From the NCBI GenBank assembly GCA_937125225.1, contig CAKZLE010000003.1, positions 1-64,000 of the forward strand: a stretch of DNA of 64,000 nt. Direction: 5' to 3'. Of this stretch, positions 1 through 64,000 are shown piece after piece (the first letter of the stretch is position 1; each line of letters opens with the position of its first letter). Source of the stretch: an uncultured Spirochaetia bacterium. GTDB taxonomy: Bacteria > Spirochaetota > Spirochaetia > CAKZLE01. Position numbers and translations under genes: made by a program. The notes beneath the pieces were generated by a model, which ran no database searches, was not told the origin of the DNA, and was given only the letters and a program-made list of their open reading frames with translations.

Positions 1-1185
1 TTGGAAGCTCGTGGATTGGAGATCGCATCCCTGGGAAAACAGAATGTGAAGGAACTCCTCCAAGATGCACCTCGTCCTTTGCAGGAGGTACTTGAACTCA
101 GGCTGCAGCTGGCAAAGTCATCGGTGAGGAAGTATCGTGCGATGATGAACGCGATCTGCCGTGATGGACGAGTACGTGGTATGTTTCAATTCTATGGGGC
201 TAATCGTACTGGGCGCTGGTCTGGAAGGCTCACTCAATTACAAAATCTTCCACAAAACCATCTGGAAGATCTTGAAGCTGCTCGAGATTTGGTCAAGTCA
301 GGTGACTATGAAGCGGTGAAGTTACTCTATGAAAATGTGCCTGATACGCTTTCTCAGCTCATACGTACCGCATTTATCGCTGCTCCTGATCATCGGTTTC
401 TGGTATCAGACTTCTCTGCCATTGAAGCACGGGTCCTATCGTGGCTTGCAGGAGAGACCTGGAGGATGGATGTCTTCAAAGATAATGGAGACATTTATTG
501 TGCTACAGCATCAAGGATGTTTGGGGTTCCGGTAGAGAAGCATGGACCCAATGGGCATCTCAGGCAGAAAGGTAAATTATCCGAATTGTCGAATGGTTAT
601 GGCGGCTCAGTGGGAGCACTCAAAGCTATGGGGGCTCTTGAAGCTGGAATGGCAGAAGAAGAACTTAAGCCTCTTGTTGATGCCTGGAGATCATCAAACC
701 CCCGGATCGTCAAACTCTGGGGGGATATTGATAAGGCAGCCTTAAAAGCCGTTAGGGAGAAAACCTCGACCTCAACCCATGGTATCAAATTCTCATGGCA
801 AAGCGCAGTTCTCTTTATAACCCTTCCCTCTGAAAGACGACTAGCATATGTGAAACCACGTATTGGAACCAATAGGTTCGGTGGATCTTGCATTACCTAT
901 GAGGGGATTGGGGCCACTAAGAAATGGGAGCGATTAGAAACATACGGGGCAAAGTTGGTGGAAAATATTACTCAAGGGATCAGCAGAGATCTGCTCAGCT
1001 TTTCAATGAAGAACCTCAGGAGTCACCGAATCTGTATGCATATACATGACGAAGTGGTCATTGAAGCTCCCGCTGATCAAGATCTTGTTGCAATCGAATC
1101 GATCATGAGCCTCACTCCATCATGGGCTGAAGAACTCCCGCTCAATGCAGATGGATACGAAACCAAATTTTATAAAAAGGATTAA
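1..1185 (+). CDS. Phage DNA polymerase A family, C-terminal polymerase domain (5' end outside window)
   Basis: Family A (Pol I-like) DNA polymerase that would replicate phage DNA. All three palm/finger motifs are visible in the 394 residues present: motif A DFSAIEAR with the metal-binding Asp near residue 137, the O-helix/motif B region around residues 188-205 (RQKGKLSELSNGYGG), and motif C HDE at residues 349-351. The frame is open to the first base of the window, and a family member is usually about 600 residues or more. The exonuclease-like N-terminal part therefore most likely lies upstream, and the TTG at position 1 is not a credible start. It is followed 3 bases later by a deoxyribosyltransferase-like gene in the same operon. 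The family call is firm; the full length is unknown. Confidence 0.93.
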   Translation: MEARGLEIASLGKQNVKELLQDAPRPLQEVLELRLQLAKSSVRKYRAMMNAICRDGRVRGMFQFYGANRTGRWSGRLTQLQNLPQNHLEDLEAARDLVKSGDYEAVKLLYENVPDTLSQLIRTAFIAAPDHRFLVSDFSAIEARVLSWLAGETWRMDVFKDNGDIYCATASRMFGVPVEKHGPNGHLRQKGKLSELSNGYGGSVGALKAMGALEAGMAEEELKPLVDAWRSSNPRIVKLWGDIDKAALKAVREKTSTSTHGIKFSWQSAVLFITLPSERRLAYVKPRIGTNRFGGSCITYEGIGATKKWERLETYGAKLVENITQGISRDLLSFSMKNLRSHRICMHIHDEVVIEAPADQDLVAIESIMSLTPSWAEELPLNADGYETKFYKKD

Positions 1186-1188
1186 CAC

Positions 1189-1623
1189 ATGGAAAATAGA
1201 AAATACAACGCAGAAGGATATAGAGATCTCACAGCTTATCATGCAATCAAGTCATTGGAAAAAAAGAGTCGACCACACTTTGCCTATCACCCAATGGTAT
1301 ATATTTGTTCCCCCTATGCTGGGAACGTAGCTGAGAACGTTAGGAACGCCCAACGATACAGCAGGTTTGCAGTGGATAAAGGATATCTACCGATTACCCC
1401 TCACCTCCTGTTCACCCAGTTTCTAGATGATGAACTGCGGAGCGAACGCGACCTTGGGATGTTTTTCGGGCTCGTGCTTATGAGTAAATGTTCTGAAGTC
1501 TGGGTGTTCGGTGACTATATTAGCTCAGGTATGAAAACCGAAATTGAAATTGCTCAGAGAAAGGGGTACAAAGTGAGTTTTTTTAGTGGTGATTGTATAC
1601 TATTTGATATACACTCTTCATAA
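1189..1623 (+). CDS. DUF4406/DUF7768-type nucleoside 2-deoxyribosyltransferase-like protein
   Basis: A 144-residue protein resembling the deoxyribosyltransferase-like domain often found in phage replication clusters. The pattern YICSPYAG near residue 43, followed by N..NA..Y..FA...GY.PI.PH and later W.FGDYISSGM..EI..A, is typical of that Rossmann-like fold. In the fold, the Ser-Pro loop and the late Gly-Met-Glu helix line the nucleotide pocket. Activity as a real nucleoside-modifying enzyme is inferred only. The gene begins 3 bases after the polymerase stop and belongs to the same transcription unit. The last 15 or so residues run into AT-rich sequence that marks the border with the inserted nuclease gene. 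Confidence 0.72.
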   Translation: MENRKYNAEGYRDLTAYHAIKSLEKKSRPHFAYHPMVYICSPYAGNVAENVRNAQRYSRFAVDKGYLPITPHLLFTQFLDDELRSERDLGMFFGLVLMSKCSEVWVFGDYISSGMKTEIEIAQRKGYKVSFFSGDCILFDIHSS

Positions 1624-1695
1624 TCATACGATTGATATAAAAATGGATGAGAGCAAACAAACAAAAATTTTGAAGCTATGTAAGGAGTAATTCCA

Positions 1696-3702
1696 ATGAA
1701 TACTGTGGAACTAAGATTTTTAGGAGCTATTGGTTCAGTCACCGGATCCTGTACACATATGAGATATCGCAATAGTAAAGGTGATGAATTAAACTATCTG
1801 ATCGATGCTGGAGTTTTACAGGGGGAAGTTAAAGGAGAACAGGCGGTATCTGAGATTGAATTGATCGCAAAAAAACTTGATGGTATCTTTATTACTCACT
1901 CACACATTGATCATATTGGGTTGATCCCTAAATTGATTGATAAAGGCTTCCAAGGTTTTATTTACTGCACACAAGCTGTAAAAGAACTGACAGGGGTTAT
2001 GCTGAAAGACTTTGTAAAAGTTAATAAGGATCTTCCATACTTTAATATATCACAATATGAAAAAATGAAATTCTTTATTGTTGATAGAAAAGATGATTTC
2101 CAGTTTGGCAAAACCATACATCCTATAGAAAACAATTTTAGATTCGGTTGTCTTCGTACTACTCATACACTAGGATCAGTAGCATACTATTTTCAGTATA
2201 AAGTAAATCCTGAAAAAGAAGATGTATGGAAGAAAGTCCATTTCTCTGGCGATCTAGGTCCTGTATCAGAAGAGGGAAAATCAACGCTAATTTCCAAGGA
2301 ATGGCAATATCCGTATTTCCAACAAGATGATGATTATTACATCCTCGAGTCAACTTACGGTAACCGTAAAAGATCTTTGAATTTTAATCCTAAAGCACGA
2401 ATCGAGAAATTGGAAGAAATTATCAGTGAAGCCATGGGGGAAGGAAAGCATATTATCATTCCTGTATTTGCTCAGCACAGAGCCCAAGAGGTCTTATTTG
2501 ATTTGCATCATATTCAACGAATTAAAAAACTCAGAGGGCCTAAATATATGGTCAACACACTAATTGCCCAGAATAGGCAGTTGAATTACCTGTGGGAACT
2601 TTCAGATGGTAGGACTTCATCTAAATCTTCTAATAAAAATAAAACCTGTTCATCCCAAAATATTAGCAAGATTCAGGAGATGATTAAATCAAAATGGAAT
2701 TCCGTTTATCCTGAAAAAGAATTACCTCTAGGTTCTTTACTAAAAGATTTAGATCATAATTTCTGTGTCGATATTATCAGAGAAATCAATATAATAAAAG
2801 AAACAGATGAACAAAGGTTTTTTAATATCCGTATCATGAAAGGGATTGTTCAAGAAGTTTCAAAGATATATCGGGATCAGCTTGATGATTGTAAAGAAAA
2901 TGAGCATGGTGAACTAAAATTCAAGTATCTTTCGAAAGACTTCATTGAGAAATTTAATCTTCATGATTCTAATGATGTAATTATACTGAAAAACATCTCA
3001 AAGGAAATCGAGACTTGTCTCTCTGAGGATCAAATCATCCAAAAAGATAAACTTGATAATAATAAATTTTTAAAAATTGGAACCCAAGTTTTCTTATCAG
3101 CTGCGGGTATGTGTGATGAGGGAGGTATGTTAGAGCTTCTTAAGCAATATCATAATAGAGATGATATGATCCTCTTATTAACAGGCTATCAAGCTATTGG
3201 TACAAATGGATACCTTTTAAAGAATCTCAGTAAAATGTCAGAACCCACTAAATTCAGGAAAAAACTGAATAATACGGATATCAGATTATCTGAAGTGAAA
3301 TTGGATATTATTGATATTTCTCCCTACTATTCTGGTCACTCAGATCAAGTACAACTAGGCGAATATATCTCTGGGGAAAAGCATTCTAAAATAAAGAATA
3401 CCTTTCGATCAAATATCTTTATCAACCATGGGAATGAAGAGTCCAGAGAATCTCTAAAAAAGCATATCGAATCATTGTCAGATAAGTATCATGTTGAGTT
3501 ACCAAAGCTTAATATGTTTTATAATTTATCGGATGGTACAATTTCTGCTCCAATCCCAATAAATGAAGGAGTGATAAAAACAGATTCTCTTGACCCTGAT
3601 GATAGTGAATATGATGTAAAACTTAAGATAAAAGATTCTGTACTTCTTTTCAAATCTCATGTTGATATTGAGTATATCAGGAATATCATAGAGATGTTAT
3701 AA
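1696..3702 (+). CDS. Metallo-beta-lactamase/beta-CASP family nuclease
   Basis: A 668-residue protein of the beta-CASP class of metallo-beta-lactamase nucleases (relatives of RNase J, CPSF73 and YSH1-like RNA exonucleases). The metal-binding signature THSHIDH lies at residues 67-73. A later H in TTHTLGS, the D in SGDLG, the beta-CASP motif LESTYGN and a C-terminal INHGNEES block complete the expected ligands. The middle (about residues 300-470) is a long charged insertion without recognisable domains. The start is chosen for the ribosome binding site TAAGGAGTAA just upstream. The gene is clearly richer in A and T than the phage genes on both sides and converges with the glycosylase-like gene at 3973, so the pair looks like acquired cargo. 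RNA processing, DNA cutting and phage defence are all possible roles. Confidence 0.85.
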   Translation: MNTVELRFLGAIGSVTGSCTHMRYRNSKGDELNYLIDAGVLQGEVKGEQAVSEIELIAKKLDGIFITHSHIDHIGLIPKLIDKGFQGFIYCTQAVKELTGVMLKDFVKVNKDLPYFNISQYEKMKFFIVDRKDDFQFGKTIHPIENNFRFGCLRTTHTLGSVAYYFQYKVNPEKEDVWKKVHFSGDLGPVSEEGKSTLISKEWQYPYFQQDDDYYILESTYGNRKRSLNFNPKARIEKLEEIISEAMGEGKHIIIPVFAQHRAQEVLFDLHHIQRIKKLRGPKYMVNTLIAQNRQLNYLWELSDGRTSSKSSNKNKTCSSQNISKIQEMIKSKWNSVYPEKELPLGSLLKDLDHNFCVDIIREINIIKETDEQRFFNIRIMKGIVQEVSKIYRDQLDDCKENEHGELKFKYLSKDFIEKFNLHDSNDVIILKNISKEIETCLSEDQIIQKDKLDNNKFLKIGTQVFLSAAGMCDEGGMLELLKQYHNRDDMILLLTGYQAIGTNGYLLKNLSKMSEPTKFRKKLNNTDIRLSEVKLDIIDISPYYSGHSDQVQLGEYISGEKHSKIKNTFRSNIFINHGNEESRESLKKHIESLSDKYHVELPKLNMFYNLSDGTISAPIPINEGVIKTDSLDPDDSEYDVKLKIKDSVLLFKSHVDIEYIRNIIEML

Positions 3703-3972
3703 GACCAGATTTGGGTTATATTCCCTCCCTGAAGAACTTCTCATAATTGTAAAGGTCTTCTGGGGTGTTTTCTATTCTTCTTATGGCGAAGTATCTACTG
3801 TGGAATGTCGATTTGTATAATTCATTAATGAGTAATACTACCCATTTTCTAGTCAAATTTAAAAATGCAATGACAACTATTTCACTTTAAGAAATCAAAC
3901 AAATGATGGGGTTGTCTAGTAACTGGGAATCTCTTTAATTCCTTTCACGTTTCTTAAGATTGATAAGAGCCC

Positions 3973-4785
3973 TTACATAATACTTTGCTGATATTCATGA
4001 ACCTTCAGTTGAATGAAGTTGATCACCTCCTCATTAGAAGGCATCTTGATTTGCGCTAATTCTTCACACTCTGTATTATGATGAGCCGATACGATATCCC
4101 GATATCTCTGAATTTCCTCTTCTGTATATTTAGCTTGTACCGTTTTTTTCTCAAATGCAGCTGGATGAGGTAAGTACATAATTGGAATCGATAATAACTC
4201 ACTTTGCCCATGAAGATATGTTTTCACATGAGATCCAATAGCTAAAATCAATGATGCCTGTGAAATTGATAACTTTTGATATAAAAACTTATCAGCACAA
4301 TAGTCTATAGCATCTTTAACCCCAAACTCTTTATTGGTTTTACAGTTAACGATCTCAGTCATGCAATAGTCTATACCAGGAATAGCTTTCCTGCCGATGA
4401 TTTCTTCTACTCGCTTTTGGATACTGCTCCAATACCTTACAGAATGACCCCGAGAACCATCTTTTAACAGAATTTTATGATTATAGGTCCAACTGTATTT
4501 AGGGCCTCTATCTAGAAAACGGTTTTTGAAGAAATCAGCAATCATAGCTTTTGGCCAACTATTGGTAGGGAATAGTTCTTCCGTTGTGAATGCAGGATTA
4601 GAACTAAGCACGAGTATAGGAGCCTTTAGAATATCACCATCCCAAGGTTCAGGGATCATGATATCATCACATGAATTTATGAAATCCAATTGATAATGAG
4701 AGATATAAAAACAAGGTCTATCATCTTTATAATTCTGTTTAAATGATGGACAGAAAGCAATATCAAATAATAGTTCAGGTACCAT
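3973..4785 (-). CDS. Uracil-DNA glycosylase-like superfamily protein (tentative)
   Basis: A 270-residue protein on the opposite strand to its surroundings. Two short blocks fit the uracil-DNA glycosylase fold: PILVLSSNPAF near residue 54, in the place of the family GxNPG loop, and YLPHPAAFEKK near residue 208, in the place of the HPS loop. Between them, SLILAIGSHVK resembles the central strand ending in a G-x-x-A/S segment. The usual catalytic Asp or Asn cannot be assigned with confidence, so DNA glycosylase activity is not claimed. The gene is AT-rich, converges with the beta-CASP nuclease across 270 bases without any gene, and is transcribed against the phage operon. That arrangement is typical of cargo carrying its own promoter. 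Confidence 0.5.
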   Translation of the reverse strand: MVPELLFDIAFCPSFKQNYKDDRPCFYISHYQLDFINSCDDIMIPEPWDGDILKAPILVLSSNPAFTTEELFPTNSWPKAMIADFFKNRFLDRGPKYSWTYNHKILLKDGSRGHSVRYWSSIQKRVEEIIGRKAIPGIDYCMTEIVNCKTNKEFGVKDAIDYCADKFLYQKLSISQASLILAIGSHVKTYLHGQSELLSIPIMYLPHPAAFEKKTVQAKYTEEEIQRYRDIVSAHHNTECEELAQIKMPSNEEVINFIQLKVHEYQQSIM

Positions 4786-4953
4786 AGTCTTCTCCTCATA
4801 AGTTATAAAATTGATTTAGTCTCATTCGCTCTTCTCATCAGCACAGGCCTTCTTAGTCTTATCAATCTCTGCTTTATCTACCACTATTATTGAGAGTATA
4901 TACCAATTATAGAGCAGGTTATCACATTAATCAAATTTTCTTCAAAAGCATGG

Positions 4954-4990
4954 GGGGTACGGTTTTTCGGTATTACATAGGAGGACCTAT
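4954..4990 (+). repeat. 37-bp direct repeat, copy 1 (leader with Shine-Dalgarno)
   Basis: These 37 bases are identical to 35313-35349. The unit starts GGGGTACGGTTTTTCGG and ends in a strong ribosome binding site, AGGAGG, followed by ACCTAT. Here it leads directly into the ATG of a 31-codon ORF at 4991; the second copy leads into the ATG of the HTH/zinc-finger gene at 35348. The identity stops at the start codon in both places, so this is a shared untranslated leader and not part of a duplicated gene. Confidence 0.9.
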
Positions 4991-5086
4991 ATGAATCAAG
5001 AACATACCGGAATAACCGGACGCATCATGCCACCTGCTCAGATGAGTGTGATGATCACCACGAATGACTTTGGAGGAACACTATGA
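4991..5086 (+). CDS. Small leader ORF, 31 codons, upstream of the antirepressor
   Basis: The ORF reads MNQEHTGITGRIM and ends NDFGGTL. It has a near-perfect ribosome binding site (AGGAGG, 5-6 bases ahead) inside the 37-bp repeat. Its stop overlaps the antirepressor start codon (ATGA at 5083-5086), so translational coupling is likely. No family is recognised. It may be a real small protein or a leader peptide that sets antirepressor translation. The strong start signals and the overlap are the evidence for translation. Confidence 0.6.
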   Translation: MNQEHTGITGRIMPPAQMSVMITTNDFGGTL

Positions 5087-5751
5087 AAGACGACAACAAC
5101 CGAGACCCACAATACATGGGGGATATGATCCCTATCTCCTATGAAACCGGAAAACCTTCGGTGCGAGGACGAGATCTGCACAGAGCACTGAGAATTGATA
5201 CTCCCTATAAAGATTGGTTCCCTAGGATGCTCAAATATGGATTTAGGGACGAAATAGACTTTAGCGCATTTTTGCGCGAAAGTACTGGGGGCCGTCCAAG
5301 TGTTGATCACTCTATCACAATCGCCATGGCTAAAGAACTTTGCATGCTTCAACGAAGTGAAATGGGGCGAGCTTTCCGACAATATTTTATTTCCATTGAA
5401 GAAGCCTGGAATAGTCCTGAAAAGATCATGGAGAGAGCATTACAGATTGCCCAGGAAAATGCTCGGAAAGCTGAGCAGAGGATCTGGGCTCTTGCTGATG
5501 AGAACGAAGTACTCGAGATCGCACTGAATACCTCTCTTCAATTCTACACCGTTGCTAAATACAACAAGGTATTCGCAAAGAACTGGAACCTTCGGCAGTG
5601 CCAAAATATCGGAAAGCATCTCTCTGCTTACTGCAGATCTCATGCTATTGAGATTCGTCCATGTAAAACCAATGATGAACGCTTTGGTACCGTTAATAGC
5701 TACCCTCTCACTGCTTGGGAGGATTATCAGGAGACCCTCTGTGAAATCTAA
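5083..5751 (+). CDS. Phage antirepressor, AntA/AntB type
   Basis: A 222-residue protein. Residues 15-105 match the AntA/AntB antirepressor domain: the R.LH..L.I.T.Y.DWFPRM..YGF..EIDF pattern is visible, followed by a DH.I...MAKE..M.QR...G...RQYFI.IE.A block. The rest has the K.FAKN...R...IGK segment and charged C-terminal part seen in KilAC-like partners. Antirepressors bind or titrate the lysogeny repressor and favour the lytic switch. The gene is translationally coupled to the 31-codon ORF before it and followed directly by the primase-helicase gene. Its leader is shared with the recombinase operon 30 kb away, which suggests joint control of induction and excision. Confidence 0.85.
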   Translation: MKDDNNRDPQYMGDMIPISYETGKPSVRGRDLHRALRIDTPYKDWFPRMLKYGFRDEIDFSAFLRESTGGRPSVDHSITIAMAKELCMLQRSEMGRAFRQYFISIEEAWNSPEKIMERALQIAQENARKAEQRIWALADENEVLEIALNTSLQFYTVAKYNKVFAKNWNLRQCQNIGKHLSAYCRSHAIEIRPCKTNDERFGTVNSYPLTAWEDYQETLCEI

Positions 5752-8107
5752 TATCAAAATAGCTGTCTGCAATCGAAAGACAGACAAAAAGTATAAAAAT
5801 CTTGAAATGACATGGGATGATATCATAACTCGTAATCGTAATCCCATTCGTACCACTGAAACCATAAAGGAGTATCCTAAGCTCTCGAAAGCTCGTCGCG
5901 ATGACGCAAAGGACCAGGGAGGCTTCGTAGGAGGCTGGCTTAAAAACGGGATCCGAAAGAATGGACATATCACCTGTCGAACACTTGGTACACTCGATGC
6001 TGATCATATCCCTGAGGGTGAAGACTTCATTGAGAAAGCATCTTCAGCATTGTCCGATCACACATACTTCATCTACTCAACCCATAGCCATACCCCTAAG
6101 AGTCAGCGCTACCGGATTGTGATCCTGTTTTCCAGGGAGGTGTCTGAGGATGAGTATCCGGCCCTCATGCGGATGATCGCCAAAGAGATCGGGATGGATT
6201 ATTTCGATGACTCCACCTATCAGGCGAACCGTATGATGTACTGGGCAAGCTGCTCTTCCAATGCAGACTTCTTTTTTACCGATCATCCTGGCACTCCTCT
6301 GAGCCCTGATGCATATCTTGCAAAGTACCAGGATTGGCGGGATGTCACGCAGTGGCCAACCAGCTCACGACAGTCTGAGGTGATCAAGAAATCTATCAAA
6401 GGGCAGCAGGATCCTCTCACGAAGGAAGGGGTTATTGGGGCTTTCTGTAGAACCTATCACCCGATCGATGAGGCTATCAGTACCTTTCTCTCTGATATCT
6501 ACGAACCCTCAGTGGTTGAAGGCCGATATGATTTTATTCCCGCTGATTCCAGCGCTGGAGTAGTCATCTATGATGACAAGTTCATTTTCTCTCATCATGC
6601 CAGTGATCCTGCATCTGGAAAGCTATTGAATGCCTTTGATTTGGTGAGGATCCACCTGTATGGAGATGATGATTCTAAGAAATCATACTATGCCATGGAA
6701 GATCAGGCCAGTAAGGATGAGCATGTCAAGCTGCTCATGGTAAAAGAAAAACAAGCTCATGCTTCAATGGAGTTCTCAGCAGAAGATGATGAGTGGAAAA
6801 AGAAGTTAGTATATGAACGACGAAGTACTGTAATACAAAATAGTGTATGGAATCTCAATTTAATTCTCAACAATGACGCTAATTTTGCTAATTTTGGTTT
6901 CAATGAACTTGCAGGACGCGTTCAGGTCACAGGGCCACTCCCATGGACCCGGCCTGAAGGGAATAGCTTCTGGAGAGATGCTGACACAGCACAAATGAAG
7001 TCTATGATTGATATTAATTACACCCCGTTTTCAAGTCGAAACTATGATGTCTCTTTTATGAAAGTAGTTGATGACAGGCGCTTTCACCCTATCGGCGATT
7101 ATCTTGCCGGGTTACCAGAATGGGATGGAAAGAAGCGAGTTGAGGATCTCTTCATCAGATACCTCCAGGCAGATGATACCCCGTATGTTCGGGCTGTGAC
7201 TCGGAAGACTTTTGCTGCTGCAATCGCCCGTATCTACCGCCCCGGAACAAAATTCGATAGTATTCCGGTTCTCGATGGAGAACAGGGTATAGGAAAGAGT
7301 TCCATAGTTAAGGATCTTATTCCCTCCCAGTATTACTCAGAAACGTTATCAATCACTGATATGAATGACAAATCGGGAGCTGAAAAGCTCCAGGGCTTCT
7401 GGATTATTGAAATCGGGGAACTTGCCGGTATGAAGAAAGCCGATATTGAGAAAGTGAAAGCATTCCTTTCCACCTCTGATGATAAGTACCGTCCAAGCTA
7501 TGGGAGATCAGTTGAGAGCCATCCTCGACAATGTATCATCATTGGCACCGTCAATGGTGAGCGTGGATACTTAAGGGATATCACAGGAAACAGAAGATTC
7601 TGGATCATAAAAGTACGACAGAAAGAGCAAAAAATCACGTGGAAATTTACTCAAAAAGATCGTGATCAGTTCTGGGCTGAAGCAAAGGTGATTTGGGAGT
7701 CAGGTGAAAAACTCTTTCTCGAGGATGATTTCATCCCAGAGGCAAGGCAAGCACAACAAGAGGCTATGGAGAGTGATGATCGCGGAGGACTTGTGAGAGA
7801 GTACCTCAATACACTACTCCCTAACAACTGGGATCAATTGGATCTTGGGCAACGTAGGGATTATCTATCTGGTTTCAATAATGGTGGGGGTACCATCAAA
7901 CGAGATGTTGTCTGCAATATGGCAATATGGTGTGAGTGTTTCGGTAAAGACCCTGCCACGATGAGAAAAATAGACTCGTATGAAATAGCTGCAATTATGC
8001 AAAAAATGGATAACTGGGGTAAATCAGAGAGGACAAACTTCCATATTTATGGACGACAGCGCTCCTATCGGTGGGCAACTATTGATGAGGGACAACCCCT
8101 AACTTAG
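5741..8107 (+). CDS. Phage primase-helicase: primase-like N-terminus fused to VirE/D5-type ATPase
   Basis: A 788-residue replication protein. Residues about 60-200 carry a primase-like domain (TLGTLDADHIP, then YSTHSHTP and RYRIVILFSR), like the N-terminal halves of phage and plasmid primase-helicases. The C-terminal half is a VirE-type P-loop ATPase with Walker A GEQGIGKSS near residue 513, EIGELAGMKKADIEKVKAFLS and an arginine-rich GNRRFW sensor block. GTG at 5741 was chosen as the start: it follows AGGAG at the proper distance and overlaps the antirepressor end by 11 bases. The frame is open further upstream, but that part lies wholly inside the antirepressor gene. A candidate origin lies directly downstream. 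Confidence 0.9.
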   Translation: MKSNIKIAVCNRKTDKKYKNLEMTWDDIITRNRNPIRTTETIKEYPKLSKARRDDAKDQGGFVGGWLKNGIRKNGHITCRTLGTLDADHIPEGEDFIEKASSALSDHTYFIYSTHSHTPKSQRYRIVILFSREVSEDEYPALMRMIAKEIGMDYFDDSTYQANRMMYWASCSSNADFFFTDHPGTPLSPDAYLAKYQDWRDVTQWPTSSRQSEVIKKSIKGQQDPLTKEGVIGAFCRTYHPIDEAISTFLSDIYEPSVVEGRYDFIPADSSAGVVIYDDKFIFSHHASDPASGKLLNAFDLVRIHLYGDDDSKKSYYAMEDQASKDEHVKLLMVKEKQAHASMEFSAEDDEWKKKLVYERRSTVIQNSVWNLNLILNNDANFANFGFNELAGRVQVTGPLPWTRPEGNSFWRDADTAQMKSMIDINYTPFSSRNYDVSFMKVVDDRRFHPIGDYLAGLPEWDGKKRVEDLFIRYLQADDTPYVRAVTRKTFAAAIARIYRPGTKFDSIPVLDGEQGIGKSSIVKDLIPSQYYSETLSITDMNDKSGAEKLQGFWIIEIGELAGMKKADIEKVKAFLSTSDDKYRPSYGRSVESHPRQCIIIGTVNGERGYLRDITGNRRFWIIKVRQKEQKITWKFTQKDRDQFWAEAKVIWESGEKLFLEDDFIPEARQAQQEAMESDDRGGLVREYLNTLLPNNWDQLDLGQRRDYLSGFNNGGGTIKRDVVCNMAIWCECFGKDPATMRKIDSYEIAAIMQKMDNWGKSERTNFHIYGRQRSYRWATIDEGQPLT

Positions 8108-8286
8108 TTTGTCCCGTAGCTGTCCAATAGGATAATTCCTGATACTAGAAGTAACAACGAGGGCTGAGGACAACTGGACAAAAACCTCTATATAGAGCTT
8201 ATAGCTTATAAATAAAGGGGATTTGAGTGTGTATATACCCATATACGCGCGTATAGGGATTTTTCGTCCATTTTGTCCTGTTGTCC
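8089..8286. other. Candidate phage replication origin: GGACAA/TTGTCC iterons around an AT-rich core
   Basis: The hexamer TTGTCC or its complement GGACAA occurs six times in under 200 bases: 8090-8095, 8168-8173 and 8176-8181 as GGACAA, and 8109-8114, 8273-8278 and 8281-8286 as TTGTCC. A near-copy CTGTCC is at 8120. The two inner pairs are both spaced 8 bases start to start and face each other across an AT-rich segment. That segment holds the palindromes CTCTATATAGAG (8186-8197) and TATACGCGCGTATA (8242-8255). Nearly all of this lies between the primase-helicase and the next gene, where phages often place an origin. Function is inferred from layout only; an operator for the downstream genes is the alternative. 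Confidence 0.5.
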
Positions 8287-8304
8287 CAAAGGAAAAGAAA
8301 AGAT

Positions 8305-8808
8305 ATGGGAAGTACTCAATATATCGCAAGATGCCAAAAACGATTGAGAGCTCTTGGAGCACCTGATATTGGATGGAGGTGTATGTCTATCTATGATTAT
8401 GAAACTGACAGCTTCACCTGTGAGCTCTGTGGATGCTCTAGAGTTAGATATATCCATGTGATGAAGCATCCTGAGTTCTCTGAATTGTTAAAAGTGGGAT
8501 GTATCTGTGCAGGTGTTATGGAAGGAGATATTCTTGCGGCTCAACAACGTGAAAGAGAAGCAAAAAACAAAAGCAGGAGAAAATCCTACTACCTGAAGAA
8601 ACCTTGGAATGCGATCTCTGAAAACCGATGGGAGATCACGCATCGTAAATTACCCCTGGCAATTGAGCGTTGCAGTTTCAGAGGTCATGAATACTACAAT
8701 CTTGATATCGATGGAGATTGTTTCCACTGGATGGATAACCGAAGGATGACATCATTTCTCACTGCACAACATTATGCATTTAACCTGATGGAGGAATATT
8801 ATGCGTGA
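8305..8808 (+). CDS. Conserved phage protein with zinc-finger-like cysteines, function unknown
   Basis: A 167-residue protein of a type common in phage replication clusters. Its N-terminal third has CELCGCSRVRYIHVMKHPEF followed by VGCICAG, four or five Cys plus His that would fit a single zinc site. The C-terminal half is rich in aromatic and basic residues (KKPWN, W.DNRRM). ATG 8305 is preferred over the in-frame TTG at 8281 because AAAGGAAAAG sits about 8 bases ahead. The gene ends 8 bases inside the VRR-NUC gene, so the two are probably coupled. A role in single-strand DNA handling would be a guess. Confidence 0.75.
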   Translation: MGSTQYIARCQKRLRALGAPDIGWRCMSIYDYETDSFTCELCGCSRVRYIHVMKHPEFSELLKVGCICAGVMEGDILAAQQREREAKNKSRRKSYYLKKPWNAISENRWEITHRKLPLAIERCSFRGHEYYNLDIDGDCFHWMDNRRMTSFLTAQHYAFNLMEEYYA

Positions 8809-9082
8809 AAAAACACTAGAACAGCAGCTGGTAAAAGCTGTGAAACATACAGGAGGCCGGGCGGTGAAACTCGTGAGCCCCGGCTTTGATGGGATGCCTG
8901 ACAGGCTAGTACTCTTCCCACTCGGGAGGATTGCCTTCGTAGAAGTGAAAGCACCAGGGAAGAAGCCCAGGCCCTTACAGGTAGCCCGGCATGAGATGCT
9001 ACGAGATCTTGGCTTCAAGGTCTTCGTTATCGATTCGACTGAACAGATAGGAGAGATGCTTGATGATATATTCACCACATGA
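8801..9082 (+). CDS. VRR-NUC domain nuclease
   Basis: A 93-residue stand-alone VRR-NUC protein, a small PD-(D/E)XK nuclease fold found in phages and in the Fan1 family. The diagnostic residues are visible: an early E in LEQQLVKAVK, G.PDR near residue 30, FVEVKAPGKK near residue 48 (the E-x-K catalytic pair) and the following Q in RPLQVARHEML. Such enzymes often cut branched DNA such as Holliday junctions. The gene overlaps the neighbours on both sides, which fits a recombination module with the helicase downstream. Confidence 0.93.
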   Translation: MREKTLEQQLVKAVKHTGGRAVKLVSPGFDGMPDRLVLFPLGRIAFVEVKAPGKKPRPLQVARHEMLRDLGFKVFVIDSTEQIGEMLDDIFTT

Positions 9083-10436
9083 TTACCAGAAATATGCAAC
9101 CGAGTTCATTGAAGATCATGAGATCTCAGCGGTCTTGCTGCAGATGGGTTTAGGAAAAACTATCATCACCCTCACAGCATTGATGAATCTTCTCTTCGAC
9201 TCATTCAAGATCAGGAAAGTCCTGATCATCGCCCCACTTAGGGTTGCCCGTGATACTTGGCCTGCTGAGATCCTCAAATGGGATCATCTAGAGATGCTCA
9301 TATCATCAGTGGTAGTCGGCACTCATGCTGAAAGGATGAAAGCATTACAGGATCCTGCAGACCTCTACATCATTAACCGCGAGAATGTGCAGTGGTTGAT
9401 CGAGAAAAGCGGTGTGGCCTTTGATTACGATATGATCGTTATTGATGAACTCTCCTCATTCAAGAACCACCGGTCAAAACGATTCAAAGCGCTCATGAGA
9501 AAGCGACCGTTGGTTCAGCGTATCGTAGGATTGACCGGAACCCCTGCAAGCAATGGACTGATGGATCTGTGGGCTCAGTTTAAACTCCTTGATATGGGAG
9601 CACGGCTCGGGAGGTTCATCACCGCTTATCGTGAAACCTACTTTTCCCCTGATAAAGGCAATGGCCACATCATCTATAGCTACAAACTAGCACCGAGATC
9701 AGAAGAGAAAATCTATGAGGCGATCAGTGATATCACGATCTCGATGAAAGCGACTGATCACCTGCAGATGCCAGAACTCATCAACACCGTATATCCGGTA
9801 TCTCTGAGTTTTAGAGAGGCCGCAGCCTACCGAAGACTGAAAAAAGACTTAGTCTTGAATCTGGGGGAAGATCAGATCACCGCCTCTAATGCAGCAGTGT
9901 TATCGGGGAAACTCCTGCAAGCTGCTAATGGTGCGGTCTACAACGATGATGAAGAGATGGTTATCCTCCATGATCACAAACTTGATGCTCTAGAGGATAT
10001 CATTGAGGCAGCTAATGGGAATAGCCTCCTGGTAGCCTATTGGTTCAACCATGATCTGATACGCATCACTGAACGCCTGGATAAACTAAAGATCCCCTAC
10101 TCCTGTTTAAAATCGAGTAAAAGTATCAGAGATTGGAACGAAGGGAATCTTCAGATAGGCCTGATCCATCCAGCATCTGCCGGACATGGGCTCAATCTCC
10201 AAAGCGGAGGAAATCGCATGGTATGGTTCTCTCTGACCTGGAGTCTAGAACTCTATCAGCAGACGGTTGCACGACTCTGGCGTCAAGGTCAGCAGTCTGA
10301 GACGGTGGTAGTGCAGCATCTCATCACCAAGGGAACTATTGATGGGAAGGTCATGCAGGTGTTATCAGGAAAAGCTAAAACACAAGATGCCTTAATTGAT
10401 GCAGTGAAAGCAGAACTTGAAGGAGATGCAGCATGA
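9063..10436 (+). CDS. SNF2/DEAD-type phage helicase
   Basis: A 457-residue superfamily 2 helicase of the SNF2-like phage type. Walker A is QMGLGKT near residue 28, the Walker B/DEAH position reads VIDELSSFKN, motif III is LTGTPASNG, and motifs V-VI are HGLNLQ and QQTVARLWRQGQ. ATG at 9063 is preferred over TTG 9060; either way the start lies inside the VRR-NUC gene. Pairing of VRR-NUC with a SNF2 helicase is a recurring phage replication/recombination cassette. DNA translocation on branched intermediates is the likely job. Confidence 0.93.
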   Translation: MIYSPHDYQKYATEFIEDHEISAVLLQMGLGKTIITLTALMNLLFDSFKIRKVLIIAPLRVARDTWPAEILKWDHLEMLISSVVVGTHAERMKALQDPADLYIINRENVQWLIEKSGVAFDYDMIVIDELSSFKNHRSKRFKALMRKRPLVQRIVGLTGTPASNGLMDLWAQFKLLDMGARLGRFITAYRETYFSPDKGNGHIIYSYKLAPRSEEKIYEAISDITISMKATDHLQMPELINTVYPVSLSFREAAAYRRLKKDLVLNLGEDQITASNAAVLSGKLLQAANGAVYNDDEEMVILHDHKLDALEDIIEAANGNSLLVAYWFNHDLIRITERLDKLKIPYSCLKSSKSIRDWNEGNLQIGLIHPASAGHGLNLQSGGNRMVWFSLTWSLELYQQTVARLWRQGQQSETVVVQHLITKGTIDGKVMQVLSGKAKTQDALIDAVKAELEGDAA

Positions 10437-10654
10437 GTGATAACAATATGAAACAACTGGTAGTAGCCATTATCAATCAAGCAGTAAAGGACTGGGAAAA
10501 AGCGGATAAGCAACTCACTACGAACCCAACCTATCGTCAGGCTCTACGAACGAAACAAGAGATCAGTGAGTTCTTCCAGGGAGACTGGTATTTCTTTCTG
10601 TGTGATCTCAACCCTGACTTTGTGCATCAAAACTTACAGGAGCAGTATGTATGA
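10433..10654 (+). CDS. Small conserved phage protein, function unknown
   Basis: A 73-residue protein that overlaps the helicase stop by 4 bases (ATGA) and ends 4 bases inside the regulator gene, so it is fully embedded in the operon. The sequence is mixed helical with an aromatic patch (FFQGDWYFFLCDLNPDF). Similar small ORFs sit beside late regulators in many siphophages. No catalytic motif or membrane segment is visible. Confidence 0.7.
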   Translation: MSDNNMKQLVVAIINQAVKDWEKADKQLTTNPTYRQALRTKQEISEFFQGDWYFFLCDLNPDFVHQNLQEQYV

Positions 10655-11061
10655 CGGTAAAAGAATATTTATCCCAAGCCCTCTATCTTGATAAAAGGCT
10701 CAGGACCAAGGAGAAGCAACTCGACTGGTTGAAGGATCATTCAGTCTATGTTTCTTCTGAGCTCTCTGATATGCCCAAGAGCTCAAGGGCTCATCGATCT
10801 GCATTAGAAGAAGCTGTGGTAAAAATAGTGGACTTGGAAACCGAGATTGCTATTGGTATTGCTGAGCTCATGCAGCTGCAGAGCAGTATCGCTCAGGTGA
10901 TTAGGTCTACCAACAACATGGAGTGTGAAACTATCCTTGAGATGCGATACCTCACGTTCATGAGTTGGGAAGACATCACCGTACAGCTAGGATACAGCCA
11001 AAGCTATATCTATCATCTGCACCGAAGAGCCTTGTCGTTAGTGAGAGTTCCTGCAGCATGA
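10651..11061 (+). CDS. RinA/ArpU-like (DUF1492-type) late transcription regulator
   Basis: A 136-residue protein. The first two thirds are predicted coiled helix, and the C-terminal 50 residues look like a sigma-70 region 4 helix-turn-helix (MRYLTFMSWEDITVQLGYSQSYIYHLHRRAL). This is the pattern of the RinA/ArpU/LtrC-like late activators of Gram-positive phages, which switch on packaging and structural genes. It is the last gene of the early operon. Immediately downstream are two copies of a promoter-terminator unit carrying a tandem 10-bp repeat, a plausible target. The activator assignment rests on domain and position; binding is inferred. Confidence 0.8.
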   Translation: MTVKEYLSQALYLDKRLRTKEKQLDWLKDHSVYVSSELSDMPKSSRAHRSALEEAVVKIVDLETEIAIGIAELMQLQSSIAQVIRSTNNMECETILEMRYLTFMSWEDITVQLGYSQSYIYHLHRRALSLVRVPAA

Positions 11062-11064
11062 GCT

Positions 11065-11179
11065 TAACGTTAAAATGTCAGAAAATAACAGTTGATAACA
11101 GTTGGCCCTTTATACTATGGTAAGATCAGAAAAGAATAACCAACGAGCTCAAGGAGATTTCACTCCCTGGGCTTTTTTT
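11065..11179 (+). promoter_or_regulatory. Late control unit, copy 1: repeat-activated promoter with immediate terminator
   Basis: A 115-base unit, 111 of them identical to 11290-11404. It contains a perfect tandem repeat ATAACAGTTG at 11085-11094 and 11095-11104, then TATACT at 11111-11116 as a candidate -10. The -35 position is occupied by the repeats instead of TTGACA. About 30 bases past the expected start lies an intrinsic terminator: stem 11146-11156 with 11163-11173, 10 of 11 pairs, loop ATTTCA, then seven T. The layout fits an activator-dependent late promoter whose transcripts stop at once unless antitermination acts. Confidence 0.6.
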
Positions 11180-11289
11180 GCGTCAGATCAAGTGATCAGG
11201 GCATTCTCCCATGAATCAACCTTTCTCCCAGTTAGGTACCTATTATGGGAGATACCTGATGAAGGCACTCCATGGTATCAGTTAAGACA

Positions 11290-11404
11290 TAACGTTAAAA
11301 TGTCAGAAAATAACAGTTGATAACAGTTGGTACTTTGTACTATGGTAAGATCAGAAAAGAATAACCAACGAGCTCAAGGAGATTTCACTCCCTGAGCTTT
11401 TTTT
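11290..11404 (+). promoter_or_regulatory. Late control unit, copy 2: repeat-activated promoter with immediate terminator
   Basis: This is the second copy of the unit, offset by exactly 225 bases. The tandem ATAACAGTTG repeats are at 11310-11329, the candidate -10 is TGTACT (11336-11341), and the terminator stem is 11371-11381 with 11388-11398. One of the four differences between copies changes a G-T pair to an A-T pair and strengthens this terminator. The HNH gene starts 19 bases after the T-run, so every packaging transcript starting here must pass the terminator. Confidence 0.6.
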
Positions 11405-11422
11405 ACGCACGAAGGAGATCTC

Positions 11423-11782
11423 ATGCCCTACAAACCAAAGAAACCCTGTGCGTATCCTGGTTGTCCCAGACTTACCCACGATCGGTATTGCGTGGAGCAT
11501 ACAAAGCTGACAGCAAGGACCTATGAACGATACCAAAGGGATCCTATGACTAAGAAACGCTATGGTGCTGCATGGAGAAAGATCAGACGGAAGTATCTTG
11601 AGGAACACCCCACCTGTGAGTTGTGTAGACGAGAGGAAAGAGTGACTCCTGCAAAGATAGTTCACCATATAAAACCATTGAGTGAAGGAGGGAGTAATGA
11701 TGAGGAAAATCTCATGGCACTCTGCAAATCCTGTCATTCACACCTTCATGCAAAGCAAGGTGACCGATGGAAGAATATATAG
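11423..11782 (+). CDS. HNH endonuclease of the packaging module
   Basis: A 119-residue HNH nuclease. An N-terminal zinc-like cluster (CAYPGCPRLTHDRYCVEH) precedes the HNH core: CELCRRE, HHIKPLSEGGSNDEENLMALC and CKSCHSHLH. The HH, N and H residues of the beta-beta-alpha metal finger are all present. Phage HNH proteins next to small terminases support specific cleavage of cos ends. The gene is preceded by AAGGAGAT and is the first gene of the late operon. Confidence 0.93.
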   Translation: MPYKPKKPCAYPGCPRLTHDRYCVEHTKLTARTYERYQRDPMTKKRYGAAWRKIRRKYLEEHPTCELCRREERVTPAKIVHHIKPLSEGGSNDEENLMALCKSCHSHLHAKQGDRWKNI

Positions 11783-11838
11783 ACACCATATATATGGTGT
11801 ACTTACCTAGGGGTATGCAATTCTCTACACCATATATA
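11783..11838. promoter_or_regulatory. 18-bp perfect palindrome plus half-site before terS (candidate cos or operator)
   Basis: ACACCATATATATGGTGT at 11783-11800 is a perfect 18-base palindrome that begins right after the HNH stop. A half-site, ACACCATATATA, follows at 11827-11838. Cos sites of HNH-containing HK97-type phages usually lie just before the small terminase gene, so this is the obvious candidate. A transcriptional operator would look the same. Confidence 0.4.
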
Positions 11839-11921
11839 GCATACAACGTGCAAGGGCAATTACGCACAAAAACAGGTATTCAAAGGGGGGATTGACCCCC
11901 ATTCTTAGGAGGCAACCCAGC

Positions 11922-12458
11922 ATGGCAAAAGACGGTACGAACCGAGGCGGAGCTAGAGTTGGTGCGGGGAGAAAACCTAAAGCACTGACTGAGAAACTAG
12001 GCGCTGGAAAGCACGCGATCATTTTTGATCTTCCTAGAGCTCCTGATCTTGCAGGTGTCGAGATGCCACCAGTGAAAGATTACATGACTGCAGTCCAAAA
12101 GAACGGTCAGGATTTCTGTGCTAAAGAAGTCTATGAAGAGACCTGGAACTGGCTTAAAGATCGACGGTGCCAAGACCTAGTGAGCCCTCAGATACTGCAA
12201 CAGTATGCGATGTCTGTAGCTAGGTGGATCCAATGTGAACGGGCAATCAGTGACTTTGGATTTCTTGCTAAGCATCCAACAACCGGGGCTGCAATCTCTT
12301 CTCCGTATGTGTTGATGAGTAGAGAATTTATGAAGCAAGTCAACCAATGTTGGTATCAAATATTTCAGATCGTTAAGGAGAATTGCTCTTCTGATTTCCA
12401 AGGAGAAACTCCCCAGGATGACCTGATGGAACGACTCTTAAAAGCACGAAAAACCTAA
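11922..12458 (+). CDS. Phage terminase small subunit, P27 family
   Basis: A 178-residue small terminase. The basic N-terminus GGARVGAGRKPKAL is typical of P27/TerS proteins. The rest is helical and ends with an acidic tail. TerS recognises the packaging site and hands DNA to TerL. ATG 11922 follows AGGAGGCAAC; the longer in-frame ATG at 11892 lacks such a site. The gene is separated from TerL by MetK, the methyltransferase and DUF4314, which is an unusual split of the terminase pair. Confidence 0.88.
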   Translation: MAKDGTNRGGARVGAGRKPKALTEKLGAGKHAIIFDLPRAPDLAGVEMPPVKDYMTAVQKNGQDFCAKEVYEETWNWLKDRRCQDLVSPQILQQYAMSVARWIQCERAISDFGFLAKHPTTGAAISSPYVLMSREFMKQVNQCWYQIFQIVKENCSSDFQGETPQDDLMERLLKARKT

Positions 12459-12498
12459 ATCAATCAAACGAATTCAAACGTTTTGGAGGAATTCAAAC

Positions 12499-13662
12499 AT
12501 GAAAAACTACCTCACCTCAGAGAGTGTCTGCCAAGGACACCCTGATAAGTTATGCGATTATATCGCTGACTCTATTCTTGATGCATGCCTAGCTGTTGAC
12601 CGGTACTCACGAGTTGCTTGTGAAGTCATGGCGACTAAAGGAAAGATCATTGTTGCCGGTGAAATAACCAGCAACAACCGTGTGTATCTACCTGGGATTG
12701 TCCGCACGGCCCTTGGGGCATCCGGATATGATCCTAAGGATTTCTCAATCAGTATTCATGTCCATACCCAGAGTCCTGATATTGCAGCAGGTGTGGATAC
12801 CGCTATTGAAGTTCGTGAGACTCTTTCTGCAGCAGGTGAACTTGGTGCAGGAGATCAGGGAATCGTCTATGGATATGCTACAAACGAAACGCATTCAGGT
12901 ATCCCCATCCCTCTTGAGCTTTCTCACCGGATCTGTAGAAGCCTTGATGACCACCGGAACTTCGGGACCATTCGTGGAATCTGGAGTGATGGAAAAGCTC
13001 AGGTGACTGTTGAATATGAAGATGGGATCCCCAAGCGCATTGATACGATCATCGTCTCAGTCCAGCATACCGAGGACAAGTATTTGGATCTCTTGAAAAA
13101 TGAGATTATCAATCTGGTCATCAGGCCAGCCTGTAAAGAGCTTCCCATTGATGCTGATACCCAGATACTTATCAACCCTTCAGGGAAGTTTGTTGAGGGT
13201 GGCCCTGCAGCTGATACCGGACTCACTGGACGCAAGATCATGGTGGATACCTACGGAGGTCTTGCACGACATGGTGGTGGGGCCTTCAGTGGGAAGGATC
13301 CCACCAAGGTTGATCGATCTGGTGCGTATATGGCGAGATTCATTGCAAAACATATTATTGCAGCTGATCTTGCTGAGCGCTGTGAAGTTTCTATCTCCTA
13401 TGCTATTGGGAAAGCAGATCCGGTAGCTATATCAGTAGATACCTTTGGAACCGGAAAACACCATGATGGTGATCTCACCAGGGTAGTACAGCATACCTTC
13501 GCCATGAGACCTACTGCTATCATCGATGAACTGTCCCTAAGATCTCCCATCTATGGACATACCGCATGGTATGGACATATGGGGAATTCCCTGTATCCCT
13601 GGGAGCATATATTCCCAGCGTATCTCTCTGCACTAAAAGGAGCATTACACCATGACCATTGA
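12499..13662 (+). CDS. metK: S-adenosylmethionine synthetase (methionine adenosyltransferase), phage-encoded
   Basis: A full-length 387-residue MetK that makes S-adenosylmethionine from ATP and methionine. The hallmark motifs are intact: ESVCQGHPDKLCDYI at residues 6-20 (ATP-binding His and metal Asp), GAGDQGIVYGYATNET, the P-loop-like block from HGGGAFSGKDPTKVDRSG, and GGPAADTGLTGRK. The length matches bacterial MetK. The gene lies within the packaging operon and overlaps the following DNA methyltransferase start by 11 bases. The simplest reading is that the phage boosts the methyl donor for its own DNA methylation. Presence of the gene is firm; that purpose is inference. Confidence 0.95.
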   Translation: MKNYLTSESVCQGHPDKLCDYIADSILDACLAVDRYSRVACEVMATKGKIIVAGEITSNNRVYLPGIVRTALGASGYDPKDFSISIHVHTQSPDIAAGVDTAIEVRETLSAAGELGAGDQGIVYGYATNETHSGIPIPLELSHRICRSLDDHRNFGTIRGIWSDGKAQVTVEYEDGIPKRIDTIIVSVQHTEDKYLDLLKNEIINLVIRPACKELPIDADTQILINPSGKFVEGGPAADTGLTGRKIMVDTYGGLARHGGGAFSGKDPTKVDRSGAYMARFIAKHIIAADLAERCEVSISYAIGKADPVAISVDTFGTGKHHDGDLTRVVQHTFAMRPTAIIDELSLRSPIYGHTAWYGHMGNSLYPWEHIFPAYLSALKGALHHDH

Positions 13663-14914
13663 AAAGAAACCCATCGATGAACTCCTGCCAGCAGAGTACA
13701 ATCCGAGAAAGGATCTGCAGCCCGATGATGCAGAATATGAGAAGCTCAAACGATCAATCAAACAGTTTGGATATGTGGAACCAGTCATCTGGAACCAGAA
13801 GACCGGGACCATCGTTGGCGGACACCAGCGAGTTAAAATCTTCAAGGACCTAGGACTTACCGAACTCGATTGTGTGATCGTAGACCTTTCTCTTGATCAA
13901 GAGAAGGCTCTTAATATCGCCATGAATAAGATCAGTGGTGATTGGGATAAAGATAAACTTGCCCTTCTCATAGCAGACCTACAAGGTGAAGATTTTGATG
14001 TATCACTCACCGGTTTTGATCCTGCTGAGATTGATGATCTGTTCAAAGACTCCCTGAAAGATGGGATCCATGATGATGAGTTCGATGTGGAAGATGAGCT
14101 GAAGAATCCAGCACTCACCAAACCTGGAGATGTATGGATGCTCGGCCGCCATAGACTCGTATGTGGGGACAGTACCCGCCCTGAGACCTTTGAGCTGCTC
14201 ATGGCAGATAGGAAAGCAAACCTCGTGGTAACTGACCCTCCCTACAATGTGAACTATGAAGGCCAAGCAGGTAAGATCAAGAATGATCATATGGCAGGTG
14301 ATGCATTCTTCCAGTTCCTCCTTTCAGCCTTCGAGAACACTGCATCTCATATGGCAGATGATAGTTCAATCTATGTATTCCATGCAGACACTGAAGGACT
14401 AAACTTCAGAAAGGCATTCAGTGATGCAGGGTTTTATCTCTCTGGTACCTGCATTTGGAAAAAGCAGTCATTGGTACTTGGGAGATCTCCCTACCACTGG
14501 CAGCATGAACCGGTATTATTCGGGTGGAAAAAGAAGGGAAGACATCGATGGTACACCGGCCGAAAGGAGTCGACCATCTGGGAGTTTGATAAACCTCGCA
14601 AGAGTACTGATCATCCTACGATGAAACCAGTAGCACTCCTGGCCTACCCAATCATGAACTCATCGATGAGCAACACGATTGTTCTCGATCCATTCGGTGG
14701 AAGTGGGAGCACCTTGATTGCGTGTGAACAGGCAGAGCGGATCTGCTGCACCATCGAACTTGATGAGAAGTATTGTGATGTTATCGTCAAACGCTATAAG
14801 GAACTCATTGGATCTTCTGATGATATTACCCTCCAGCGAGAGGGCCTAACCTACCTATATGATGAGGTGGCGGGTGTTGAATCAATAGAGAGAAATGAAG
14901 AGGGATTGACTTGA
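13652..14914 (+). CDS. ParB-like domain fused to DNA methyltransferase (N4/N6 type)
   Basis: A 420-residue fusion. Residues 1-95 are a ParB/Srx-like nuclease fold with the GGHQRVK motif near residue 58. Residues about 165-400 are an N6-adenine or N4-cytosine methyltransferase with motif IV DPPY near residue 193 and motif I DPFGGSGST near residue 347. This order places it in the beta-like class. A TRD-like region lies between the two motifs. No restriction partner is adjacent, so it is probably a solitary modification enzyme protecting or marking phage DNA. It is translationally coupled to metK (11-base overlap), which directly links donor synthesis and use. Confidence 0.92.
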   Translation: MTIEKKPIDELLPAEYNPRKDLQPDDAEYEKLKRSIKQFGYVEPVIWNQKTGTIVGGHQRVKIFKDLGLTELDCVIVDLSLDQEKALNIAMNKISGDWDKDKLALLIADLQGEDFDVSLTGFDPAEIDDLFKDSLKDGIHDDEFDVEDELKNPALTKPGDVWMLGRHRLVCGDSTRPETFELLMADRKANLVVTDPPYNVNYEGQAGKIKNDHMAGDAFFQFLLSAFENTASHMADDSSIYVFHADTEGLNFRKAFSDAGFYLSGTCIWKKQSLVLGRSPYHWQHEPVLFGWKKKGRHRWYTGRKESTIWEFDKPRKSTDHPTMKPVALLAYPIMNSSMSNTIVLDPFGGSGSTLIACEQAERICCTIELDEKYCDVIVKRYKELIGSSDDITLQREGLTYLYDEVAGVESIERNEEGLT

Positions 14915-14960
14915 TATCTATTAAAACATAGTCAATTACTACTGTCTAGGAGGATCTCAT

Positions 14961-15182
14961 ATGCATAGGATAGCAGATCAGCGACTCACACACCTCAGGA
15001 AACAGTACCCGGTAGGATCTATTGTTGAACTGGTACACATGGATGATATCCAAGCCCCACCGGCAGGTATGAAAGGACAGGTAATACAAGTAGATGATAT
15101 CGGAACGATCCACATTAAATGGAAGAATGGTTCTACCCTTGGAGTAGTCCCTGGAGTCGATATGATCAAGAAACTTACGTAA
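14961..15182 (+). CDS. DUF4314 protein
   Basis: A 73-residue protein matching the DUF4314 pattern: VELVHMDD..APPAG.KGQVI.VDDIGTIH..W.NGS.LGVVPGVD. The fold is probably a small beta barrel. It is common in phages and conjugative elements beside DNA-modification or packaging genes; its function is unknown. AGGAGGAT lies ahead of the start. It is the last gene before an intrinsic terminator. Confidence 0.85.
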   Translation: MHRIADQRLTHLRKQYPVGSIVELVHMDDIQAPPAGMKGQVIQVDDIGTIHIKWKNGSTLGVVPGVDMIKKLT

Positions 15183-15224
15183 CTCCTTAAGACCTCTCAC
15201 TCATAACTAACATATCTCTTTAGC

Positions 15225-15248
15225 AAAGACCCTTTGAGGGTCTTTTTT
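15225..15248 (+). terminator. Intrinsic terminator between DUF4314 and terL
   Basis: AAAGACCCT (15225-15233), a 3-base loop TTG, then AGGGTCTTT (15237-15245) and further T residues. This 9-bp stem is perfect. It lies inside the late operon, so full expression of TerL and the head genes needs readthrough, antitermination or another promoter. Confidence 0.8.
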
Positions 15249-15269
15249 CATGCTCCTACAGGAAACACT

Positions 15270-16871
15270 ATGAGAACACTTAAGAAATACAAACCCACGC
15301 GGTTTGCTGCTAAGACATCAGTCTATGATCAAGTGAAAGCTGACTATGCGGTCAATTTCATTCAGTGTCTATGTCATACCAAAGGAATCTGGTCAGGAAA
15401 ACCATTTCTCTTACTTGACTGGCAGGAGCAGATTATCAGAGATCTCTTCGGGGTCGTGAAGCCCGATGGGTATCGGCAGTTTAATACCGCCTACATTGAG
15501 ATCCCTAAGAAGAACGGGAAGTCTGAACTCGCAGCAGCTATTGCCTTACTACTCACCTGCGGAGATTTCGAAGAACGCGCTGAGGTCTATGGATGTGCTG
15601 CAGATCGTCAGCAGGCATCTATTGTCTTTGAGGTTGCAGCAGATATGGTCCATATGTGCCCTGCTCTCAATCGACGGGTAAAGATCCTTAGAGCCACCAA
15701 ACGAATCGTGTTTCTGCCGACTAATAGCTTCTATCAAGTACTTTCAGCTGAGGCCTACTCCAAGCACGGGTTTAATATCCATGGGGTAGTCTTTGATGAG
15801 CTACACACTCAACCGAATCGAAAACTGTTTGATGTCATGACTAAAGGTTCCGGTGATGCAAGAACTCAACCACTATTTTTCTTGATCACCACCGCAGGTT
15901 CTGACACACACTCGATTTGTTATGAGCAGCATCAAAAAGCCAAAGACATCTTAGAGGATAGAAAACACGATAGTACTTACTATCCGGTGATCTATGGTTC
16001 TCAGGAAGAAGACGACTGGACATCCCCTAAGGTCTGGAAGAAAGCAAATCCATCTCTTGGGGAGACGATCGGTATTGATAAGGTGAAGGCAGCTTGTGAG
16101 AGTGCGAGAGAGAATCCAGGAGAGGAGAATATCTTCCGGCAACTTCGGCTCAACCAATGGGTGAAGCAGGCCATACGGTGGATGCCTATGGAGAAATGGG
16201 ATCTCTGTGGCTCACCGGTAAACCCTGACACATTAGAGGGTCGGGTATGCTACGGAGGACTCGATCTCTCCTCATCAACAGATATCACCGCCTTTGTACT
16301 CGTTTTCCCACCACAGGATGAAGAGGATCGGTTTATGGTACTGCCCTACTTCTGGATACCTGAGGAGACGATTGGACTACGAGTAAGACGAGACCATGTA
16401 CCGTATGATCTGTGGGAGCGTGAAGGACAAATTGAGACTACAGAAGGGAATGTCGTCCACTACGGTTATATCGAGAAGTTCATTGAAAACCTCGGTATGA
16501 AGTATAACATTCGCGAGATCGCCTTTGACCGATGGGGTGCGGTACAGATGGTACAGAACCTTGAAGGGATGGGATTCGCGGTGGTGCCCTTTGGCCAGGG
16601 ATTCAAAGATATGAGTCCTTCAACCAAGGAGCTCATGAAGCTGGTTCTGGGAAAAGAACTCGCTCATGGAGGCCACCCGGTACTCAGATGGATGATGGAT
16701 AATATTTACATCAGGACAGATCCTGCGGGGAACATCAAACCCGATAAAGAAAAGTCTACTGAAAAGATCGACGGTGCAGTGGCAACCATCATGGCACTCG
16801 ATCGAGCAATCCGGTGTGGCAATGACACCAGTGCCTCAGTCTATGACGGGAGAGGCCTCCTGTTCATCTAG
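15270..16871 (+). CDS. Phage terminase large subunit
   Basis: A 533-residue TerL of the HK97-like Terminase_1 class: ATP-driven DNA packaging motor with a C-terminal nuclease. Walker A is IPKKNGKSELA near residue 80 and Walker B is VVFDELHTQ near residue 175. The RNase H-like nuclease half shows GLDLSSSTD near residue 330, FDRWGA, and a C-terminal KIDGAVATIMALDRA metal-binding segment. ATG 15270 with ACAGGAAACA ahead was chosen; the longer in-frame TTG at 15234 lies in the terminator loop. Confidence 0.95.
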   Translation: MRTLKKYKPTRFAAKTSVYDQVKADYAVNFIQCLCHTKGIWSGKPFLLLDWQEQIIRDLFGVVKPDGYRQFNTAYIEIPKKNGKSELAAAIALLLTCGDFEERAEVYGCAADRQQASIVFEVAADMVHMCPALNRRVKILRATKRIVFLPTNSFYQVLSAEAYSKHGFNIHGVVFDELHTQPNRKLFDVMTKGSGDARTQPLFFLITTAGSDTHSICYEQHQKAKDILEDRKHDSTYYPVIYGSQEEDDWTSPKVWKKANPSLGETIGIDKVKAACESARENPGEENIFRQLRLNQWVKQAIRWMPMEKWDLCGSPVNPDTLEGRVCYGGLDLSSSTDITAFVLVFPPQDEEDRFMVLPYFWIPEETIGLRVRRDHVPYDLWEREGQIETTEGNVVHYGYIEKFIENLGMKYNIREIAFDRWGAVQMVQNLEGMGFAVVPFGQGFKDMSPSTKELMKLVLGKELAHGGHPVLRWMMDNIYIRTDPAGNIKPDKEKSTEKIDGAVATIMALDRAIRCGNDTSASVYDGRGLLFI

Positions 16872-16891
16872 AAACCTAGGAGACATCATAT

Positions 16892-18223
16892 ATGAATCTC
16901 ATGAGTAAGCTTATCACCAGAGCGCGTGATAAGCCACAAAACAGGACCTCTGGGTCCTCATACAGTTTTCTATTCGGTGGTACCACCTCTGGAAAGGCGG
17001 TAAACGAACGCTCATCGATGCAGATGACTGCAGTCTATGCATGTGTAAGGATCCTCGCAGAAGCAATAGCCTCTCTTCCTCTTCATATCTATGAGTATGG
17101 AGAAGACAACAATAAGATCAAGGCAACAGATCACCCGCTCTACAATCTCTTACATGATGAACCCAATGAGGAGATGACCAGTTTTGTCTTTCGCGAGACC
17201 CTCATGTCACACCTCCTTTTGTGGGGGAATGCCTATGCGCAGATTATCCGTAATGGTAAGGGAGAAGTTGCAGCACTCTATCCCCTTATGCCTAACCGGA
17301 TGCAGGTAGAACGAGATAAGAACGGGAAGCTCTACTACCAATACACCACCAGTGGGGAAGATGCTCCCACGATGAGCGGGACTTCAGTGAACCTTGATCC
17401 ATCTCAGGTGCTCCATATCCCAGGACTTGGGTTTGATGGACTAGTTGGGTACTCACCTATTGCTATGGCCAAGAACGCTATCGGTATGGCGATCGCCTGC
17501 GAGGAGTTTGGCGCTAAGTTCTTTGCTAACGGAGCAGCACCGAGTGGTGTACTTGAGCACCCGGGAACCATTAAGGATCCCGCACGAGTCCGAGAGACTT
17601 GGCAAGGACGGTTCGGAGGATCTGCAAACTCAGGAAAAGTAGCAGTCCTTGAAGAGGGTATGAAGTATACCCCCATCTCCATCTCCCCTGAGCAGGCACA
17701 GTTTCTTGAAACACGAAAGTTTCAGATCAATGAGATCGCACGAATCTTCCGGGTGCCTCCTCACATGGTAGGAGATCTTGAGAAATCCTCCTTTAGCAAC
17801 ATCGAGCAGCAGTCACTTGAGTTCGTCAAATACACCCTTGATCCTTGGGTGATTCGGTGGGAGCAATCGCTCTCACGCGCGCTGTTACGTACTGAGGAGA
17901 AGAGCAATCTCTTTTTCCGGTTCAATGTCGAAGGACTCCTCAGAGGTGATTACCAGAGCCGCATGTCAGGATATGCCACTGCCAGACAAAACGGGTGGAT
18001 GAGCGCCAATGATATACGAACCCTCGAGGACCTCGATCATATAGCAGAAGAGGATGGAGGGAACCTCTACTTAATCAATGGAAATATGCTCCCCCTTAAC
18101 CGGGCCGGAGCATTTGCAGATACCAATACACAAACACAACAGGAGGTGCAAACCGATGAAGAAAAAGAAGTTCTGGCAATGGAGAAACGTAAGCGAAAGC
18201 GAGTCGGAACCGAGAATTCTTGA
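16892..18223 (+). CDS. Phage portal protein, HK97 family
   Basis: A 443-residue portal protein forming the dodecameric DNA gate at one capsid vertex. Typical blocks are SSMQMTAVYACVRILAEAIASLPLH near residues 40-65, LLWGNAYAQIIRNGKG, the LHIPGLGFDGLVGYSPI core, and FRVPPHMVGDLEKSSFSNIEQQ. It follows TerL by 20 bases with TAGGAGACAT ahead of the start, and its end overlaps the protease gene. Confidence 0.95.
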   Translation: MNLMSKLITRARDKPQNRTSGSSYSFLFGGTTSGKAVNERSSMQMTAVYACVRILAEAIASLPLHIYEYGEDNNKIKATDHPLYNLLHDEPNEEMTSFVFRETLMSHLLLWGNAYAQIIRNGKGEVAALYPLMPNRMQVERDKNGKLYYQYTTSGEDAPTMSGTSVNLDPSQVLHIPGLGFDGLVGYSPIAMAKNAIGMAIACEEFGAKFFANGAAPSGVLEHPGTIKDPARVRETWQGRFGGSANSGKVAVLEEGMKYTPISISPEQAQFLETRKFQINEIARIFRVPPHMVGDLEKSSFSNIEQQSLEFVKYTLDPWVIRWEQSLSRALLRTEEKSNLFFRFNVEGLLRGDYQSRMSGYATARQNGWMSANDIRTLEDLDHIAEEDGGNLYLINGNMLPLNRAGAFADTNTQTQQEVQTDEEKEVLAMEKRKRKRVGTENS

Positions 18224-18869
18224 GCTCTATGGTACGATCGCAGAGGAGAGCTGGTTCGATGATGATGTCACGGCCGGGATGTTTCATGATGAACTGCATT
18301 CCGGTAGCGGAGAGATCGTCATCTGGATCAACTCACCCGGAGGAGATTGCATTGCAGCAAGCCGGATCTATGCCATGCTCATGGATTATGCCGACCATAT
18401 CACCGTGAAAATTGATGGGATTGCTGCAAGTGCAGCATCAGTTATCGCTATGGCCGGAACCAAGGTACTCATGGCACCCACTGCGCTGATGATGATCCAT
18501 AACCCTATCACCTTAGCTTATGGGGACCATCAAGACATGCAGAAGGCTATCGGGCTGCTTGATGAGGTCAAAGAGAGCATCATCAATGCTTATGAGCTAA
18601 AGACAGATCTTGATAGGACCGCCTTAAGTCAACTCATGGACAGTGAGACCTGGATGAATGCTAACAAAGCTGTGGAGCTAGGATTCGCTGATGGGATGAT
18701 TGAGGACAGTAAGAAGGCAATACCTACAAATGCTTACTCCTTCTCCATGAAGAAGGCCGAAGTATCACTCGTGAATAAGATCACTGAAAAATACCGACCG
18801 AAATCAGAAAAAGTATCCACCACTGAAATCTCAGAACTCGAGAAGAGACTGAGTCTAATCAAACCATAA
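18156..18869 (+). CDS. ClpP-like head maturation protease
   Basis: A 237-residue serine protease of the ClpP/S14 fold, used by HK97-like phages to trim the capsid protein and scaffold. The INSPGGD oxyanion segment, the nucleophile region IAASAAS and the following MIHNP His block are present. ATG 18156 follows AGGAGG; the frame is open 26 codons further upstream but entirely within the portal gene. The product lies between portal and capsid, the standard order. Confidence 0.93.
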   Translation: MKKKKFWQWRNVSESESEPRILELYGTIAEESWFDDDVTAGMFHDELHSGSGEIVIWINSPGGDCIAASRIYAMLMDYADHITVKIDGIAASAASVIAMAGTKVLMAPTALMMIHNPITLAYGDHQDMQKAIGLLDEVKESIINAYELKTDLDRTALSQLMDSETWMNANKAVELGFADGMIEDSKKAIPTNAYSFSMKKAEVSLVNKITEKYRPKSEKVSTTEISELEKRLSLIKP

Positions 18870-18882
18870 GAGGAGCACACTA

Positions 18883-20082
18883 ATGAGTAAAGTAAATGAC
18901 ATGCGTGTACAGCGCGCAAGGACCTGGGAGAAAGCTAAAGCCTTTCTCGATGATCGAAGGGGCAAGAAAGGCCTGCTTGGAGCAGAAGATACCGCTATGT
19001 ATGAGAGAATGGAACAAGAGATTGTCGACCTCGGTCATGAGATTGATCGTCAAGAGCGTCTTGAATCCTTTGAGCGAGAACTCAATGCACAGATAGGATC
19101 TCCTATTACGAGCAGACCTGAAGCTCCTCTACGGACAGAGAAACCTGGACGAGCATCCGATAGCTATAACAAGGCCTTCTGGAATCTTATTAGAAGTAAA
19201 GGCAATACACCTGATCTTCTTAATGCATTACAGATAGGAACCGATTCTGAAGGTGGGTACCTCGTTCCTGATGAATTTGAACATACCCTCGTCGAGGCTC
19301 TTGAGAATGAAAACATTTTCAGAGATATCGCACATATTATCCATACCTCCAGTGGGGACCGGAAGATTCCCATCTCTGCATCGAAAGGTGAAGCTGCATG
19401 GATTGATGAGGGTGGCGCGTATCCTGAGAGTGACGATTCTTTCGGACAGGTCACCATTGGAGCTTATAAACTCGGTACCATCATCAAGGTATCTGAAGAG
19501 CTCATCAACGACAATGTCTTCGATATTGAGTCCTACATTGCCAGGGAGTTTGCACGAAGGATTGGAGCAAAAGAAGAGGCCGCATGCTTTACTGGAGATG
19601 GTGTGGGAAAACCTCTGGGGATTCTTGCATCAAGTGGCGGAGCAGATGTCGGAGTATCAGCTGCATCAGCAACCGCTATCACCAGTGATGAGCTTATCGA
19701 CCTCTTCTATTCACTGAAGGCCCCCTATCGAAAGAATGCTGTATGGCTGATTAACGATACGACCATCAAACGAATCCGAAAACTCAAAGATGGGAATGGT
19801 CAGTATATCTGGCAGCCATCTCTCATTGCAGGTACACCCGATAGCATACTCAGTCGACCGGTTAAATCTTCAGCATATATGCCAGAGGTTGCGGCAGGAA
19901 ATAAAACCCTCGTCTTTGGGGATTTCTCCTACTACTGGATTGCTGACCGTCAAGGTCGTACCTTCAAACGCCTAGGTGAGCTCTTTGCTCCCACTGGCCA
20001 GGTAGGGTTCCTTGGATCTCAGCGTGTCGATGGCAAGCTCATTCTCGGCGAGTCAATCAAAGTCCTTCAGCAGAAGGCCTAA
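18883..20082 (+). CDS. Major capsid protein, HK97 fold
   Basis: A 399-residue capsid protein. Residues 1-100 are charged, helical and scaffold-like (delta domain), probably removed by the upstream protease. The capsid core begins around ALQIGTDSEGGYLVPDEF near residue 110 and includes the SEELINDN and FTGDGVGKPLGI blocks. The downstream genes have the typical head-completion order. Confidence 0.95.
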   Translation: MSKVNDMRVQRARTWEKAKAFLDDRRGKKGLLGAEDTAMYERMEQEIVDLGHEIDRQERLESFERELNAQIGSPITSRPEAPLRTEKPGRASDSYNKAFWNLIRSKGNTPDLLNALQIGTDSEGGYLVPDEFEHTLVEALENENIFRDIAHIIHTSSGDRKIPISASKGEAAWIDEGGAYPESDDSFGQVTIGAYKLGTIIKVSEELINDNVFDIESYIAREFARRIGAKEEAACFTGDGVGKPLGILASSGGADVGVSAASATAITSDELIDLFYSLKAPYRKNAVWLINDTTIKRIRKLKDGNGQYIWQPSLIAGTPDSILSRPVKSSAYMPEVAAGNKTLVFGDFSYYWIADRQGRTFKRLGELFAPTGQVGFLGSQRVDGKLILGESIKVLQQKA

Positions 20083-20091
20083 GGAGAACTC

Positions 20092-20340
20092 ATGAGTTAT
20101 AACACGAAAAACTACACCGAGCAGGGAGGAGAGAAGACCATTATTGGTGGAGACCTCATCCTTACTGCCGGGGCTCATCTCACAGTGGATCCTGCAGCGA
20201 CTATCGAGGGAGTACCGAGTACTGATCTCTCCGCTGCAGCAGCACAAGCAGATAGTACGGCATCCACCATTGCAAATCTTGTTATTGATTTCAATAGTCT
20301 GCTTGCAAAACTTCGGGCTGCAGAGCTACTGAGTAGCTAA
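20092..20340 (+). CDS. Head fibre-like protein
   Basis: An 82-residue protein resembling small phage head-fibre proteins. It has a beta-rich middle (GGDLILTAGAHLTVDPAATIEG) and an alanine-rich helical end that would suit trimerisation. It starts 9 bases after the capsid stop with AAGGAGAA. It is followed by 66 bases with a small hairpin (CCAGATGATCTGG near 20364) and no T-run. Confidence 0.75.
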   Translation: MSYNTKNYTEQGGEKTIIGGDLILTAGAHLTVDPAATIEGVPSTDLSAAAAQADSTASTIANLVIDFNSLLAKLRAAELLSS

Positions 20341-20406
20341 ATAAAATCATCTTCAGGCGCTTCCAGATGATCTGGGGGCGTCTATGTTTCTTTAGCAGGA
20401 GGATAC

Positions 20407-20952
20407 ATGATAGTTAGCGTCGATATGTTTAACACCTACAACGGGAATTTTGAGGATTCACCAGGGGCAATCATGCTCAAAGAGACCTTTCTCGCGTCTG
20501 CAGAAGAGATCGCGACCGGATACCTTGGGTATGATCCAACCTCGCAGCTATACACTGACGTTGTCCTCTCAGGAACTGGGATGCATAAGCTCTACTTGCC
20601 TTCACGGCAGGTCACAGAGCTTCATGAAATTCTAATGAATGAAACGGTAGTTGATCCGTCTGGGTTCATCCTCTCAAACGATTATATGCGTTTCACTAGC
20701 TATCGCGAGATATTCCCTGTTGGCGTGGATAATATCATCCTTAGCTATAGTGCGGGATGGGATATTCAACAGATGCCGAGTGTGATCACCCTATCGATCT
20801 TACGAATCGCTACCCTCATGCTCAGCGAGACCAACGGGAACATTGGACTCACCGGAAAAAGCTTTGCTGATAACAGCCGGACTTTCATCAACTACAGCAA
20901 CTATCGCAAGTATCTCCAACCGCTTGATAGTCTTCGCATCATCAGGTGGTAG
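20407..20952 (+). CDS. Head-tail connector protein (gp6-like adaptor)
   Basis: A 181-residue protein in the adaptor position. The helical ETFLASAEEIATGYLGYDP start, a central LPSRQVTELHEI beta segment and a C-terminal helix ending with Y..YLQPL..LRI match the DNA-packaging/connector family. It would bind under the portal. The following gene overlaps it by 7 bases or begins 3 bases later, depending on the start used. Confidence 0.75.
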   Translation: MIVSVDMFNTYNGNFEDSPGAIMLKETFLASAEEIATGYLGYDPTSQLYTDVVLSGTGMHKLYLPSRQVTELHEILMNETVVDPSGFILSNDYMRFTSYREIFPVGVDNIILSYSAGWDIQQMPSVITLSILRIATLMLSETNGNIGLTGKSFADNSRTFINYSNYRKYLQPLDSLRIIRW

Positions 20953-20954
20953 GG

Positions 20955-21470
20955 ATGTTTTTACAAAAAAAACACAGTACAGAGAGTGTCTCAATTGAGA
21001 CCGATATCGCTGAGTCATTGAAATTCCTTGAAAACTTGGGAGCAAATAAAGACAAGGCGATGCGCAGGATCCTCTCTGGGGTAGGAACTGCTGCAAAGAA
21101 CCAAGTGAAAAAGGCCTATAAGAGTTACGGGTTATCAAAAGGAACTGGAGCGCTCTACAAAAGTATCTCCAAAAAAGTCATTCGAAGTGGTAAGGCTGTC
21201 ATTGTTGAGGCGAAAGCACAATCGCAGAAGGATAAGGTCTTCTACGGGTATGCCCTGGCCAAAGGGGCTCATATTACCGCAAAGCAAGGTGAATACCTAA
21301 CCTTCCAGATAGATGGGAAGTGGAAAAAAGTTCATTCGGTAATACTTCCCGAGCATGATTTCGTCGCCACACCCGTAAAGAAATATCTCACTTCCCCGGC
21401 ATTTGGTCAAAAACTTAATCAGCTAGTGCAACGGGAAGTAAATCGTATCGAGAAAAGGAAGCAGCAGTGA
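20955..21470 (+). CDS. HK97 gp10-like head-tail joining protein
   Basis: A 171-residue protein of the HK97 gp10-like/minor capsid type: the early amphipathic helix (SLKFLENLGANKDKAMRRIL), a Lys-rich centre, then HDFVATPVKKYL, the typical family ending. ATG 20955 is chosen; an upstream GTG at 20946 is the alternative and would overlap the connector gene. Its stop overlaps the next gene by 4 bases. Confidence 0.75.
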   Translation: MFLQKKHSTESVSIETDIAESLKFLENLGANKDKAMRRILSGVGTAAKNQVKKAYKSYGLSKGTGALYKSISKKVIRSGKAVIVEAKAQSQKDKVFYGYALAKGAHITAKQGEYLTFQIDGKWKKVHSVILPEHDFVATPVKKYLTSPAFGQKLNQLVQREVNRIEKRKQQ

Positions 21471-21925
21471 AAACAGAGTTACAAGTACTCGATAGGTTAA
21501 AAGAGACCATTGCCACCCAACTAGGTGAGTACATGGATGAGAGTGAAGAGGATGTTCTTGAGGCGATCACCGAGATGCATATCAACATTGATTATCCTGA
21601 TGTTGATAGGATGAGAAAAAACACGATGTTCTTCATCCAACCGGATTACGAGAACCTTGAACAACTAAGCATGGGAAGTGATCTGGCAACTATGCAAGTA
21701 ACACTGTTTATCCTCTGCAAAGGGGCTTCTAGTGAAAAACTCGTGAGAGGCGTGTTTTCCTACTATACCGCATGCTATCTCTTACTACGGAAGAACCAAA
21801 CCCTCGACGGATTTATCGATTTTGCCCGGATCACCGATATGGACTACTACCCGGCTGTCACCGCCTCAGCAACGATCACAGCGATCGAGGTAGGTCTTCA
21901 ACTGCAGTGGTCTAAAGACTTTTAA
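21467..21925 (+). CDS. Tail terminator/completion-like protein
   Basis: A 152-residue protein between gp10-like and tail-tube genes, the usual place for the tail terminator. It has a mixed alpha/beta pattern and an ALTERNATING strand-rich centre (MQVTLFILCKGAS) and ends with a VTASATITAIEVGLQLQ strand pair. There is no catalytic signature. The assignment rests mainly on position and length. Confidence 0.65.
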   Translation: MKTELQVLDRLKETIATQLGEYMDESEEDVLEAITEMHINIDYPDVDRMRKNTMFFIQPDYENLEQLSMGSDLATMQVTLFILCKGASSEKLVRGVFSYYTACYLLLRKNQTLDGFIDFARITDMDYYPAVTASATITAIEVGLQLQWSKDF

Positions 21926-21949
21926 CGTGTACAAAGAGAGGTAATGCAC

Positions 21950-22909
21950 ATGGCATTTATAACAGGAACAGGTTCAAGCCTGCAAATTGGAAAGGAGTCG
22001 TCTTTCGCGGTCGCAGCGATCCCTTCAACCCTGGTCGATCTGACCAGTGAAAGCATCAAGGTGACCGTTGAGAAAGGTGATGAAGGTTCACTTCTTGGCT
22101 CTAAGACCGCCATGAACCGTGATCTTCTCGCCGTCTCAGTGGAGGGTTCAGTGAGTTTTATCCTAAAACCTGAGTTTGCAGGACTTCTTCTGCACGCTGC
22201 CCTAGGGGGAGAAGACCTCTGTGAACAGATTGATGCCACCGAACACTATAGGCATACCATAGTCCTTTGTGATGTGAATGAAAGCCTTCCGGGTATCACC
22301 GTGGTGGTTGATAGAAAGGCTGCAGTGAAACAGTATACGGGTTGTACCCTATCAGCATTGTCACTTGATTGTGCTGCAGGGGATTATGTCAAAGGAAGTT
22401 TCGATATCAAAGGAACCACTGAAACAGAGGGAAGCTTGAATTCGAGCTTGAATGGATTCTCTGTTCCCTCCTACCGGTGTACCGCTGCAACCTTCATGAT
22501 TGCCGGTGTTACCTACGATATCGCAAGTGCATCAGTGAAGCTTGATAATGCTCTGGAGACCGCACCTAAGACCTATTCATCAGGGCTCTACGCTGGACGA
22601 CCACAGCATGGAAAACGGGGAATTACCATCAGTTTTGAGATCCCCTATAGCGCAGAAGTTGAGTCCTTGAAAAGTACCTATCTCACCGCTGAGGCACATG
22701 CATCAGTAGTACTTTCCTTCTCATCTTCAAACCCTGACCATGCGATCAGCATCACACTGCCCAATGTATCAATCAGCGATATTGATGCGAATGTCAGTGG
22801 CACAGGGATTCTCTCCTCTTCTATTTCAGGAGAGGCATTATCGGTGGGATCAGATGAACCGATCACCGTGGTCATCACCGACAACATATCAACAGCATAC
22901 GGAGAATAA
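21950..22909 (+). CDS. Major tail tube protein
   Basis: A 319-residue beta-rich protein. It starts MAFITGTGSSLQIGKE, continues with paired beta segments (ESIKVTVEKGDEGSLLGSK; VSFILKPEFAGLLLHAALG) and ends in an Ig-like add-on (SVVLSFSSSNPDH, ISDIDANVSGTG). This fits tail tube proteins of siphophages in the phage-tube family. ATG 21950 after AGAGAGGTAATG is preferred; 21944 is also possible. Confidence 0.82.
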   Translation: MAFITGTGSSLQIGKESSFAVAAIPSTLVDLTSESIKVTVEKGDEGSLLGSKTAMNRDLLAVSVEGSVSFILKPEFAGLLLHAALGGEDLCEQIDATEHYRHTIVLCDVNESLPGITVVVDRKAAVKQYTGCTLSALSLDCAAGDYVKGSFDIKGTTETEGSLNSSLNGFSVPSYRCTAATFMIAGVTYDIASASVKLDNALETAPKTYSSGLYAGRPQHGKRGITISFEIPYSAEVESLKSTYLTAEAHASVVLSFSSSNPDHAISITLPNVSISDIDANVSGTGILSSSISGEALSVGSDEPITVVITDNISTAYGE

Positions 22910-22914
22910 TATTT

Positions 22915-23364
22915 ATGTTCATTAAAGCAAAACACTATGAGAACTGCATACAGAAAGTACGAATTGAAGTGGGCTCACTCGTGGGTCTAGAGAATGATGA
23001 TGAAGCATTCATCCTCCTCAAAGAACTCCCAACCCTACACATGCTCAAATTAAAAGATGCATCAGAACAGGGAGAAAATGAGACCTTAGGATTCCTAAAG
23101 GAACTGCTCCCCTCTATCCTCGTTGATCACAACTTCTATGAGGATGAACAGGCAAAGAAGAAGATGAAGAACCCTGAGGTAGCGGATCTCATCTTTGCAT
23201 CCCTAGAACTCACGGTAAAAGTCGTAAATGAGTATACACATGCCGGTTTTTTTACCCATGCACAGAAGAACGGCGCAAAATTGCCTCCCTCTGTGCAGAA
23301 GTCTTTAATGGCAGAAGAAGCACCGAAATCTTCAGAGCCTACGGACACTGGTTGCCCTACATAA
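22915..23364 (+). CDS. Tail assembly chaperone, gpG-like product
   Basis: A 149-residue acidic-helical protein between tail tube and tape measure, the fixed position of tail assembly chaperones that bind the tape measure. Most ribosomes would end at 23364. A T7 run read as GGT TTT TTT ACC lies at 23247-23253, and the -1 frame is open from 23232 to the stop at 23534. That arrangement predicts a longer G-T fusion. Confidence 0.8.
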   Translation: MFIKAKHYENCIQKVRIEVGSLVGLENDDEAFILLKELPTLHMLKLKDASEQGENETLGFLKELLPSILVDHNFYEDEQAKKKMKNPEVADLIFASLELTVKVVNEYTHAGFFTHAQKNGAKLPPSVQKSLMAEEAPKSSEPTDTGCPT

Positions 23365-23534
23365 CCGAAATATATCTGCCCATCTGTGATTCAGAGACTG
23401 GGGACTTTCGTTACCTACCATTTGCAGGATCATTAATGGACCAGCCCTATATGAGCATGCAAGTGATAAAACTCATACAGCTCAATTATCGTAAGCATCT
23501 ACATGACAAGATCAAGAAACTCAACCACACCTAG
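23253..23534 (+). CDS. Tail assembly chaperone, gpT-like extension read by -1 frameshift
   Basis: A 93-residue extension in the -1 frame relative to the gpG-like gene. A slip on T TTT TTT (23247-23253) would join residues 1-113 of the first product to this segment, giving about 206 residues. The last -1 frame stop (TGA 23229-23231) is just before the slippery run. The extension has no good start codon of its own; a TTG at 23352 without a ribosome binding site is the only internal option. The stretch LPFAGSLMDQPYMSMQVIKLIQLNY looks like a conserved helix-rich T domain. Confidence 0.75.
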   Translation, partial: YPCTEERRKIASLCAEVFNGRRSTEIFRAYGHWLPYITEIYLPICDSETGDFRYLPFAGSLMDQPYMSMQVIKLIQLNYRKHLHDKIKKLNHT

Positions 23535-23589
23535 CTAAGGTTAACCTACCACAGATGGGTTTGCAGAGTTTCCTAAAGGAGGAACCCCT

Positions 23590-25908
23590 ATGGCAGCACA
23601 AGCAAAAGTCATCATCAAAGGTCAGAACAATATTGGTCCTGCAGTCAAAGCCGCCGCTGGGGATCTTAGTAATCTCAAAGGGGCTGCTGATAAGCTTGGC
23701 AGTACCCTAAAGACTGCACTATCGGTAACCGCCATTATTGCAGCAGTAAAAATGCTCGGTGATGCAGTTGCCGGTTGTTTTAATGATTTCTCCACTGCCG
23801 AGCGTTCCTACAAACAGCTTGCACTCGCACTCGGTGATGCAGATGCGTATGGGAAAGTGACCTCACTTATCGAGGACTTAAGCACCCAGACACTCTCGAG
23901 TAAGGGTGATATTGAATCAATGGTTGCAGAACTTGCAGCCCTGGGAAAAAGTGCCGATGAGATTGACTCGATCTCTTCTGCTGCCGTGTATCTCTCCAAT
24001 GTAACAGGTAAGGATCTGAGCTCTTCTATGACTACCCTGCTTAACACCTATACCGGAACCACTACGCAGTTGAAGCGACTGGGTATTGATTTAGGCGATG
24101 TGACCAAAGAAGAACTTGCCCATGGAGCTGCAGTAGATGTCGTGATCGAAAAACTCGGTGACTACTCTCAGATGATGGCAGAAAATGATTCGAGTCAACA
24201 CCTGACGAATATGCAGAACACCTGGGGTGATATCAAACAGCAGATTGGGGGAATCCTCGATTATAACTTTGGCCCCTGGCTCGGCAAAATGGATACAGCG
24301 TTCTCTGGTATAAAAACTAACTTAGTGAGTATCATCAATTATGTGGGAGCAGTGATTGGGAGCTTTCCTGAGGCCTTCAAACTCTCGCTTTCCACAGTCT
24401 GGGAGATGCTTAAGAAAACCTTCGAATGGGACTCTATCAAGATCATCATAACCACGACCGTGCAGAATATTGGGATTGTCACCACCGAAATGCTAAAGGC
24501 CGTATTTAATACGATCCCGCGTATGCTCACTTCCATTGTCTCAGGAGTGATTAACTGGATTGCCTACATTGGACTCAACCTAGAGAGTACTATTCTTGGT
24601 GCGATACAGAACACGATCAATAAGGCAGGAGAGAAGATCCATGGGACGTGGGTGGGAAAACTCTTTGGCATGGGTGATAAACTTGCCACCCTCGATATTG
24701 GAGCAACCGACTCAGGAAGTAAAGCTGATACCTATAAACGACAGGCTGATCAGTCCTTTGAGAACCTAGGGCCGCTTCTTACTAGTGCAGTTACTGATGC
24801 GGTGAGTATGGCACAGACGGTGACCACCAATACTGCAGGTATGGTCCAGTCGATCTATGGAGATATTGCAACAGACTTCAAAACGGCTTTAGATGATATC
24901 GTTGCCCCAGAGCTTGCTGCTATCGCACAGAAGGCAGATGTTGCAGACCAGACAAAGATCCTGGAACAAATTGCATCAAGCAGTGATGAAACAGCAGGAT
25001 CCTCAGCGACTACCGCAGAAAACACGAAGAAAACTGAGACCAGGATGGGCGACCAAATATCTTCGATGCTCACTGATGGACTTACCAGTCTCTTAGCTGG
25101 ACTCGTCGGTGGAGTAACGGGTCCTGTCATGGGTATGCTTGCAGATGAGCTCATTGGCGGTGTGGGAGATATTATCTCCACCCTACAGCCGGTGATCGAT
25201 ATCCTTTTTAACACGCTCTCCCCCCTAGGAATTCTTCTCACCATTCTTGAAGGGTTTGTTTCAGTCATGGCACCGGCATTAACTACCGTATTCCAACCGT
25301 TAGTTGATACCTTTCTATGGATTGGACAGACGCTGGCCGGATTATTTCTGCCACTGTTAGATTCGATTCATACCGCATTTGCTCTTGTAGCCAATATTTT
25401 ACTCGCGGTCATCTCTCCCATACTGCAAGCGCTACAACCAATATTCTTAGTGTTATCAGGGGTACTAGAGGCACTCTCACCTATCCTGATTCTGCTTGCT
25501 AAAGCTTTCACCATTCTCATGAGCCCGGTGCAGTTCGTCGCTGATCTCCTGAGTTGGTTGGGTTCATGGATTCAGCATCTAGGAAATGTGATCTCCATCG
25601 CTGCATATAATCTCCTGCATCCGTTTAAGAAGAAAAGTTATGGATCAAGCCCTGGATCCTTTTCCAGTGATGCGTTCTCAGGTCTTGCAGATCGTTTATC
25701 GAACATTGATGCCATTGGGGATGGGGACAGTGTGGTAAGCGACTCAGTAGCAACCTCAACGGCTGTCAGTAGTGCAGGATACCAGGGAGCAACGCAAGTA
25801 ACCATTAACATCTACCAGCAGGCACCGGTAGTAGGAAATGGGGGCATGAGAGCCTTCGCACAGATGATCAGAGATGAGTTTGATCAGCTCAACTATTATT
25901 CAATGTGA
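23590..25908 (+). CDS. Tail tape measure protein
   Basis: A 772-residue tape measure that sets tail length and helps DNA entry. It has the expected low-complexity Ala/Gly/Ser-rich N-terminus, phage minor tail blocks (GKDLSSSMTTLLNTYTGTT, LKRLGIDLGDVTKEEL), then strongly hydrophobic stretches near residues 95-120, 300-330 and 500-640, plus a glycine/serine-rich end. AAGGAGGAACCCC precedes the start. At about 0.15 nm per residue the length implies a tail of roughly 115 nm, an estimate from the usual rule for siphophages. Confidence 0.92.
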   Translation: MAAQAKVIIKGQNNIGPAVKAAAGDLSNLKGAADKLGSTLKTALSVTAIIAAVKMLGDAVAGCFNDFSTAERSYKQLALALGDADAYGKVTSLIEDLSTQTLSSKGDIESMVAELAALGKSADEIDSISSAAVYLSNVTGKDLSSSMTTLLNTYTGTTTQLKRLGIDLGDVTKEELAHGAAVDVVIEKLGDYSQMMAENDSSQHLTNMQNTWGDIKQQIGGILDYNFGPWLGKMDTAFSGIKTNLVSIINYVGAVIGSFPEAFKLSLSTVWEMLKKTFEWDSIKIIITTTVQNIGIVTTEMLKAVFNTIPRMLTSIVSGVINWIAYIGLNLESTILGAIQNTINKAGEKIHGTWVGKLFGMGDKLATLDIGATDSGSKADTYKRQADQSFENLGPLLTSAVTDAVSMAQTVTTNTAGMVQSIYGDIATDFKTALDDIVAPELAAIAQKADVADQTKILEQIASSSDETAGSSATTAENTKKTETRMGDQISSMLTDGLTSLLAGLVGGVTGPVMGMLADELIGGVGDIISTLQPVIDILFNTLSPLGILLTILEGFVSVMAPALTTVFQPLVDTFLWIGQTLAGLFLPLLDSIHTAFALVANILLAVISPILQALQPIFLVLSGVLEALSPILILLAKAFTILMSPVQFVADLLSWLGSWIQHLGNVISIAAYNLLHPFKKKSYGSSPGSFSSDAFSGLADRLSNIDAIGDGDSVVSDSVATSTAVSSAGYQGATQVTINIYQQAPVVGNGGMRAFAQMIRDEFDQLNYYSM

Positions 25909-25957
25909 AATGTTATGCAAAGCTTCGAATAACAACTATTATGGAGTAACCGGATAA

Positions 25958-27739
25958 ATGGCAAGAATAGATAATCCATCACTGACCCTCACCTTTTTAG
26001 CAGATGACCTACAGGCCGGGCATCTTAAGACACAGACAGTGATGCAAAAACATATCATCTTTCGGTCGATCACTTTCCGCTATCAATTGCTCAATGGCTT
26101 AAAGAGTTCATCAAACCAAGTCTCCCTGCAACTTGATAAGGACTGTGACAGTATAGAGGATATCATCGCGACTGAGGGAGATATCAAAGCCGTACTTTAC
26201 GATGGAGTAACTCCCCTGTTCACCGGATATCTCTCAACGAACTATAGCTGGAGTATAACAGAGACCGGAAAACAGGTAGTAGAGATCACCCTCGAGGATG
26301 TAGGGACCAGACTGCTTGGAAAAGCCTTTATCGCAAGTGGTCAGCATCTATTTCACTGCAGTGCTTCAAATGCAATTACGGCAATCTGTGCAGCCGCAGG
26401 TATTACGGTATCTGAGCAGTGTATGGTTATTGATGATATGGTGACTAGGACTATAGACAGCAGTCAAAGCTGTAAAGACATCCTTGATCAGATGCTCTAT
26501 GAACTAGGCTGTGTCTACTACTTCGATGAGGCAGGGAAACTCCGTCTGTTCAAGATAGACTGTAGGACCACTGAAGGGGTCCTGACCTTAGATAAGGATG
26601 ATCTGTATGTAGTAGGCGGAAAGGCCATCACCTTAGGGAAGAAGATCCACCAGTACAAATCTGCACGAGTATCTTTCACCCGACTCGGGACAGCTAGGCA
26701 TTATCTGATCTACCGTAACACCACCGGTCGTGGAGACGGACATCCATATTGTTACCTGATGCTAGAGGCCGGATCATACTTTGATGGAACCGAACTCTTC
26801 ACGACCGCTGAATGGGATGAGGTATCAGCTGATACATTTAGAGATCCAGCACTCATCGAAGCCTGTAATGCAGAAAGTGAGATAACACTTGTGGGAAGTA
26901 ATGAGATCATTGCAGTCTCGAACATCACTCGTGAGTTCACCGCGCAAAGCGGGAGTGTGACCTGCAACATCACAGAAGCAGGAGGTCCTTATATACAGAT
27001 CGAAGCACATAATTCAGGAGGACTCCCCTACTACATTACGAGAATGGATGCTTATGGGGATATCATCTATAGCAAAGATACAAACATTGTGAGAACTGGA
27101 GATCTATCAATCGATGAAGAATCATCGGATAACCTGCTCCAAGAAGAGATGCAGTTCATCCATACCAAGGAACTTGCCGGGCAACATGCAAACCTGCTGG
27201 GACAGTATCACCGCTATGGTAACTCGCAATATGGATTCTACTCGAAAAGAGATATCCCACCTGGTACCGTAGTAAAACTCATCGACAATGCTTTTAGTGG
27301 ACTACAGGTAAACGTCCTCATCACGGCTAAGAGCTTCACTGATGAAAGTGATGTCATTCAGTATGCTGCAGTGGGTATATCAGTATTTAACCTCACAGCT
27401 GAGACCTATTCACAGACACTTGGCAGAGCAAAGAATGATACGGTGGGAGCGCAAGGGGAACCTGGAGAAGATGCAATCATGCTCGTAGTGGTCTCGACCC
27501 ATGGGAATATCTTTAGACCTGCACTTACTGATACCACCTTAGAAGCTCGGGTATATCAATCAGACCAAGAGATCACCACTCAGTATCTAGATTCACAGTT
27601 CAGATGGTCGAGGCGTTCACAAGATACTCACTCAGATGATGTATGGAACTCAGCCCATTATTCGACTGGTTCAAAAAGTATTCAAATCACTACTGCAGAT
27701 GTCGAGAAGAAGGCTACATTCTTTTGCGAATTATTATAG
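25958..27739 (+). CDS. Phage tail hub/baseplate-type protein
   Basis: A 593-residue protein in the tail-tip position. Beta-rich N-terminal domains (residues 1-230) include VSLQLDKD, LYDGVTPLFTGYLS and LDQMLYELGCVYYFDEAGKLRLFKID, which resemble hub (gp27-like) cores. Near residue 505 there is a single collagen-like turn (GAQGEPGED), followed by an Ig-like strand set that resembles the N-terminal parts of the next genes. Its exact role, hub or distal tail, is not settled. Confidence 0.7.
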   Translation: MARIDNPSLTLTFLADDLQAGHLKTQTVMQKHIIFRSITFRYQLLNGLKSSSNQVSLQLDKDCDSIEDIIATEGDIKAVLYDGVTPLFTGYLSTNYSWSITETGKQVVEITLEDVGTRLLGKAFIASGQHLFHCSASNAITAICAAAGITVSEQCMVIDDMVTRTIDSSQSCKDILDQMLYELGCVYYFDEAGKLRLFKIDCRTTEGVLTLDKDDLYVVGGKAITLGKKIHQYKSARVSFTRLGTARHYLIYRNTTGRGDGHPYCYLMLEAGSYFDGTELFTTAEWDEVSADTFRDPALIEACNAESEITLVGSNEIIAVSNITREFTAQSGSVTCNITEAGGPYIQIEAHNSGGLPYYITRMDAYGDIIYSKDTNIVRTGDLSIDEESSDNLLQEEMQFIHTKELAGQHANLLGQYHRYGNSQYGFYSKRDIPPGTVVKLIDNAFSGLQVNVLITAKSFTDESDVIQYAAVGISVFNLTAETYSQTLGRAKNDTVGAQGEPGEDAIMLVVVSTHGNIFRPALTDTTLEARVYQSDQEITTQYLDSQFRWSRRSQDTHSDDVWNSAHYSTGSKSIQITTADVEKKATFFCELL

Positions 27740-27751
27740 GAGAACACACAC

Positions 27752-28750
27752 ATGGCAATTTCAGTTGGGCAATTTACAATTATGGATTATAACGATGCGA
27801 TTACTCTTACCGGATTTATCTCATCGAATCACAACAAGTCAGTTAAATACGATGGGAATAATGAGCTCTATACGCCAAACTTTCCCACCAGTAATCTCAT
27901 TCTTACTCCCAGCCTATTCATTGCCGGAAGTGCAACAGACCTCATGATCAGTGGTACCCATGTTCAGTCGGTAATCTGGAAGAGAAAATCAAACCTGCAG
28001 ACAGGAGAGAATAGCTTGAGTGCTGGGGAATCAATGGGAGCAGGATTCCCAAAAGCTCTCACGGTGAGTTCTCAGCCCTTTAGTGCAACCGTTTTCTCGG
28101 TTGAGTACATCTGTACGATCGTCTATCACGATCCAACAGTTGATCTCGATATTACCTATAAGAATTCTATTACCTTTAACAAGGTCACTGAAGGAAACAA
28201 TGTTGCCATTGCTGAAGTATCAGCAGATCCAGGGCTTGCCTTCAAGAATAAGCTTCCAGCGTCAACAAAATTGACCGCAGAGCTTTTCAGGGGTGCAGTA
28301 GAAGATATTTCGAATCTTACCTATCAGTGGCAGGAACTCATTGGATCCACTTGGACGAATATAGCAGGTGCAACTTCCAAGGATCTCACCGTCAATCAAA
28401 CTGATGTGGATAGTATGCAGCAGTACCGAGTGATCCTCTCTGATTCGGTAGTAGGGGATAACTACACATCCGATCCGGTAACCGTCTTAGATTTTCAGGA
28501 TCCTATTCAAGTTGTGATCAAATCAACCGGTGGATCGGTATTCAAGAATGGAGTCGGGAGTGCAGATCTTACCGCACAACTCTTCCAGAATGGATCTGAG
28601 ATAGATGCAGGGGGAAGTGAATACACCTATGCCTGGGCTAAGATTGATAAGAATGGATCATCCACCAGTTTTGCAGCTAATAGTAAAACCGTAGCAGTTG
28701 GCACTGCTGATGTTGATGTGAAATCAACCTTTGTGTGTACGGTAAGTTAA
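27752..28750 (+). CDS. Tail protein with Ig-like domains
   Basis: A 332-residue beta-rich protein. Two similar halves (residues about 140-235 and 235-330) carry the Ig-like pattern with Y.W..........STSFAANSKTVAV..ADVD..STFVCTVS and LTYQWQELIGSTWTNIAG..SKDLTVNQTDVDSM. The same ending (ITTADVEKKATFFCEL) is seen at the end of the preceding protein, so the Ig module is repeated between neighbours. These domains usually coat tail tips and bind surface carbohydrate weakly. Confidence 0.7.
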   Translation: MAISVGQFTIMDYNDAITLTGFISSNHNKSVKYDGNNELYTPNFPTSNLILTPSLFIAGSATDLMISGTHVQSVIWKRKSNLQTGENSLSAGESMGAGFPKALTVSSQPFSATVFSVEYICTIVYHDPTVDLDITYKNSITFNKVTEGNNVAIAEVSADPGLAFKNKLPASTKLTAELFRGAVEDISNLTYQWQELIGSTWTNIAGATSKDLTVNQTDVDSMQQYRVILSDSVVGDNYTSDPVTVLDFQDPIQVVIKSTGGSVFKNGVGSADLTAQLFQNGSEIDAGGSEYTYAWAKIDKNGSSTSFAANSKTVAVGTADVDVKSTFVCTVS

Positions 28751-28759
28751 GAGGGGATT

Positions 28760-30217
28760 ATGGCAGTATCAATAGGTGAATACACAATCACAGAACTCAA
28801 CGATGGGACACCAGGGGAGAATGGTGCTTCTCTATATACCTGGACTGCGTTTGCCTCAGATAGTAACGGTGCAGATATCAGCCTTACCTATAACCAGGCA
28901 GTACATACTCATATTGGGCATGGATACAACAAATCCGCAAGTGCTCCTCCAGCTCCTGATGATCTGAATCCAAGCGATTTCACAGGCTGGACACCCTTTT
29001 ATGCCAATCTCATCTCAGAAGATATCTTGCTTATTGGGCAGGGGATTATCAGGTGTAACTATGATGAACAAGGAAATCTTATAGCCGGTAAACAGAAAGG
29101 ATTTTTTATCTCATCAAGTGGAGAGCTCAAAGCAGTGGGTTTTGAACTCACAGGAGGAGCAGTCCGCTCCGGGTATGATGCATCTGGGAATCCTGTCTCT
29201 GGCTATGAATCAGGGTTCTATCTAGGGTCAGACGGTATGATCAAAGCCAGAAATGCGATTCTTTATGGCAAATTCAGATCAGGACTGGATGAGACCGATA
29301 CCGTAGATGCCCGGTTCGCTGCAAAAGAGACTATTGGGGTAGCCTCCCTGCAATGGAATAACAATGGACTCAATGATCTGATGTTATCCGGTGAAGGTGA
29401 TGTAGCTAACAGTTATGAGGTAAAGATCAACTACGCAACTCCAGTCTATAACCTACGAGACACCGGTCCTGCCGGAGGTCATATCTTCTACAAGAGTGGG
29501 ACCCTCTATTATGAATCAGCTCCGATAGGGGCTGAAGTGTCTAAAGCATGGGGACCAAGCGAAGTTAGTATGTTTGGAGCTGCTCCGACCTCTACTGCAT
29601 TCGGTACCGGGGAAGCGAACACTACTCTCTTTTCAGGAGCTGATTCAACCTATGCTCCTGGGTATTGTTTGAATCTCTCCTATGGGGGGGTCTCTGATTG
29701 GTTTCTTCCTTCTCGGGATGAAGCCATAAAGATGCATCAAGAACTAAAAGCCTATGGGATAGGGTCCTTTTTTAGTGATGAGTACTCAACCTCCTCAGAT
29801 TCGAACCCTGATGATACTTATAGTAATTTTATCTACTACGTTCGTCTGAGCGATGGTTATAGCACTCCCAATGGCTACAAAATTGCCGTGTATCGGGTAC
29901 GACCAGCAAGAAGCTTTGTGGTTGGAGATACCTTCCAGTGGAGGATAGCAGGAGGGACTTGGAGTACTGCTGAAAAGATCGAAGCGGGGAAGAGTTATGT
30001 TCTAAGTGGCCAAGGAGGGCTTGCACTCACCTTTGGTCATGCTACAGGGCATACCGGTTCTGAGGTATGGACCTTCACGCAAAGTAGTATGTTTGGCATC
30101 TCCATCAAAAATTCAAGTGGTAATGAATATCTCAAAAGTTCGAACGGTGTATTGGAGGTAGACCAAATTAACACTCAAGGGACTAGTAATAAGGTATGGG
30201 GAGCGGTGTTTAATTAA
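28760..30217 (+). CDS. Tail fibre/receptor-binding protein with DUF1566-like domain
   Basis: A 485-residue protein. The N-terminus continues the module seen in the previous gene (SIGEYTITELNDG, GENGAS). The middle contains G-R-like repeats of residues (SGYDASGNPVSGYESGFYLGSDG) with an upstream copy (NYDEQGNLIAGKQKGFFIS). Residues about 230-385 match the DUF1566/Lcl lectin-like fold (GPAGGHIFYK..., then DWFLPSRDEAIKMHQEL and a closing VRPARSF). This is a plausible receptor-binding tip. Confidence 0.72.
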   Translation: MAVSIGEYTITELNDGTPGENGASLYTWTAFASDSNGADISLTYNQAVHTHIGHGYNKSASAPPAPDDLNPSDFTGWTPFYANLISEDILLIGQGIIRCNYDEQGNLIAGKQKGFFISSSGELKAVGFELTGGAVRSGYDASGNPVSGYESGFYLGSDGMIKARNAILYGKFRSGLDETDTVDARFAAKETIGVASLQWNNNGLNDLMLSGEGDVANSYEVKINYATPVYNLRDTGPAGGHIFYKSGTLYYESAPIGAEVSKAWGPSEVSMFGAAPTSTAFGTGEANTTLFSGADSTYAPGYCLNLSYGGVSDWFLPSRDEAIKMHQELKAYGIGSFFSDEYSTSSDSNPDDTYSNFIYYVRLSDGYSTPNGYKIAVYRVRPARSFVVGDTFQWRIAGGTWSTAEKIEAGKSYVLSGQGGLALTFGHATGHTGSEVWTFTQSSMFGISIKNSSGNEYLKSSNGVLEVDQINTQGTSNKVWGAVFN

Positions 30218-30795
30218 TGGGTGTAGGAACTTTGATCAACCAGGCTGCTGGGACTACCGGAGCTCTACGCTCTGCCTCCTGGACAGCAGATAATACTCTG
30301 ACTCCGAATGGGGGAACGAAGTATCTCTATATCTGTAGTTGGGCTTTCTACTTCAAGTTCGTAGGAAACTATGCCTTCTTCGGATCTCCTAACCATCAGG
30401 TGACTATCCAGTATTGGAATGGATCTTCTTGGATCACCGCCTCTGGTCCGATCACCTGTAAGAATACTACTCGAGACTGGGATGTGAACTGCTCTAAGAA
30501 TAGTGTTGATTACCGGGTCCATGCCAACAGCTGTATCTGGAGAATCAAGTTCTACAATTCATCTGGATACTACAAAGGGCAAGGGGATGGGTATCTGACC
30601 TTATATGGGTATGGGAATGTGACAAACTATTCCACCTATCTGCAGGGAAGAAAGCTAAGGTGTTCTCCTAGTACGCAGTGGTTGGTCTATCAGAGTAGTG
30701 ATGCTCCACCTACCAGTTTTTCAATCTACAATTTTGATGCCCAGCGTGGCAATCCCATCTATGACAGTATCTACAAGTGCCGTCTGGTGGTATAG
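30217..30795 (+). CDS. Tail-associated protein, aromatic/Gly/Ser-rich, function unknown
   Basis: A 192-residue protein overlapping the fibre stop by one base. It is rich in Trp, Tyr, Gly and Ser (WAFYFKFVGNYAFFG, IQYWNGSSWITASG), as in beta-sandwich carbohydrate-binding or fibre-tip domains. Five Cys are unusual for this phage and may pair. No family is recognised. Confidence 0.6.
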   Translation: MGVGTLINQAAGTTGALRSASWTADNTLTPNGGTKYLYICSWAFYFKFVGNYAFFGSPNHQVTIQYWNGSSWITASGPITCKNTTRDWDVNCSKNSVDYRVHANSCIWRIKFYNSSGYYKGQGDGYLTLYGYGNVTNYSTYLQGRKLRCSPSTQWLVYQSSDAPPTSFSIYNFDAQRGNPIYDSIYKCRLVV

Positions 30796-30809
30796 GAGGA
30801 ATAATAATT

Positions 30810-31187
30810 ATGGGTCTAAGAATGGATCTGAAGAAAGAGCATAATGGGCTCTACTGTGACTTTCCAGGAGCCTACTGGTGTATTGAAGATATCGCAATGG
30901 GAAAGGATGGCGCGACAGATGTGATGGTTCACTTCTTTTTCTCTGCATACCCTTCAAGAGAAGCTAAGCAGATGGCAGGTGAGACTGCAGAGCTCCTTCC
31001 TTTTGGAGGAGTCCCTTCACATTTCTACGAGCCGATCCTCTATAGATGGGAGGGACTCTTTCGAGCTGTTGATATATTTCCAGAGGGGATGCCGGTAACT
31101 GAAGAGCAGCAGAAGGAGATCATGTATCCCTTCGTGAAACAGTATCTAGAACTCACTGAAGCAGAAGATATCTTAGAAGAGGAGTAA
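30810..31187 (+). CDS. Small tail-region protein, function unknown
   Basis: A 125-residue protein starting at ATG 30810 after AGGAGGAATAATAATT. It has the pattern YCDFPGAYWCIEDI, VMVHFFFSAYPSREAKQMA and a C-terminal acidic helix. Such proteins are found after tail fibres in several phages; they may be chaperones for the fibre. The assignment is positional. Confidence 0.55.
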   Translation: MGLRMDLKKEHNGLYCDFPGAYWCIEDIAMGKDGATDVMVHFFFSAYPSREAKQMAGETAELLPFGGVPSHFYEPILYRWEGLFRAVDIFPEGMPVTEEQQKEIMYPFVKQYLELTEAEDILEEE

Positions 31188-31191
31188 AACA

Positions 31192-31458
31192 GTGATTGAT
31201 TGGACAAGATTATTAACAACACTAGCGGCGACTGGAGTCACCGTAATCTTAGGAGCTCTTATTACCATGCTCATGAAGATCTCACAGGATCTAAAAACCA
31301 TGAGATTACGAGGAGAGCTGAGGATGCAAGAGAACCGGCTTCTATTCAAAGGTATGCTGGGATTAATCGATGCAGTAAGAACGGGTAAATGCAATGGAAA
31401 TATTACCCATGTGGAAGATGAGATCAAAGAGTATCTCAATGAAACAGCGATTAAATAA
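31192..31458 (+). CDS. Small membrane protein (XhlA/holin-like position)
   Basis: An 88-residue protein with one membrane segment near residues 6-28 (LLTTLAATGVTVILGALITMLM), followed by a charged, helical cytoplasmic part. The start is GTG 31192 with AGAGGAGTAA ahead. It resembles XhlA-like lysis accessory or tail-anchoring proteins in shape only. Downstream genes include two clearer holins. Confidence 0.55.
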   Translation: MIDWTRLLTTLAATGVTVILGALITMLMKISQDLKTMRLRGELRMQENRLLFKGMLGLIDAVRTGKCNGNITHVEDEIKEYLNETAIK

Positions 31459-31470
31459 AAGGAAGAGGAC

Positions 31471-31797
31471 ATGGCAGATATAGAGAATATGAGAGAAGAT
31501 ATTCAAGTAGTAGAAGATACCGGAGATAAGATCCTATCCCCAGGAGAAAGTGTGATCATCGGTATGCATAACCGGCCTGGATCGGTGCAGGTATCAATTA
31601 CTTCATCAGCAGCTTATATGATTAGTGTAACCCAGGCTCAGAAGTCGAAAGTCGCAGGTGATACTGCAGTCTTTGTACCCGTTGAGAGTGAAGACAAGAC
31701 GGCAGATGAAGACTTCTATGTGAAGTATGGAGGATTTATCAAAGTAGAGAACCGAGCAGCCTCAGCAGGGCCTATCACCGTTGATTGGAGGGTGTAA
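31471..31797 (+). CDS. Hypothetical phage protein, beta-rich
   Basis: A 108-residue acidic protein with alternating strand pattern (SVIIGMHNRPGSVQVSITSSAAYMISV, VKVENRAASAGPITVDWRV). There is no signal or membrane segment. The stop codon TAA overlaps the next start by one base. It may be a structural decoration or fibre-tip protein. Confidence 0.5.
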   Translation: MADIENMREDIQVVEDTGDKILSPGESVIIGMHNRPGSVQVSITSSAAYMISVTQAQKSKVAGDTAVFVPVESEDKTADEDFYVKYGGFIKVENRAASAGPITVDWRV

Positions 31798-32885
31798 TGG
31801 GAAGTAATGTAATTGAGCCTATTGTGGGGCAATGTGAAGTATCTGTGTCCCTAACAGCTCCCATACCCACGTATTCATGGCCTCCTGAGGGGTGGCCCGA
31901 CATACAAAATATAGTAGAAAACGATACTGATGATACCCAACTCTATAAATGTATTCTACTCTTGAGAAATGATATGACCTATTATCAACATGACTTCCCA
32001 TCAAATTGCGTAAGAATAAGAACCAGTGATGGGGCTGTGTATGACAGTGATGTGATCAACCATACTTGGGATGCTTCACAGGATATTAACGGAGAATATC
32101 GATATCTGATATTGTACCTCAACTATAGAGTTAAAATAAAAGATTACTATCCAATTTCTATAGCGTACAATGCAGCATATTGGGAAGGAATTGATACGTT
32201 ATCCACCTTTTTCTATGATTGTTATTCATTAGAAGATATACCACCTATTCCTGTCGTAGGAGCTACCAGTTTTGGACTCATGTTTGCGTATTGTTATAAG
32301 CTCAGTCACGTACCACTCTTTGATACATCACAAGGAACTGACTATGAATATATGTTTAGAAACTGTGAGAGCTTAACAGAAGTACCAGATTTCATCACAA
32401 ACCCGGCAGCTAACTTTTTAGGGATGTTTAGAGATTGCAGTACATTGAGGAATATTCCTCTTCTTGATGTTTCAGGGGCCACCTCACTAGAGTACTTAGT
32501 GCATTACAATCATTCTCTTCAAACCTTACCCGACCTTGATACGAGTTCTATTACGAACTTCTCCAAGGCTTTCAGGAGTCTTTATACCATTCAGAGACTG
32601 CCTTCACTTGATACGAGTAATGGTACAGATTTCACTGAATGCTTTAGAAGTTGCTATATCTTAGTACAGCTTGATTTCACACTTCCAAATGCTTTTGTAT
32701 TTCATGAGAGTGTAGATTTTGGTTCCTGTGAAAGGATTGAGTGGGCAAGTATGGTGGAGGTCTTCAACAGACTACCCTCGGCTATAGGAAAAACCATCAC
32801 TATTGATAGTGAAGTGGATGATAGATTAACAGATACAGATAGACTCATTGCAACCAATAAGGGTTGGACTATCTCGGTTGGATAA
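31797..32885 (+). CDS. BspA-like leucine-rich-repeat tail protein
   Basis: A 362-residue protein. Residues about 130-320 contain seven or so repeats of about 22-24 residues with the form L..LP.LDTS..T.F...F..C..L. Examples are LEDIPPIPVVGATSFGLMF, LSHVPLFDTSQGTDYEYMF and LQTLPDLDTSSITNF. This is the BspA/DUF285-type leucine-rich repeat seen on bacterial surface adhesins. It starts at ATG 31797 right at the stop of the previous gene. Its position after the fibre genes suggests a receptor-binding or adhesion role, perhaps gained by domain capture. Confidence 0.7.
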   Translation: MGSNVIEPIVGQCEVSVSLTAPIPTYSWPPEGWPDIQNIVENDTDDTQLYKCILLLRNDMTYYQHDFPSNCVRIRTSDGAVYDSDVINHTWDASQDINGEYRYLILYLNYRVKIKDYYPISIAYNAAYWEGIDTLSTFFYDCYSLEDIPPIPVVGATSFGLMFAYCYKLSHVPLFDTSQGTDYEYMFRNCESLTEVPDFITNPAANFLGMFRDCSTLRNIPLLDVSGATSLEYLVHYNHSLQTLPDLDTSSITNFSKAFRSLYTIQRLPSLDTSNGTDFTECFRSCYILVQLDFTLPNAFVFHESVDFGSCERIEWASMVEVFNRLPSAIGKTITIDSEVDDRLTDTDRLIATNKGWTISVG

Positions 32886-32895
32886 GGAGGATCTC

Positions 32896-33039
32896 ATGAA
32901 AACAATAGAAGCAGAAGAAGGTATGGTATTTAAGAGAGGAGAAGAGATCTTAGGCTCCCGTTTGTATCTCCCAGATAATTTTGATGAAGCAACATTAGAG
33001 CAGATACCTGCTCCCATAAAGGAAAGTGAACATGAATAA
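32896..33039 (+). CDS. Small phage protein, 47 residues
   Basis: The start is ATG 32896 after AAGGAGGATCTC, a very strong site. The product is short and acidic at the end (LYLPDNFDEATLEQIPAP). It lies between the LRR protein and the holin and overlaps the latter by 8 bases. Unknown function. Confidence 0.55.
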   Translation: MKTIEAEEGMVFKRGEEILGSRLYLPDNFDEATLEQIPAPIKESEHE

Positions 33040-33268
33040 GATAATGAATCGAATCGTAGCAAAGAAGACCATGGGGATGCTGGGTTCTCTGGTATTCTTC
33101 ACGATCTGCATTTTAGCAGTAGTCAGTGAGACTCAGATAGCCATTATCAATGCAGTCCTGGGACCATTGGCATTACTGATCATCTCATTGTATGGGATCA
33201 AAGCGGTATCGGGGAACTTCGCTAAACGGACTGATATCTTGGGTGATCTGAAAAAGGATCTTACATGA
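33032..33268 (+). CDS. Holin-like protein with two membrane segments
   Basis: A 78-residue protein with two predicted membrane helices (residues about 15-30 and 35-57) and a short positively charged N-terminus, ending with a charged tail (KRTDILGDLKKDL). Size and topology fit class II holins that permeabilise the membrane at lysis. It overlaps the following GTA-holin-type gene by 4 bases. Confidence 0.65.
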   Translation: MNKIMNRIVAKKTMGMLGSLVFFTICILAVVSETQIAIINAVLGPLALLIISLYGIKAVSGNFAKRTDILGDLKKDLT

Positions 33269-33726
33269 GTTGGCTAGGAAACATCTTCGGTGCGAAAGAA
33301 ACTGCTGAAGCTGCAGGAACTGTTATAGAGTCAGTAAGCTCTGGGATTTCGAACCTTGCAACTGGGATCAGATCTGCAATCACCGGGGAGATATCACCAG
33401 AGAAGAAGGCAGAGCTTGAAAGAATAGCCCTAGAAGCTGAGAACCTACAGAAGCATGCACAACTCGAGATCAATCTTGCTGAAGCACAGCACCAGTCAGT
33501 CTTTGTGGCCGGTTGGCGTCCGTTCATTGGCTGGGTATGTGGGTTATCTCTGGCTAATAACTATATCCTCAGGCCTTGGGCCATAACGATTTTATCAACT
33601 GCAGGGAAGACGTTTGAATTCCCTGTTATTGACCTGTCATTGATGATCCCGATCATGACCGGAATGCTGGGCCTTGCAGGTATGAGGACATATGAGAAAA
33701 AGCAGGGAGTGACTAAAAATCATTAA
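33265..33726 (+). CDS. 3TM-type holin (GTA holin-like)
   Basis: A 153-residue protein. The first half is a charged amphipathic helix region rich in E, A and K. The second half has the family motif GWRPFIGWVCGLSLANNYILRP, followed by two more hydrophobic stretches (FPVIDLSLMIPIMTGMLGL) and a basic end. This matches the 3TM holin family found in phages and gene transfer agents. No endolysin gene lies beside it, which is unusual. Confidence 0.88.
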   Translation: MSWLGNIFGAKETAEAAGTVIESVSSGISNLATGIRSAITGEISPEKKAELERIALEAENLQKHAQLEINLAEAQHQSVFVAGWRPFIGWVCGLSLANNYILRPWAITILSTAGKTFEFPVIDLSLMIPIMTGMLGLAGMRTYEKKQGVTKNH

Positions 33727-33729
33727 AAA

Positions 33730-33789
33730 AGATGGGGAGAAATCGACCGAGCCACTCAATCAAGTGGGCAGACTATTATATCCCCATCT
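33730..33789 (+). ncRNA. Possible structured RNA or late-operon terminator hairpin
   Basis: An 8-bp outer stem AGATGGGG (33730-33737) with CCCCATCT (33782-33789) encloses a second hairpin, CCACT (33752-33756) with AGTGG (33763-33767). It lies right after the holin stop at the end of the late operon. The structure has no T-run and is larger than an ordinary terminator. Whether it is an RNA with its own function or just a 3' end structure cannot be told. Confidence 0.3.
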
Positions 33790-33820
33790 AAGATAAATTT
33801 AATATTCTTTGTAGCACTTG

Positions 33821-33985
33821 TCAATTCCTAGAAAATAAGGTCTTTGTATATCCTAGGTGTTTTGTTATCCGTTGCTCTGTTTTTCCTAAGATGACTTCTA
33901 ACGCAAGAGTATCAGCAGGTAGTTTCCTGAGTTCATACATAACAGTAATGATATCGTTCTTTGTCAGTAATAATAGTTTGTCCAT
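33821..33985 (-). CDS. Small accessory protein, 54 residues, opposite strand
   Basis: The start at 33985 follows AGGAGGAACCTAT, a strong ribosome binding site. The sequence MDKLLLLTKNDIITVMYELRKLPADTLALEVILGKTEQ is mixed helical, without a membrane segment. It is transcribed against the late operon and diverges from the next gene, which makes it a moron-like accessory gene. Function unknown. Confidence 0.5.
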   Translation of the reverse strand: MDKLLLLTKNDIITVMYELRKLPADTLALEVILGKTEQRITKHLGYTKTLFSRN

Positions 33986-34087
33986 ATAGGTTCCTCCTGA
34001 TATATATAAACAGTGGAACCTACATTTTGCTTCAATATATTTCAAAAACAATTAATCTATTATTACAGAGTAAATATGAGTTTTTTG

Positions 34088-34116
34088 TTGAGTATCTCAT
34101 TTCTCTGTACTACACT
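34088..34116 (+). promoter_or_regulatory. Sigma-70-type promoter of the acidic accessory gene
   Basis: TTGAGT at 34088-34093, a 17-base spacer and TACACT at 34111-34116 match the -35/-10 consensus. The gene starts 33 bases further on. An own promoter is typical of prophage morons expressed in the lysogen. Confidence 0.55.
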
Positions 34117-34148
34117 TAGTATATCACCGTTATTAGTGAGGCGTATGT

Positions 34149-34694
34149 ATGCTCAACAAAGAAGAATTAGCAATATTACTGTATGATCATGGGTCTGATT
34201 TCTCACAAGTTGGTAGTCCCTATATCTATATCATTGATGAAAAGGGGTATACCTCAGAGTATGGGGGTGCAGACCTCTCTGAAATTAATGCGTTTAAAGA
34301 AGCTGAAATTGCTTTTATCAAGAAACTTGCTAAAGATGAAAAACTGCTTGAGGTTTGGGATGATGGTAATCATGAGATACCATTTGATGTATACCATATT
34401 TATGAAGGTTTAACACTGTTTTCACTATTTGGAAACATCACTCCCGATCAAACCTATTACACCATTAGTGAGCTTGATGAGTACTTTGAATCAGAAAGTG
34501 ATGCGGATTCTTGGGCAGCTGAAGGATTTGTATCCGCAGACCTCTCATTTACACCTTATCTAGAATATTCTGAGGATGAACTCCGTGGTTTCTGTGAGAT
34601 ATTTAATATCAGAGAAAAAGATTTTGATTCGATAGACAATAAAGAATCTATATTAAAGGAATTGAAGGAACAGATTACTAAACCATCCAGTTAA
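34149..34694 (+). CDS. Highly acidic accessory protein (moron), function unknown
   Basis: A 181-residue protein with about 41 Asp+Glu against 14 Lys+Arg, so strongly negative throughout. No family is recognised. It lies between the lysis genes and the excisionase, has its own promoter, and faces away from the small gene at 33821. These are features of morons expressed by the lysogen. A very acidic, mostly helical-looking protein could mimic DNA, as some anti-restriction proteins do, but this is speculation. Confidence 0.6.
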   Translation: MLNKEELAILLYDHGSDFSQVGSPYIYIIDEKGYTSEYGGADLSEINAFKEAEIAFIKKLAKDEKLLEVWDDGNHEIPFDVYHIYEGLTLFSLFGNITPDQTYYTISELDEYFESESDADSWAAEGFVSADLSFTPYLEYSEDELRGFCEIFNIREKDFDSIDNKESILKELKEQITKPSS

Positions 34695-34859
34695 CCCTTC
34701 TACTTTAAGATAATATATTTCATCTTGGTTCCTCCTTATACTAGCAAGGGATAGGAAAATCAGGCTTTTAATTCAGATTTCTTGAGAATTTTCTCTTACA
34801 TTTCTTCATAAATCTCCTCTGCTAATCTGTTCATAACAAATTTATGAGGAGGTTCATCT

Positions 34860-35090
34860 ATGAATGAACAGTTACGACAGATCAGAGAGCTTATCAGAGA
34901 ACTAGACGTCACCCCTTACCTACTTACCTACGATGATGCAGCAGATATCTTAGGAATCAAGGCTCAAACCCTTAGAGGTTGGGTTTGCCACGGAAAGATC
35001 AGCTATGTAAAAATCGGGAGCTCCGTTCGGTTCAAACGAGAACAACTTGATGATTTCATCGAGCAATCAACCCAGGGGGTAAGATCATGA
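34860..35090 (+). CDS. Excisionase-like helix-turn-helix DNA-binding protein
   Basis: A 76-residue protein with a MerR/excisionase-type winged helix: YLLTYDDAADILGIKAQTLRGWVCHGKISYVKIGSSVRFKREQLDDFIE. Such proteins steer recombination direction or regulate it. The start follows GAGGAGGTT. It overlaps the next small gene (ATGA) and lies 760 bases before the recombinases, so a recombination directionality or regulatory role is likely. Confidence 0.82.
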   Translation: MNEQLRQIRELIRELDVTPYLLTYDDAADILGIKAQTLRGWVCHGKISYVKIGSSVRFKREQLDDFIEQSTQGVRS

Positions 35091-35239
35091 ATCTCACTAA
35101 AGGAAAAGAGATCCTATTGTGGATGCTTCAAGAAATCAAAACTATCACTTATGGAGAGATCCATGTGGTACTAAAAGTACATGATGCTAGAGTTGTACTT
35201 ATTGAGCGTTCAAAAATCTGTAAAGAAAAACCTGAATAG
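35087..35239 (+). CDS. DUF2292-like small protein
   Basis: A 50-residue protein overlapping the excisionase stop by 4 bases. The sequence YGEIHVVLKVHDARVVLIER and a basic ending fit the short DUF2292 pattern (YG-x-I-x-h-x-V-x-D-x-x-h-V-x-I). Function is unknown; these are common in mobile elements beside recombinases. Just downstream is an intrinsic terminator, so excisionase and this gene are one unit. Confidence 0.6.
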   Translation: MNLTKGKEILLWMLQEIKTITYGEIHVVLKVHDARVVLIERSKICKEKPE

Positions 35240-35258
35240 TTCAGGTTCTGTATTAATT

Positions 35259-35309
35259 AGCCCCTGCTTTGTGGTGTATTCCACGCAAGTAGGGGCTTTT
35301 CTCATTTTT
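35259..35309 (+). terminator. Intrinsic terminator after the excisionase operon
   Basis: AGCCCCTGCTT (35259-35269) pairs with AAGTAGGGGCT (35287-35297) over 11 positions with one G-T pair. The loop contains a small GTGG/CCAC stem, and TTTTCTCATTTTT follows. It separates the excisionase unit from the 37-bp repeat and the recombinase operon. Confidence 0.8.
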
Positions 35310-35312
35310 ACA

Positions 35313-35349
35313 GGGGTACGGTTTTTCGGTATTACATAGGAGGACCTAT
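35313..35349 (+). repeat. 37-bp direct repeat, copy 2 (leader with Shine-Dalgarno)
   Basis: These 37 bases are identical to 4954-4990. The last two bases overlap the start codon of the HTH/zinc-finger gene (ATG 35348-35350). Because the match ends at the start codon, the shared element is a leader. It lies just after a terminator, so a promoter inside or immediately before the repeat would be required here unless readthrough occurs. Confidence 0.9.
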
Positions 35350-35767
35350 GACTAATATACAAAAAACACAAATTACTGAAATGAGAGATGATGGATTCGG
35401 CTATACCACGATCGCAACAAAAATGGGACTTACCAAAGATTGTGTCCGAGCCTACTGTAGAAAGCACGGACTGACAGGGAAGAGATCCCCGACTCATGTA
35501 GTGATTGATGCCAATAAAGGTTATTGCAAAACCTGTGGAACAAAACTCATCCATACTGTAGGGAAACGAAAAAAACAATTCTGCTCTGATGGCTGCCGTA
35601 TGGATTGGTGGAATTCTCATGCCGATCAGGTACAGAGGAAAGCCTACTACACGTTCACCTGTGCCTGTTGTGACAAAATTTTCAAGGTATACGGCAATGC
35701 CAAACGGAAATATTGTAGCCATGAATGCTATATCAATGACCGATTTCCTAAGGAGAAAGACTCATGA
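35348..35767 (+). CDS. Stand-alone HTH/zinc-finger protein related to the C-terminus of recombinase 2
   Basis: A 139-residue protein. Residues 1-45 form a helix-turn-helix (EMRDDGFGYTTIATKMGLTKDCVRAYCRKHGL) and the rest contains two Cys-x2-Cys style zinc clusters (YCKTCGTKLIH, FCSDGCRMDWWN; CACCDK, YCSHECY). This whole arrangement matches residues about 540-668 of the recombinase at 37132 (e.g. YCKTCGKKLVHT, FCSDGCRLDWWN), so it is a free-standing paralogue of that domain. It may help recombinases bind att sites, or regulate them. It is first in the recombinase operon. Confidence 0.75.
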   Translation: MTNIQKTQITEMRDDGFGYTTIATKMGLTKDCVRAYCRKHGLTGKRSPTHVVIDANKGYCKTCGTKLIHTVGKRKKQFCSDGCRMDWWNSHADQVQRKAYYTFTCACCDKIFKVYGNAKRKYCSHECYINDRFPKEKDS

Positions 35768-35855
35768 AAATACATCAAATTATAGAACCCATATCCTCTT
35801 TATCTGTATTGACTTACCTTTCAAACAGAGGGATGTATAGACAAGGAGAATACAC

Positions 35856-37139
35856 ATGAGTACCATACAACGAATTCATTTCCCTATCCAAAATACATGT
35901 CCTGAGCGAAAGCGGGTTGCAGCTTATGCGCGTGTCTCACGAGATCATGAGAACCTTAGGCGATCACTTGTGAACCAAGTCGACTATTACACTCACCTCA
36001 TAAAAAACAATCCTCATTGGGACTATGGTGGTGTGTATGTTGATAGCGGGATATCAGGAACCCAGATATCAGGACGAGATCAATTCCAAAAGCTCATAGA
36101 GAAGTGTGAAGAGGGCTTGGTAGACATTATTCTCACCAAGTCGATATCACGCTTTGCCAGGAACACCATTGACCTGCTCAGCACCACTCGGCGTCTTAAA
36201 GAGCTTGGGATAGATGTCCGCTTCGAGAAGGAGCATATCAATACCCTTTCACAGACCGGAGAGTTTATGCTGACTATTCTCGCATCTTTTGCCCAGGAAG
36301 AGAGCAGGAGCATCTCCGAGAACCTTCAGTGGTCGGTGAGAAAGAAGTATGAACAGGGCATCAGCCTTAATCATCGAGTCTATGGGTATCAGTGGACCGG
36401 AAACGAACTGGTGATTGATCCGGAATCCTCTAGGGTCGTTAGAAAGATCTTCAGAGAATACCTCAAAGGGAACTCAATGCAAAAGATCTCTGACGATCTG
36501 AATAAACGAAGCATTGATCACTTCGGAAAGCCTTTCAATGACGTCGCGATCCATACCATCCTCCATAACGAGCGATACATCGGAGATACCCTACTCCAAA
36601 AAACCATTTGTGCAAATGTCCTAGAGCATAAACGCAAAAAGAATACTGGTGAACTTCCCATGCATTATATTACAGGAACCCATAAAGCTATTATCAAGCA
36701 TGAGACATTCGAAGCTGCCCATAAAGAAATTACCAGACGAAAAAAACTTGGACCCTTCATCATACCAAAGACGGTCAGGCGATGTTTCACCGGAAAGATC
36801 ACCTGTGAGAAATGTGGGTCTAACTATATCAGGACCTACAAAACCCCAACCAATGCAAACTGGCGATGCTCATCTAACAAGAAATATGGAGCAAAGGGGT
36901 GTCGAAGTATTGGGATAAATGAAGAACAGCTAAAAAAACTCGTTGCTTTCGTCATGGAGCATGAAGAGTTTAACGAGGACTCCTTCTCTAAAGAGATTGA
37001 TCATATTACCGGATGCGGGGATGGCACCTTCAACTTCCACTTTACTGATGGAAGATCAGTCACCCAGTTCTGGGACTCAAGATCCAGGGCCATTCAGGAC
37101 ACAATAACAAAACGAAAAATGGAGAAAATACATGCCTAA
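35856..37139 (+). CDS. Large serine recombinase 1
   Basis: A 427-residue site-specific recombinase. The resolvase domain has the catalytic Ser28 in AYARVSRD, the SISRFARN block and the QEESRSISENLQW helix E region. It continues with the recombinase domain (VRKIFREYLKGNSMQKISDDLN, HNERYIGDTLLQ) and a zinc ribbon (CFTGKITCEKCGSNY ... GC). The coiled-coil part is shorter than in phiC31-type integrases. It overlaps the next recombinase by 8 bases, so they are coupled; the pair could act jointly, like CcrA/CcrB, or one may integrate and the other modify control. Confidence 0.92.
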   Translation: MSTIQRIHFPIQNTCPERKRVAAYARVSRDHENLRRSLVNQVDYYTHLIKNNPHWDYGGVYVDSGISGTQISGRDQFQKLIEKCEEGLVDIILTKSISRFARNTIDLLSTTRRLKELGIDVRFEKEHINTLSQTGEFMLTILASFAQEESRSISENLQWSVRKKYEQGISLNHRVYGYQWTGNELVIDPESSRVVRKIFREYLKGNSMQKISDDLNKRSIDHFGKPFNDVAIHTILHNERYIGDTLLQKTICANVLEHKRKKNTGELPMHYITGTHKAIIKHETFEAAHKEITRRKKLGPFIIPKTVRRCFTGKITCEKCGSNYIRTYKTPTNANWRCSSNKKYGAKGCRSIGINEEQLKKLVAFVMEHEEFNEDSFSKEIDHITGCGDGTFNFHFTDGRSVTQFWDSRSRAIQDTITKRKMEKIHA

Positions 37140-39147
37140 AATTCGAACTATACCTGCAACAAAACCTCTTCATGCAAATAATTCTGGAGAGCAATCAAAT
37201 ACTCGTCGAGTTGCCGGTTATGCACGAGTATCAACCGATAGTGATGAGCAAGTAACAAGTTACCAAGCTCAGGTAGATTATTTTACCAGCTACATCCAAG
37301 GTCATCCTGATTGGGAATTTGTGAAGGTCTATACTGATGAGGGGATTAGTGGAACGAGTACCAACCGCAGAGTAGGTTTTAAAACTATGATTGCAGATGC
37401 TCTTGATGGAAAGATCGATTTGATTATTACTAAATCAGTGAGTAGATTTGCCAGAAACACCGTAGATAGCCTGACTACCATCCGAAAACTTAAGGAGAAA
37501 CATGTTGAGTGTTACTTTGAGAAGGAGAATATCTGGACCTTTGACGGTAAGGGAGAGTTGCTTATAACCATTATGAGTTCGATTGCTCAAGAAGAAAGTA
37601 GATCGATTTCAGAGAACGTCACCTGGAGTAAGCGAAAACAAGCAAAGGATGGAAAGGTCAGTGTTGCATATGGTCAGTTCCTAGGATATGACAGAGGGCC
37701 TGATGGTGAGTTCGTAATCAACGAAGAACAAGCCGAGACAGTGAAACTCATCTATTCACTTTTTCTCCAAGGCAAAACACCAAATAATATTTCAACTATT
37801 CTCACAGAACAAGAAGTTCCAACACCAGCAAACAAGAAAAAATGGAATGATCAATGTGTAGCAAGGATCCTACAGAATGAAAAGTACATTGGGGATGCAC
37901 TCCTGCAGAAGCGATTTACGGTAGACTATCTCACACATAAGTTAAAAGTGAATGAAGGAGAGGTCCCCCAGTATTATATCGAAGAGCACCATGATCCGAT
38001 TATTAGTAAGGAAGTTTATGCCCTAGCCCAGGCTGAGTTTGAACGACGAAAAGGCATGATTGGTAGACGTAATCATAAAAGAATGCTCTCTGGAAAAATT
38101 CGATGTGCTCAATGTGGCTCCTGGTTTGGTCAAAAAACCTGGCATACAAATACTTCACAGAAAAAGGTGGTCTGGCAATGCAACAGTAAATATGATAAAT
38201 CTCATAAGACCTGCACTTCAGGTAACCTCACCAAATATATGGTCGAAGATATGTTTATGATTGCCATTAACAAACTTCTTAAGAGCTCAACTGACATTCT
38301 AGAAACTCAGAGGCTTATCTATGATTCCCTGTTCGATACCTCATACCTCCAAAAAGAGCGCAAAAACATCCTAGCTGAAATGGAAATCACTGCCGAACTA
38401 ATGAACCGAGTCTCCTTGAGAAATGAGCAAGAAGAGCCCGAAGAGGCTCCTTACGATTCTGAATATGAAGTGTTATTACTGCGATATGTAGATGCTAAAA
38501 AACTAAAGCAGGAAATTGATGCAAAGATCCAAGATAAAATAGACAAGAAGGTTCTTGCCACAGAGTTTTTTGAGAAGCTCAAAGATCATAAAGGTCCATT
38601 ATCTAAATTCAACATAGATCTATGGAATGCCCTACTCTATCATATCGATGTCTACTCCCCCAATGACGTACGATTCCTCTTTCGAGATGGATCAGAGATC
38701 AAGGTTGACATGTCTATAGAAGAAAAGAGGCGACCTGATTTGACTGCAGAACAAAAAAAAGAAATCTCAGAACTTCGAGGAACTGGCCTTACCTATAATA
38801 AGATCGCATTGAGAATGAAACTCTCCCAGGGGCAGGTTCGATCCTTTTGTTTGTCGAGAGTTTCAAACCATGATAAAAATAAAGGAACTCCCGAATACTG
38901 CAAGACCTGCGGTAAAAAACTGGTACATACAACTGGCTACAAGAAGAAGATATTCTGCTCAGATGGGTGCCGCCTTGATTGGTGGAATGTAAATGCAAAT
39001 TTGAAAACAGGGAAATATCGTGCTCCCCATAAGTTCGTTTGCCAGAACTGCGGAAAAACCTTTGTAGCATATGGGAAGGATCGTAAATACTGTAATAAAG
39101 CATGTTTTCTAGAAAGCAGGTGGAAGAAATCAGAAACTATCGATTAA
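37132..39147 (+). CDS. Large serine recombinase 2 with extra C-terminal HTH/zinc-finger domain
   Basis: A 671-residue recombinase. Catalytic Ser34 lies in GYARVSTD; SVSRFARN, QEESRSISENVTW, the recombinase domain (HKRMLSGKIRCAQCGSWF zinc ribbon) and a coiled-coil segment (residues about 395-490) follow. From about residue 540 it has an added HTH plus double zinc-finger module like the protein at 35348. This is the strongest candidate for the prophage integrase. The final gene of the element lies downstream, so the attachment site is probably within the next 1.5 kb. Confidence 0.92.
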   Translation: MPKIRTIPATKPLHANNSGEQSNTRRVAGYARVSTDSDEQVTSYQAQVDYFTSYIQGHPDWEFVKVYTDEGISGTSTNRRVGFKTMIADALDGKIDLIITKSVSRFARNTVDSLTTIRKLKEKHVECYFEKENIWTFDGKGELLITIMSSIAQEESRSISENVTWSKRKQAKDGKVSVAYGQFLGYDRGPDGEFVINEEQAETVKLIYSLFLQGKTPNNISTILTEQEVPTPANKKKWNDQCVARILQNEKYIGDALLQKRFTVDYLTHKLKVNEGEVPQYYIEEHHDPIISKEVYALAQAEFERRKGMIGRRNHKRMLSGKIRCAQCGSWFGQKTWHTNTSQKKVVWQCNSKYDKSHKTCTSGNLTKYMVEDMFMIAINKLLKSSTDILETQRLIYDSLFDTSYLQKERKNILAEMEITAELMNRVSLRNEQEEPEEAPYDSEYEVLLLRYVDAKKLKQEIDAKIQDKIDKKVLATEFFEKLKDHKGPLSKFNIDLWNALLYHIDVYSPNDVRFLFRDGSEIKVDMSIEEKRRPDLTAEQKKEISELRGTGLTYNKIALRMKLSQGQVRSFCLSRVSNHDKNKGTPEYCKTCGKKLVHTTGYKKKIFCSDGCRLDWWNVNANLKTGKYRAPHKFVCQNCGKTFVAYGKDRKYCNKACFLESRWKKSETID

Positions 39148-39165
39148 ATGAAAGATACACCATCA

Positions 39166-39179
39166 TATGTTGCAACATA
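39166..39179. promoter_or_regulatory. 14-bp palindrome overlapping the promoter of the cargo gene
   Basis: TATGTTGCAACATA at 39166-39179 is a perfect palindrome. It covers TTGCAA (39170-39175), which with an 18-base spacer and TACACT (39094+100, i.e. 39194-39199) would form a promoter for the gene at 39229. It therefore looks like an operator blocking the -35. An att-site role near the recombinase stop is an alternative. Confidence 0.45.
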
Positions 39180-39228
39180 GTTAATTCTAGCGCTACACTC
39201 TAAGTACCATTAATTATGAGGTGTTATT

Positions 39229-40461
39229 ATGTGGAAAGAGCCAGAATACTATGATAGAGAAAAACTCTATGATGAGGTTTGGACAGAACCTGTATCAAAG
39301 GTTGCAAAACGATATGACGTATCTGATGTAGCCATAGCTAAAGTATGTCGAAAAATGCGTATTCCTGTTCCTGGTCGAGGTTACTGGGCAAAACACCAAA
39401 GTGGTCAGAAGCTGCAACAGACTCTCCTACCAAAGTTCAAAAACTGCCCCAAAGTACAAAGAAATTTACGTAAAAAACATGTTGTAGTAGAAGAGCAGCA
39501 AATCGAGCGATTAGTTCCTGAAGCGTTCACACTTCAAGAACAGTTGCTCAAACAAGAAGCTTCACCAGAAATGAAAATCATCTATGATCCAGAGATCAAG
39601 TTGACCAATCAATTTGTAAAAAATACGAAAAAGAAACTTAAAGAATCGAAGAAAAGAATATCTCCGACTTATGACTATGGCCGATGTCATTCTCCAGCTG
39701 ATGATGCTTTTAAAGTGAATATCGGACCTGAAAATATCGATCGTGCACTTGCGATCCTACAAACTCTTTGTGGGGCTTTAAAAAGTCGAGGATACAAAAT
39801 TAGTAAAAAACCTGAGAAACCATCAGATAATCGACAACCTCAGTATGGATACTATCATCAAAGAGAAACCTACCCTATTTATGTTTTCATGCTTGATACC
39901 TATATCTCTTTCAAAATTTCTGAGTCATCAAAGAAGTACGAGATCCCAAAGAAGGATCGTAAAAGCTCATACGATACGTATGAATACATTCCTACAGGAA
40001 ATCTCTGTTTCGAAATTAGTGATAACCCTTATGAGAGTAATGCAAGAAACAAATGGAAGGATGGAAAAAGGCAGAGAGTGGAAAATACCTTGAATGATAT
40101 CATTATCAATATGATAAAAATCGCTACCATGAAAAAGGAACAAGAAGCACAAAGGGCAGAGAAACAAAAAATTCGAGAGATTGAAGCGGAAAAACAACGA
40201 GAGATTGAAAGGTTAGCAAAGATTGAGAATGCTCGAATAGATATTCTTCTTAAAGATGCTGAGAGATTAGTCAAATATAATCAGGTGAAAGAATACATCG
40301 AAGTTATGACTGCAGCAGGAAAGAAACAACATGGTGAAAATTACACAGATTCTGATTTCTCAAAATGGGTAGAATGGGCAGAGGTTTTCATAGATAAAAA
40401 CAGTCCAGCTAATTGGGAATTGCCGAAGTTTGATATATCTGAAAAATACGGTATATGCTAG
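39229..40461 (+). CDS. HTH/coiled-coil cargo protein, function unknown
   Basis: A 410-residue protein. Residues 1-60 contain a conserved block, YDREKLYDEVWTEPVSKVAKRYDVSDVAIAK, followed by CRKMRIPVPGRGYWAK, which looks like a helix-turn-helix start and is shared by a family of proteins on mobile elements. Residues about 290-370 form a long charged coiled coil (KKEQEAQRAEKQKIREIEAEK). The end (FSKWVEWAEVFIDKNSP) is aromatic. It has its own promoter with an overlapping palindrome. Function is unknown; a regulator, a defence component or a toxin-like protein are all possible. Confidence 0.7.
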   Translation: MWKEPEYYDREKLYDEVWTEPVSKVAKRYDVSDVAIAKVCRKMRIPVPGRGYWAKHQSGQKLQQTLLPKFKNCPKVQRNLRKKHVVVEEQQIERLVPEAFTLQEQLLKQEASPEMKIIYDPEIKLTNQFVKNTKKKLKESKKRISPTYDYGRCHSPADDAFKVNIGPENIDRALAILQTLCGALKSRGYKISKKPEKPSDNRQPQYGYYHQRETYPIYVFMLDTYISFKISESSKKYEIPKKDRKSSYDTYEYIPTGNLCFEISDNPYESNARNKWKDGKRQRVENTLNDIIINMIKIATMKKEQEAQRAEKQKIREIEAEKQREIERLAKIENARIDILLKDAERLVKYNQVKEYIEVMTAAGKKQHGENYTDSDFSKWVEWAEVFIDKNSPANWELPKFDISEKYGIC

Positions 40462-40691
40462 AGCTTGCATAACAAATCATCAAAGGGTCTCCACCTACAA
40501 GAGCCCTCTTTCATAGGTAATTATTAAGATTTCTTTACTCTGCTCATTTAAGTTTGAAAAGGTGTCATTCATTACTTTTGATATCACATTATCGCATTAA
40601 TATTCTTACCACACTTAAGTTTGTGCGAAATTTTTGGAGATTGTATTTACAAATATAGGGATCACTACCCCAATTATAATTCTATTAGATA

Positions 40692-41711
40692 TTATGTTTC
40701 AAAAAAGTGATCCTCTACAGAAAATTGGGATATAGCAGTCCATTTTTTATAGAATGGTAATTCATAGTAACCATAAGAAACAGGATTATTTTCATTGGGA
40801 GCATTGATCGCCCATGTTTGAGGCTCAATACAAAGAAAGCTATTCAATGGATTGTTTTTATTCCAAAGGACCCAATAGGAAAATTGCGCATCAACAGTAT
40901 AAAATAGTTTTTCATTATTCTTTATTGATAGAATCCCAACAGTATTTTCTTGAGTCTTTACTTTTAAGTTGTCATTATGAAATAGATTACCATTGAATTC
41001 ATGCAAAAAAGGATTAAATAAGAAATTTTCATCTGTATTCTTTGTATTTATGCTTTCTGACTTTCCAGACATGAATCCGTTATCATCCAATTCCAATTTT
41101 CTAGTTACAGGTACAGATATTTGATACTCTGTATCTTCAGTATAATTTTCATTTTTGAAAGGAATTGAGAATGCTGTGTGATATCCAAATCCTAATGGTA
41201 TAGGTGACAGACCTTTATTCTTTATCGTTATTTCGATGTCAAAGGTATCGACAGTTATTGAGAATAAAATGTCTACCTGGAAATGAAAAGGGAAAAAGTG
41301 AAAAGTGTCGACACCCTCATGGTGAATATACTGCATACCTAGGATTTCTTTATCAGAAGTTCTCACATGCGATACAGGCTCCCATTTTGTATCATAGAGA
41401 ATCCCATGAATATGATTTCTTCCATTCTTTGGGTCATTCTGCGGTAAGTGCAGACAATGCTCAGATGTCTTTAATCTACCCTCTTTTAATCTATTAGGAG
41501 GAAAGAGCAATGGATTCCCATATATATAGGGTTTTTCGTGAAAAGCCTGTTTACTAGTGAAGGAATAGAGATATTCACTCCCTGTCTTCACATTAAAAAG
41601 AGATATCAGATTGCAACCATTCTCAAAAAGGATGGTTGCCCGAAGTTTTGAACTCTCAAGAATGATACATCGCAATCCCTTATATTTCGAATAGTTAATT
41701 TGGTTCAGCAT
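40692..41711 (-). CDS. Aldose 1-epimerase family (galactose mutarotase-like)
   Basis: A 339-residue mutarotase-like enzyme that interconverts alpha and beta anomers of a hexose or related sugar. The catalytic and binding residues can be placed: His in GRNHIHGILYD near residue 98, His in GFGYHTAFSIPF near residue 178, and the base Glu in LCIEPQTWAINAPN near residue 298. It lies divergent to the URO-D gene with the shared operator motif at 41744-41762. It is the first chromosomal gene past the phage. Confidence 0.87.
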   Translation of the reverse strand: MLNQINYSKYKGLRCIILESSKLRATILFENGCNLISLFNVKTGSEYLYSFTSKQAFHEKPYIYGNPLLFPPNRLKEGRLKTSEHCLHLPQNDPKNGRNHIHGILYDTKWEPVSHVRTSDKEILGMQYIHHEGVDTFHFFPFHFQVDILFSITVDTFDIEITIKNKGLSPIPLGFGYHTAFSIPFKNENYTEDTEYQISVPVTRKLELDDNGFMSGKSESINTKNTDENFLFNPFLHEFNGNLFHNDNLKVKTQENTVGILSIKNNEKLFYTVDAQFSYWVLWNKNNPLNSFLCIEPQTWAINAPNENNPVSYGYYELPFYKKWTAISQFSVEDHFFET

Positions 41712-41743
41712 AGGATGATTATAATGGTATTCCCTATTTATGT

Positions 41744-41762
41744 CAAAATAAAATTTATTTTG
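41744..41762. promoter_or_regulatory. 19-bp inverted repeat: probable ROK operator
   Basis: CAAAATAAA (41744-41752), one base, TTTATTTTG (41754-41762) is a perfect inverted repeat. Its last bases form the -35 (TTGCTA, 41760-41765) of a promoter with a 17-base spacer and TACAAT at 41783-41788 that would drive the URO-D gene. The first 16 bases are identical to the complement of 44501-44516 before the sulfatase gene. Confidence 0.6.
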
Positions 41763-41832
41763 CTATTTAAAATAATTCGTGCTACAATCAACTCATAATA
41801 ACCCATCACAAATAATTTAGGAGCATAAACCG

Positions 41833-43143
41833 ATGCATGCGAAATATCCAGAAACCATAGAACTGGTGAATGAGTATAAAGATTTATATGACTCTAATAT
41901 AAGTCGTTATACAGAATCATTGAACCGATGCACAAAAGCACTTCAGCATAAACCTATTGATCGGATTCCAGTTTGGCAGATCTCACAATCATCACCATTC
42001 CCTCGAACAGAAATATTCATTGATCCGGAAAAGAATCTTATGGCAGCCCTCACTAAATGTACCGGATCAATGAAAATTGCATCAGATTATGTCCCATTCT
42101 TAGATCCTTTTGAAGGTGTTACCATCATCTCAGAAGCTTTTGGTTGTCGCACCATGTATCCTGATCATGGTGATCCAACGGTAGTTGAACCGATCATCAA
42201 AAGGGCTGAAGATGTGTATTCGCTAAAAAGACCTACTTTAAAACATCCTGTTTTTGAACGAATCTTCGCGACTCATCAACTATGGGGAGAGATTACCGGT
42301 TGGGAGATCCCTATTGGGACAACAGACCCTCAGAGCCCTCTTGATGTGGTCTCTTTGATGTGGGAGACAAATAACTTCTATCTGAGTCTCTATGATAATC
42401 CTAAGGAGATACATTTTCTACTAGATATGGTGACTGATGTCTTCATTGAATTCTATGCAGAACAGCTTAAAAGGATTAAGAATCCTGCATTCCCAATACA
42501 CCTGTTTCCTTTGGTATCAGCAGATGACGGGATAGCAATCTCAGAGGACCAGATGGTCAATATGTCTCCAGGGATGTATGAAGAATTCGGCTTGAAATAC
42601 TTGAACAAAATCTCTGATGCCTTTGGAGGTATATACTTCCATAGTTGTGGTAACTTTGAAAGATTTCTAGAACAGGTCTTTGCTACAAAGAACTTAAGAG
42701 CTGTTAACGGGCATCTTAGCCCCAAGGAACTCAATCCTCAGATGATCGGTACCATACTTGATAAGGGTATAGGTCTGTTCCTGGGTATAAGTGACCGAAC
42801 CATTGGCTGGGAAAATCCTGCATGGGAGGATGACAGGATCCTTGATATGTATAACTCATACTACCTTCCCAGCGCCCTGAACTATTCTGAGGGCACAGGT
42901 ATCGTCCTGACAGGATACGGCAGCTACCGGGGATATTTTGATACAGAGACTAGTCAGGAAGAAGGCCAAGTCATAGACGGAAGAGGACGCCCCGTAAGTA
43001 ACGATCCCCTGATCAACGTCCCTGCTGAGGTTAAGAATCAGAATTTTCATAATATACTTAAGCGAATAGATCAACTTAAAACCAATAAAGATTCCGGTAT
43101 CGATATACTGGATACTGAGAAATACAGGTTTTTTTCAAGATAA
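41833..43143 (+). CDS. Uroporphyrinogen decarboxylase family protein
   Basis: A 436-residue TIM-barrel protein of the URO-D superfamily. The C-terminal FHSCGNFERFLEQ and VNGHLSPKELNP blocks and the early PVWQISQSSPFPRTE region match. It does not look like the haem enzyme HemE: it is longer, lacks the usual RQAGR start and sits in a sugar/sulfate locus. Many such proteins are corrinoid-related methyltransferases (MtaA/MtbA-like) or lyases with other substrates. The substrate cannot be told. AGGAG lies ahead of the start. Confidence 0.82.
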   Translation: MHAKYPETIELVNEYKDLYDSNISRYTESLNRCTKALQHKPIDRIPVWQISQSSPFPRTEIFIDPEKNLMAALTKCTGSMKIASDYVPFLDPFEGVTIISEAFGCRTMYPDHGDPTVVEPIIKRAEDVYSLKRPTLKHPVFERIFATHQLWGEITGWEIPIGTTDPQSPLDVVSLMWETNNFYLSLYDNPKEIHFLLDMVTDVFIEFYAEQLKRIKNPAFPIHLFPLVSADDGIAISEDQMVNMSPGMYEEFGLKYLNKISDAFGGIYFHSCGNFERFLEQVFATKNLRAVNGHLSPKELNPQMIGTILDKGIGLFLGISDRTIGWENPAWEDDRILDMYNSYYLPSALNYSEGTGIVLTGYGSYRGYFDTETSQEEGQVIDGRGRPVSNDPLINVPAEVKNQNFHNILKRIDQLKTNKDSGIDILDTEKYRFFSR

Positions 43144-43190
43144 GAAGATCATGATAGTCATGGTAAATGCTGCATAATATCTGCAGCTAT

Positions 43191-44396
43191 TTATTTATAA
43201 GGGAAGGGGATAGAGACATGAAAATTCTCTTCCAGAACAGTGATCGCACTGCCTGAAATCAACAGGTTATTGTCAAAACTGCTTTTCCTGAATTGTATAT
43301 TCTTTGAGATATCCATCTTCTGTTTGATCTGATCTATAGACTCCATAATAAGCGAAGGACAGAAATCTACTATTCTACCACCATATATGACGGTCTCAGG
43401 CTGGAAAAGATGAATAAAATTACCTAAGGCAATAACAACACTCTGAACTATTTCCTGGAAATCCAGGCTGTTAACATTATCTTCTACCATCATCTCGATC
43501 TGCTGTAATTGTGTACTTACAGCCATCTTATCTTCACCTTTGAGATTTACCAGCCTGTTTTTCATCCTAGAAATCAGGCTGTTGATGGAGATATAGGTTT
43601 CAAGACATCCATTCTTACCGCAGACACATCTATTACCATCAAGCTTCACGATTGTATGTCCCAATTGGCCGCTGAACTCCTGCCCTTTGGTCAATAACCC
43701 AGGTGTGAAGAAAGCACTGCCCACTCCTCTGTCAAAAAGTATATACGCAGCCGATGTATTACTGTTGAGTGATATGCTACCTCGTTGTACCTCACCAAAA
43801 AGAGCCGCGTTTACCAAATTATCAATTGTTATAGGAATACCTATTTCTATCTCCAGAAGGTCTCTAATGGGAATAATATTCCAGTGCTCATTGATCTTAT
43901 GATATTCATTCCACATGATCCCCTTATCCTGATTTATGGGACCCGGCACGCTTATTCCCAATCCAAGAACTTTTTCAGTGGGGATTTCATGTACCTCGAG
44001 AAATCGTTCAATCTCTCTCTTGAAATAGGTGACAACATCTTGAGGAGTTTCTTGCTGAAATCGGATAGGTTCAGTAGCATCAAGAATCTTCCCATCAAAA
44101 GTACAGAGACCAATACTGAAAAAATCCCAAGTTATATAAGCGCCCAGTATATAGAATGAATCGGGATTGATCGTATAAGAGATGAAAGGTCTTCCACTTG
44201 AATTATGTTTCTCTTTTGTCTCAATAACCAGATCCTGATCTACAAGACTGTTAAGTAATCTATAGACCCTTGATGGGGTTTGGTTCGAATACTTTACAAG
44301 ATCATTTCTAGAGATACTCTTATATTGATATATCGCTTTGAAAATAGTTTTTTCAGAAATATTTAAATCATCAATTTTTGCTAGATTAAAGATCAT
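43191..44396 (-). CDS. ROK family transcriptional regulator 1
   Basis: A 401-residue ROK protein. Residues 1-75 form a winged helix (AIYQYKSISRNDLVKYSNQTPSRVYRLLNSLVDQDLV); the remainder is the ROK sugar-kinase-like domain, with the zinc-binding motif CVCGKNGCLETY near residue 255 and a GLGISVPGPI glycine-rich block. Regulators of this type bind sugar derivatives and repress carbohydrate operons. It is divergent to the sulfatase gene, with two copies of the candidate operator between them, so it probably controls itself, the sulfatase and (by the shared motif) the mutarotase/URO-D pair. Confidence 0.9.
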   Translation of the reverse strand: MIFNLAKIDDLNISEKTIFKAIYQYKSISRNDLVKYSNQTPSRVYRLLNSLVDQDLVIETKEKHNSSGRPFISYTINPDSFYILGAYITWDFFSIGLCTFDGKILDATEPIRFQQETPQDVVTYFKREIERFLEVHEIPTEKVLGLGISVPGPINQDKGIMWNEYHKINEHWNIIPIRDLLEIEIGIPITIDNLVNAALFGEVQRGSISLNSNTSAAYILFDRGVGSAFFTPGLLTKGQEFSGQLGHTIVKLDGNRCVCGKNGCLETYISINSLISRMKNRLVNLKGEDKMAVSTQLQQIEMMVEDNVNSLDFQEIVQSVVIALGNFIHLFQPETVIYGGRIVDFCPSLIMESIDQIKQKMDISKNIQFRKSSFDNNLLISGSAITVLEENFHVSIPFPYK

Positions 44397-44474
44397 GAAA
44401 GACTCCTTTATATTGCTTAGTATAACGTCAACATTTTATTATGACAAGATTTTTATCAACTCTATTATGTGTTA

Positions 44475-44542
44475 TTATAAATTTTATTTTATATTTTTAT
44501 AATAAATTTTATTTTGACATTTATCATTTCCCATGATACACT
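44475..44542 (+). promoter_or_regulatory. ROK operator copies and promoter of the sulfatase operon
   Basis: Two copies of AAAATAAAATTTAT in complement (44475-44490 and 44501-44516) lie just upstream of a strong promoter: TTGACA at 44514-44519, a 17-base spacer and TACACT at 44537-44542. The second copy overlaps the -35, consistent with repression. Confidence 0.6.
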
Positions 44543-44580
44543 TCCAGTAGATCTAGCAAATAAACATGAAGAGGAATAAT

Positions 44581-45951
44581 GTGAGAAAACCTAATGTAAT
44601 ACTTATTAATTGTGATGATCTCGGTTATGGAGATCTGGGCTGTTATGGTTCAACACGAAATCAGACCCCTGCAATTGATTCACTTGCTGATGCAGGAATA
44701 CGTTTCACTGATTTCTATATGGCAAGCCCTGTTTGTTCTCCATCAAGAGGAGCTATGCTTACAGGTTGCTATCCTCCGAGGATTAACTTTGACACATTTG
44801 GAGAAGAACAGAGATGGGTACTGTTCCCAGGTATGGCCGAAGGGTTGAGTCCAGATGAGTATACGATAGCAAATTTATTCAAAGACTGTGGATACAAGAC
44901 AAAAATGGTGGGAAAATGGCACTGTGGTGACCAGAAAGAGTTTTCTCCAGTGAATTATGGTTTTGATTCCTATTATGGACTGCCCTATTCGAATGATATG
45001 GGAAGACAGGTTAATAGACATGAATTCCCCCCTCTTCCTCTCATGAGGAATGCTGAGGTCATACAGGAACAACCCGACCAGACCTCGTTGACAGAACGAT
45101 ATACCGAAGAAGCCGTCAGCTTCATCAGGGATGCTTACGAGAATGATGAACAATACTTCTTATATTTTGCCCATATGTATGTCCATCAGCCTATATATGT
45201 TCCTGATTCATTCCTTCGCAGATCTCGTAATGGACGATACGGTGCTGCAGTCGAATGTATCGACTGGTCCCTTTCCGTAATTCTGAAAGAGTTGAAAGAG
45301 AGGAACGTATTGGATGACACCCTTATTATCTTTACCAGCGATAATGGATCTAGGACCTCAGGAGAGGGAGGGTCAAATGGTATTCTCCGCGGCATAAAGG
45401 GTCAATCTTGGGAAGGTGGTATGAGAGTACCTTTCATTGCCAGTTGGCCTGCAGTCATAGAAAAAGGTCTAGAATCTGATAAGCTGGTCTCTTCTATAGA
45501 CTTGCTCCCAACCTTTGCAGCTTTGTTAGACCAACCGTTGCCCTCGGAGAGAAAAATTGATGGTATCGACCAAAGTAATTTGTTGCTGAACCCTGATTCC
45601 GAAAGCAACAGAAAGACATTCTTCTATTATAAGATGGACAGGCTTGAAGCAGTTCGTTTCAATGAGTGGAAACTGCACATCTCAAAAGATATGGAATCAG
45701 AAAGATCTCTCTATGATCTCTCAAAAGATCCGGGTGAGACGCACAATGTCTATGATGACTTCCCTAAGATTGCTGAGAAGCTGCATATACTTGCAGAGTT
45801 GTGCATTGAAGAGTTGGGAGATGCATATACGGGAGTTCGCGGTAATGCACGGAGACCATGCGGGACAGTAGATACCGCAGAACCCCTAACTTTCTATGAT
45901 TCGGATCACCCCTATATCATCGCTGAATATGACCTTGAAGGATGGGGTTGA
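44581..45951 (+). CDS. Sulfatase 1 (Cys-type, formylglycine-dependent)
   Basis: A 456-residue sulfatase removing sulfate esters from a sugar or similar compound. The metal-binding DD is at residues 12-13 and the modification motif CSPSR (Cys52, converted to formylglycine) is intact, followed by GAMLTG. Later, KMVGKWHCG, TSDNGS and GGMRVPF complete the active site. The Cys form needs a maturase, which is not in this window. GTG 44581 is preferred because AGAGGAATAAT precedes it; the upstream ATG at 44566 has no ribosome binding site. There is no signal peptide, so it acts in the cytoplasm unless exported otherwise. Confidence 0.92.
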   Translation: MRKPNVILINCDDLGYGDLGCYGSTRNQTPAIDSLADAGIRFTDFYMASPVCSPSRGAMLTGCYPPRINFDTFGEEQRWVLFPGMAEGLSPDEYTIANLFKDCGYKTKMVGKWHCGDQKEFSPVNYGFDSYYGLPYSNDMGRQVNRHEFPPLPLMRNAEVIQEQPDQTSLTERYTEEAVSFIRDAYENDEQYFLYFAHMYVHQPIYVPDSFLRRSRNGRYGAAVECIDWSLSVILKELKERNVLDDTLIIFTSDNGSRTSGEGGSNGILRGIKGQSWEGGMRVPFIASWPAVIEKGLESDKLVSSIDLLPTFAALLDQPLPSERKIDGIDQSNLLLNPDSESNRKTFFYYKMDRLEAVRFNEWKLHISKDMESERSLYDLSKDPGETHNVYDDFPKIAEKLHILAELCIEELGDAYTGVRGNARRPCGTVDTAEPLTFYDSDHPYIIAEYDLEGWG

Positions 45952-46015
45952 TTATTTTACAGGTTTTTTTGACTGAGAAGTCATTATATATATATAATTC
46001 AAAAGGAGTTTTATT

Positions 46016-46993
46016 GTGAAAAAGATTTTGTGTTTCGTTCTTATGCTGGGTATTATCAGTACAGCTGCATTTGCTGCAGGACAGACAGAACAGGATTCTG
46101 TCGATAGTTTCCCAAATAAACCGATGACCTTGATATGTCCCTGGGGTGTAGGAGGTATAGCAGATGTATTTGCCCGTAATGTTGCAAATCTTTCTAGTGA
46201 GTATCTGGGACAACCTATGGTTGTTGAGAATAGAACAGGCGCCGGTGGTTCAATTGCATTGACTGAGTACCTCGCTAATGATCCTGACGGATATTCCCTT
46301 CAGATCTGTAGCGCGCCATTGTTCTCACTGACTCCATGGGTACAGGATGTACAATACTCATTTGATAATTACGAACCCGTTATTGGACAGATGGAAGCAG
46401 AATTCATGCTTGCAACAAATCCAGAGATCTCGGGACTCAGTAGCCTTGAAGACCTGAAAGAGTATGCAAAACTCAATAAGATCAAATATGCCAGTCTAAG
46501 CCCAGGTAACGATACCCATACCATTCAGGCTGGTCTCTATAAGATGATGGGTATTGACGCTGAAGCTGTGGTATTCACTAGCGTAATGGAGTGTCTGAAC
46601 GCACTTCTTGGAGGACATGTAGATGTTTCTATCGGGATCCCAGGACTCATGAAGGACCTCGTTGAGAACGATATGATCTCTCCGATCGCCACCTATTCTG
46701 CTAAGAGTTCGATCAATACCTTTGCAAACCACCCGGAGATCCCAACCGTGAAAGATCTTGGATATGATCTTGTATGGAGTATCTTCAACTTCCTAGTAGT
46801 ATTGGAAGGAACTCCAGAACCTGTTGTCCAGAAATTATATGATGGAATGGTTGAGATCTATAAAGACCCAACCTTTATCAGCAAGGCAGAAGAGCTTAAT
46901 ATTAAGATCAGCCCTGCAAACGGTGAAGAGATCAAAGAGATTATCGCTTATCAGCAGGAACTTGTAGAGAAATTATTCGAAATGATCGAGTAA
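46016..46993 (+). CDS. tctC: Tripartite tricarboxylate transporter, substrate-binding protein
   Basis: A 325-residue periplasmic binding protein of the TctC/Bug family. It has a clear signal peptide (KKILCFVLMLGIISTAAFA, cleavage near AFA-AGQ), then F..KP..LI.P.G.GG..D...RN and VENRTGAGGSIALTEYLA. These proteins bind carboxylates or other small organic acids, here perhaps a sugar acid or sulfonate. GTG start with AAAAGGAG. It follows the sulfatase by 64 bases and precedes TctB/TctA. Confidence 0.93.
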   Translation: MKKILCFVLMLGIISTAAFAAGQTEQDSVDSFPNKPMTLICPWGVGGIADVFARNVANLSSEYLGQPMVVENRTGAGGSIALTEYLANDPDGYSLQICSAPLFSLTPWVQDVQYSFDNYEPVIGQMEAEFMLATNPEISGLSSLEDLKEYAKLNKIKYASLSPGNDTHTIQAGLYKMMGIDAEAVVFTSVMECLNALLGGHVDVSIGIPGLMKDLVENDMISPIATYSAKSSINTFANHPEIPTVKDLGYDLVWSIFNFLVVLEGTPEPVVQKLYDGMVEIYKDPTFISKAEELNIKISPANGEEIKEIIAYQQELVEKLFEMIE

Positions 46994-47060
46994 TAAAGAA
47001 TAGTTCTGGTAGAATATAAAGATATTCTACCAGAACTCAATATTTTCAGGGAGGATTCGT

Positions 47061-47510
47061 TTGAAACGTAAAATCTGCATGAATACGGATATGATCAGCG
47101 GAATTGTTTTCCTACTTTTTTCTATCTTCTTATGGATAATCATTCCGATGCAAATACAATCGAGAAATCCGGAAGTAGCTCAAACCTCACAACTCTTCCC
47201 AAAGATCATGGCGATCATCATCTTTGTATGTAGCATCAGTATCATCATTAAGGAGCTACTCAAGGACTCTGAAGTAATGGAAAAGATCGACTGGAAAGTA
47301 GAAGCAAGAACACTACTGCTCATTGGTATCTATGTTATCTATTTCATACTTCTGAAATATACCGGATTCATTATCTCTTCTGTCGTCTTCGTTATTCTCA
47401 TTACACTGCATAGTAAAGAGAAGAAGCGAGTTGTCTATGGAATAAATTTGTCAGCTGTCTTAGCTGTCTATTTTATTTTCGAACTTTTATTAAAGAAAAA
47501 TCTCCCATAG
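47061..47510 (+). CDS. tctB: Tripartite tricarboxylate transporter, small membrane subunit
   Basis: A 149-residue membrane protein with four predicted helices (near residues 10-30, 50-68, 86-102, 107-145) as in TctB. TTG start with AGGGAGG ahead. It stands between TctC and TctA as usual. Confidence 0.88.
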   Translation: MKRKICMNTDMISGIVFLLFSIFLWIIIPMQIQSRNPEVAQTSQLFPKIMAIIIFVCSISIIIKELLKDSEVMEKIDWKVEARTLLLIGIYVIYFILLKYTGFIISSVVFVILITLHSKEKKRVVYGINLSAVLAVYFIFELLLKKNLP

Positions 47511-47520
47511 GGTTATACAT

Positions 47521-49047
47521 ATGAGTATGTTTGAGTTTTTTGTATCTGGATTAGGTATGCTACTTAGTCTCACAAATCTCCTGTTTATCAACATTGGTCT
47601 ACTGCTGGGGATCATCTTCGGGGCTATTCCAGGTCTGACTGTTATTCTTGGACTAACACTGTTTATACCCTTCACCTTTGCTATGGAACCTATCACCAGT
47701 ATTCTTTTTCTTCTAGGTATCTACTGCGGAGGGTCCTACGGCGGTTCGATCACGGCGATACTGATCAACACCCCTGGAACTCCCGCTGCTGCGGCTACCC
47801 TTTTAGACGGGTATCCAGCAACTAAGAAAGGTCTTGCAAGAAAAGCTCTAGATATGGCTTTGATCGCTTCAGTGATATCCGGATTGATCAGTGCTACCGT
47901 ACTGTTATTCGCAGCCCCACCTATCTCCAGATTCACCGTCAAATTCGGTCCACCTGAATACTTTTGTCTTGCGTTGTTTGGATTATCCATTATTGCAGGT
48001 GTAAGTGGAGAGAGCCTCGTGAAGGGCATCATCGCAGGGGCTATAGGTATTCTCATCTCCTTTGTGGGAATGGACCCCATCACAGGTATCACACGTTTCA
48101 CCTTTCATAATTTCAAATTGATGAACGGTATCCCCCTTGTTATCGCGTTGATCGGACTGTTTGCTCTTACGGAAATATTCAATAGTTCCAGAGATGCGGA
48201 TAAACGGCAACACGTTGATGAAAAGATATTTGATGAGAAATCCCGATTACAGCTTTCGGATGTTACCGCAGTACTGAGGACCATTATAAGATCCTCATTC
48301 ATTGGAACTCTCATTGGTTCAATACCAGGTACAGGAGCTGTGACATCTTCATTCATCTCCTATAGTGAAGCTAAAAGAAGATCTAAACATCCTGAAGAGT
48401 TCGGTAAAGGATCTTTAGAAGGAGTCGCTGCAGCAGAAGCAGGGAACAATGGGGTAACCGGCGCTACCCTGATCCCACTTCTGACACTAGGAATCCCTGG
48501 TGATGGTTCAACAGCGGTATTATTCGGGGCGCTACTGCTCCATGGGATGGTACCTGGCCCTAGCCTCTTTGTTAAACAGGGAAATGTGATGTATGCCATT
48601 ATGATTGGACTTATTGTTATCAATCTGTTCATGTTTCTTCAAGGAAAAATACTGATCAAGCAATTCGCTAAGATCTCAAACCTCAAATCATCTATCATTG
48701 CACCGATTATCTCTATCTTCTGTTTTGCAGGAGCGTATTCATACAACAATTCGATTTTTGATGTATCTCTGGTCATTCTGTTCTCAATTGTCTCTTATGC
48801 ATTGTTGAAAATGAAATTCAGCCTTACTCCATTGCTCCTGGGATTGATACTTGGGCCAATCGCTGAGTTGAATTTTAGAAGGTCTATGGCTATGTCTGAT
48901 GATAGTCTTTTGATTTTCTTCACCAGGCCGATTAGTATCATACTATTGATCATATTGGTCTTCTCTTTGGTAACGACACAGATGAGAAGAGCCAGAAGCA
49001 ATAAGAAGAGAACTCAAATATTGAATTCCTGTCTTGATAAGGTTTAA
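47521..49047 (+). CDS. tctA: Tripartite tricarboxylate transporter, large permease subunit
   Basis: A 508-residue TctA permease with about 11-12 membrane segments. Family blocks are GAIPGLTVILGLTLFIPFTFAM, GGSYGGSITAILINTPGTPAAAAT, and the second half GSIPGTGAVTSSFISYSEAKR, followed by IPLLTLGIPGDGSTAVLFG. It takes up a substrate bound by TctC, driven by the sodium or proton gradient. It ends the operon. Confidence 0.95.
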   Translation: MSMFEFFVSGLGMLLSLTNLLFINIGLLLGIIFGAIPGLTVILGLTLFIPFTFAMEPITSILFLLGIYCGGSYGGSITAILINTPGTPAAAATLLDGYPATKKGLARKALDMALIASVISGLISATVLLFAAPPISRFTVKFGPPEYFCLALFGLSIIAGVSGESLVKGIIAGAIGILISFVGMDPITGITRFTFHNFKLMNGIPLVIALIGLFALTEIFNSSRDADKRQHVDEKIFDEKSRLQLSDVTAVLRTIIRSSFIGTLIGSIPGTGAVTSSFISYSEAKRRSKHPEEFGKGSLEGVAAAEAGNNGVTGATLIPLLTLGIPGDGSTAVLFGALLLHGMVPGPSLFVKQGNVMYAIMIGLIVINLFMFLQGKILIKQFAKISNLKSSIIAPIISIFCFAGAYSYNNSIFDVSLVILFSIVSYALLKMKFSLTPLLLGLILGPIAELNFRRSMAMSDDSLLIFFTRPISIILLIILVFSLVTTQMRRARSNKKRTQILNSCLDKV

Positions 49048-49069
49048 GAATAATCTTAATATATAGATT

Positions 49070-49110
49070 GGGGCTGTCGCAAAAGTAATATTTTGCAATA
49101 GCTCCTTTTT
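49070..49110. terminator. Stem-loop with T-run after tctA (also possible IS end)
   Basis: GGGGCTGTCGCAAAA (49070-49084) pairs with TTTTGCAATAGCTCC (49091-49105), 14 of 15 positions, followed by five T. It would terminate the sulfatase-tctCBA operon. The first bases resemble the terminal inverted repeats of IS1182-type elements, and a decayed transposase follows on the other strand, so it may be a former IS end now used as a terminator. Confidence 0.6.
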
Positions 49111-49770
49111 CATGATACATAGACAACAATAACAAGAAAAGTACTCGTAAAGAAGTATTATGGCCTTCTCAAAAGGAAGGTTTTAATCCCATAAAGACAT
49201 ACTTTTCCTTAACCCAGCCATATGAGAAATAGATGTAACATGAACCTCACACAATCAAGCAGAACCTTCCTGTATATGGTAATAAAAAGGAGTTCACACA
49301 AGGTTTCGATGGATACAATTCCCTAGATGAATCGCATTGATGGCAAGAGACATTAATAACCATTCGGCATGAACTCCAGATATTCTAGAATGTAAGAATC
49401 TTCGAAAGTACCATTCCCCTATAATCTGTGTAAAAGCTCCCTTGGCCTGAACACTACGCATGACTCATATTTCAATTCCTTTCTTGCTGGTAATCAAGGC
49501 ATAGGCATCTTGGTGGCAGGCTTCAAGTCGATGATTGGTCTCCACCTGTTTGTAGGGTGCTTTACTCTTTTTCATACATGACTCTCAGAGTTTACAGCTT
49601 TTACCTCCTCGTTTTAATCGGTATTAATGGTCTTCAATGGTATACCCATATTAATTCGTTCGTTTTCTGATCGCCTGTGGTACTAACTACTTTCCTGCAG
49701 CACAGACAAAATAGTTCTCATCAAGGAATACTTGAAGATTATAGACAGGTTTAAGTCGTCGATTTCTCAT
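49110..49770 (-). pseudogene. Decayed transposase, IS1182/DDE_Tnp_1-like
   Basis: On the minus strand, an ATG near 49770 opens MRNRRLKPVYNLQVFLDENY, which resembles the start of the central DDE domain (KPAYNVQ-like). It ends early at a stop. Further downstream (minus direction), MKKSKAPYKQVETNHRLEAC, then after an in-frame TGA VMRSVQAKGAFTQIIGEW and FRRFLHSRISGVHAEWLLMS match the C-terminal end of IS1182-family transposases. Stops and gaps break it into at least three pieces. No intact ORF remains. Confidence 0.65.
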
Positions 49771-49922
49771 TTTAGAGCCTCCTATATAGAAAGATTTTAT
49801 TCAGTTTCTCTTTAGATATCTCACACAAGCCACAACCAATTCCAAAAAGCCACAAGCACTTAAGTCCTTATATAGAATATGTTTACGTCATCTCTTGTCT
49901 AAGATAATCGAATTCAAATTAT

Positions 49923-50122
49923 TCACCTCATGCTCCTTTTGATTTCTTTCTATAGAGTATTAACAGGTGAATAGAGTTTCTGATTCAATCGGTGGGGGAT
50001 TTTATTAAATGGAACTAATTAGATAGGCTAAATACCTGAATCTAACACATGTTTTACGAGACATATGGGATAATCCACTCTATTCATTTTGGAAACTGAT
50101 TCAGTTCATTGGGCTCAGCATA
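49923..50122. repeat. 200-bp intergenic repeat, copy A
   Basis: This stretch matches 52480-52681 in the same orientation. The shared start is TCACCTCATGCTCCTTTTGA and the shared end is ATTGGGCTCAGCATA. The middle is diverged. The unit contains an internal inverted pair, GAATAGAGT near 49969 and ACTCTATTC near 50077. There is no ORF. It may be a small non-autonomous mobile element or a duplicated control region. Confidence 0.7.
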
Positions 50123-50195
50123 GTTACGTGACTGGATAACAGATTCTTCAGGAAAGAACCCTTTCTAGTGTATCCCATGGATCTTGTGAGATTCA

Positions 50196-50681
50196 TCACA
50201 AGTCATTTGAAATCATGATACGACTCCCTTTGCTCTCATAATAGTGAAGCATCTCTGGGATGTTCGCCTTCTTCCAACTGGTAATACAGTCTGAAAGGAC
50301 CTTGACGTCATACCCTGCTTTACAGAGGTTATAACAGCTTGATTTGATGCAAGCAGCAGCATCAGCTCCTGCTAGATAGAACTCACCTATCTCGTGGCTA
50401 TCGATGAATTCTGAGAACGCTTCACTCGTCAATGCGTTCCCTTTGTATTTGGTAAAGATATTCTTGGAGACGATGTTCAGCTCAGGTACAAATTCAGCTC
50501 CTGGAGTATCGTGCTTGAATGTCCTCGTGCCGGCTGATTGATTCTCATGTCGTATATACACAACATGAACATCATTCCTGACAGCCCAATCAATAGCCAG
50601 ATTGACAGTGCTGATGATCTCTTGGTAATTCTTCGTGATGTCTTTTTGAAGATCGATTACTACTAAAGCCCTCTTCTGCAT
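50196..50681 (-). CDS. Isochorismatase/cysteine hydrolase family protein
   Basis: A 161-residue isochorismatase-like hydrolase. The catalytic triad is visible: Asp in VVIDLQKD near residue 10, Lys in FTKYKGNALTS near residue 80, and Cys in GADAAACIKSS near residue 112. Members hydrolyse amides such as nicotinamide or carbamoyl compounds; the substrate is not clear. The start is at 50681, after GGAGGGAACTGT. It is divergent to the WYL regulator, which probably controls it. Confidence 0.85.
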   Translation of the reverse strand: MQKRALVVIDLQKDITKNYQEIISTVNLAIDWAVRNDVHVVYIRHENQSAGTRTFKHDTPGAEFVPELNIVSKNIFTKYKGNALTSEAFSEFIDSHEIGEFYLAGADAAACIKSSCYNLCKAGYDVKVLSDCITSWKKANIPEMLHYYESKGSRIMISNDL

Positions 50682-50803
50682 ACAGTTCCCTCCTGATAAG
50701 CTGTTTGATTCACTCTTGTTACCAGTATACAGGATAATTGTTGACAACTGTATGGCAACAATCTACAGTACAGATAGAGTTTTTTTTACCAGGTGGATTC
50801 CAG

Positions 50804-51736
50804 ATGAAAATTGACCGGCTTGTCAGCATCATCATGATACTCCTTGATAAGAGGCGCAAAAGCGCTCAGGAGTTGGCTGATATCTTTGAGGTTTCACCCC
50901 GTACCATCTATCGCGACATCGACACGATCAGTATGTCAGGGATTCCTGTACGCTCAACACCGGGAGTGGGCGGTGGATTTGAGATCATGGAGAATTACAA
51001 GATTGATAGGAATGTCTTTTCGGCTACCGACCTTTCTGCGATCCTGATGGGACTTTCCGGACTCTCTGATATGATCCGCGGTGACGAACTAGTACAGGCC
51101 CTATCCAAAGTTAAGAGTTTCATCCCCGCTGATAGAGCAAAGGACATTGAACTACAGGTAAATCAGATCCAAATAGATCTGAGTCCCTGGACAGGCACCA
51201 GAAACATAGGGACCTATCTGGAAATCATCAAAAAAGCACTACAGGAAAGCAGGCTGCTTGCCTTCGATTATGCAGATCGCTATGGGAAGAAGACTGAACG
51301 AACAGTCGAACCGTATCAGCTTGTCTTGAAGAACAGTCACTGGTATGTATACGGGTTCTGTCATATTCGGGATGATTTTCGCCTATTCAGACTATCGCGC
51401 ACATCCAACCTGAGAACGAAGGAAGTGGGATTTATCCCACGTGATTTTCAGACACCTCAGTTGGCATTCGATGATACGCTGAAGACTATGCAGTCGAGAA
51501 TCAGAATCCGTATTCATGCATCGGTCATGGAACGGGTTCTGGATTTCTGTACTCATGAAGATATGACACCAGACGGTGATGAGTATTATATTGTGAGTTT
51601 TCCTTTCATAGAGAATGATTACTACTACCATATCTTGTTAGGTTTCGGGCATAGATGCGAATGTTTGAAGCCCCTCCATATCCGCGAAGAGATCAAGCGC
51701 AGGATTCAGCAAATGGCTCATATGTATGAATTGTGA
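50804..51736 (+). CDS. HTH-WYL domain transcriptional regulator (YafY-like)
   Basis: A 310-residue regulator. Residues 1-60 are a DeoR-type winged helix (RKSAQELADIFEVSPRTIYRDIDTIS). Residues about 150-215 form the WYL ligand-binding domain (LLAFDYADRYGKKTERTVEPYQLVLKNSHWYVYGFC). The WCX-like end follows. ATG 50804 was preferred for AGGTGG ahead. It is divergent to the isochorismatase-family gene. Confidence 0.9.
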   Translation: MKIDRLVSIIMILLDKRRKSAQELADIFEVSPRTIYRDIDTISMSGIPVRSTPGVGGGFEIMENYKIDRNVFSATDLSAILMGLSGLSDMIRGDELVQALSKVKSFIPADRAKDIELQVNQIQIDLSPWTGTRNIGTYLEIIKKALQESRLLAFDYADRYGKKTERTVEPYQLVLKNSHWYVYGFCHIRDDFRLFRLSRTSNLRTKEVGFIPRDFQTPQLAFDDTLKTMQSRIRIRIHASVMERVLDFCTHEDMTPDGDEYYIVSFPFIENDYYYHILLGFGHRCECLKPLHIREEIKRRIQQMAHMYEL

Positions 51737-51884
51737 AAACCTCCTATTCAGGTATCATCTTCACTATCAGTGGTTCAGCCGCTTATGAAATGACGGATTG
51801 GGATTTTCCTACAGTTTATTTGAATACTGGATTTGGTCATGATCAGGGGAGGCATCATACTCTCAGAAAATAGCTTGATTCAGA

Positions 51885-52139
51885 TCAGTAATGATAACGA
51901 AGCTGAATGATGTAGAGGGAATTCTCCACCACTTTGTACACGATTCGATGTTCATCATTTATTCAGCGGGAAGTATAACCAGAAAAGGAGTGTTTCAACC
52001 TCTCTGGTTTCCCCATCCCTACTTCCTGATTCCTTAGTATTTCCTTGATTAACGGATTTATCCGTTTGAGAATCTTCCTGTCTGTTTTCTGCCAGAAAAT
52101 ATTGTCTTCCCAGGCCTCTTCTGCAAAGATGATCTTCAT
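51885..52139 (-). pseudogene. yoeB: YoeB toxin, broken by an in-frame stop
   Basis: Reading from ATG 52139 on the minus strand gives MKIIFAEEAWEDNIFWQKTD and then GKPERLKHSFSGYTSR, which is YoeB. At 51963-51965 a TGA replaces what would be an Arg codon of the usual R-R-I-N block (CGA to TGA). Past it, the same frame continues INDEHRIVYKVVENSLYIIQ and ends RYHY with the typical stop. The truncated product has 58 residues; it keeps the Glu46 region but lacks the conserved Arg and the C-terminal His-Tyr needed for mRNA cleavage. The start lies 4 bases inside the antitoxin. Confidence 0.85.
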
Positions 52140-52387
52140 TCAGTCAGTTCTCTTTCCTGTCCGCCGCTATTCTCTATTTCATTGATCGCATTCATGAGTC
52201 TTTTAGCATTTTCAGGACTTCTGGAAAGATATGCTTTTTCTTCCAATGCCTTGTAATCTTCAAGAGACACCATAACAACAGCTTTATCTCTCTTACTCGT
52301 AATAATCACAGGTTCATGGTCATTACAGACATCATCCATAGTTTTAGCCAGATTCTGTCTGGCAGCAGTATAAGTCATCGCATTCAT
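52136..52387 (-). CDS. yefM: YefM/Phd family antitoxin
   Basis: An 83-residue antitoxin: MNAMTYTAARQNLAKTMDDV, then EPVIITSKRDKAVVMVSLEDYKALEE, the DNA-binding and dimer part, with an acidic C-terminus that would wrap the toxin. It overlaps the toxin start by 4 bases as in yefM-yoeB. The start at 52387 (second Met pair) is typical of the family. The antitoxin is intact although its toxin is not, so it may persist as a regulator or as protection from other copies. Confidence 0.88.
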   Translation of the reverse strand: MNAMTYTAARQNLAKTMDDVCNDHEPVIITSKRDKAVVMVSLEDYKALEEKAYLSRSPENAKRLMNAINEIENSGGQERELTE

Positions 52388-52479
52388 CATTATCCCTCTA
52401 TCTATAAAGTACAGGTAGTCAAAGATCAATTGTTCTACAAATAACGAAAGAGGTTTCCCATACTAGCGAATCCAAGTAC

Positions 52480-52681
52480 TCACCTCATGCTCCTTTTGAT
52501 TTCTTTCTATAGAGTATTAACTGGTGAATAGAGTTTCTGATTCAATCGGTGGGGGGATTTTTATTAAATGGAGCTTATAAGATAGGTTACAGACCTTAAA
52601 CAAACCATGATTTAGCGTAACTCTTAGGATAATCCACTCTATTCATTTTGGATACTGATACAGTTCATTGGGCTCAGCATA
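52480..52681. repeat. 200-bp intergenic repeat, copy B
   Basis: This is the second copy of the element at 49923-50122, in the same orientation. It lies between yefM and the katA terminator. The first 95 and last 60 bases are close to identical with copy A; the centre differs. No ORF is present. Confidence 0.7.
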
Positions 52682-52691
52682 ATAAAGAGTA

Positions 52692-52727
52692 TTGGGGTGT
52701 AAGGAAAAAACTCTCCCCCCACCCCAA
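52692..52727 (-). terminator. Hairpin after katA
   Basis: TTGGGGTG (52692-52699) pairs with CACCCCAA (52720-52727). It lies just past the katA stop on the minus strand and is followed in that direction by TACTCTTTATT. It is a plausible terminator of the perR-katA unit, though without a clean T-run. Confidence 0.5.
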
Positions 52728-52734
52728 CAAGATA

Positions 52735-54180
52735 TTATTCGTCTATAGTAATTCCTGAAGCTTCTGCAACTCCCTCTCCATACTCTCTGGATACCTTAAG
52801 ACAATTCGAGATGTGTCGCTTCTTGATCTCAAGAGGTGCATCACCCATAGCACGAGCGGTATTCTCATATAGACGTTGACGCTCTTCATCACTCATGATA
52901 TTCAACAGGTCTCTTGGCTGTGAATAGTAATCATCATCATCTTCTCTGTAGTCCCAGTGTTTGGCATCTCCAACAAGAGAGAGAGGTGGTTCATCGAACG
53001 ATTTCTGTTCTTTCCATTCATCATAGCTGTTCGGTTCATATCCGAGTGTTCCACCGTGATTACCATCGACCCGCATCTGCCCATCCCTGTGGTAACTGTT
53101 CGATCCAAATTTGGGGGTGTTGACTGGAATGAGATGATGGTTCACACCAAGTCGGTAGCGTTGTGCATCACCATAGGAGAAGAGTCTTCCCTGTAGCATC
53201 TTATCGGGAGAGAACCCGATTCCGGGCACGATACTAGCGGGATTGAATGCAGCCTGTTCCACATCGGCAAAATAGTTCTCTGGATTCCTGTTCAGTTCTA
53301 GCACACCTACTTCGATCAATGGATAATCTTTATGGGACCATACTTTAGTCAGGTCGAAGGGATTATAGGGAAGATCGTTAGCCTGTTCTTCACTCATCAC
53401 CTGAAGAAACAGAGTCCACTTCGGATAATCCCCTTGTTCAATACTGTTAAAAAGATCTCGTTGATGACTTTCTCTATCCTTGGAAACTATAGCTTCTGCT
53501 TCCTGATCTGTCAGATTCTTGATTCCCTGTTGTGTCTTCAGATGAAATTTAACCCATACACGTTTATTCTCGGCATTGATCATACTGAAAGTATGACTAC
53601 CATATCCATTCATGTGTCGATATGAAAAGGGAATACCTCTATCACTCATGGTTATGGTCACCTGATGAATGGCCTCGGGAAGAGAAGACCAGAAGTCCCA
53701 GTTGTTACGGGCACTTCGCATGTTGGTCTTTGGATCACGTTTTACAGCATGGTTGAGATCAGGGAATTTAAGAGGATCTCTCAAAAAGAATACCGGGGTA
53801 TTATTCCCTACAAGATCCCAGTTACCCTCCTCAGTGTAGAACTTGATTGCAAAGCCACGAATATCACGTTCTGCATCGGCGGCTCCTCTTTCACCTGCGA
53901 CCGTAGAGAAACGTATAAAGAGTTCAGTCTTCTTGCCTATCTCTGAGAATATCGAAGCCTTCGTATATTCTGTGATATCATGGGTGACCGTAAAATCTCC
54001 AAATGCACCAGAACCTTTCGCATGCATTCGTCTTTCGGGAATGACCTCACGATCAAAGTGAGCTAATTTCTCCAGATACCATACATCCTGTAACAGCATG
54101 GGACCTCGTTTCCCAGCTGTCATGACATCTTGATTATTCGCGACTGGAGCCCCATTCATACTGGTCAGCTTCTTTTTCAT
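52735..54180 (-). CDS. katA: Haem catalase
   Basis: A 481-residue clade 3-size haem catalase that breaks down hydrogen peroxide. The distal His lies in [16 protein letters not shown] near residue 54, the Asn in [13 protein letters not shown] near residue 126, and the proximal Tyr in [14 protein letters not shown] near residue 336. There is no signal peptide, so it acts in the cytoplasm. It lies 42 bases after perR in the same direction and has no separate promoter that can be seen, so peroxide induction would come through PerR. Confidence 0.96.
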
Positions 54181-54222
54181 AATCCATACACCTCCAAGGT
54201 AACGAATGATAGAAGGATATCA

Positions 54223-54621
54223 TCATTCGGTCTTCTTATGATTTTCTTGGCAATCTTCACAAATCCCAAAAAACTGTATCGTATGACTTTCTATCTGGTG
54301 TTCGATCAATTGCTGCATCTCACTAGAAACATGTTCTTCGACAGGAATATCCAAATCAAGGATCCTCCCACACTCTTTACATACAAAATGATAATGATTC
54401 GTGGTAATTGAATCATAGTGCTCGACACCATCCCCAATATCTCTTGTGACGATCTCTCCTTCTTCAATAAGAATACGAATATTTCGATACAAGTTTGCCT
54501 CATTGATCATAGGGAAATCTTTTTTCATCTCTATGAGAAGCCATTGAGCGGTAGGGTGCATTCTACTTTCTTCGATGAGTTTGAATATACGTTCTCTCTG
54601 GAGGCTCTTTCTTCTTTTCAT
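54223..54621 (-). CDS. perR: Fur family peroxide-responsive regulator
   Basis: A 132-residue Fur/PerR protein. It has an N-terminal winged helix (HPTAQWLLIEMKKDFPMINEANLYRNIRILIEEGEI), the metal/peroxide-sensing HYHFVCKECG segment near residue 90 and a second Cys pair (GICEDCQENH) forming the structural zinc site. The gene order perR-katA supports peroxide control over iron or zinc control. A palindrome overlaps the start codon, so it represses itself. Confidence 0.87.
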   Translation of the reverse strand: MKRRKSLQRERIFKLIEESRMHPTAQWLLIEMKKDFPMINEANLYRNIRILIEEGEIVTRDIGDGVEHYDSITTNHYHFVCKECGRILDLDIPVEEHVSSEMQQLIEHQIESHTIQFFGICEDCQENHKKTE

Positions 54622-54644
54622 TATTAATAGTCTCTATTAATAAT
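54620..54644. promoter_or_regulatory. PerR box-like palindrome at the perR start
   Basis: ATTATTAATA (54620-54629), 5 bases and TATTAATAAT (54635-54644) form a perfect 10-base inverted repeat, close in type to the AT-rich PerR box. It covers the perR start region and would allow autoregulation of perR-katA. In the rest of 54645-54958 only AT-rich sequence and a probable promoter region for the next gene are seen. Confidence 0.6.
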
Positions 54645-54958
54645 AATACTACTGGGCATACTAAAAGTAAAGACCCGGTACGAGAGAAACATATTTTTCT
54701 TTTTTCACATGCATAGAGTTTCACTCACTGAGCTTGAGATCCACTTTGTAGTACTAACCGATGATTCAATCTATTAAAAATGGAGTTCGCTTATGGGGTG
54801 CTTTCATGTAACTCAATAATTTTATGGATATTATCTAGTTTTACCATTACAATTGATTATTGTATTTTCATACCTGATTAAAAAGAATGTTACAAAATCC
54901 AGGTGTTTATAACTATATTCTAGTACATCCCTGAAGAGGTTATTTGAAAAGGTAAACT

Positions 54959-55960
54959 ATGAAAGATAAAAAAGTATTCAAAGAGTTTGTGAACAGATCT
55001 GAATCATTAGTCACTCCTGAGAATGTCTCCATCTTCTCTATGGCTACCGGGATGTTTACCAAAATATCTGTTGAGGCACAAAGAAAGTTAATGAGAAAGT
55101 CGACCTCAGCTCGAAACTATATGGGATTCGTGGTAGAACCATACAGCTTCTTTCTCTGTCATGAGATCACTGATATGGAGAAAGCTGCAGCTATGCTACC
55201 GGAAAAATACAAGATCGTCCCCTGTAGTATCTTTGAACATGACGAACCCAAGAACTATATCATCTTTGCTATCTTCAATTCTCATACTAGTGCCTTCTGG
55301 GGTAGTCGCCTTGAGATGTATGTGGTCGCAGAGAATCTTGAGACCTCGCTCCTATCTTGGGTGATCGTTGATTACGATACGAATACGAATAGCTTTGATC
55401 CTGGAGAGGGGTTTATCTCCAGTACTACGGCTAAGTCTATCGTGACCACAACCCATGAAGGTAATGTGCTCATAGATATGCAGAACAAGTATGATGGCAA
55501 GAGAATAGCCTTAGAAGCAGATATCAAGGATGCTCCCATGCATCCACTGAGTCAGAGAATCTGGGTAGAGGCCAGTCTATCGATTGCCTATGGGGGTAAG
55601 AAGTATGCAGAGGATAGTGAGGCATTCAGTCTTATATTCGACCCGGATGAGATGCGGGAAGCTATACATATCCCACTTGATAAGTTGAGCATAGAGGAGC
55701 TTTCCTGGTATCCGGGTTTATATGACCCGAATCCTTCTCAAGTGGCCTGTTTCCCCTATTCCCAACATTTCATGACTACCAGTAAACCGGTAAAGACCGA
55801 TATCAAGAATGCTCAAGGTCTCATCGAAGAGATCCATAACATCAACCCAACCAAGCTAGAGGGAATGTCAATCAAGGGGATCAAACGAGCAATCTCTGCA
55901 AGTACGATCGTCCCCTTGATAATCAGTGTGGGATTACTCATTGCATTGATAGTGAAATGA
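54959..55960 (+). CDS. Membrane-anchored protein of unknown function
   Basis: A 333-residue protein. The main part is soluble and mixed alpha/beta (ITDMEKAAAMLPEKYKIVPC, IIFAIFNSHTSAFWGSRLEMYVVAEN, LLSWVIVDYDTNTNSFDPGEGF), distantly like the acetoacetate decarboxylase fold. The last 22 residues are a single membrane anchor (IVPLIISVGLLIALIVK). It has its own upstream region; no neighbour offers a hint. Function unknown. Confidence 0.7.
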   Translation: MKDKKVFKEFVNRSESLVTPENVSIFSMATGMFTKISVEAQRKLMRKSTSARNYMGFVVEPYSFFLCHEITDMEKAAAMLPEKYKIVPCSIFEHDEPKNYIIFAIFNSHTSAFWGSRLEMYVVAENLETSLLSWVIVDYDTNTNSFDPGEGFISSTTAKSIVTTTHEGNVLIDMQNKYDGKRIALEADIKDAPMHPLSQRIWVEASLSIAYGGKKYAEDSEAFSLIFDPDEMREAIHIPLDKLSIEELSWYPGLYDPNPSQVACFPYSQHFMTTSKPVKTDIKNAQGLIEEIHNINPTKLEGMSIKGIKRAISASTIVPLIISVGLLIALIVK

Positions 55961-56014
55961 CCTAATCACTTTACAGAAGCTCATCAACTGCTCAACACTT
56001 GGATAATATGCTAT

Positions 56015-56390
56015 CTAGCGATCAAGAGGTTCTAGAGTAAGATTGATCCCAGACTTACGGGCCTGTTCTACTATCATCACCATAACATCTAAAAGTACCC
56101 TCTTAGCCTCTTCTCGCAGAGTTTCTCTAGGGTCATCTCCGCTAGGGATACCAAATTTGACACATCCGGTCTCTTTTTAGAAAGGGATTAGTATACTGGG
56201 TCAGGCTGATTGTATCAGCCTCGAGGAGCCTCATAATATCTGTCTGGGAGACAGTGTTTGGATAGTTCCCCAGTTCGACTCCACGAAAGAAAACAAGATC
56301 GAGCGTTCTCTTGAGAGTATCTATCAATAAGATAGGATTCAAGAGATCATTGAGTTGCTTTGAGCTGAAGGGACAGAGGTCTCTACCTAT
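56015..56390 (-). pseudogene. Remnant of a sugar phosphate isomerase/epimerase-type TIM-barrel gene
   Basis: On the minus strand, LLIDTLKRTLDLVFFRGVEL up to TQYTNPFLK stays in one frame. Then a one-base insertion in an A-run near 56180 shifts the frame: KETGCVKFGIPSGDDPRETL continues in another frame to KSGINLTLEPLDR and a stop at 56015. The latter is typical of xylose isomerase-like TIM barrels. The product is far short of the usual 270-300 residues, so both ends are lost. It lies downstream of the second ROK gene in the same direction. Confidence 0.6.
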
Positions 56391-57619
56391 TATATCGTAT
56401 TCCCCTCAAGGAATATCTGTTCGAATACCAAGGTCGCAGCACCTACTGATGAGGTGTTCACCTCTACGACTCTATCGGTGATCTCCACCTCATTGCCGGT
56501 CAATGTCTTGAGTTTGACATTGGTGATCTTCTGGACAATACTGAAGAACAGGCTGCTGCTTCTCACCACCTGTCCGGAGAGGACGAACAAGTCTGGATGC
56601 ATGAGAGAAGCGACGTTTACCAGAGCCGTACTGAGGATTGTTGCCGCCTTGGACACCGATTGTACGGCGTTATAATCACCCGTTTCAGCAAGTTCCAGCA
56701 CTTTATGGTAGTCAATCTGTTGCAGAGCATCCTTTGAGGAGTAGAGAGTATTATACTCTTCATCACGGGAAACCAACTCTATGTAGGTATTCACCAGGGC
56801 ATCACGTCCAGTATACATCTCGACACATCCGTGCTGCGAACAACTGCATAGTGGTCCATTTATATTGATAACATGATGTCCCAGACTGTGGTAATCTTTT
56901 GATACCTTCCTGTCAAGAACCTTATTCTCTATCTTCGCCCAGCCTATCCCACCACTACTGACGTTGACAAAGATCACATTATTGAAGTCCTTAGCTTTCC
57001 CAAAGAATGACTCTCCAGACAAAATACAGCTGAATGAGGATTCAGAAGTAGCACCGAAATCATAGTTCTCTTCCAGGAGGTTGATGATATCATCGATATT
57101 CCAATCATCTTCAAAATCGAACTTCTTATCAAGATTATGCATCTCAAATGCTATGAATCCAGGAGGAGCGATCCCGATCCCCAGGATATCATTGATGAAT
57201 TCAGGATTCTCCGCTGCCATCTGATCGATTAGTGTTATGATATTCTCATAATTCTTCTTCCAGCTCGTCTTATCAAGAGCTATCTTTCTATTGAAATAGG
57301 TCTTTCCTCTCAGATCAATGAGATTGATACTCACACAGATGGCATTGATCCCCACACCTATGGACTTGAATCGCTCTTCATTGATCTGTAGGAGCTTGAT
57401 AGATCGCCCCCGCTCAAGTTTCTGTACCCCGCACTCACGGATCAGATCCTTTCTCAAGAGTTTCTCTGTGACATTCGTTACCGTGGACATGGAGACAGAG
57501 AGAGCCTTACTGATCTCAGTCCTAGAGACCTCTTCATTACGAATGATATAACGTATGATCCGTTTCTCATTAGGACCATTCAATAATCTCTTCAGTTCAT
57601 CAGTTATTCTTTTATTCAA
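56390..57619 (-). CDS. ROK family transcriptional regulator 2
   Basis: A 409-residue ROK regulator. A winged helix occupies residues 18-75 (RYIIRNEEVSRTEISKALSVSMSTVTNVTEKLLRKDLI). The kinase-like part has CSCSQHGCVEMYTG near residue 262 and GIGIAPPGF. It is divergent to sulfatase 2, with AT-rich operator-like repeats between, mirroring the first locus. Target and inducer are unknown. Confidence 0.9.
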   Translation of the reverse strand: MNKRITDELKRLLNGPNEKRIIRYIIRNEEVSRTEISKALSVSMSTVTNVTEKLLRKDLIRECGVQKLERGRSIKLLQINEERFKSIGVGINAICVSINLIDLRGKTYFNRKIALDKTSWKKNYENIITLIDQMAAENPEFINDILGIGIAPPGFIAFEMHNLDKKFDFEDDWNIDDIINLLEENYDFGATSESSFSCILSGESFFGKAKDFNNVIFVNVSSGGIGWAKIENKVLDRKVSKDYHSLGHHVININGPLCSCSQHGCVEMYTGRDALVNTYIELVSRDEEYNTLYSSKDALQQIDYHKVLELAETGDYNAVQSVSKAATILSTALVNVASLMHPDLFVLSGQVVRSSSLFFSIVQKITNVKLKTLTGNEVEITDRVVEVNTSSVGAATLVFEQIFLEGNTI

Positions 57620-57691
57620 TTCATGCTCCTGTCCTATATGATAACACCTTATTTATTACATTATATACTATATATAAGCATATATAAAATC

Positions 57692-57738
57692 ATTTATAAA
57701 TTTTTTATGTTTATATATTCCATTTTATAAATTTTATG
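57692..57738. promoter_or_regulatory. Operator-like repeats between ROK 2 and sulfatase 2
   Basis: ATTTATAAATTTTTTATG near 57692-57709 and TTTTATAAATTTTATG at 57723-57738 are near-copies in an AT-rich divergent region. The core ATAAAATTTATAA (in complement) is the same as in the first ROK locus at 44475. A likely ROK operator. Confidence 0.5.
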
Positions 57739-57780
57739 ATATACTTCACGGAAAGAATATCTTTCATAAAGGAGTATAAT

Positions 57781-59229
57781 ATGGATACCCCTAATATTGT
57801 ATTGATTCTTTCAGATCAACACAATGCAAACGTCCTTGGTTATAAAGATGATCAATATATCAAGACCCCGAATCTTGACAGACTCGCACAGAGTGGGGTC
57901 AGTTTCGATCAATGCTATTGCAATGCCCCCCTGTGCGTACCTAGCAGAACGACCCTCCTTACCGGACAACTCCCTTTCAAGACCAATGTCTATGGTAATA
58001 TGCAGTCATTATACTCTGACCACCCAACGATCGCTCATGCGATCTGCAATGCAGGGTACGAGACCGTTCTATCGGGCCGGATGCATTTTCAGGGAGAGGA
58101 TCAGCATCATGGGTTCGAAAAGAGACTCGTCGGGGACGTAACTCCCTTTTATCATGGATATGATTTCACCAAAGAGGCTTTCGAAGACCTGTTTGATGCA
58201 TTCTTACCCGGTCCGGCGGGGTTCAAGAAACACGGTGCTGGGATGAGCAGTATCTACCATTTCGATAATGAGGTCGTCAAGAGTTCTGATATATTCCTCA
58301 AAGAGCGTAAGGATGAGAGACCTCTTTTTATGACGATCGGTCTATCCGCACCGCACCCCCCCTTCATCAGCGAAAAAGAGAGTTATCAGTACTATTATGA
58401 CATACTGCCTGAACCAGATCTCACTGATGAGTTCGAGAAGGATTTACATCCTGCGATCAGAGAGTTCAGAAACCTCAGAAGTCTTAATACCTTAAAGCCT
58501 GAAGATATCAAGAGCATGCGTGCCGCCTACTATGGGTTGATCGAGTTCCTCGATACCAATGTCGGTAGATTGATCGATTCTATCACTACCCATCTCGATA
58601 TAGAGAACACGATCATCATATATACTTCAGACCATGGGGAACATATGGGAAATAATCATCTGATCTTCAAAGGTTCACATCTTGAAGACTCTGTGAGGAT
58701 TCCCATGATCGTCTCGTATCCAGAAAAGTATCTACAACACACTTCGATCGAAGAACCCACCTGTATGATCGATCTATCAAGGACGCTGTTGGAGATGGCC
58801 TCTGCTCAACCCCTTCCTGCTATGGATGGAGAGAGTCTTTCAGACTATCTTACCTGCAGTAAGACTAACAGTGAGCAGAGAAGCATCATAAGCCAGATAG
58901 GGACCTATCCCAAAACCTTCACCCCATCAGCGATGATTCGAAAGGGTGATTACAAGCTCATATCCTATCATGGGTATGAAACCCCATCACTCTTCAATAT
59001 AGCTGATGATCCCAAGGAGAAAGACGACCTAGGAACTAACGAAGCATACCAGGAGCTAATACAGAGACTCTTGTCAGAACTGAATACAAAGTGGGATGGC
59101 CAGAAGGTCTATGACTACTGTGAACGAGCATATGAGCACTATGGCATCCTCAATGAATGGTCTCATACATCGAAATATGAGAAGAGGAAAAATTGGAAAG
59201 CAATACCCGGCTCGAACTATTACAAATAG
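57781..59229 (+). CDS. Sulfatase 2 (Cys-type)
   Basis: A 482-residue sulfatase, of a different subgroup from the one at 44581. The metal Asp is in LILSDQH (residues 8-14), Cys52 in LCVPSRTTLLTG is the residue converted to formylglycine, and TSDHGEHMGN is the later metal site. ATG 57781 follows AAAGGAGTATAAT; the frame is open 15 codons upstream without a ribosome binding site. There is no signal peptide. The neighbour ROK 2 probably controls it. Confidence 0.92.
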   Translation: MDTPNIVLILSDQHNANVLGYKDDQYIKTPNLDRLAQSGVSFDQCYCNAPLCVPSRTTLLTGQLPFKTNVYGNMQSLYSDHPTIAHAICNAGYETVLSGRMHFQGEDQHHGFEKRLVGDVTPFYHGYDFTKEAFEDLFDAFLPGPAGFKKHGAGMSSIYHFDNEVVKSSDIFLKERKDERPLFMTIGLSAPHPPFISEKESYQYYYDILPEPDLTDEFEKDLHPAIREFRNLRSLNTLKPEDIKSMRAAYYGLIEFLDTNVGRLIDSITTHLDIENTIIIYTSDHGEHMGNNHLIFKGSHLEDSVRIPMIVSYPEKYLQHTSIEEPTCMIDLSRTLLEMASAQPLPAMDGESLSDYLTCSKTNSEQRSIISQIGTYPKTFTPSAMIRKGDYKLISYHGYETPSLFNIADDPKEKDDLGTNEAYQELIQRLLSELNTKWDGQKVYDYCERAYEHYGILNEWSHTSKYEKRKNWKAIPGSNYYK

Positions 59230-59681
59230 GACGGTATGGGGGACTTTTTCTGATATTAACACTGCAACAAGGAGGATATCCTGCAGGATATAGGAAAAGA
59301 GATCGAAGCACTTATCATCAATACTATACAAAATCTATCGATGGTGCAGATACGGAACTGGCAGCCACAGTATGGGCGACCATAGAAGATGCCTCTTTCA
59401 TCACACCGAAAGGGCATCGACCTAGAGGGGTAGAGAGTCGTACCATGTTCTATGGAAAGATGAGGGGCTCCAATTTCAGCAAAAGGAATCTCCGAGTATA
59501 TTATCTTGAGCAGATAAGAGGAGGGGGCAATCAGTTTAGAGAATATCAGTGCATCACGCTACTCATCTCTTCTAGATCGCTCGGTCAATTCTCTCTCCCA
59601 AAAGTCCATGCAATATTGTACAATCAATAAGTTACCGAAGAAAATAGGATAAGACCATCTGGAACATGAAGAGGTAGTACG
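59230..59681. other. 452-base stretch with no confident gene
   Basis: An open frame from a TTG at 59193 runs to 59630 but has no ribosome binding site. In other frames there are gene-like fragments (for example DIGKEIEALIINTIQNLSMVQIRN from about 59283), soon broken by stops. The stretch is probably the remains of a gene with more than one frameshift. Confidence 0.4.
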
Positions 59682-60083
59682 ATGAAAGTAGTCATGATAG
59701 TCAACAAGGATCTCCCCCTGGGATTGATCGCAAATACCACCGCAGTACTCGGGATGAGTCTCGGGAATATGAGAGCTGAGATCATCGGAGATGATATCAC
59801 CGATGCATCGGGGCACTCCCACAAGGGGATCACCAATATGACGATCCCGGTACTCGCAGGTGACAGAGATTCGATCAGAGAGCTCCATGAGAGAGCAAGG
59901 GCTGAAGATGCTATTGAGATAATAGGCTTCTCAGAGATCGCACAAAGTATCCACTCCTATGAGGAGTATGAAAAGGCCCTTTCTGCCTCACCTACTGAGA
60001 AGATAGATTTCTCAGGGATCTGTCTGCTGGGGGATAAGAGCAGGATAAACTCCCTTACTGGACAGTTACCGCTTCTGAGATAG
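59682..60083 (+). CDS. DUF2000 protein
   Basis: A 133-residue protein matching the DUF2000 family: VVMIVNKDLPLGLIANTTAVLGMSLG, then GDDITDASGHSHKGITNMTIPVL. The structure is known in general terms to resemble PTH2-like peptidyl-tRNA hydrolase folds, but the function is not established. Its end overlaps the convergent GNAT gene. Confidence 0.85.
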   Translation: MKVVMIVNKDLPLGLIANTTAVLGMSLGNMRAEIIGDDITDASGHSHKGITNMTIPVLAGDRDSIRELHERARAEDAIEIIGFSEIAQSIHSYEEYEKALSASPTEKIDFSGICLLGDKSRINSLTGQLPLLR

Positions 60084-60522
60084 GAGAGAAGTCCTTTCTC
60101 ATCCAGTAGAAGACCTCCCCAGGAGGGTAGTCTTTGAGCTCTCCGGTTACGTAGTAACCAAACCCTTCATAGAAGCCCTTCGCCTGGAATGAATAGGTTG
60201 TCAGAAAACTGCTATGGCACCCCTGCCTGACAGCCTCAGCCTCTGCCTTTCTTAACAGGTCACTACCGAGTCCCTTCCCTCTGGATTCATACGGGATGAA
60301 GAACTTATCGATCTCAAGCCAACCCCCATAGATCGACCCACAGAGGCCTCCGATGATCGCTTCCCCCTCTTTCACGATGATGTTCAGAGGATGGACGGCT
60401 CCTGGTTCTCTCGAGGACTTGTGATAAGGAGAAATCTCATTATTGAACTCTTTGATCCTCATAGTCAGGAATTCAGAGAAACCACTCATCTTCTCATCAG
60501 TGACTGTGACATCTATTGCCAT
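60055..60522 (-). CDS. GNAT family N-acetyltransferase
   Basis: A 155-residue acetyltransferase. The acetyl-CoA loop is visible in YESRGKGLGSDLLRKAEAEA near residue 83, followed by FLTTYSFQAKGFYEGFGYYV. The substrate is unknown. AAGGGGGC lies ahead of the start. It overlaps the DUF2000 gene tail to tail by 29 bases. Confidence 0.88.
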   Translation of the reverse strand: MAIDVTVTDEKMSGFSEFLTMRIKEFNNEISPYHKSSREPGAVHPLNIIVKEGEAIIGGLCGSIYGGWLEIDKFFIPYESRGKGLGSDLLRKAEAEAVRQGCHSSFLTTYSFQAKGFYEGFGYYVTGELKDYPPGEVFYWMRKDFSPISEAVTVQ

Positions 60523-60633
60523 GAAAGCCCCCTTATTATAGACATAATATCATAATCTCAAATATGTGATTGAGAAAAGAGGATTTTATGTGTATGCTTT
60601 ATGAGTTCACACCTAATTCAGGAGGTTCTTAAG

Positions 60634-61332
60634 ATGTCAGAAGTCACCATACTTTCCCTCGGGGGATCGATCATCGTACCGGATGAGGTAGATGGTCCAT
60701 TTATTAAAAGATTCAGAGATGCCCTACTTGCATATCTAGAAGAGGATGATAAGAGAAAGATCATCATGGTCACCGGTGGTGGTGCACCAGCAAGAAAATA
60801 CCAGTTAGCCTATCGTGAGATCGTCGAAGAACCCTCTTCCTCTGATCAGGATTGGATCGGCATCGCAGCGACCCACCTGAATGGGACATTGCTCAAATCA
60901 GTGTTCACCGGTTATTGTACCGATGATCTGGTCACCGACCCAACAGCAGAGTTGACCTTTACCGGAAGAATCCTCGTTGCAGCAGGATGGAAACCAGGGT
61001 TCTCTACTGATAACGATGCGGTAGTCCTAGCAGAACGTTTCAAGGCAGATCGGGTGATCAACCTATCTAATATCGCGAAGGTCTACTCGGATGATCCAAA
61101 GCTCAATCCGGAAGCGGTTCCTCTAGACCATATCGGATGGAAGGGTTTCAGAGAGATGGTCGGCGATGAATGGATCCCAGGAAAGAATGTACCTTTCGAT
61201 CCTATCGCAGCAAAGAGAGGTTCAGAACTCGGCCTTGAAGTCATCACTGCTGAGGGAAGAAATATAGAGAACATGATAGCGATACTCAACAAGGAAAGCT
61301 ACGAAGGAACCTCTATCGGACCTGAGGCCTGA
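60634..61332 (+). CDS. pyrH: UMP kinase, archaeal-type (amino acid kinase family)
   Basis: A 232-residue amino-acid-kinase fold enzyme. It has the N-terminal LSLGGSIIVP loop, VTGGGAPARKYQ, a DNDAV block near residue 130 and VINLSNIAKVYSDDPK, as in archaeal-type UMP kinases that make UDP from UMP. ATG 60634 after AGGAGGTTCTTAAG was chosen over the ATG at 60601. Its end overlaps the radical SAM gene on the other strand by 34 bases. Confidence 0.87.
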   Translation: MSEVTILSLGGSIIVPDEVDGPFIKRFRDALLAYLEEDDKRKIIMVTGGGAPARKYQLAYREIVEEPSSSDQDWIGIAATHLNGTLLKSVFTGYCTDDLVTDPTAELTFTGRILVAAGWKPGFSTDNDAVVLAERFKADRVINLSNIAKVYSDDPKLNPEAVPLDHIGWKGFREMVGDEWIPGKNVPFDPIAAKRGSELGLEVITAEGRNIENMIAILNKESYEGTSIGPEA

Positions 61333-62270
61333 TCAGAATAGTGCCATACAGGAGTATAGAAATCTCCGGGGAAGGGATTTATCTTCGAGAAATCGGGGAT
61401 CCATGAATCCTCTTCCCCCAACTCCTGAAGAAACCCATCTTCGATCCCAAGCTCTTCGAGTATCTCCAAGAGCTCTGCATATTCATCAACAGAAGTAGTC
61501 CTTCCAATGACAGAATCATCTCTCACCGGTATATACTGTACCATCAAGGAGAGGATCGTTGTATCTATGATATGCTCTTTGAACCAGGACAGGACCTCTT
61601 TGGTGTTCTTCAACTGACCGGGTAAGAAGAGATGTCTGAAGATCACACCCGTTAGAAGCCTATCCCCATCAAAAGAGAGCTCTCTACCTTCGACCATCTG
61701 CCTGATCGCATCAGGTGCTGAGGGAATATATTCGCTACAGTCACAGAAAAGACTGTAGGAGGCTTCATCTATGATCTTCAAGTCGGCAAGAAAGATATCG
61801 ATATGTGGAAAGAGAAGGCTCATACCCTCTTCTGATTCGAACGAGGAGGTATTCCATACTATCGGGATCTTCAAACCTGAAGCCTTCGCCTCTACAAGTC
61901 CCTCTATGATCGATGGGATGAAATGAGTACCTGTCACCAGGTTGATGTTAGCTGCGCCCCTGTTCTGAAGTTCAATACAGACCGCTGCAAACTCAGCAGA
62001 TGAGACAGTGCGTCCAAGAGATCGGGTCTTTCTACTAATTTGAATATTCTGACAATCATGACAACCGAGCGAACAACCTGAAAAGAAGATCGTTCCCGAG
62101 CCTGTATAGGTATCATCCACTACACTGATGATCGGTTCCTCACCTCGATGGATGCCAGCGCTCGCGATACGCATCTGGACTCCCTCTTCACAGACCCCGA
62201 TCTCACCAGCGTTCCTGTCTACACCACAGGCATGGGGACAGAGTCTGCAAGCTGAATAGGGATCTATCAT
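61299..62270 (-). CDS. Radical SAM protein, PflA-like
   Basis: A 323-residue radical SAM enzyme. After an N-terminal Cys-rich segment (CRLCPHACGVDR, then GVCEEG) comes the Cx3Cx2C cluster motif CSLGCHDC near residue 65. This matches the uncharacterised pyruvate formate-lyase activase-like family. It does not have the extra Cys domains of sulfatase maturases, so it is not a good candidate for sulfatase activation. It overlaps the membrane protein gene by 4 bases, and they are co-transcribed. Confidence 0.87.
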   Translation of the reverse strand: MIDPYSACRLCPHACGVDRNAGEIGVCEEGVQMRIASAGIHRGEEPIISVVDDTYTGSGTIFFSGCSLGCHDCQNIQISRKTRSLGRTVSSAEFAAVCIELQNRGAANINLVTGTHFIPSIIEGLVEAKASGLKIPIVWNTSSFESEEGMSLLFPHIDIFLADLKIIDEASYSLFCDCSEYIPSAPDAIRQMVEGRELSFDGDRLLTGVIFRHLFLPGQLKNTKEVLSWFKEHIIDTTILSLMVQYIPVRDDSVIGRTTSVDEYAELLEILEELGIEDGFLQELGEEDSWIPDFSKINPFPGDFYTPVWHYSDQASGPIEVPS

Positions 62271-63016
62271 CTCTCTTTCCTTCGCATCTTCAGAAGCCTC
62301 TCTGCTGAGGTCTTACTCTGTTTGAAGCGCTCTACCTGTCTCTCGACTGTCTCGCGCAGAGCCGGCCTTGCTTTACCATTGAAAGTAGACATATATCGCT
62401 GATGAAGTCCTCTGTTGGTATGTTCTGAGGCCCACTCTCTTGCCTCGAGTTTAAGTTTCTCATAGTTGACCTGAACCCGTTCCTCAGTCTCTGAGAGGAC
62501 CTTCTTGATCTGATTCGCCACATCGAAGGAGTTGATACAGTCTAATATGAAGATTCCCAGGAATATTCCTACGAAAAAGGAGAGCTCTATATGACTCATG
62601 AGAAAATCGAGTCTCTCAAAGAGGATCGGGTAGATGATCAGATTGAAGATCGCCCCAAGAATTCCCCAGAATACCGTGAATAGGGGGCAGATGATTCCTT
62701 TGAAGTTCCCCCACTGGTCAGAATAGTCCCACAATTTGATATTGAACCAATTGACGAAGATCAACCCCGTGATCAATTCGATCCCTGTGGGGACGACGAT
62801 GAATAGCATGATCTTAAGCCAGAGAGGCAAGACAAGATGGGAGATCGAATACAAGGCGATGGTGCTCACTCCATAGAGCGGGAGGTAGGGTCCATTGAGG
62901 AATCCTGGGTTCACCCAACTCTTCTGAGACACGAACCGTCTGAAGATGAGCTCTATGAGCCATCCTGTAAGAGCCCCTGCAGCAAACAGGAAGACTAGAC
63001 TGATAATCAATTGCAT
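62267..63016 (-). CDS. Membrane protein, putative ABC-transporter type IV (DUF1113-like)
   Basis: A 249-residue protein with about five membrane helices in the first 165 residues (LIISLVFLFAAGALTGWLIELIF; then LNGPYLPLYGVSTIAL; KGIICPLFTVFWGILGAIF). The rest is a basic cytoplasmic helix region. The pattern matches the CmpB/DUF1113 family. The start at 63016 follows GGAGG. Function not established. Confidence 0.82.
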   Translation of the reverse strand: MQLIISLVFLFAAGALTGWLIELIFRRFVSQKSWVNPGFLNGPYLPLYGVSTIALYSISHLVLPLWLKIMLFIVVPTGIELITGLIFVNWFNIKLWDYSDQWGNFKGIICPLFTVFWGILGAIFNLIIYPILFERLDFLMSHIELSFFVGIFLGIFILDCINSFDVANQIKKVLSETEERVQVNYEKLKLEAREWASEHTNRGLHQRYMSTFNGKARPALRETVERQVERFKQSKTSAERLLKMRRKER

Positions 63017-63168
63017 GAAAACCTCCAAAATCAGGTAATCCATAGTATAATATATTGAAGAGTATCTGAATAGCGATTCTATTTTTTCTTGCCTACTGTT
63101 ATAGGGTATTATATATTAGTAATATACTAAGTTAATATTGAATTATAGCTATTCCAAGGAGGGACTTC

Positions 63169-63663
63169 ATGAAATACAAACATACACTACTATTGGTGAG
63201 TGATCTCAAGAGATCAAAACAGTTCTATCAGGATCTATTAGGCTTGAAAGTCATCCATGACTTCAAACATCATGTGACATTCGAGGGAGGCATTGCGCTA
63301 CATGATGCCGATCATTACCAGCAGACAACAGGAAAGTCGGTCGTACTGAATCTTTCTGACCATAGAGCAGGGGTCTATTTCGAGACTACCGATATCATCG
63401 CTGATTATGACCGGCTTGATAAGGCAGGTGTCCCATTCCAGAGTCCAATAGAACTTCAACCCTGGAACCAACAGATGTTCCGCTGTTTCGATCCCGATAA
63501 TCACCTGATCGAGGTGGGAGAGACGATGGAACAGGTGATCCTTCATCTTCAGAAGCGAGGCAAGACCCTTACGGAGATCATAGCTATGACAGATCTTCCC
63601 CATGATTATGTAGAACTTGTCCTCCATAGGAATTTTGGTGATAGGCAATCACTCAAATCCTGA
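63169..63663 (+). CDS. VOC (glyoxalase/bleomycin resistance-like) family protein
   Basis: A 164-residue protein. Residues 1-120 form a VOC domain (HTLLLVSDLKRSKQFYQDLLGLKVI, FEGGIALHD, FRCFDPDNHLIEVGE). The last 40 residues are helical (VILHLQKRGKTLTEIIAMTDLPHDYVELVLHR). Substrate unknown; lyase, dioxygenase or resistance functions occur in the family. Confidence 0.87.
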   Translation: MKYKHTLLLVSDLKRSKQFYQDLLGLKVIHDFKHHVTFEGGIALHDADHYQQTTGKSVVLNLSDHRAGVYFETTDIIADYDRLDKAGVPFQSPIELQPWNQQMFRCFDPDNHLIEVGETMEQVILHLQKRGKTLTEIIAMTDLPHDYVELVLHRNFGDRQSLKS

Positions 63664-63712
63664 TGACAACCACTATTATTATGATATAATAGACCCATCA
63701 GGAGGATAGAAT

Positions 63713-64000
63713 ATGGCTCTAAGATATGAAGATATTGCAGGGATGATCGATCATTCACTGTTGCACCCAACGCTGACCGATGATCAACTTCTCGAAGGAT
63801 GTGAGACAGCCCTACTCTATAGGACTGCTTCAGTCTGTATCAAACCGTATGCACTTCCGATCGCAGTCTCGATCCTGAAAGGTTCTCCTGTGAAGGTAGG
63901 GACTGTCGTATCCTTTCCCCATGGGAATTGTGATACCAAGGTAAAGGTCGATGAGGCTCGTCAGGCTATTGCTGATGGTGCACAAGAGATCGATATGGTC
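63713..64000 (+). CDS. deoC: Deoxyribose-phosphate aldolase, N-terminal part (cut by window end)
   Basis: The ORF has no stop before the window end. ATG 63713 follows AGGAGGATAGA. The 96 residues present match DeoC: MIDHSLLHPTLTDDQL, ASVCIKPYALP, VGTVVSFPHGNCDTKVKVDEA and ADGAQEIDMV. The enzyme splits deoxyribose-5-phosphate to glyceraldehyde-3-phosphate and acetaldehyde. The active-site Lys lies beyond the window. Confidence 0.93.
   Translation, partial: MALRYEDIAGMIDHSLLHPTLTDDQLLEGCETALLYRTASVCIKPYALPIAVSILKGSPVKVGTVVSFPHGNCDTKVKVDEARQAIADGAQEIDMV

Follow-up and report, generated by a model that had tools for sequence, protein, structure and literature searches.

The window, i.e., the whole stretch of 64,000 nucleotides that was analysed, is the start of a 121-kb contig (C3) of a spirochaete genome, and roughly its first 39 kb correspond to a prophage with genes for a DNA polymerase A, a DUF7768 protein, an AntA protein, a primase/helicase, a terminase, a portal protein and tail proteins (the structural genes being named by eye) as well as two tandem serine recombinases. 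On the forward strand, the prophage opens with the 3' part of the phage family-A DNA polymerase gene (1-1185, the contig starting at window position 1; PF00476, E 2.8e-21), next to which stands a DUF7768 or nucleoside 2-deoxyribosyltransferase-like phage gene (1189-1623; PF24963, E 8e-43; phrog_355, E 3.5e-36). The latter is the left neighbour of an AT-rich cargo slot of about 3.35 kb (1605-4950), delimited by synteny, empty-site alignment and GC content, the right neighbour being an AntA-domain antirepressor gene (5083-5751, forward strand; PF08346, E 2.3e-21; phrog_5817). The cargo consists of two genes, namely (i) on the forward strand, a gene for a 668-aa long-form beta-CASP metallo-beta-lactamase (MBL) nuclease, predicted to be of the RNA type from its domains (PF10996, PF00753 and PF07521), motifs and Foldseek matches (1696-3702), and (ii) on the reverse strand, gene B, for a 270-aa putative protein of the uracil-DNA glycosylase (UDG) superfamily, remotely Brig1-like as judged from motifs, hhalign, Foldseek and a homologue in the phage contig L002 (3973-4785). 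By their ORF coordinates, the two genes lie tail to tail with an intergenic stretch of 270 bp between them (3703-3972). An earlier note on this DNA had described a convergent AT-rich pair inside a co-directional phage operon, between a deoxyribosyltransferase-like gene and an antirepressor, and the ORFs, the GC content and the DUF7768 and AntA flanks confirm it. As homologues at 30-65% identity exist elsewhere for each of the two ORFs, the pair is no mere chance occurrence. No intrinsic-terminator-like hairpin was found in the 270-bp stretch, nor any terminator in the slot as a whole, promoter-like sites in the slot are not enriched (21 against 16.7 in shuffles, sd 3.8), and no Rfam family was found within window positions 1-40000.

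The slot has a GC content of 0.335, compared to 0.448 in the remainder of the prophage, and no other phage window of 3,346 bp falls below 0.386 (mean 0.449, sd 0.024). A polymerase scan retrieved 80 related IMG/VR phages, eight of them at 72% polymerase identity, and the order polymerase - DUF7768 - (AntA) - primase/helicase - VRR - helicase is retained in the eight nearest. The slot is empty in five of these eight (L030, L031, L032, L034 and L036), with 170-200 bp from DUF7768 to AntA, where the eight contigs do not amount to eight independent phages, since L030 and L032 are identical and the members of the pairs L031/L034 and L033/L037 agree to about 96%. In L033 and L037, the slot measures 2.2 kb and holds a trypsin-like protein (PADLOC LmuA, 1.9e-6) together with a 334-aa protein; in L035, it measures 5.5 kb and holds an Mrr_cat endonuclease (3.6e-14), an AAA_13 ATPase (5e-59) also matching the PADLOC candidate PDC-S06 (3.6e-41), and a 475-aa protein. 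The exchange of cargo between near-identical phages is directly visible, L033 and L035 having backbones 95.6% identical outside the slot and unrelated cargo within it. Several unrelated genes in mixed orientation occur in the slots of other phages too, and the sister-phage cargo is also AT-rich, with a GC content of 0.348 where the locus has 0.475, and of 0.353 where it has 0.443. The suggestion that the pair is horizontally acquired cargo is supported.

The site presents the features of a prophage defence hotspot, i.e., the same flanks, different or no cargo and candidate defence genes within the cargo. Known prophage anti-phage hotspots (P2/P4 and others) measure about 1-5 kb, are flanked on either side by a conserved phage gene and show a high turnover of their genes (PMC9122126). 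The slot resembles those of the P2/P4 type in its small size, its conserved phage-gene flanks and its high turnover (PMC9122126), but differs from them in that it belongs to another phage group, lies in the replication module, from DUF7768 to AntA/primase, and carries cargo that is candidate for defence. No description of such a slot in this phage group and at this position was found in the literature. Given that the slot is empty in relatives or filled otherwise, with Mrr and AAA_13 genes or an LmuA-matching gene, and that unrelated cargo sits on 95.6%-identical backbones, an anti-phage role is the likeliest one for the cargo. The defence setting proposed in the earlier note is likewise supported by the candidate defence genes found at the same place in related phages.

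Regarding the borders of the slot, the left junction of the cargo falls where DUF7768 ends (about 1605), and its right junction, at about 4950, directly precedes a conserved leader, GGGTACGGTTTTTCGG, which borders the slot in the nearest relatives as well, two of these differing by a single base. At this right edge lies a 37-bp leader repeat, GGGGTACGGTTTTTCGGTATTACATAGGAGGACCTAT, comprising a GGTACGGTTTTTCGG core and a Shine-Dalgarno sequence (4954-4990, forward strand), of which a perfect second copy is present at 35313-35349. This second copy precedes a 139-aa ORF that adjoins the two serine recombinases, and the GGTACGGTTTTTCGG core is also met at the slot edge of related phages, upstream of a Shine-Dalgarno sequence and an ORF. 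The 37-bp repeat could serve as a leader element or, where modules are exchanged, as a linker for recombination. No direct repeat of at least 9 bp is shared by the two edges of the slot. Elsewhere in the prophage, two 118-bp direct repeats with 96% identity are found at window positions 11065-11182 and 11290-11407.

The nuclease is composed of MBL, beta-CASP and RMMBL domains (Pfam). Its HxHxDH motif reads H68-S-H70-I-D72-H73, and the residues D37, H68/H70/D72/H73, H157, D186, E218, H548 and H578 are invariant across 10 sequences. At the sequence level, the active site is thus conserved, in agreement with the earlier description of a full beta-CASP nuclease with intact HxHxDH, and all seven motifs are retained. 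Motif C is a histidine (H578), a residue typical of RNA-processing beta-CASP members, in contrast with the valine of the DNA-processing ones (PMC3095777); this rule is a correlation, as a Val-to-His change left the selectivity of SNM1A unaltered (PMC7458816). With motifs 1-4, A and B and the histidine in C, the protein bears the whole signature of the RNA-type group. For the AlphaFold model, with a pLDDT of 66 overall and of 80-94 in the greater part of the MBL core, the nearest structures returned by Foldseek are all RNA nucleases, namely aCPSF1, CPSF73, Ysh1, Cas14 and TTHA0252, and no SNM1/Artemis structure figures among the top 50. Both motif signature and predicted structure thus support a preference for RNA. 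The idea of a DNA degrader, put forward previously, did not hold up against this RNA-type signature (motif-C His; nearest structures CPSF73, aCPSF1 and Cas14), which also makes it unlikely that the nuclease cuts abasic DNA produced by a glycosylase.

Compared to its ordinary relatives, the nuclease exhibits a 94-residue insert (288-381) and a C-terminal extension, common to only two other spirochaete genes found, namely (i) in genome G257, a lone chromosomal gene with 34% identity over the whole length, and (ii) in genome G530, a long-form beta-CASP gene that two insertion sequences have disrupted (L184:7152-12096). A profile of the insert matched ten Spirochaetia genomes, of which the window genome, G257 and G530 are real cases; the other seven are weak matches from a single further genus (E about 6e-4 to 1e-3), and the two of them that were read are elongation-factor-G-like and were dismissed as fortuitous. 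Outside of these genomes, searches with the nuclease gave only partial matches in phages (six fecal phage records), no place covering 80% of the query in plasmids, nothing in the pattern scans of IMG/VR for the family and no match in PADLOC. With respect to known enzymes, the nuclease is akin to the RNA-type aCPSF1/FttA, CPSF73 and TTHA0252 by its seven motifs and nearest solved structures, and departs from them by the insert at 288-381 and the C-terminal extension. Cas14 is its best NCBIfam match (E 3.6e-49, beta-CASP part), but the score of 167.6 bits is well below the cut-off of 800 bits and, unlike in type VII, the gene neighbours phage genes without Cas5, Cas7 or a CRISPR array; on account of this score, of the neighbours and of the lack of CRISPR-like repeats in window positions 1-12000, a type VII CRISPR system was discarded. 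The HamM/Avs1-type MBL nucleases resemble nucleases of DNA-uptake pathways and are paired with a protease (PMC12799240). The window protein shares with them an MBL nuclease domain and a defence setting, and a sister-phage slot holds a trypsin-like gene; unlike them, it is a beta-CASP protein of predicted RNA type with no protease partner. A gated MBL nuclease-protease pair, which calls for a neighbouring trypsin-like protease fused to a defence enzyme, was rejected, as no protease lies beside the window nuclease.

Gene B has no match in Pfam, PF03167 included, or in PADLOC. Three partly independent lines nonetheless converge on the UDG superfamily, i.e., (i) profile-profile alignment with hhalign, where P is 3.3e-4 to family-4 UDGs and 6.4e-3 to SMUG1-like ones, against 0.4 to UNG and 0.47 to an unrelated beta-CASP control, that is, no signal, (ii) a PDB profile search with the UDG 1ui0 as best match (E 0.053), and (iii) a Foldseek search of the PDB, where the first 31 matches are all UDGs (E from 2.6e-4), the best ones being 1ui1, 1ui0, SMUG1 and 4zbx. 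Against viral models, Foldseek gave weak matches, several of them named uracil-DNA glycosylase. As the model used is poor (mean pLDDT 42) and its TM-scores to UDGs reach only 0.3-0.5, the fold assignment is an agreement of weak signals, which together support a UDG-superfamily fold. The UDG-like character noticed earlier in this 270-aa protein is hence supported and a UDG fold is likely, the lack of which would, according to the earlier note, have made a joint system unlikely.

In the positions of the superfamily catalytic motifs A and B, gene B carries SSNP (N63) and HPAA (H207), respectively. SSN63P and H207P are invariant and in the same order in three sequences at 30-65% identity, with a TE(I/V)V-x-CK segment between them. 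The probable fold and the alignment of TEIVxCK with the family-4 TNIVKCR bring the protein close to family-4 and SMUG1-type UDGs. From family 4 proper, it differs by the lack of a PF03167 match, by a score of 12.7 bits to TIGR00758 against a cut-off of 125, by SSNP/HPAA instead of GEAPG/HPS and by unconserved Fe-S cysteines, C148 being the sole invariant cysteine against four in the spirochaete family-4 set.

Homologues of gene B were found in the IMG/VR phage contig L002 (65% identity; 5977-6819) and in Treponema berlinense (30-36%), a member of the same class as the window genome. No further one was found in 393 and 395 genomes of the phylum and class or in phage or plasmid records; 50,697 phages and 72,556 plasmids gave nothing in tblastn, be it with gene B or with its homologue from Treponema as the query, and a degenerate pattern of the motifs hit only the L002 contig and, by chance, L111. 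In L002, an unrelated phage, the homologue resides in a cargo-like stretch (3663-7702) with DUF4145, DUF413 and DUF2971 genes, and directly adjoins the DUF2971 gene (PADLOC candidate PDC-S31, 1.5e-11). In T. berlinense (L004:2179-14658; homologue at 8586-9260), the upstream side holds an ADP-ribosylglycohydrolase gene and a Schlafen AlbA_2 gene at a distance of 4-5.5 kb, and the downstream side a GmrSD_N-HNH gene at about 4 kb.

The best NCBIfam match of the L002 homologue is NF047634, antiviral_Brig1 (E 9.7e-4), residues 50-202 aligning to model positions 46-193 over 150 collinear residues. The score of 18.7 bits is far below the equivalog cut-off of 230, which the L002 homologue does not reach, and the window copy has no match to the model at all; hence, the sequences point to a remote relationship to Brig1 rather than to membership. 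By comparison, six ordinary spirochaete UDGs gave no match to the Brig1 model at E<=10, and a search of 296 spirochaete genomes with it disclosed no intact gene. Gene B also shares with Brig1, Brig2 and Brig3 the probable UDG-superfamily fold and a similar length. Brig1 and Brig3 belong to defence islands and have an ADP-ribosyl glycohydrolase close by (PMC11078745, PMC13160076), a likeness seen in the T. berlinense homologue with its ADP-ribosylglycohydrolase gene about 5.5 kb away. In contrast to Brig1, besides the gap in score, gene B is carried in a prophage slot and its glycosylase role is a predicted one.

Altogether, we give about an even chance to a reading in which the pair currently occupies a defence-cargo slot flanked by the DUF7768 and AntA/primase genes. 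Its members, one a base-excision gene resembling Brig and the other an RNase gene, would be independent genes of the defence type and would guard the lysogen, hence the prophage, against other phages. Gene B would be expressed in the lysogen, which is probable as its strand is opposite to the lytic operon, and its product would be a divergent UDG-superfamily DNA glycosylase acting like Brig1, i.e., flipping out a base that is non-canonical or modified and excising it from the DNA of incoming phages, so that the resulting abasic sites would block phage replication. The 668-aa protein would be a beta-CASP nuclease that cleaves RNA, probably in the role of an RNase effector, and whose insert and C-terminal segments could house regulation or targeting. 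The anti-phage function, base excision from modified DNA, the RNase-effector role and the independence of both genes are what we infer from the context and likenesses described above.

A first alternative, which we deem unlikely, involves no defence at all: gene B would be an ordinary repair glycosylase for uracil or hypoxanthine in the phage genome, and the nuclease would ensure RNA turnover for host takeover. Such roles are consistent with the predicted UDG-superfamily fold and with the nearest beta-CASP structures being mostly RNA-processing housekeeping enzymes, but five of the eight nearest phages live without both genes, which makes them dispensable, gene B is oriented opposite to the lytic operon, the sister phages fill the slot with Mrr/AAA_13 or LmuA-like genes, and the host genome already encodes three PF03167 UDGs. 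A second alternative, improbable to the same degree, only concerns gene B, which would be a UDG-fold DNA-binding or damage-sensing protein devoid of glycosylase activity (UdgX-like or regulatory). The replacement of the family-4 GEAPG/HPS by SSNP/HPAA and the lack of conservation of the four family-4 cysteines, with C148 alone invariant, would suit it; on the other hand, N63 and H207 have been kept at the motif A and B positions across 30-65% identity, and Brig1 is active with a glutamate where related enzymes often carry an asparagine (PMC11078745).

Less probable still is a two-component defence system, where the glycosylase would mark or sense modified DNA for a beta-CASP effector acting on DNA, as the earlier note had it, or, abortively, on RNA. 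A nuclease paired with a recogniser is a common defence design, and here both genes entered the same slot of the same phage, are adjacent and match in GC content (0.330 and 0.353). Against it, the genes are convergent and, 270 bp apart, form no operon, a mixture of several unrelated genes on both strands is met in other slots too, and an RNA-type nuclease is ill-suited to cutting at abasic DNA. Moreover, gene B has no beta-CASP neighbour in L002 (65% identity) or T. berlinense, and the long-form nuclease has no gene B alongside in G257 or G530, so that the homologues are never together elsewhere, as far as two relatives of gene B and two of the nuclease can tell, an outcome that the earlier note had itself named as making a joint system unlikely. 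With neither recurrent adjacency nor a DNA-type nuclease, the joint nuclease-glycosylase system envisaged in the earlier note was rejected as unsupported, and a slim chance is kept for it because the numbers of compared loci are small. Slimmer still is the chance that, outside the Brig1 family, gene B stands for a rare and new branch of anti-phage glycosylases directed at a modified base of its own, and works as a DNA-base sensor together with the long-form beta-CASP protein, an RNase effector that would abort infection by cleaving RNA upon abasic sites.

Should the two genes indeed be independent defence genes, Brig-type base-excision immunity would extend, in a much-diverged form, to spirochaete prophages, and one could test which DNA modification of phages is targeted, in a clade for which few phage defences have been described. 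The slot, a compact and exchangeable site in a phage group present in many IMG/VR contigs, is also a hunting ground for undescribed defence genes. Two of the proteins encoded there, of 475 aa (L035:4075-5502) and 334 aa (L033:11732-12736), match nothing in Pfam, PADLOC or NCBIfam and are further candidate defence genes.
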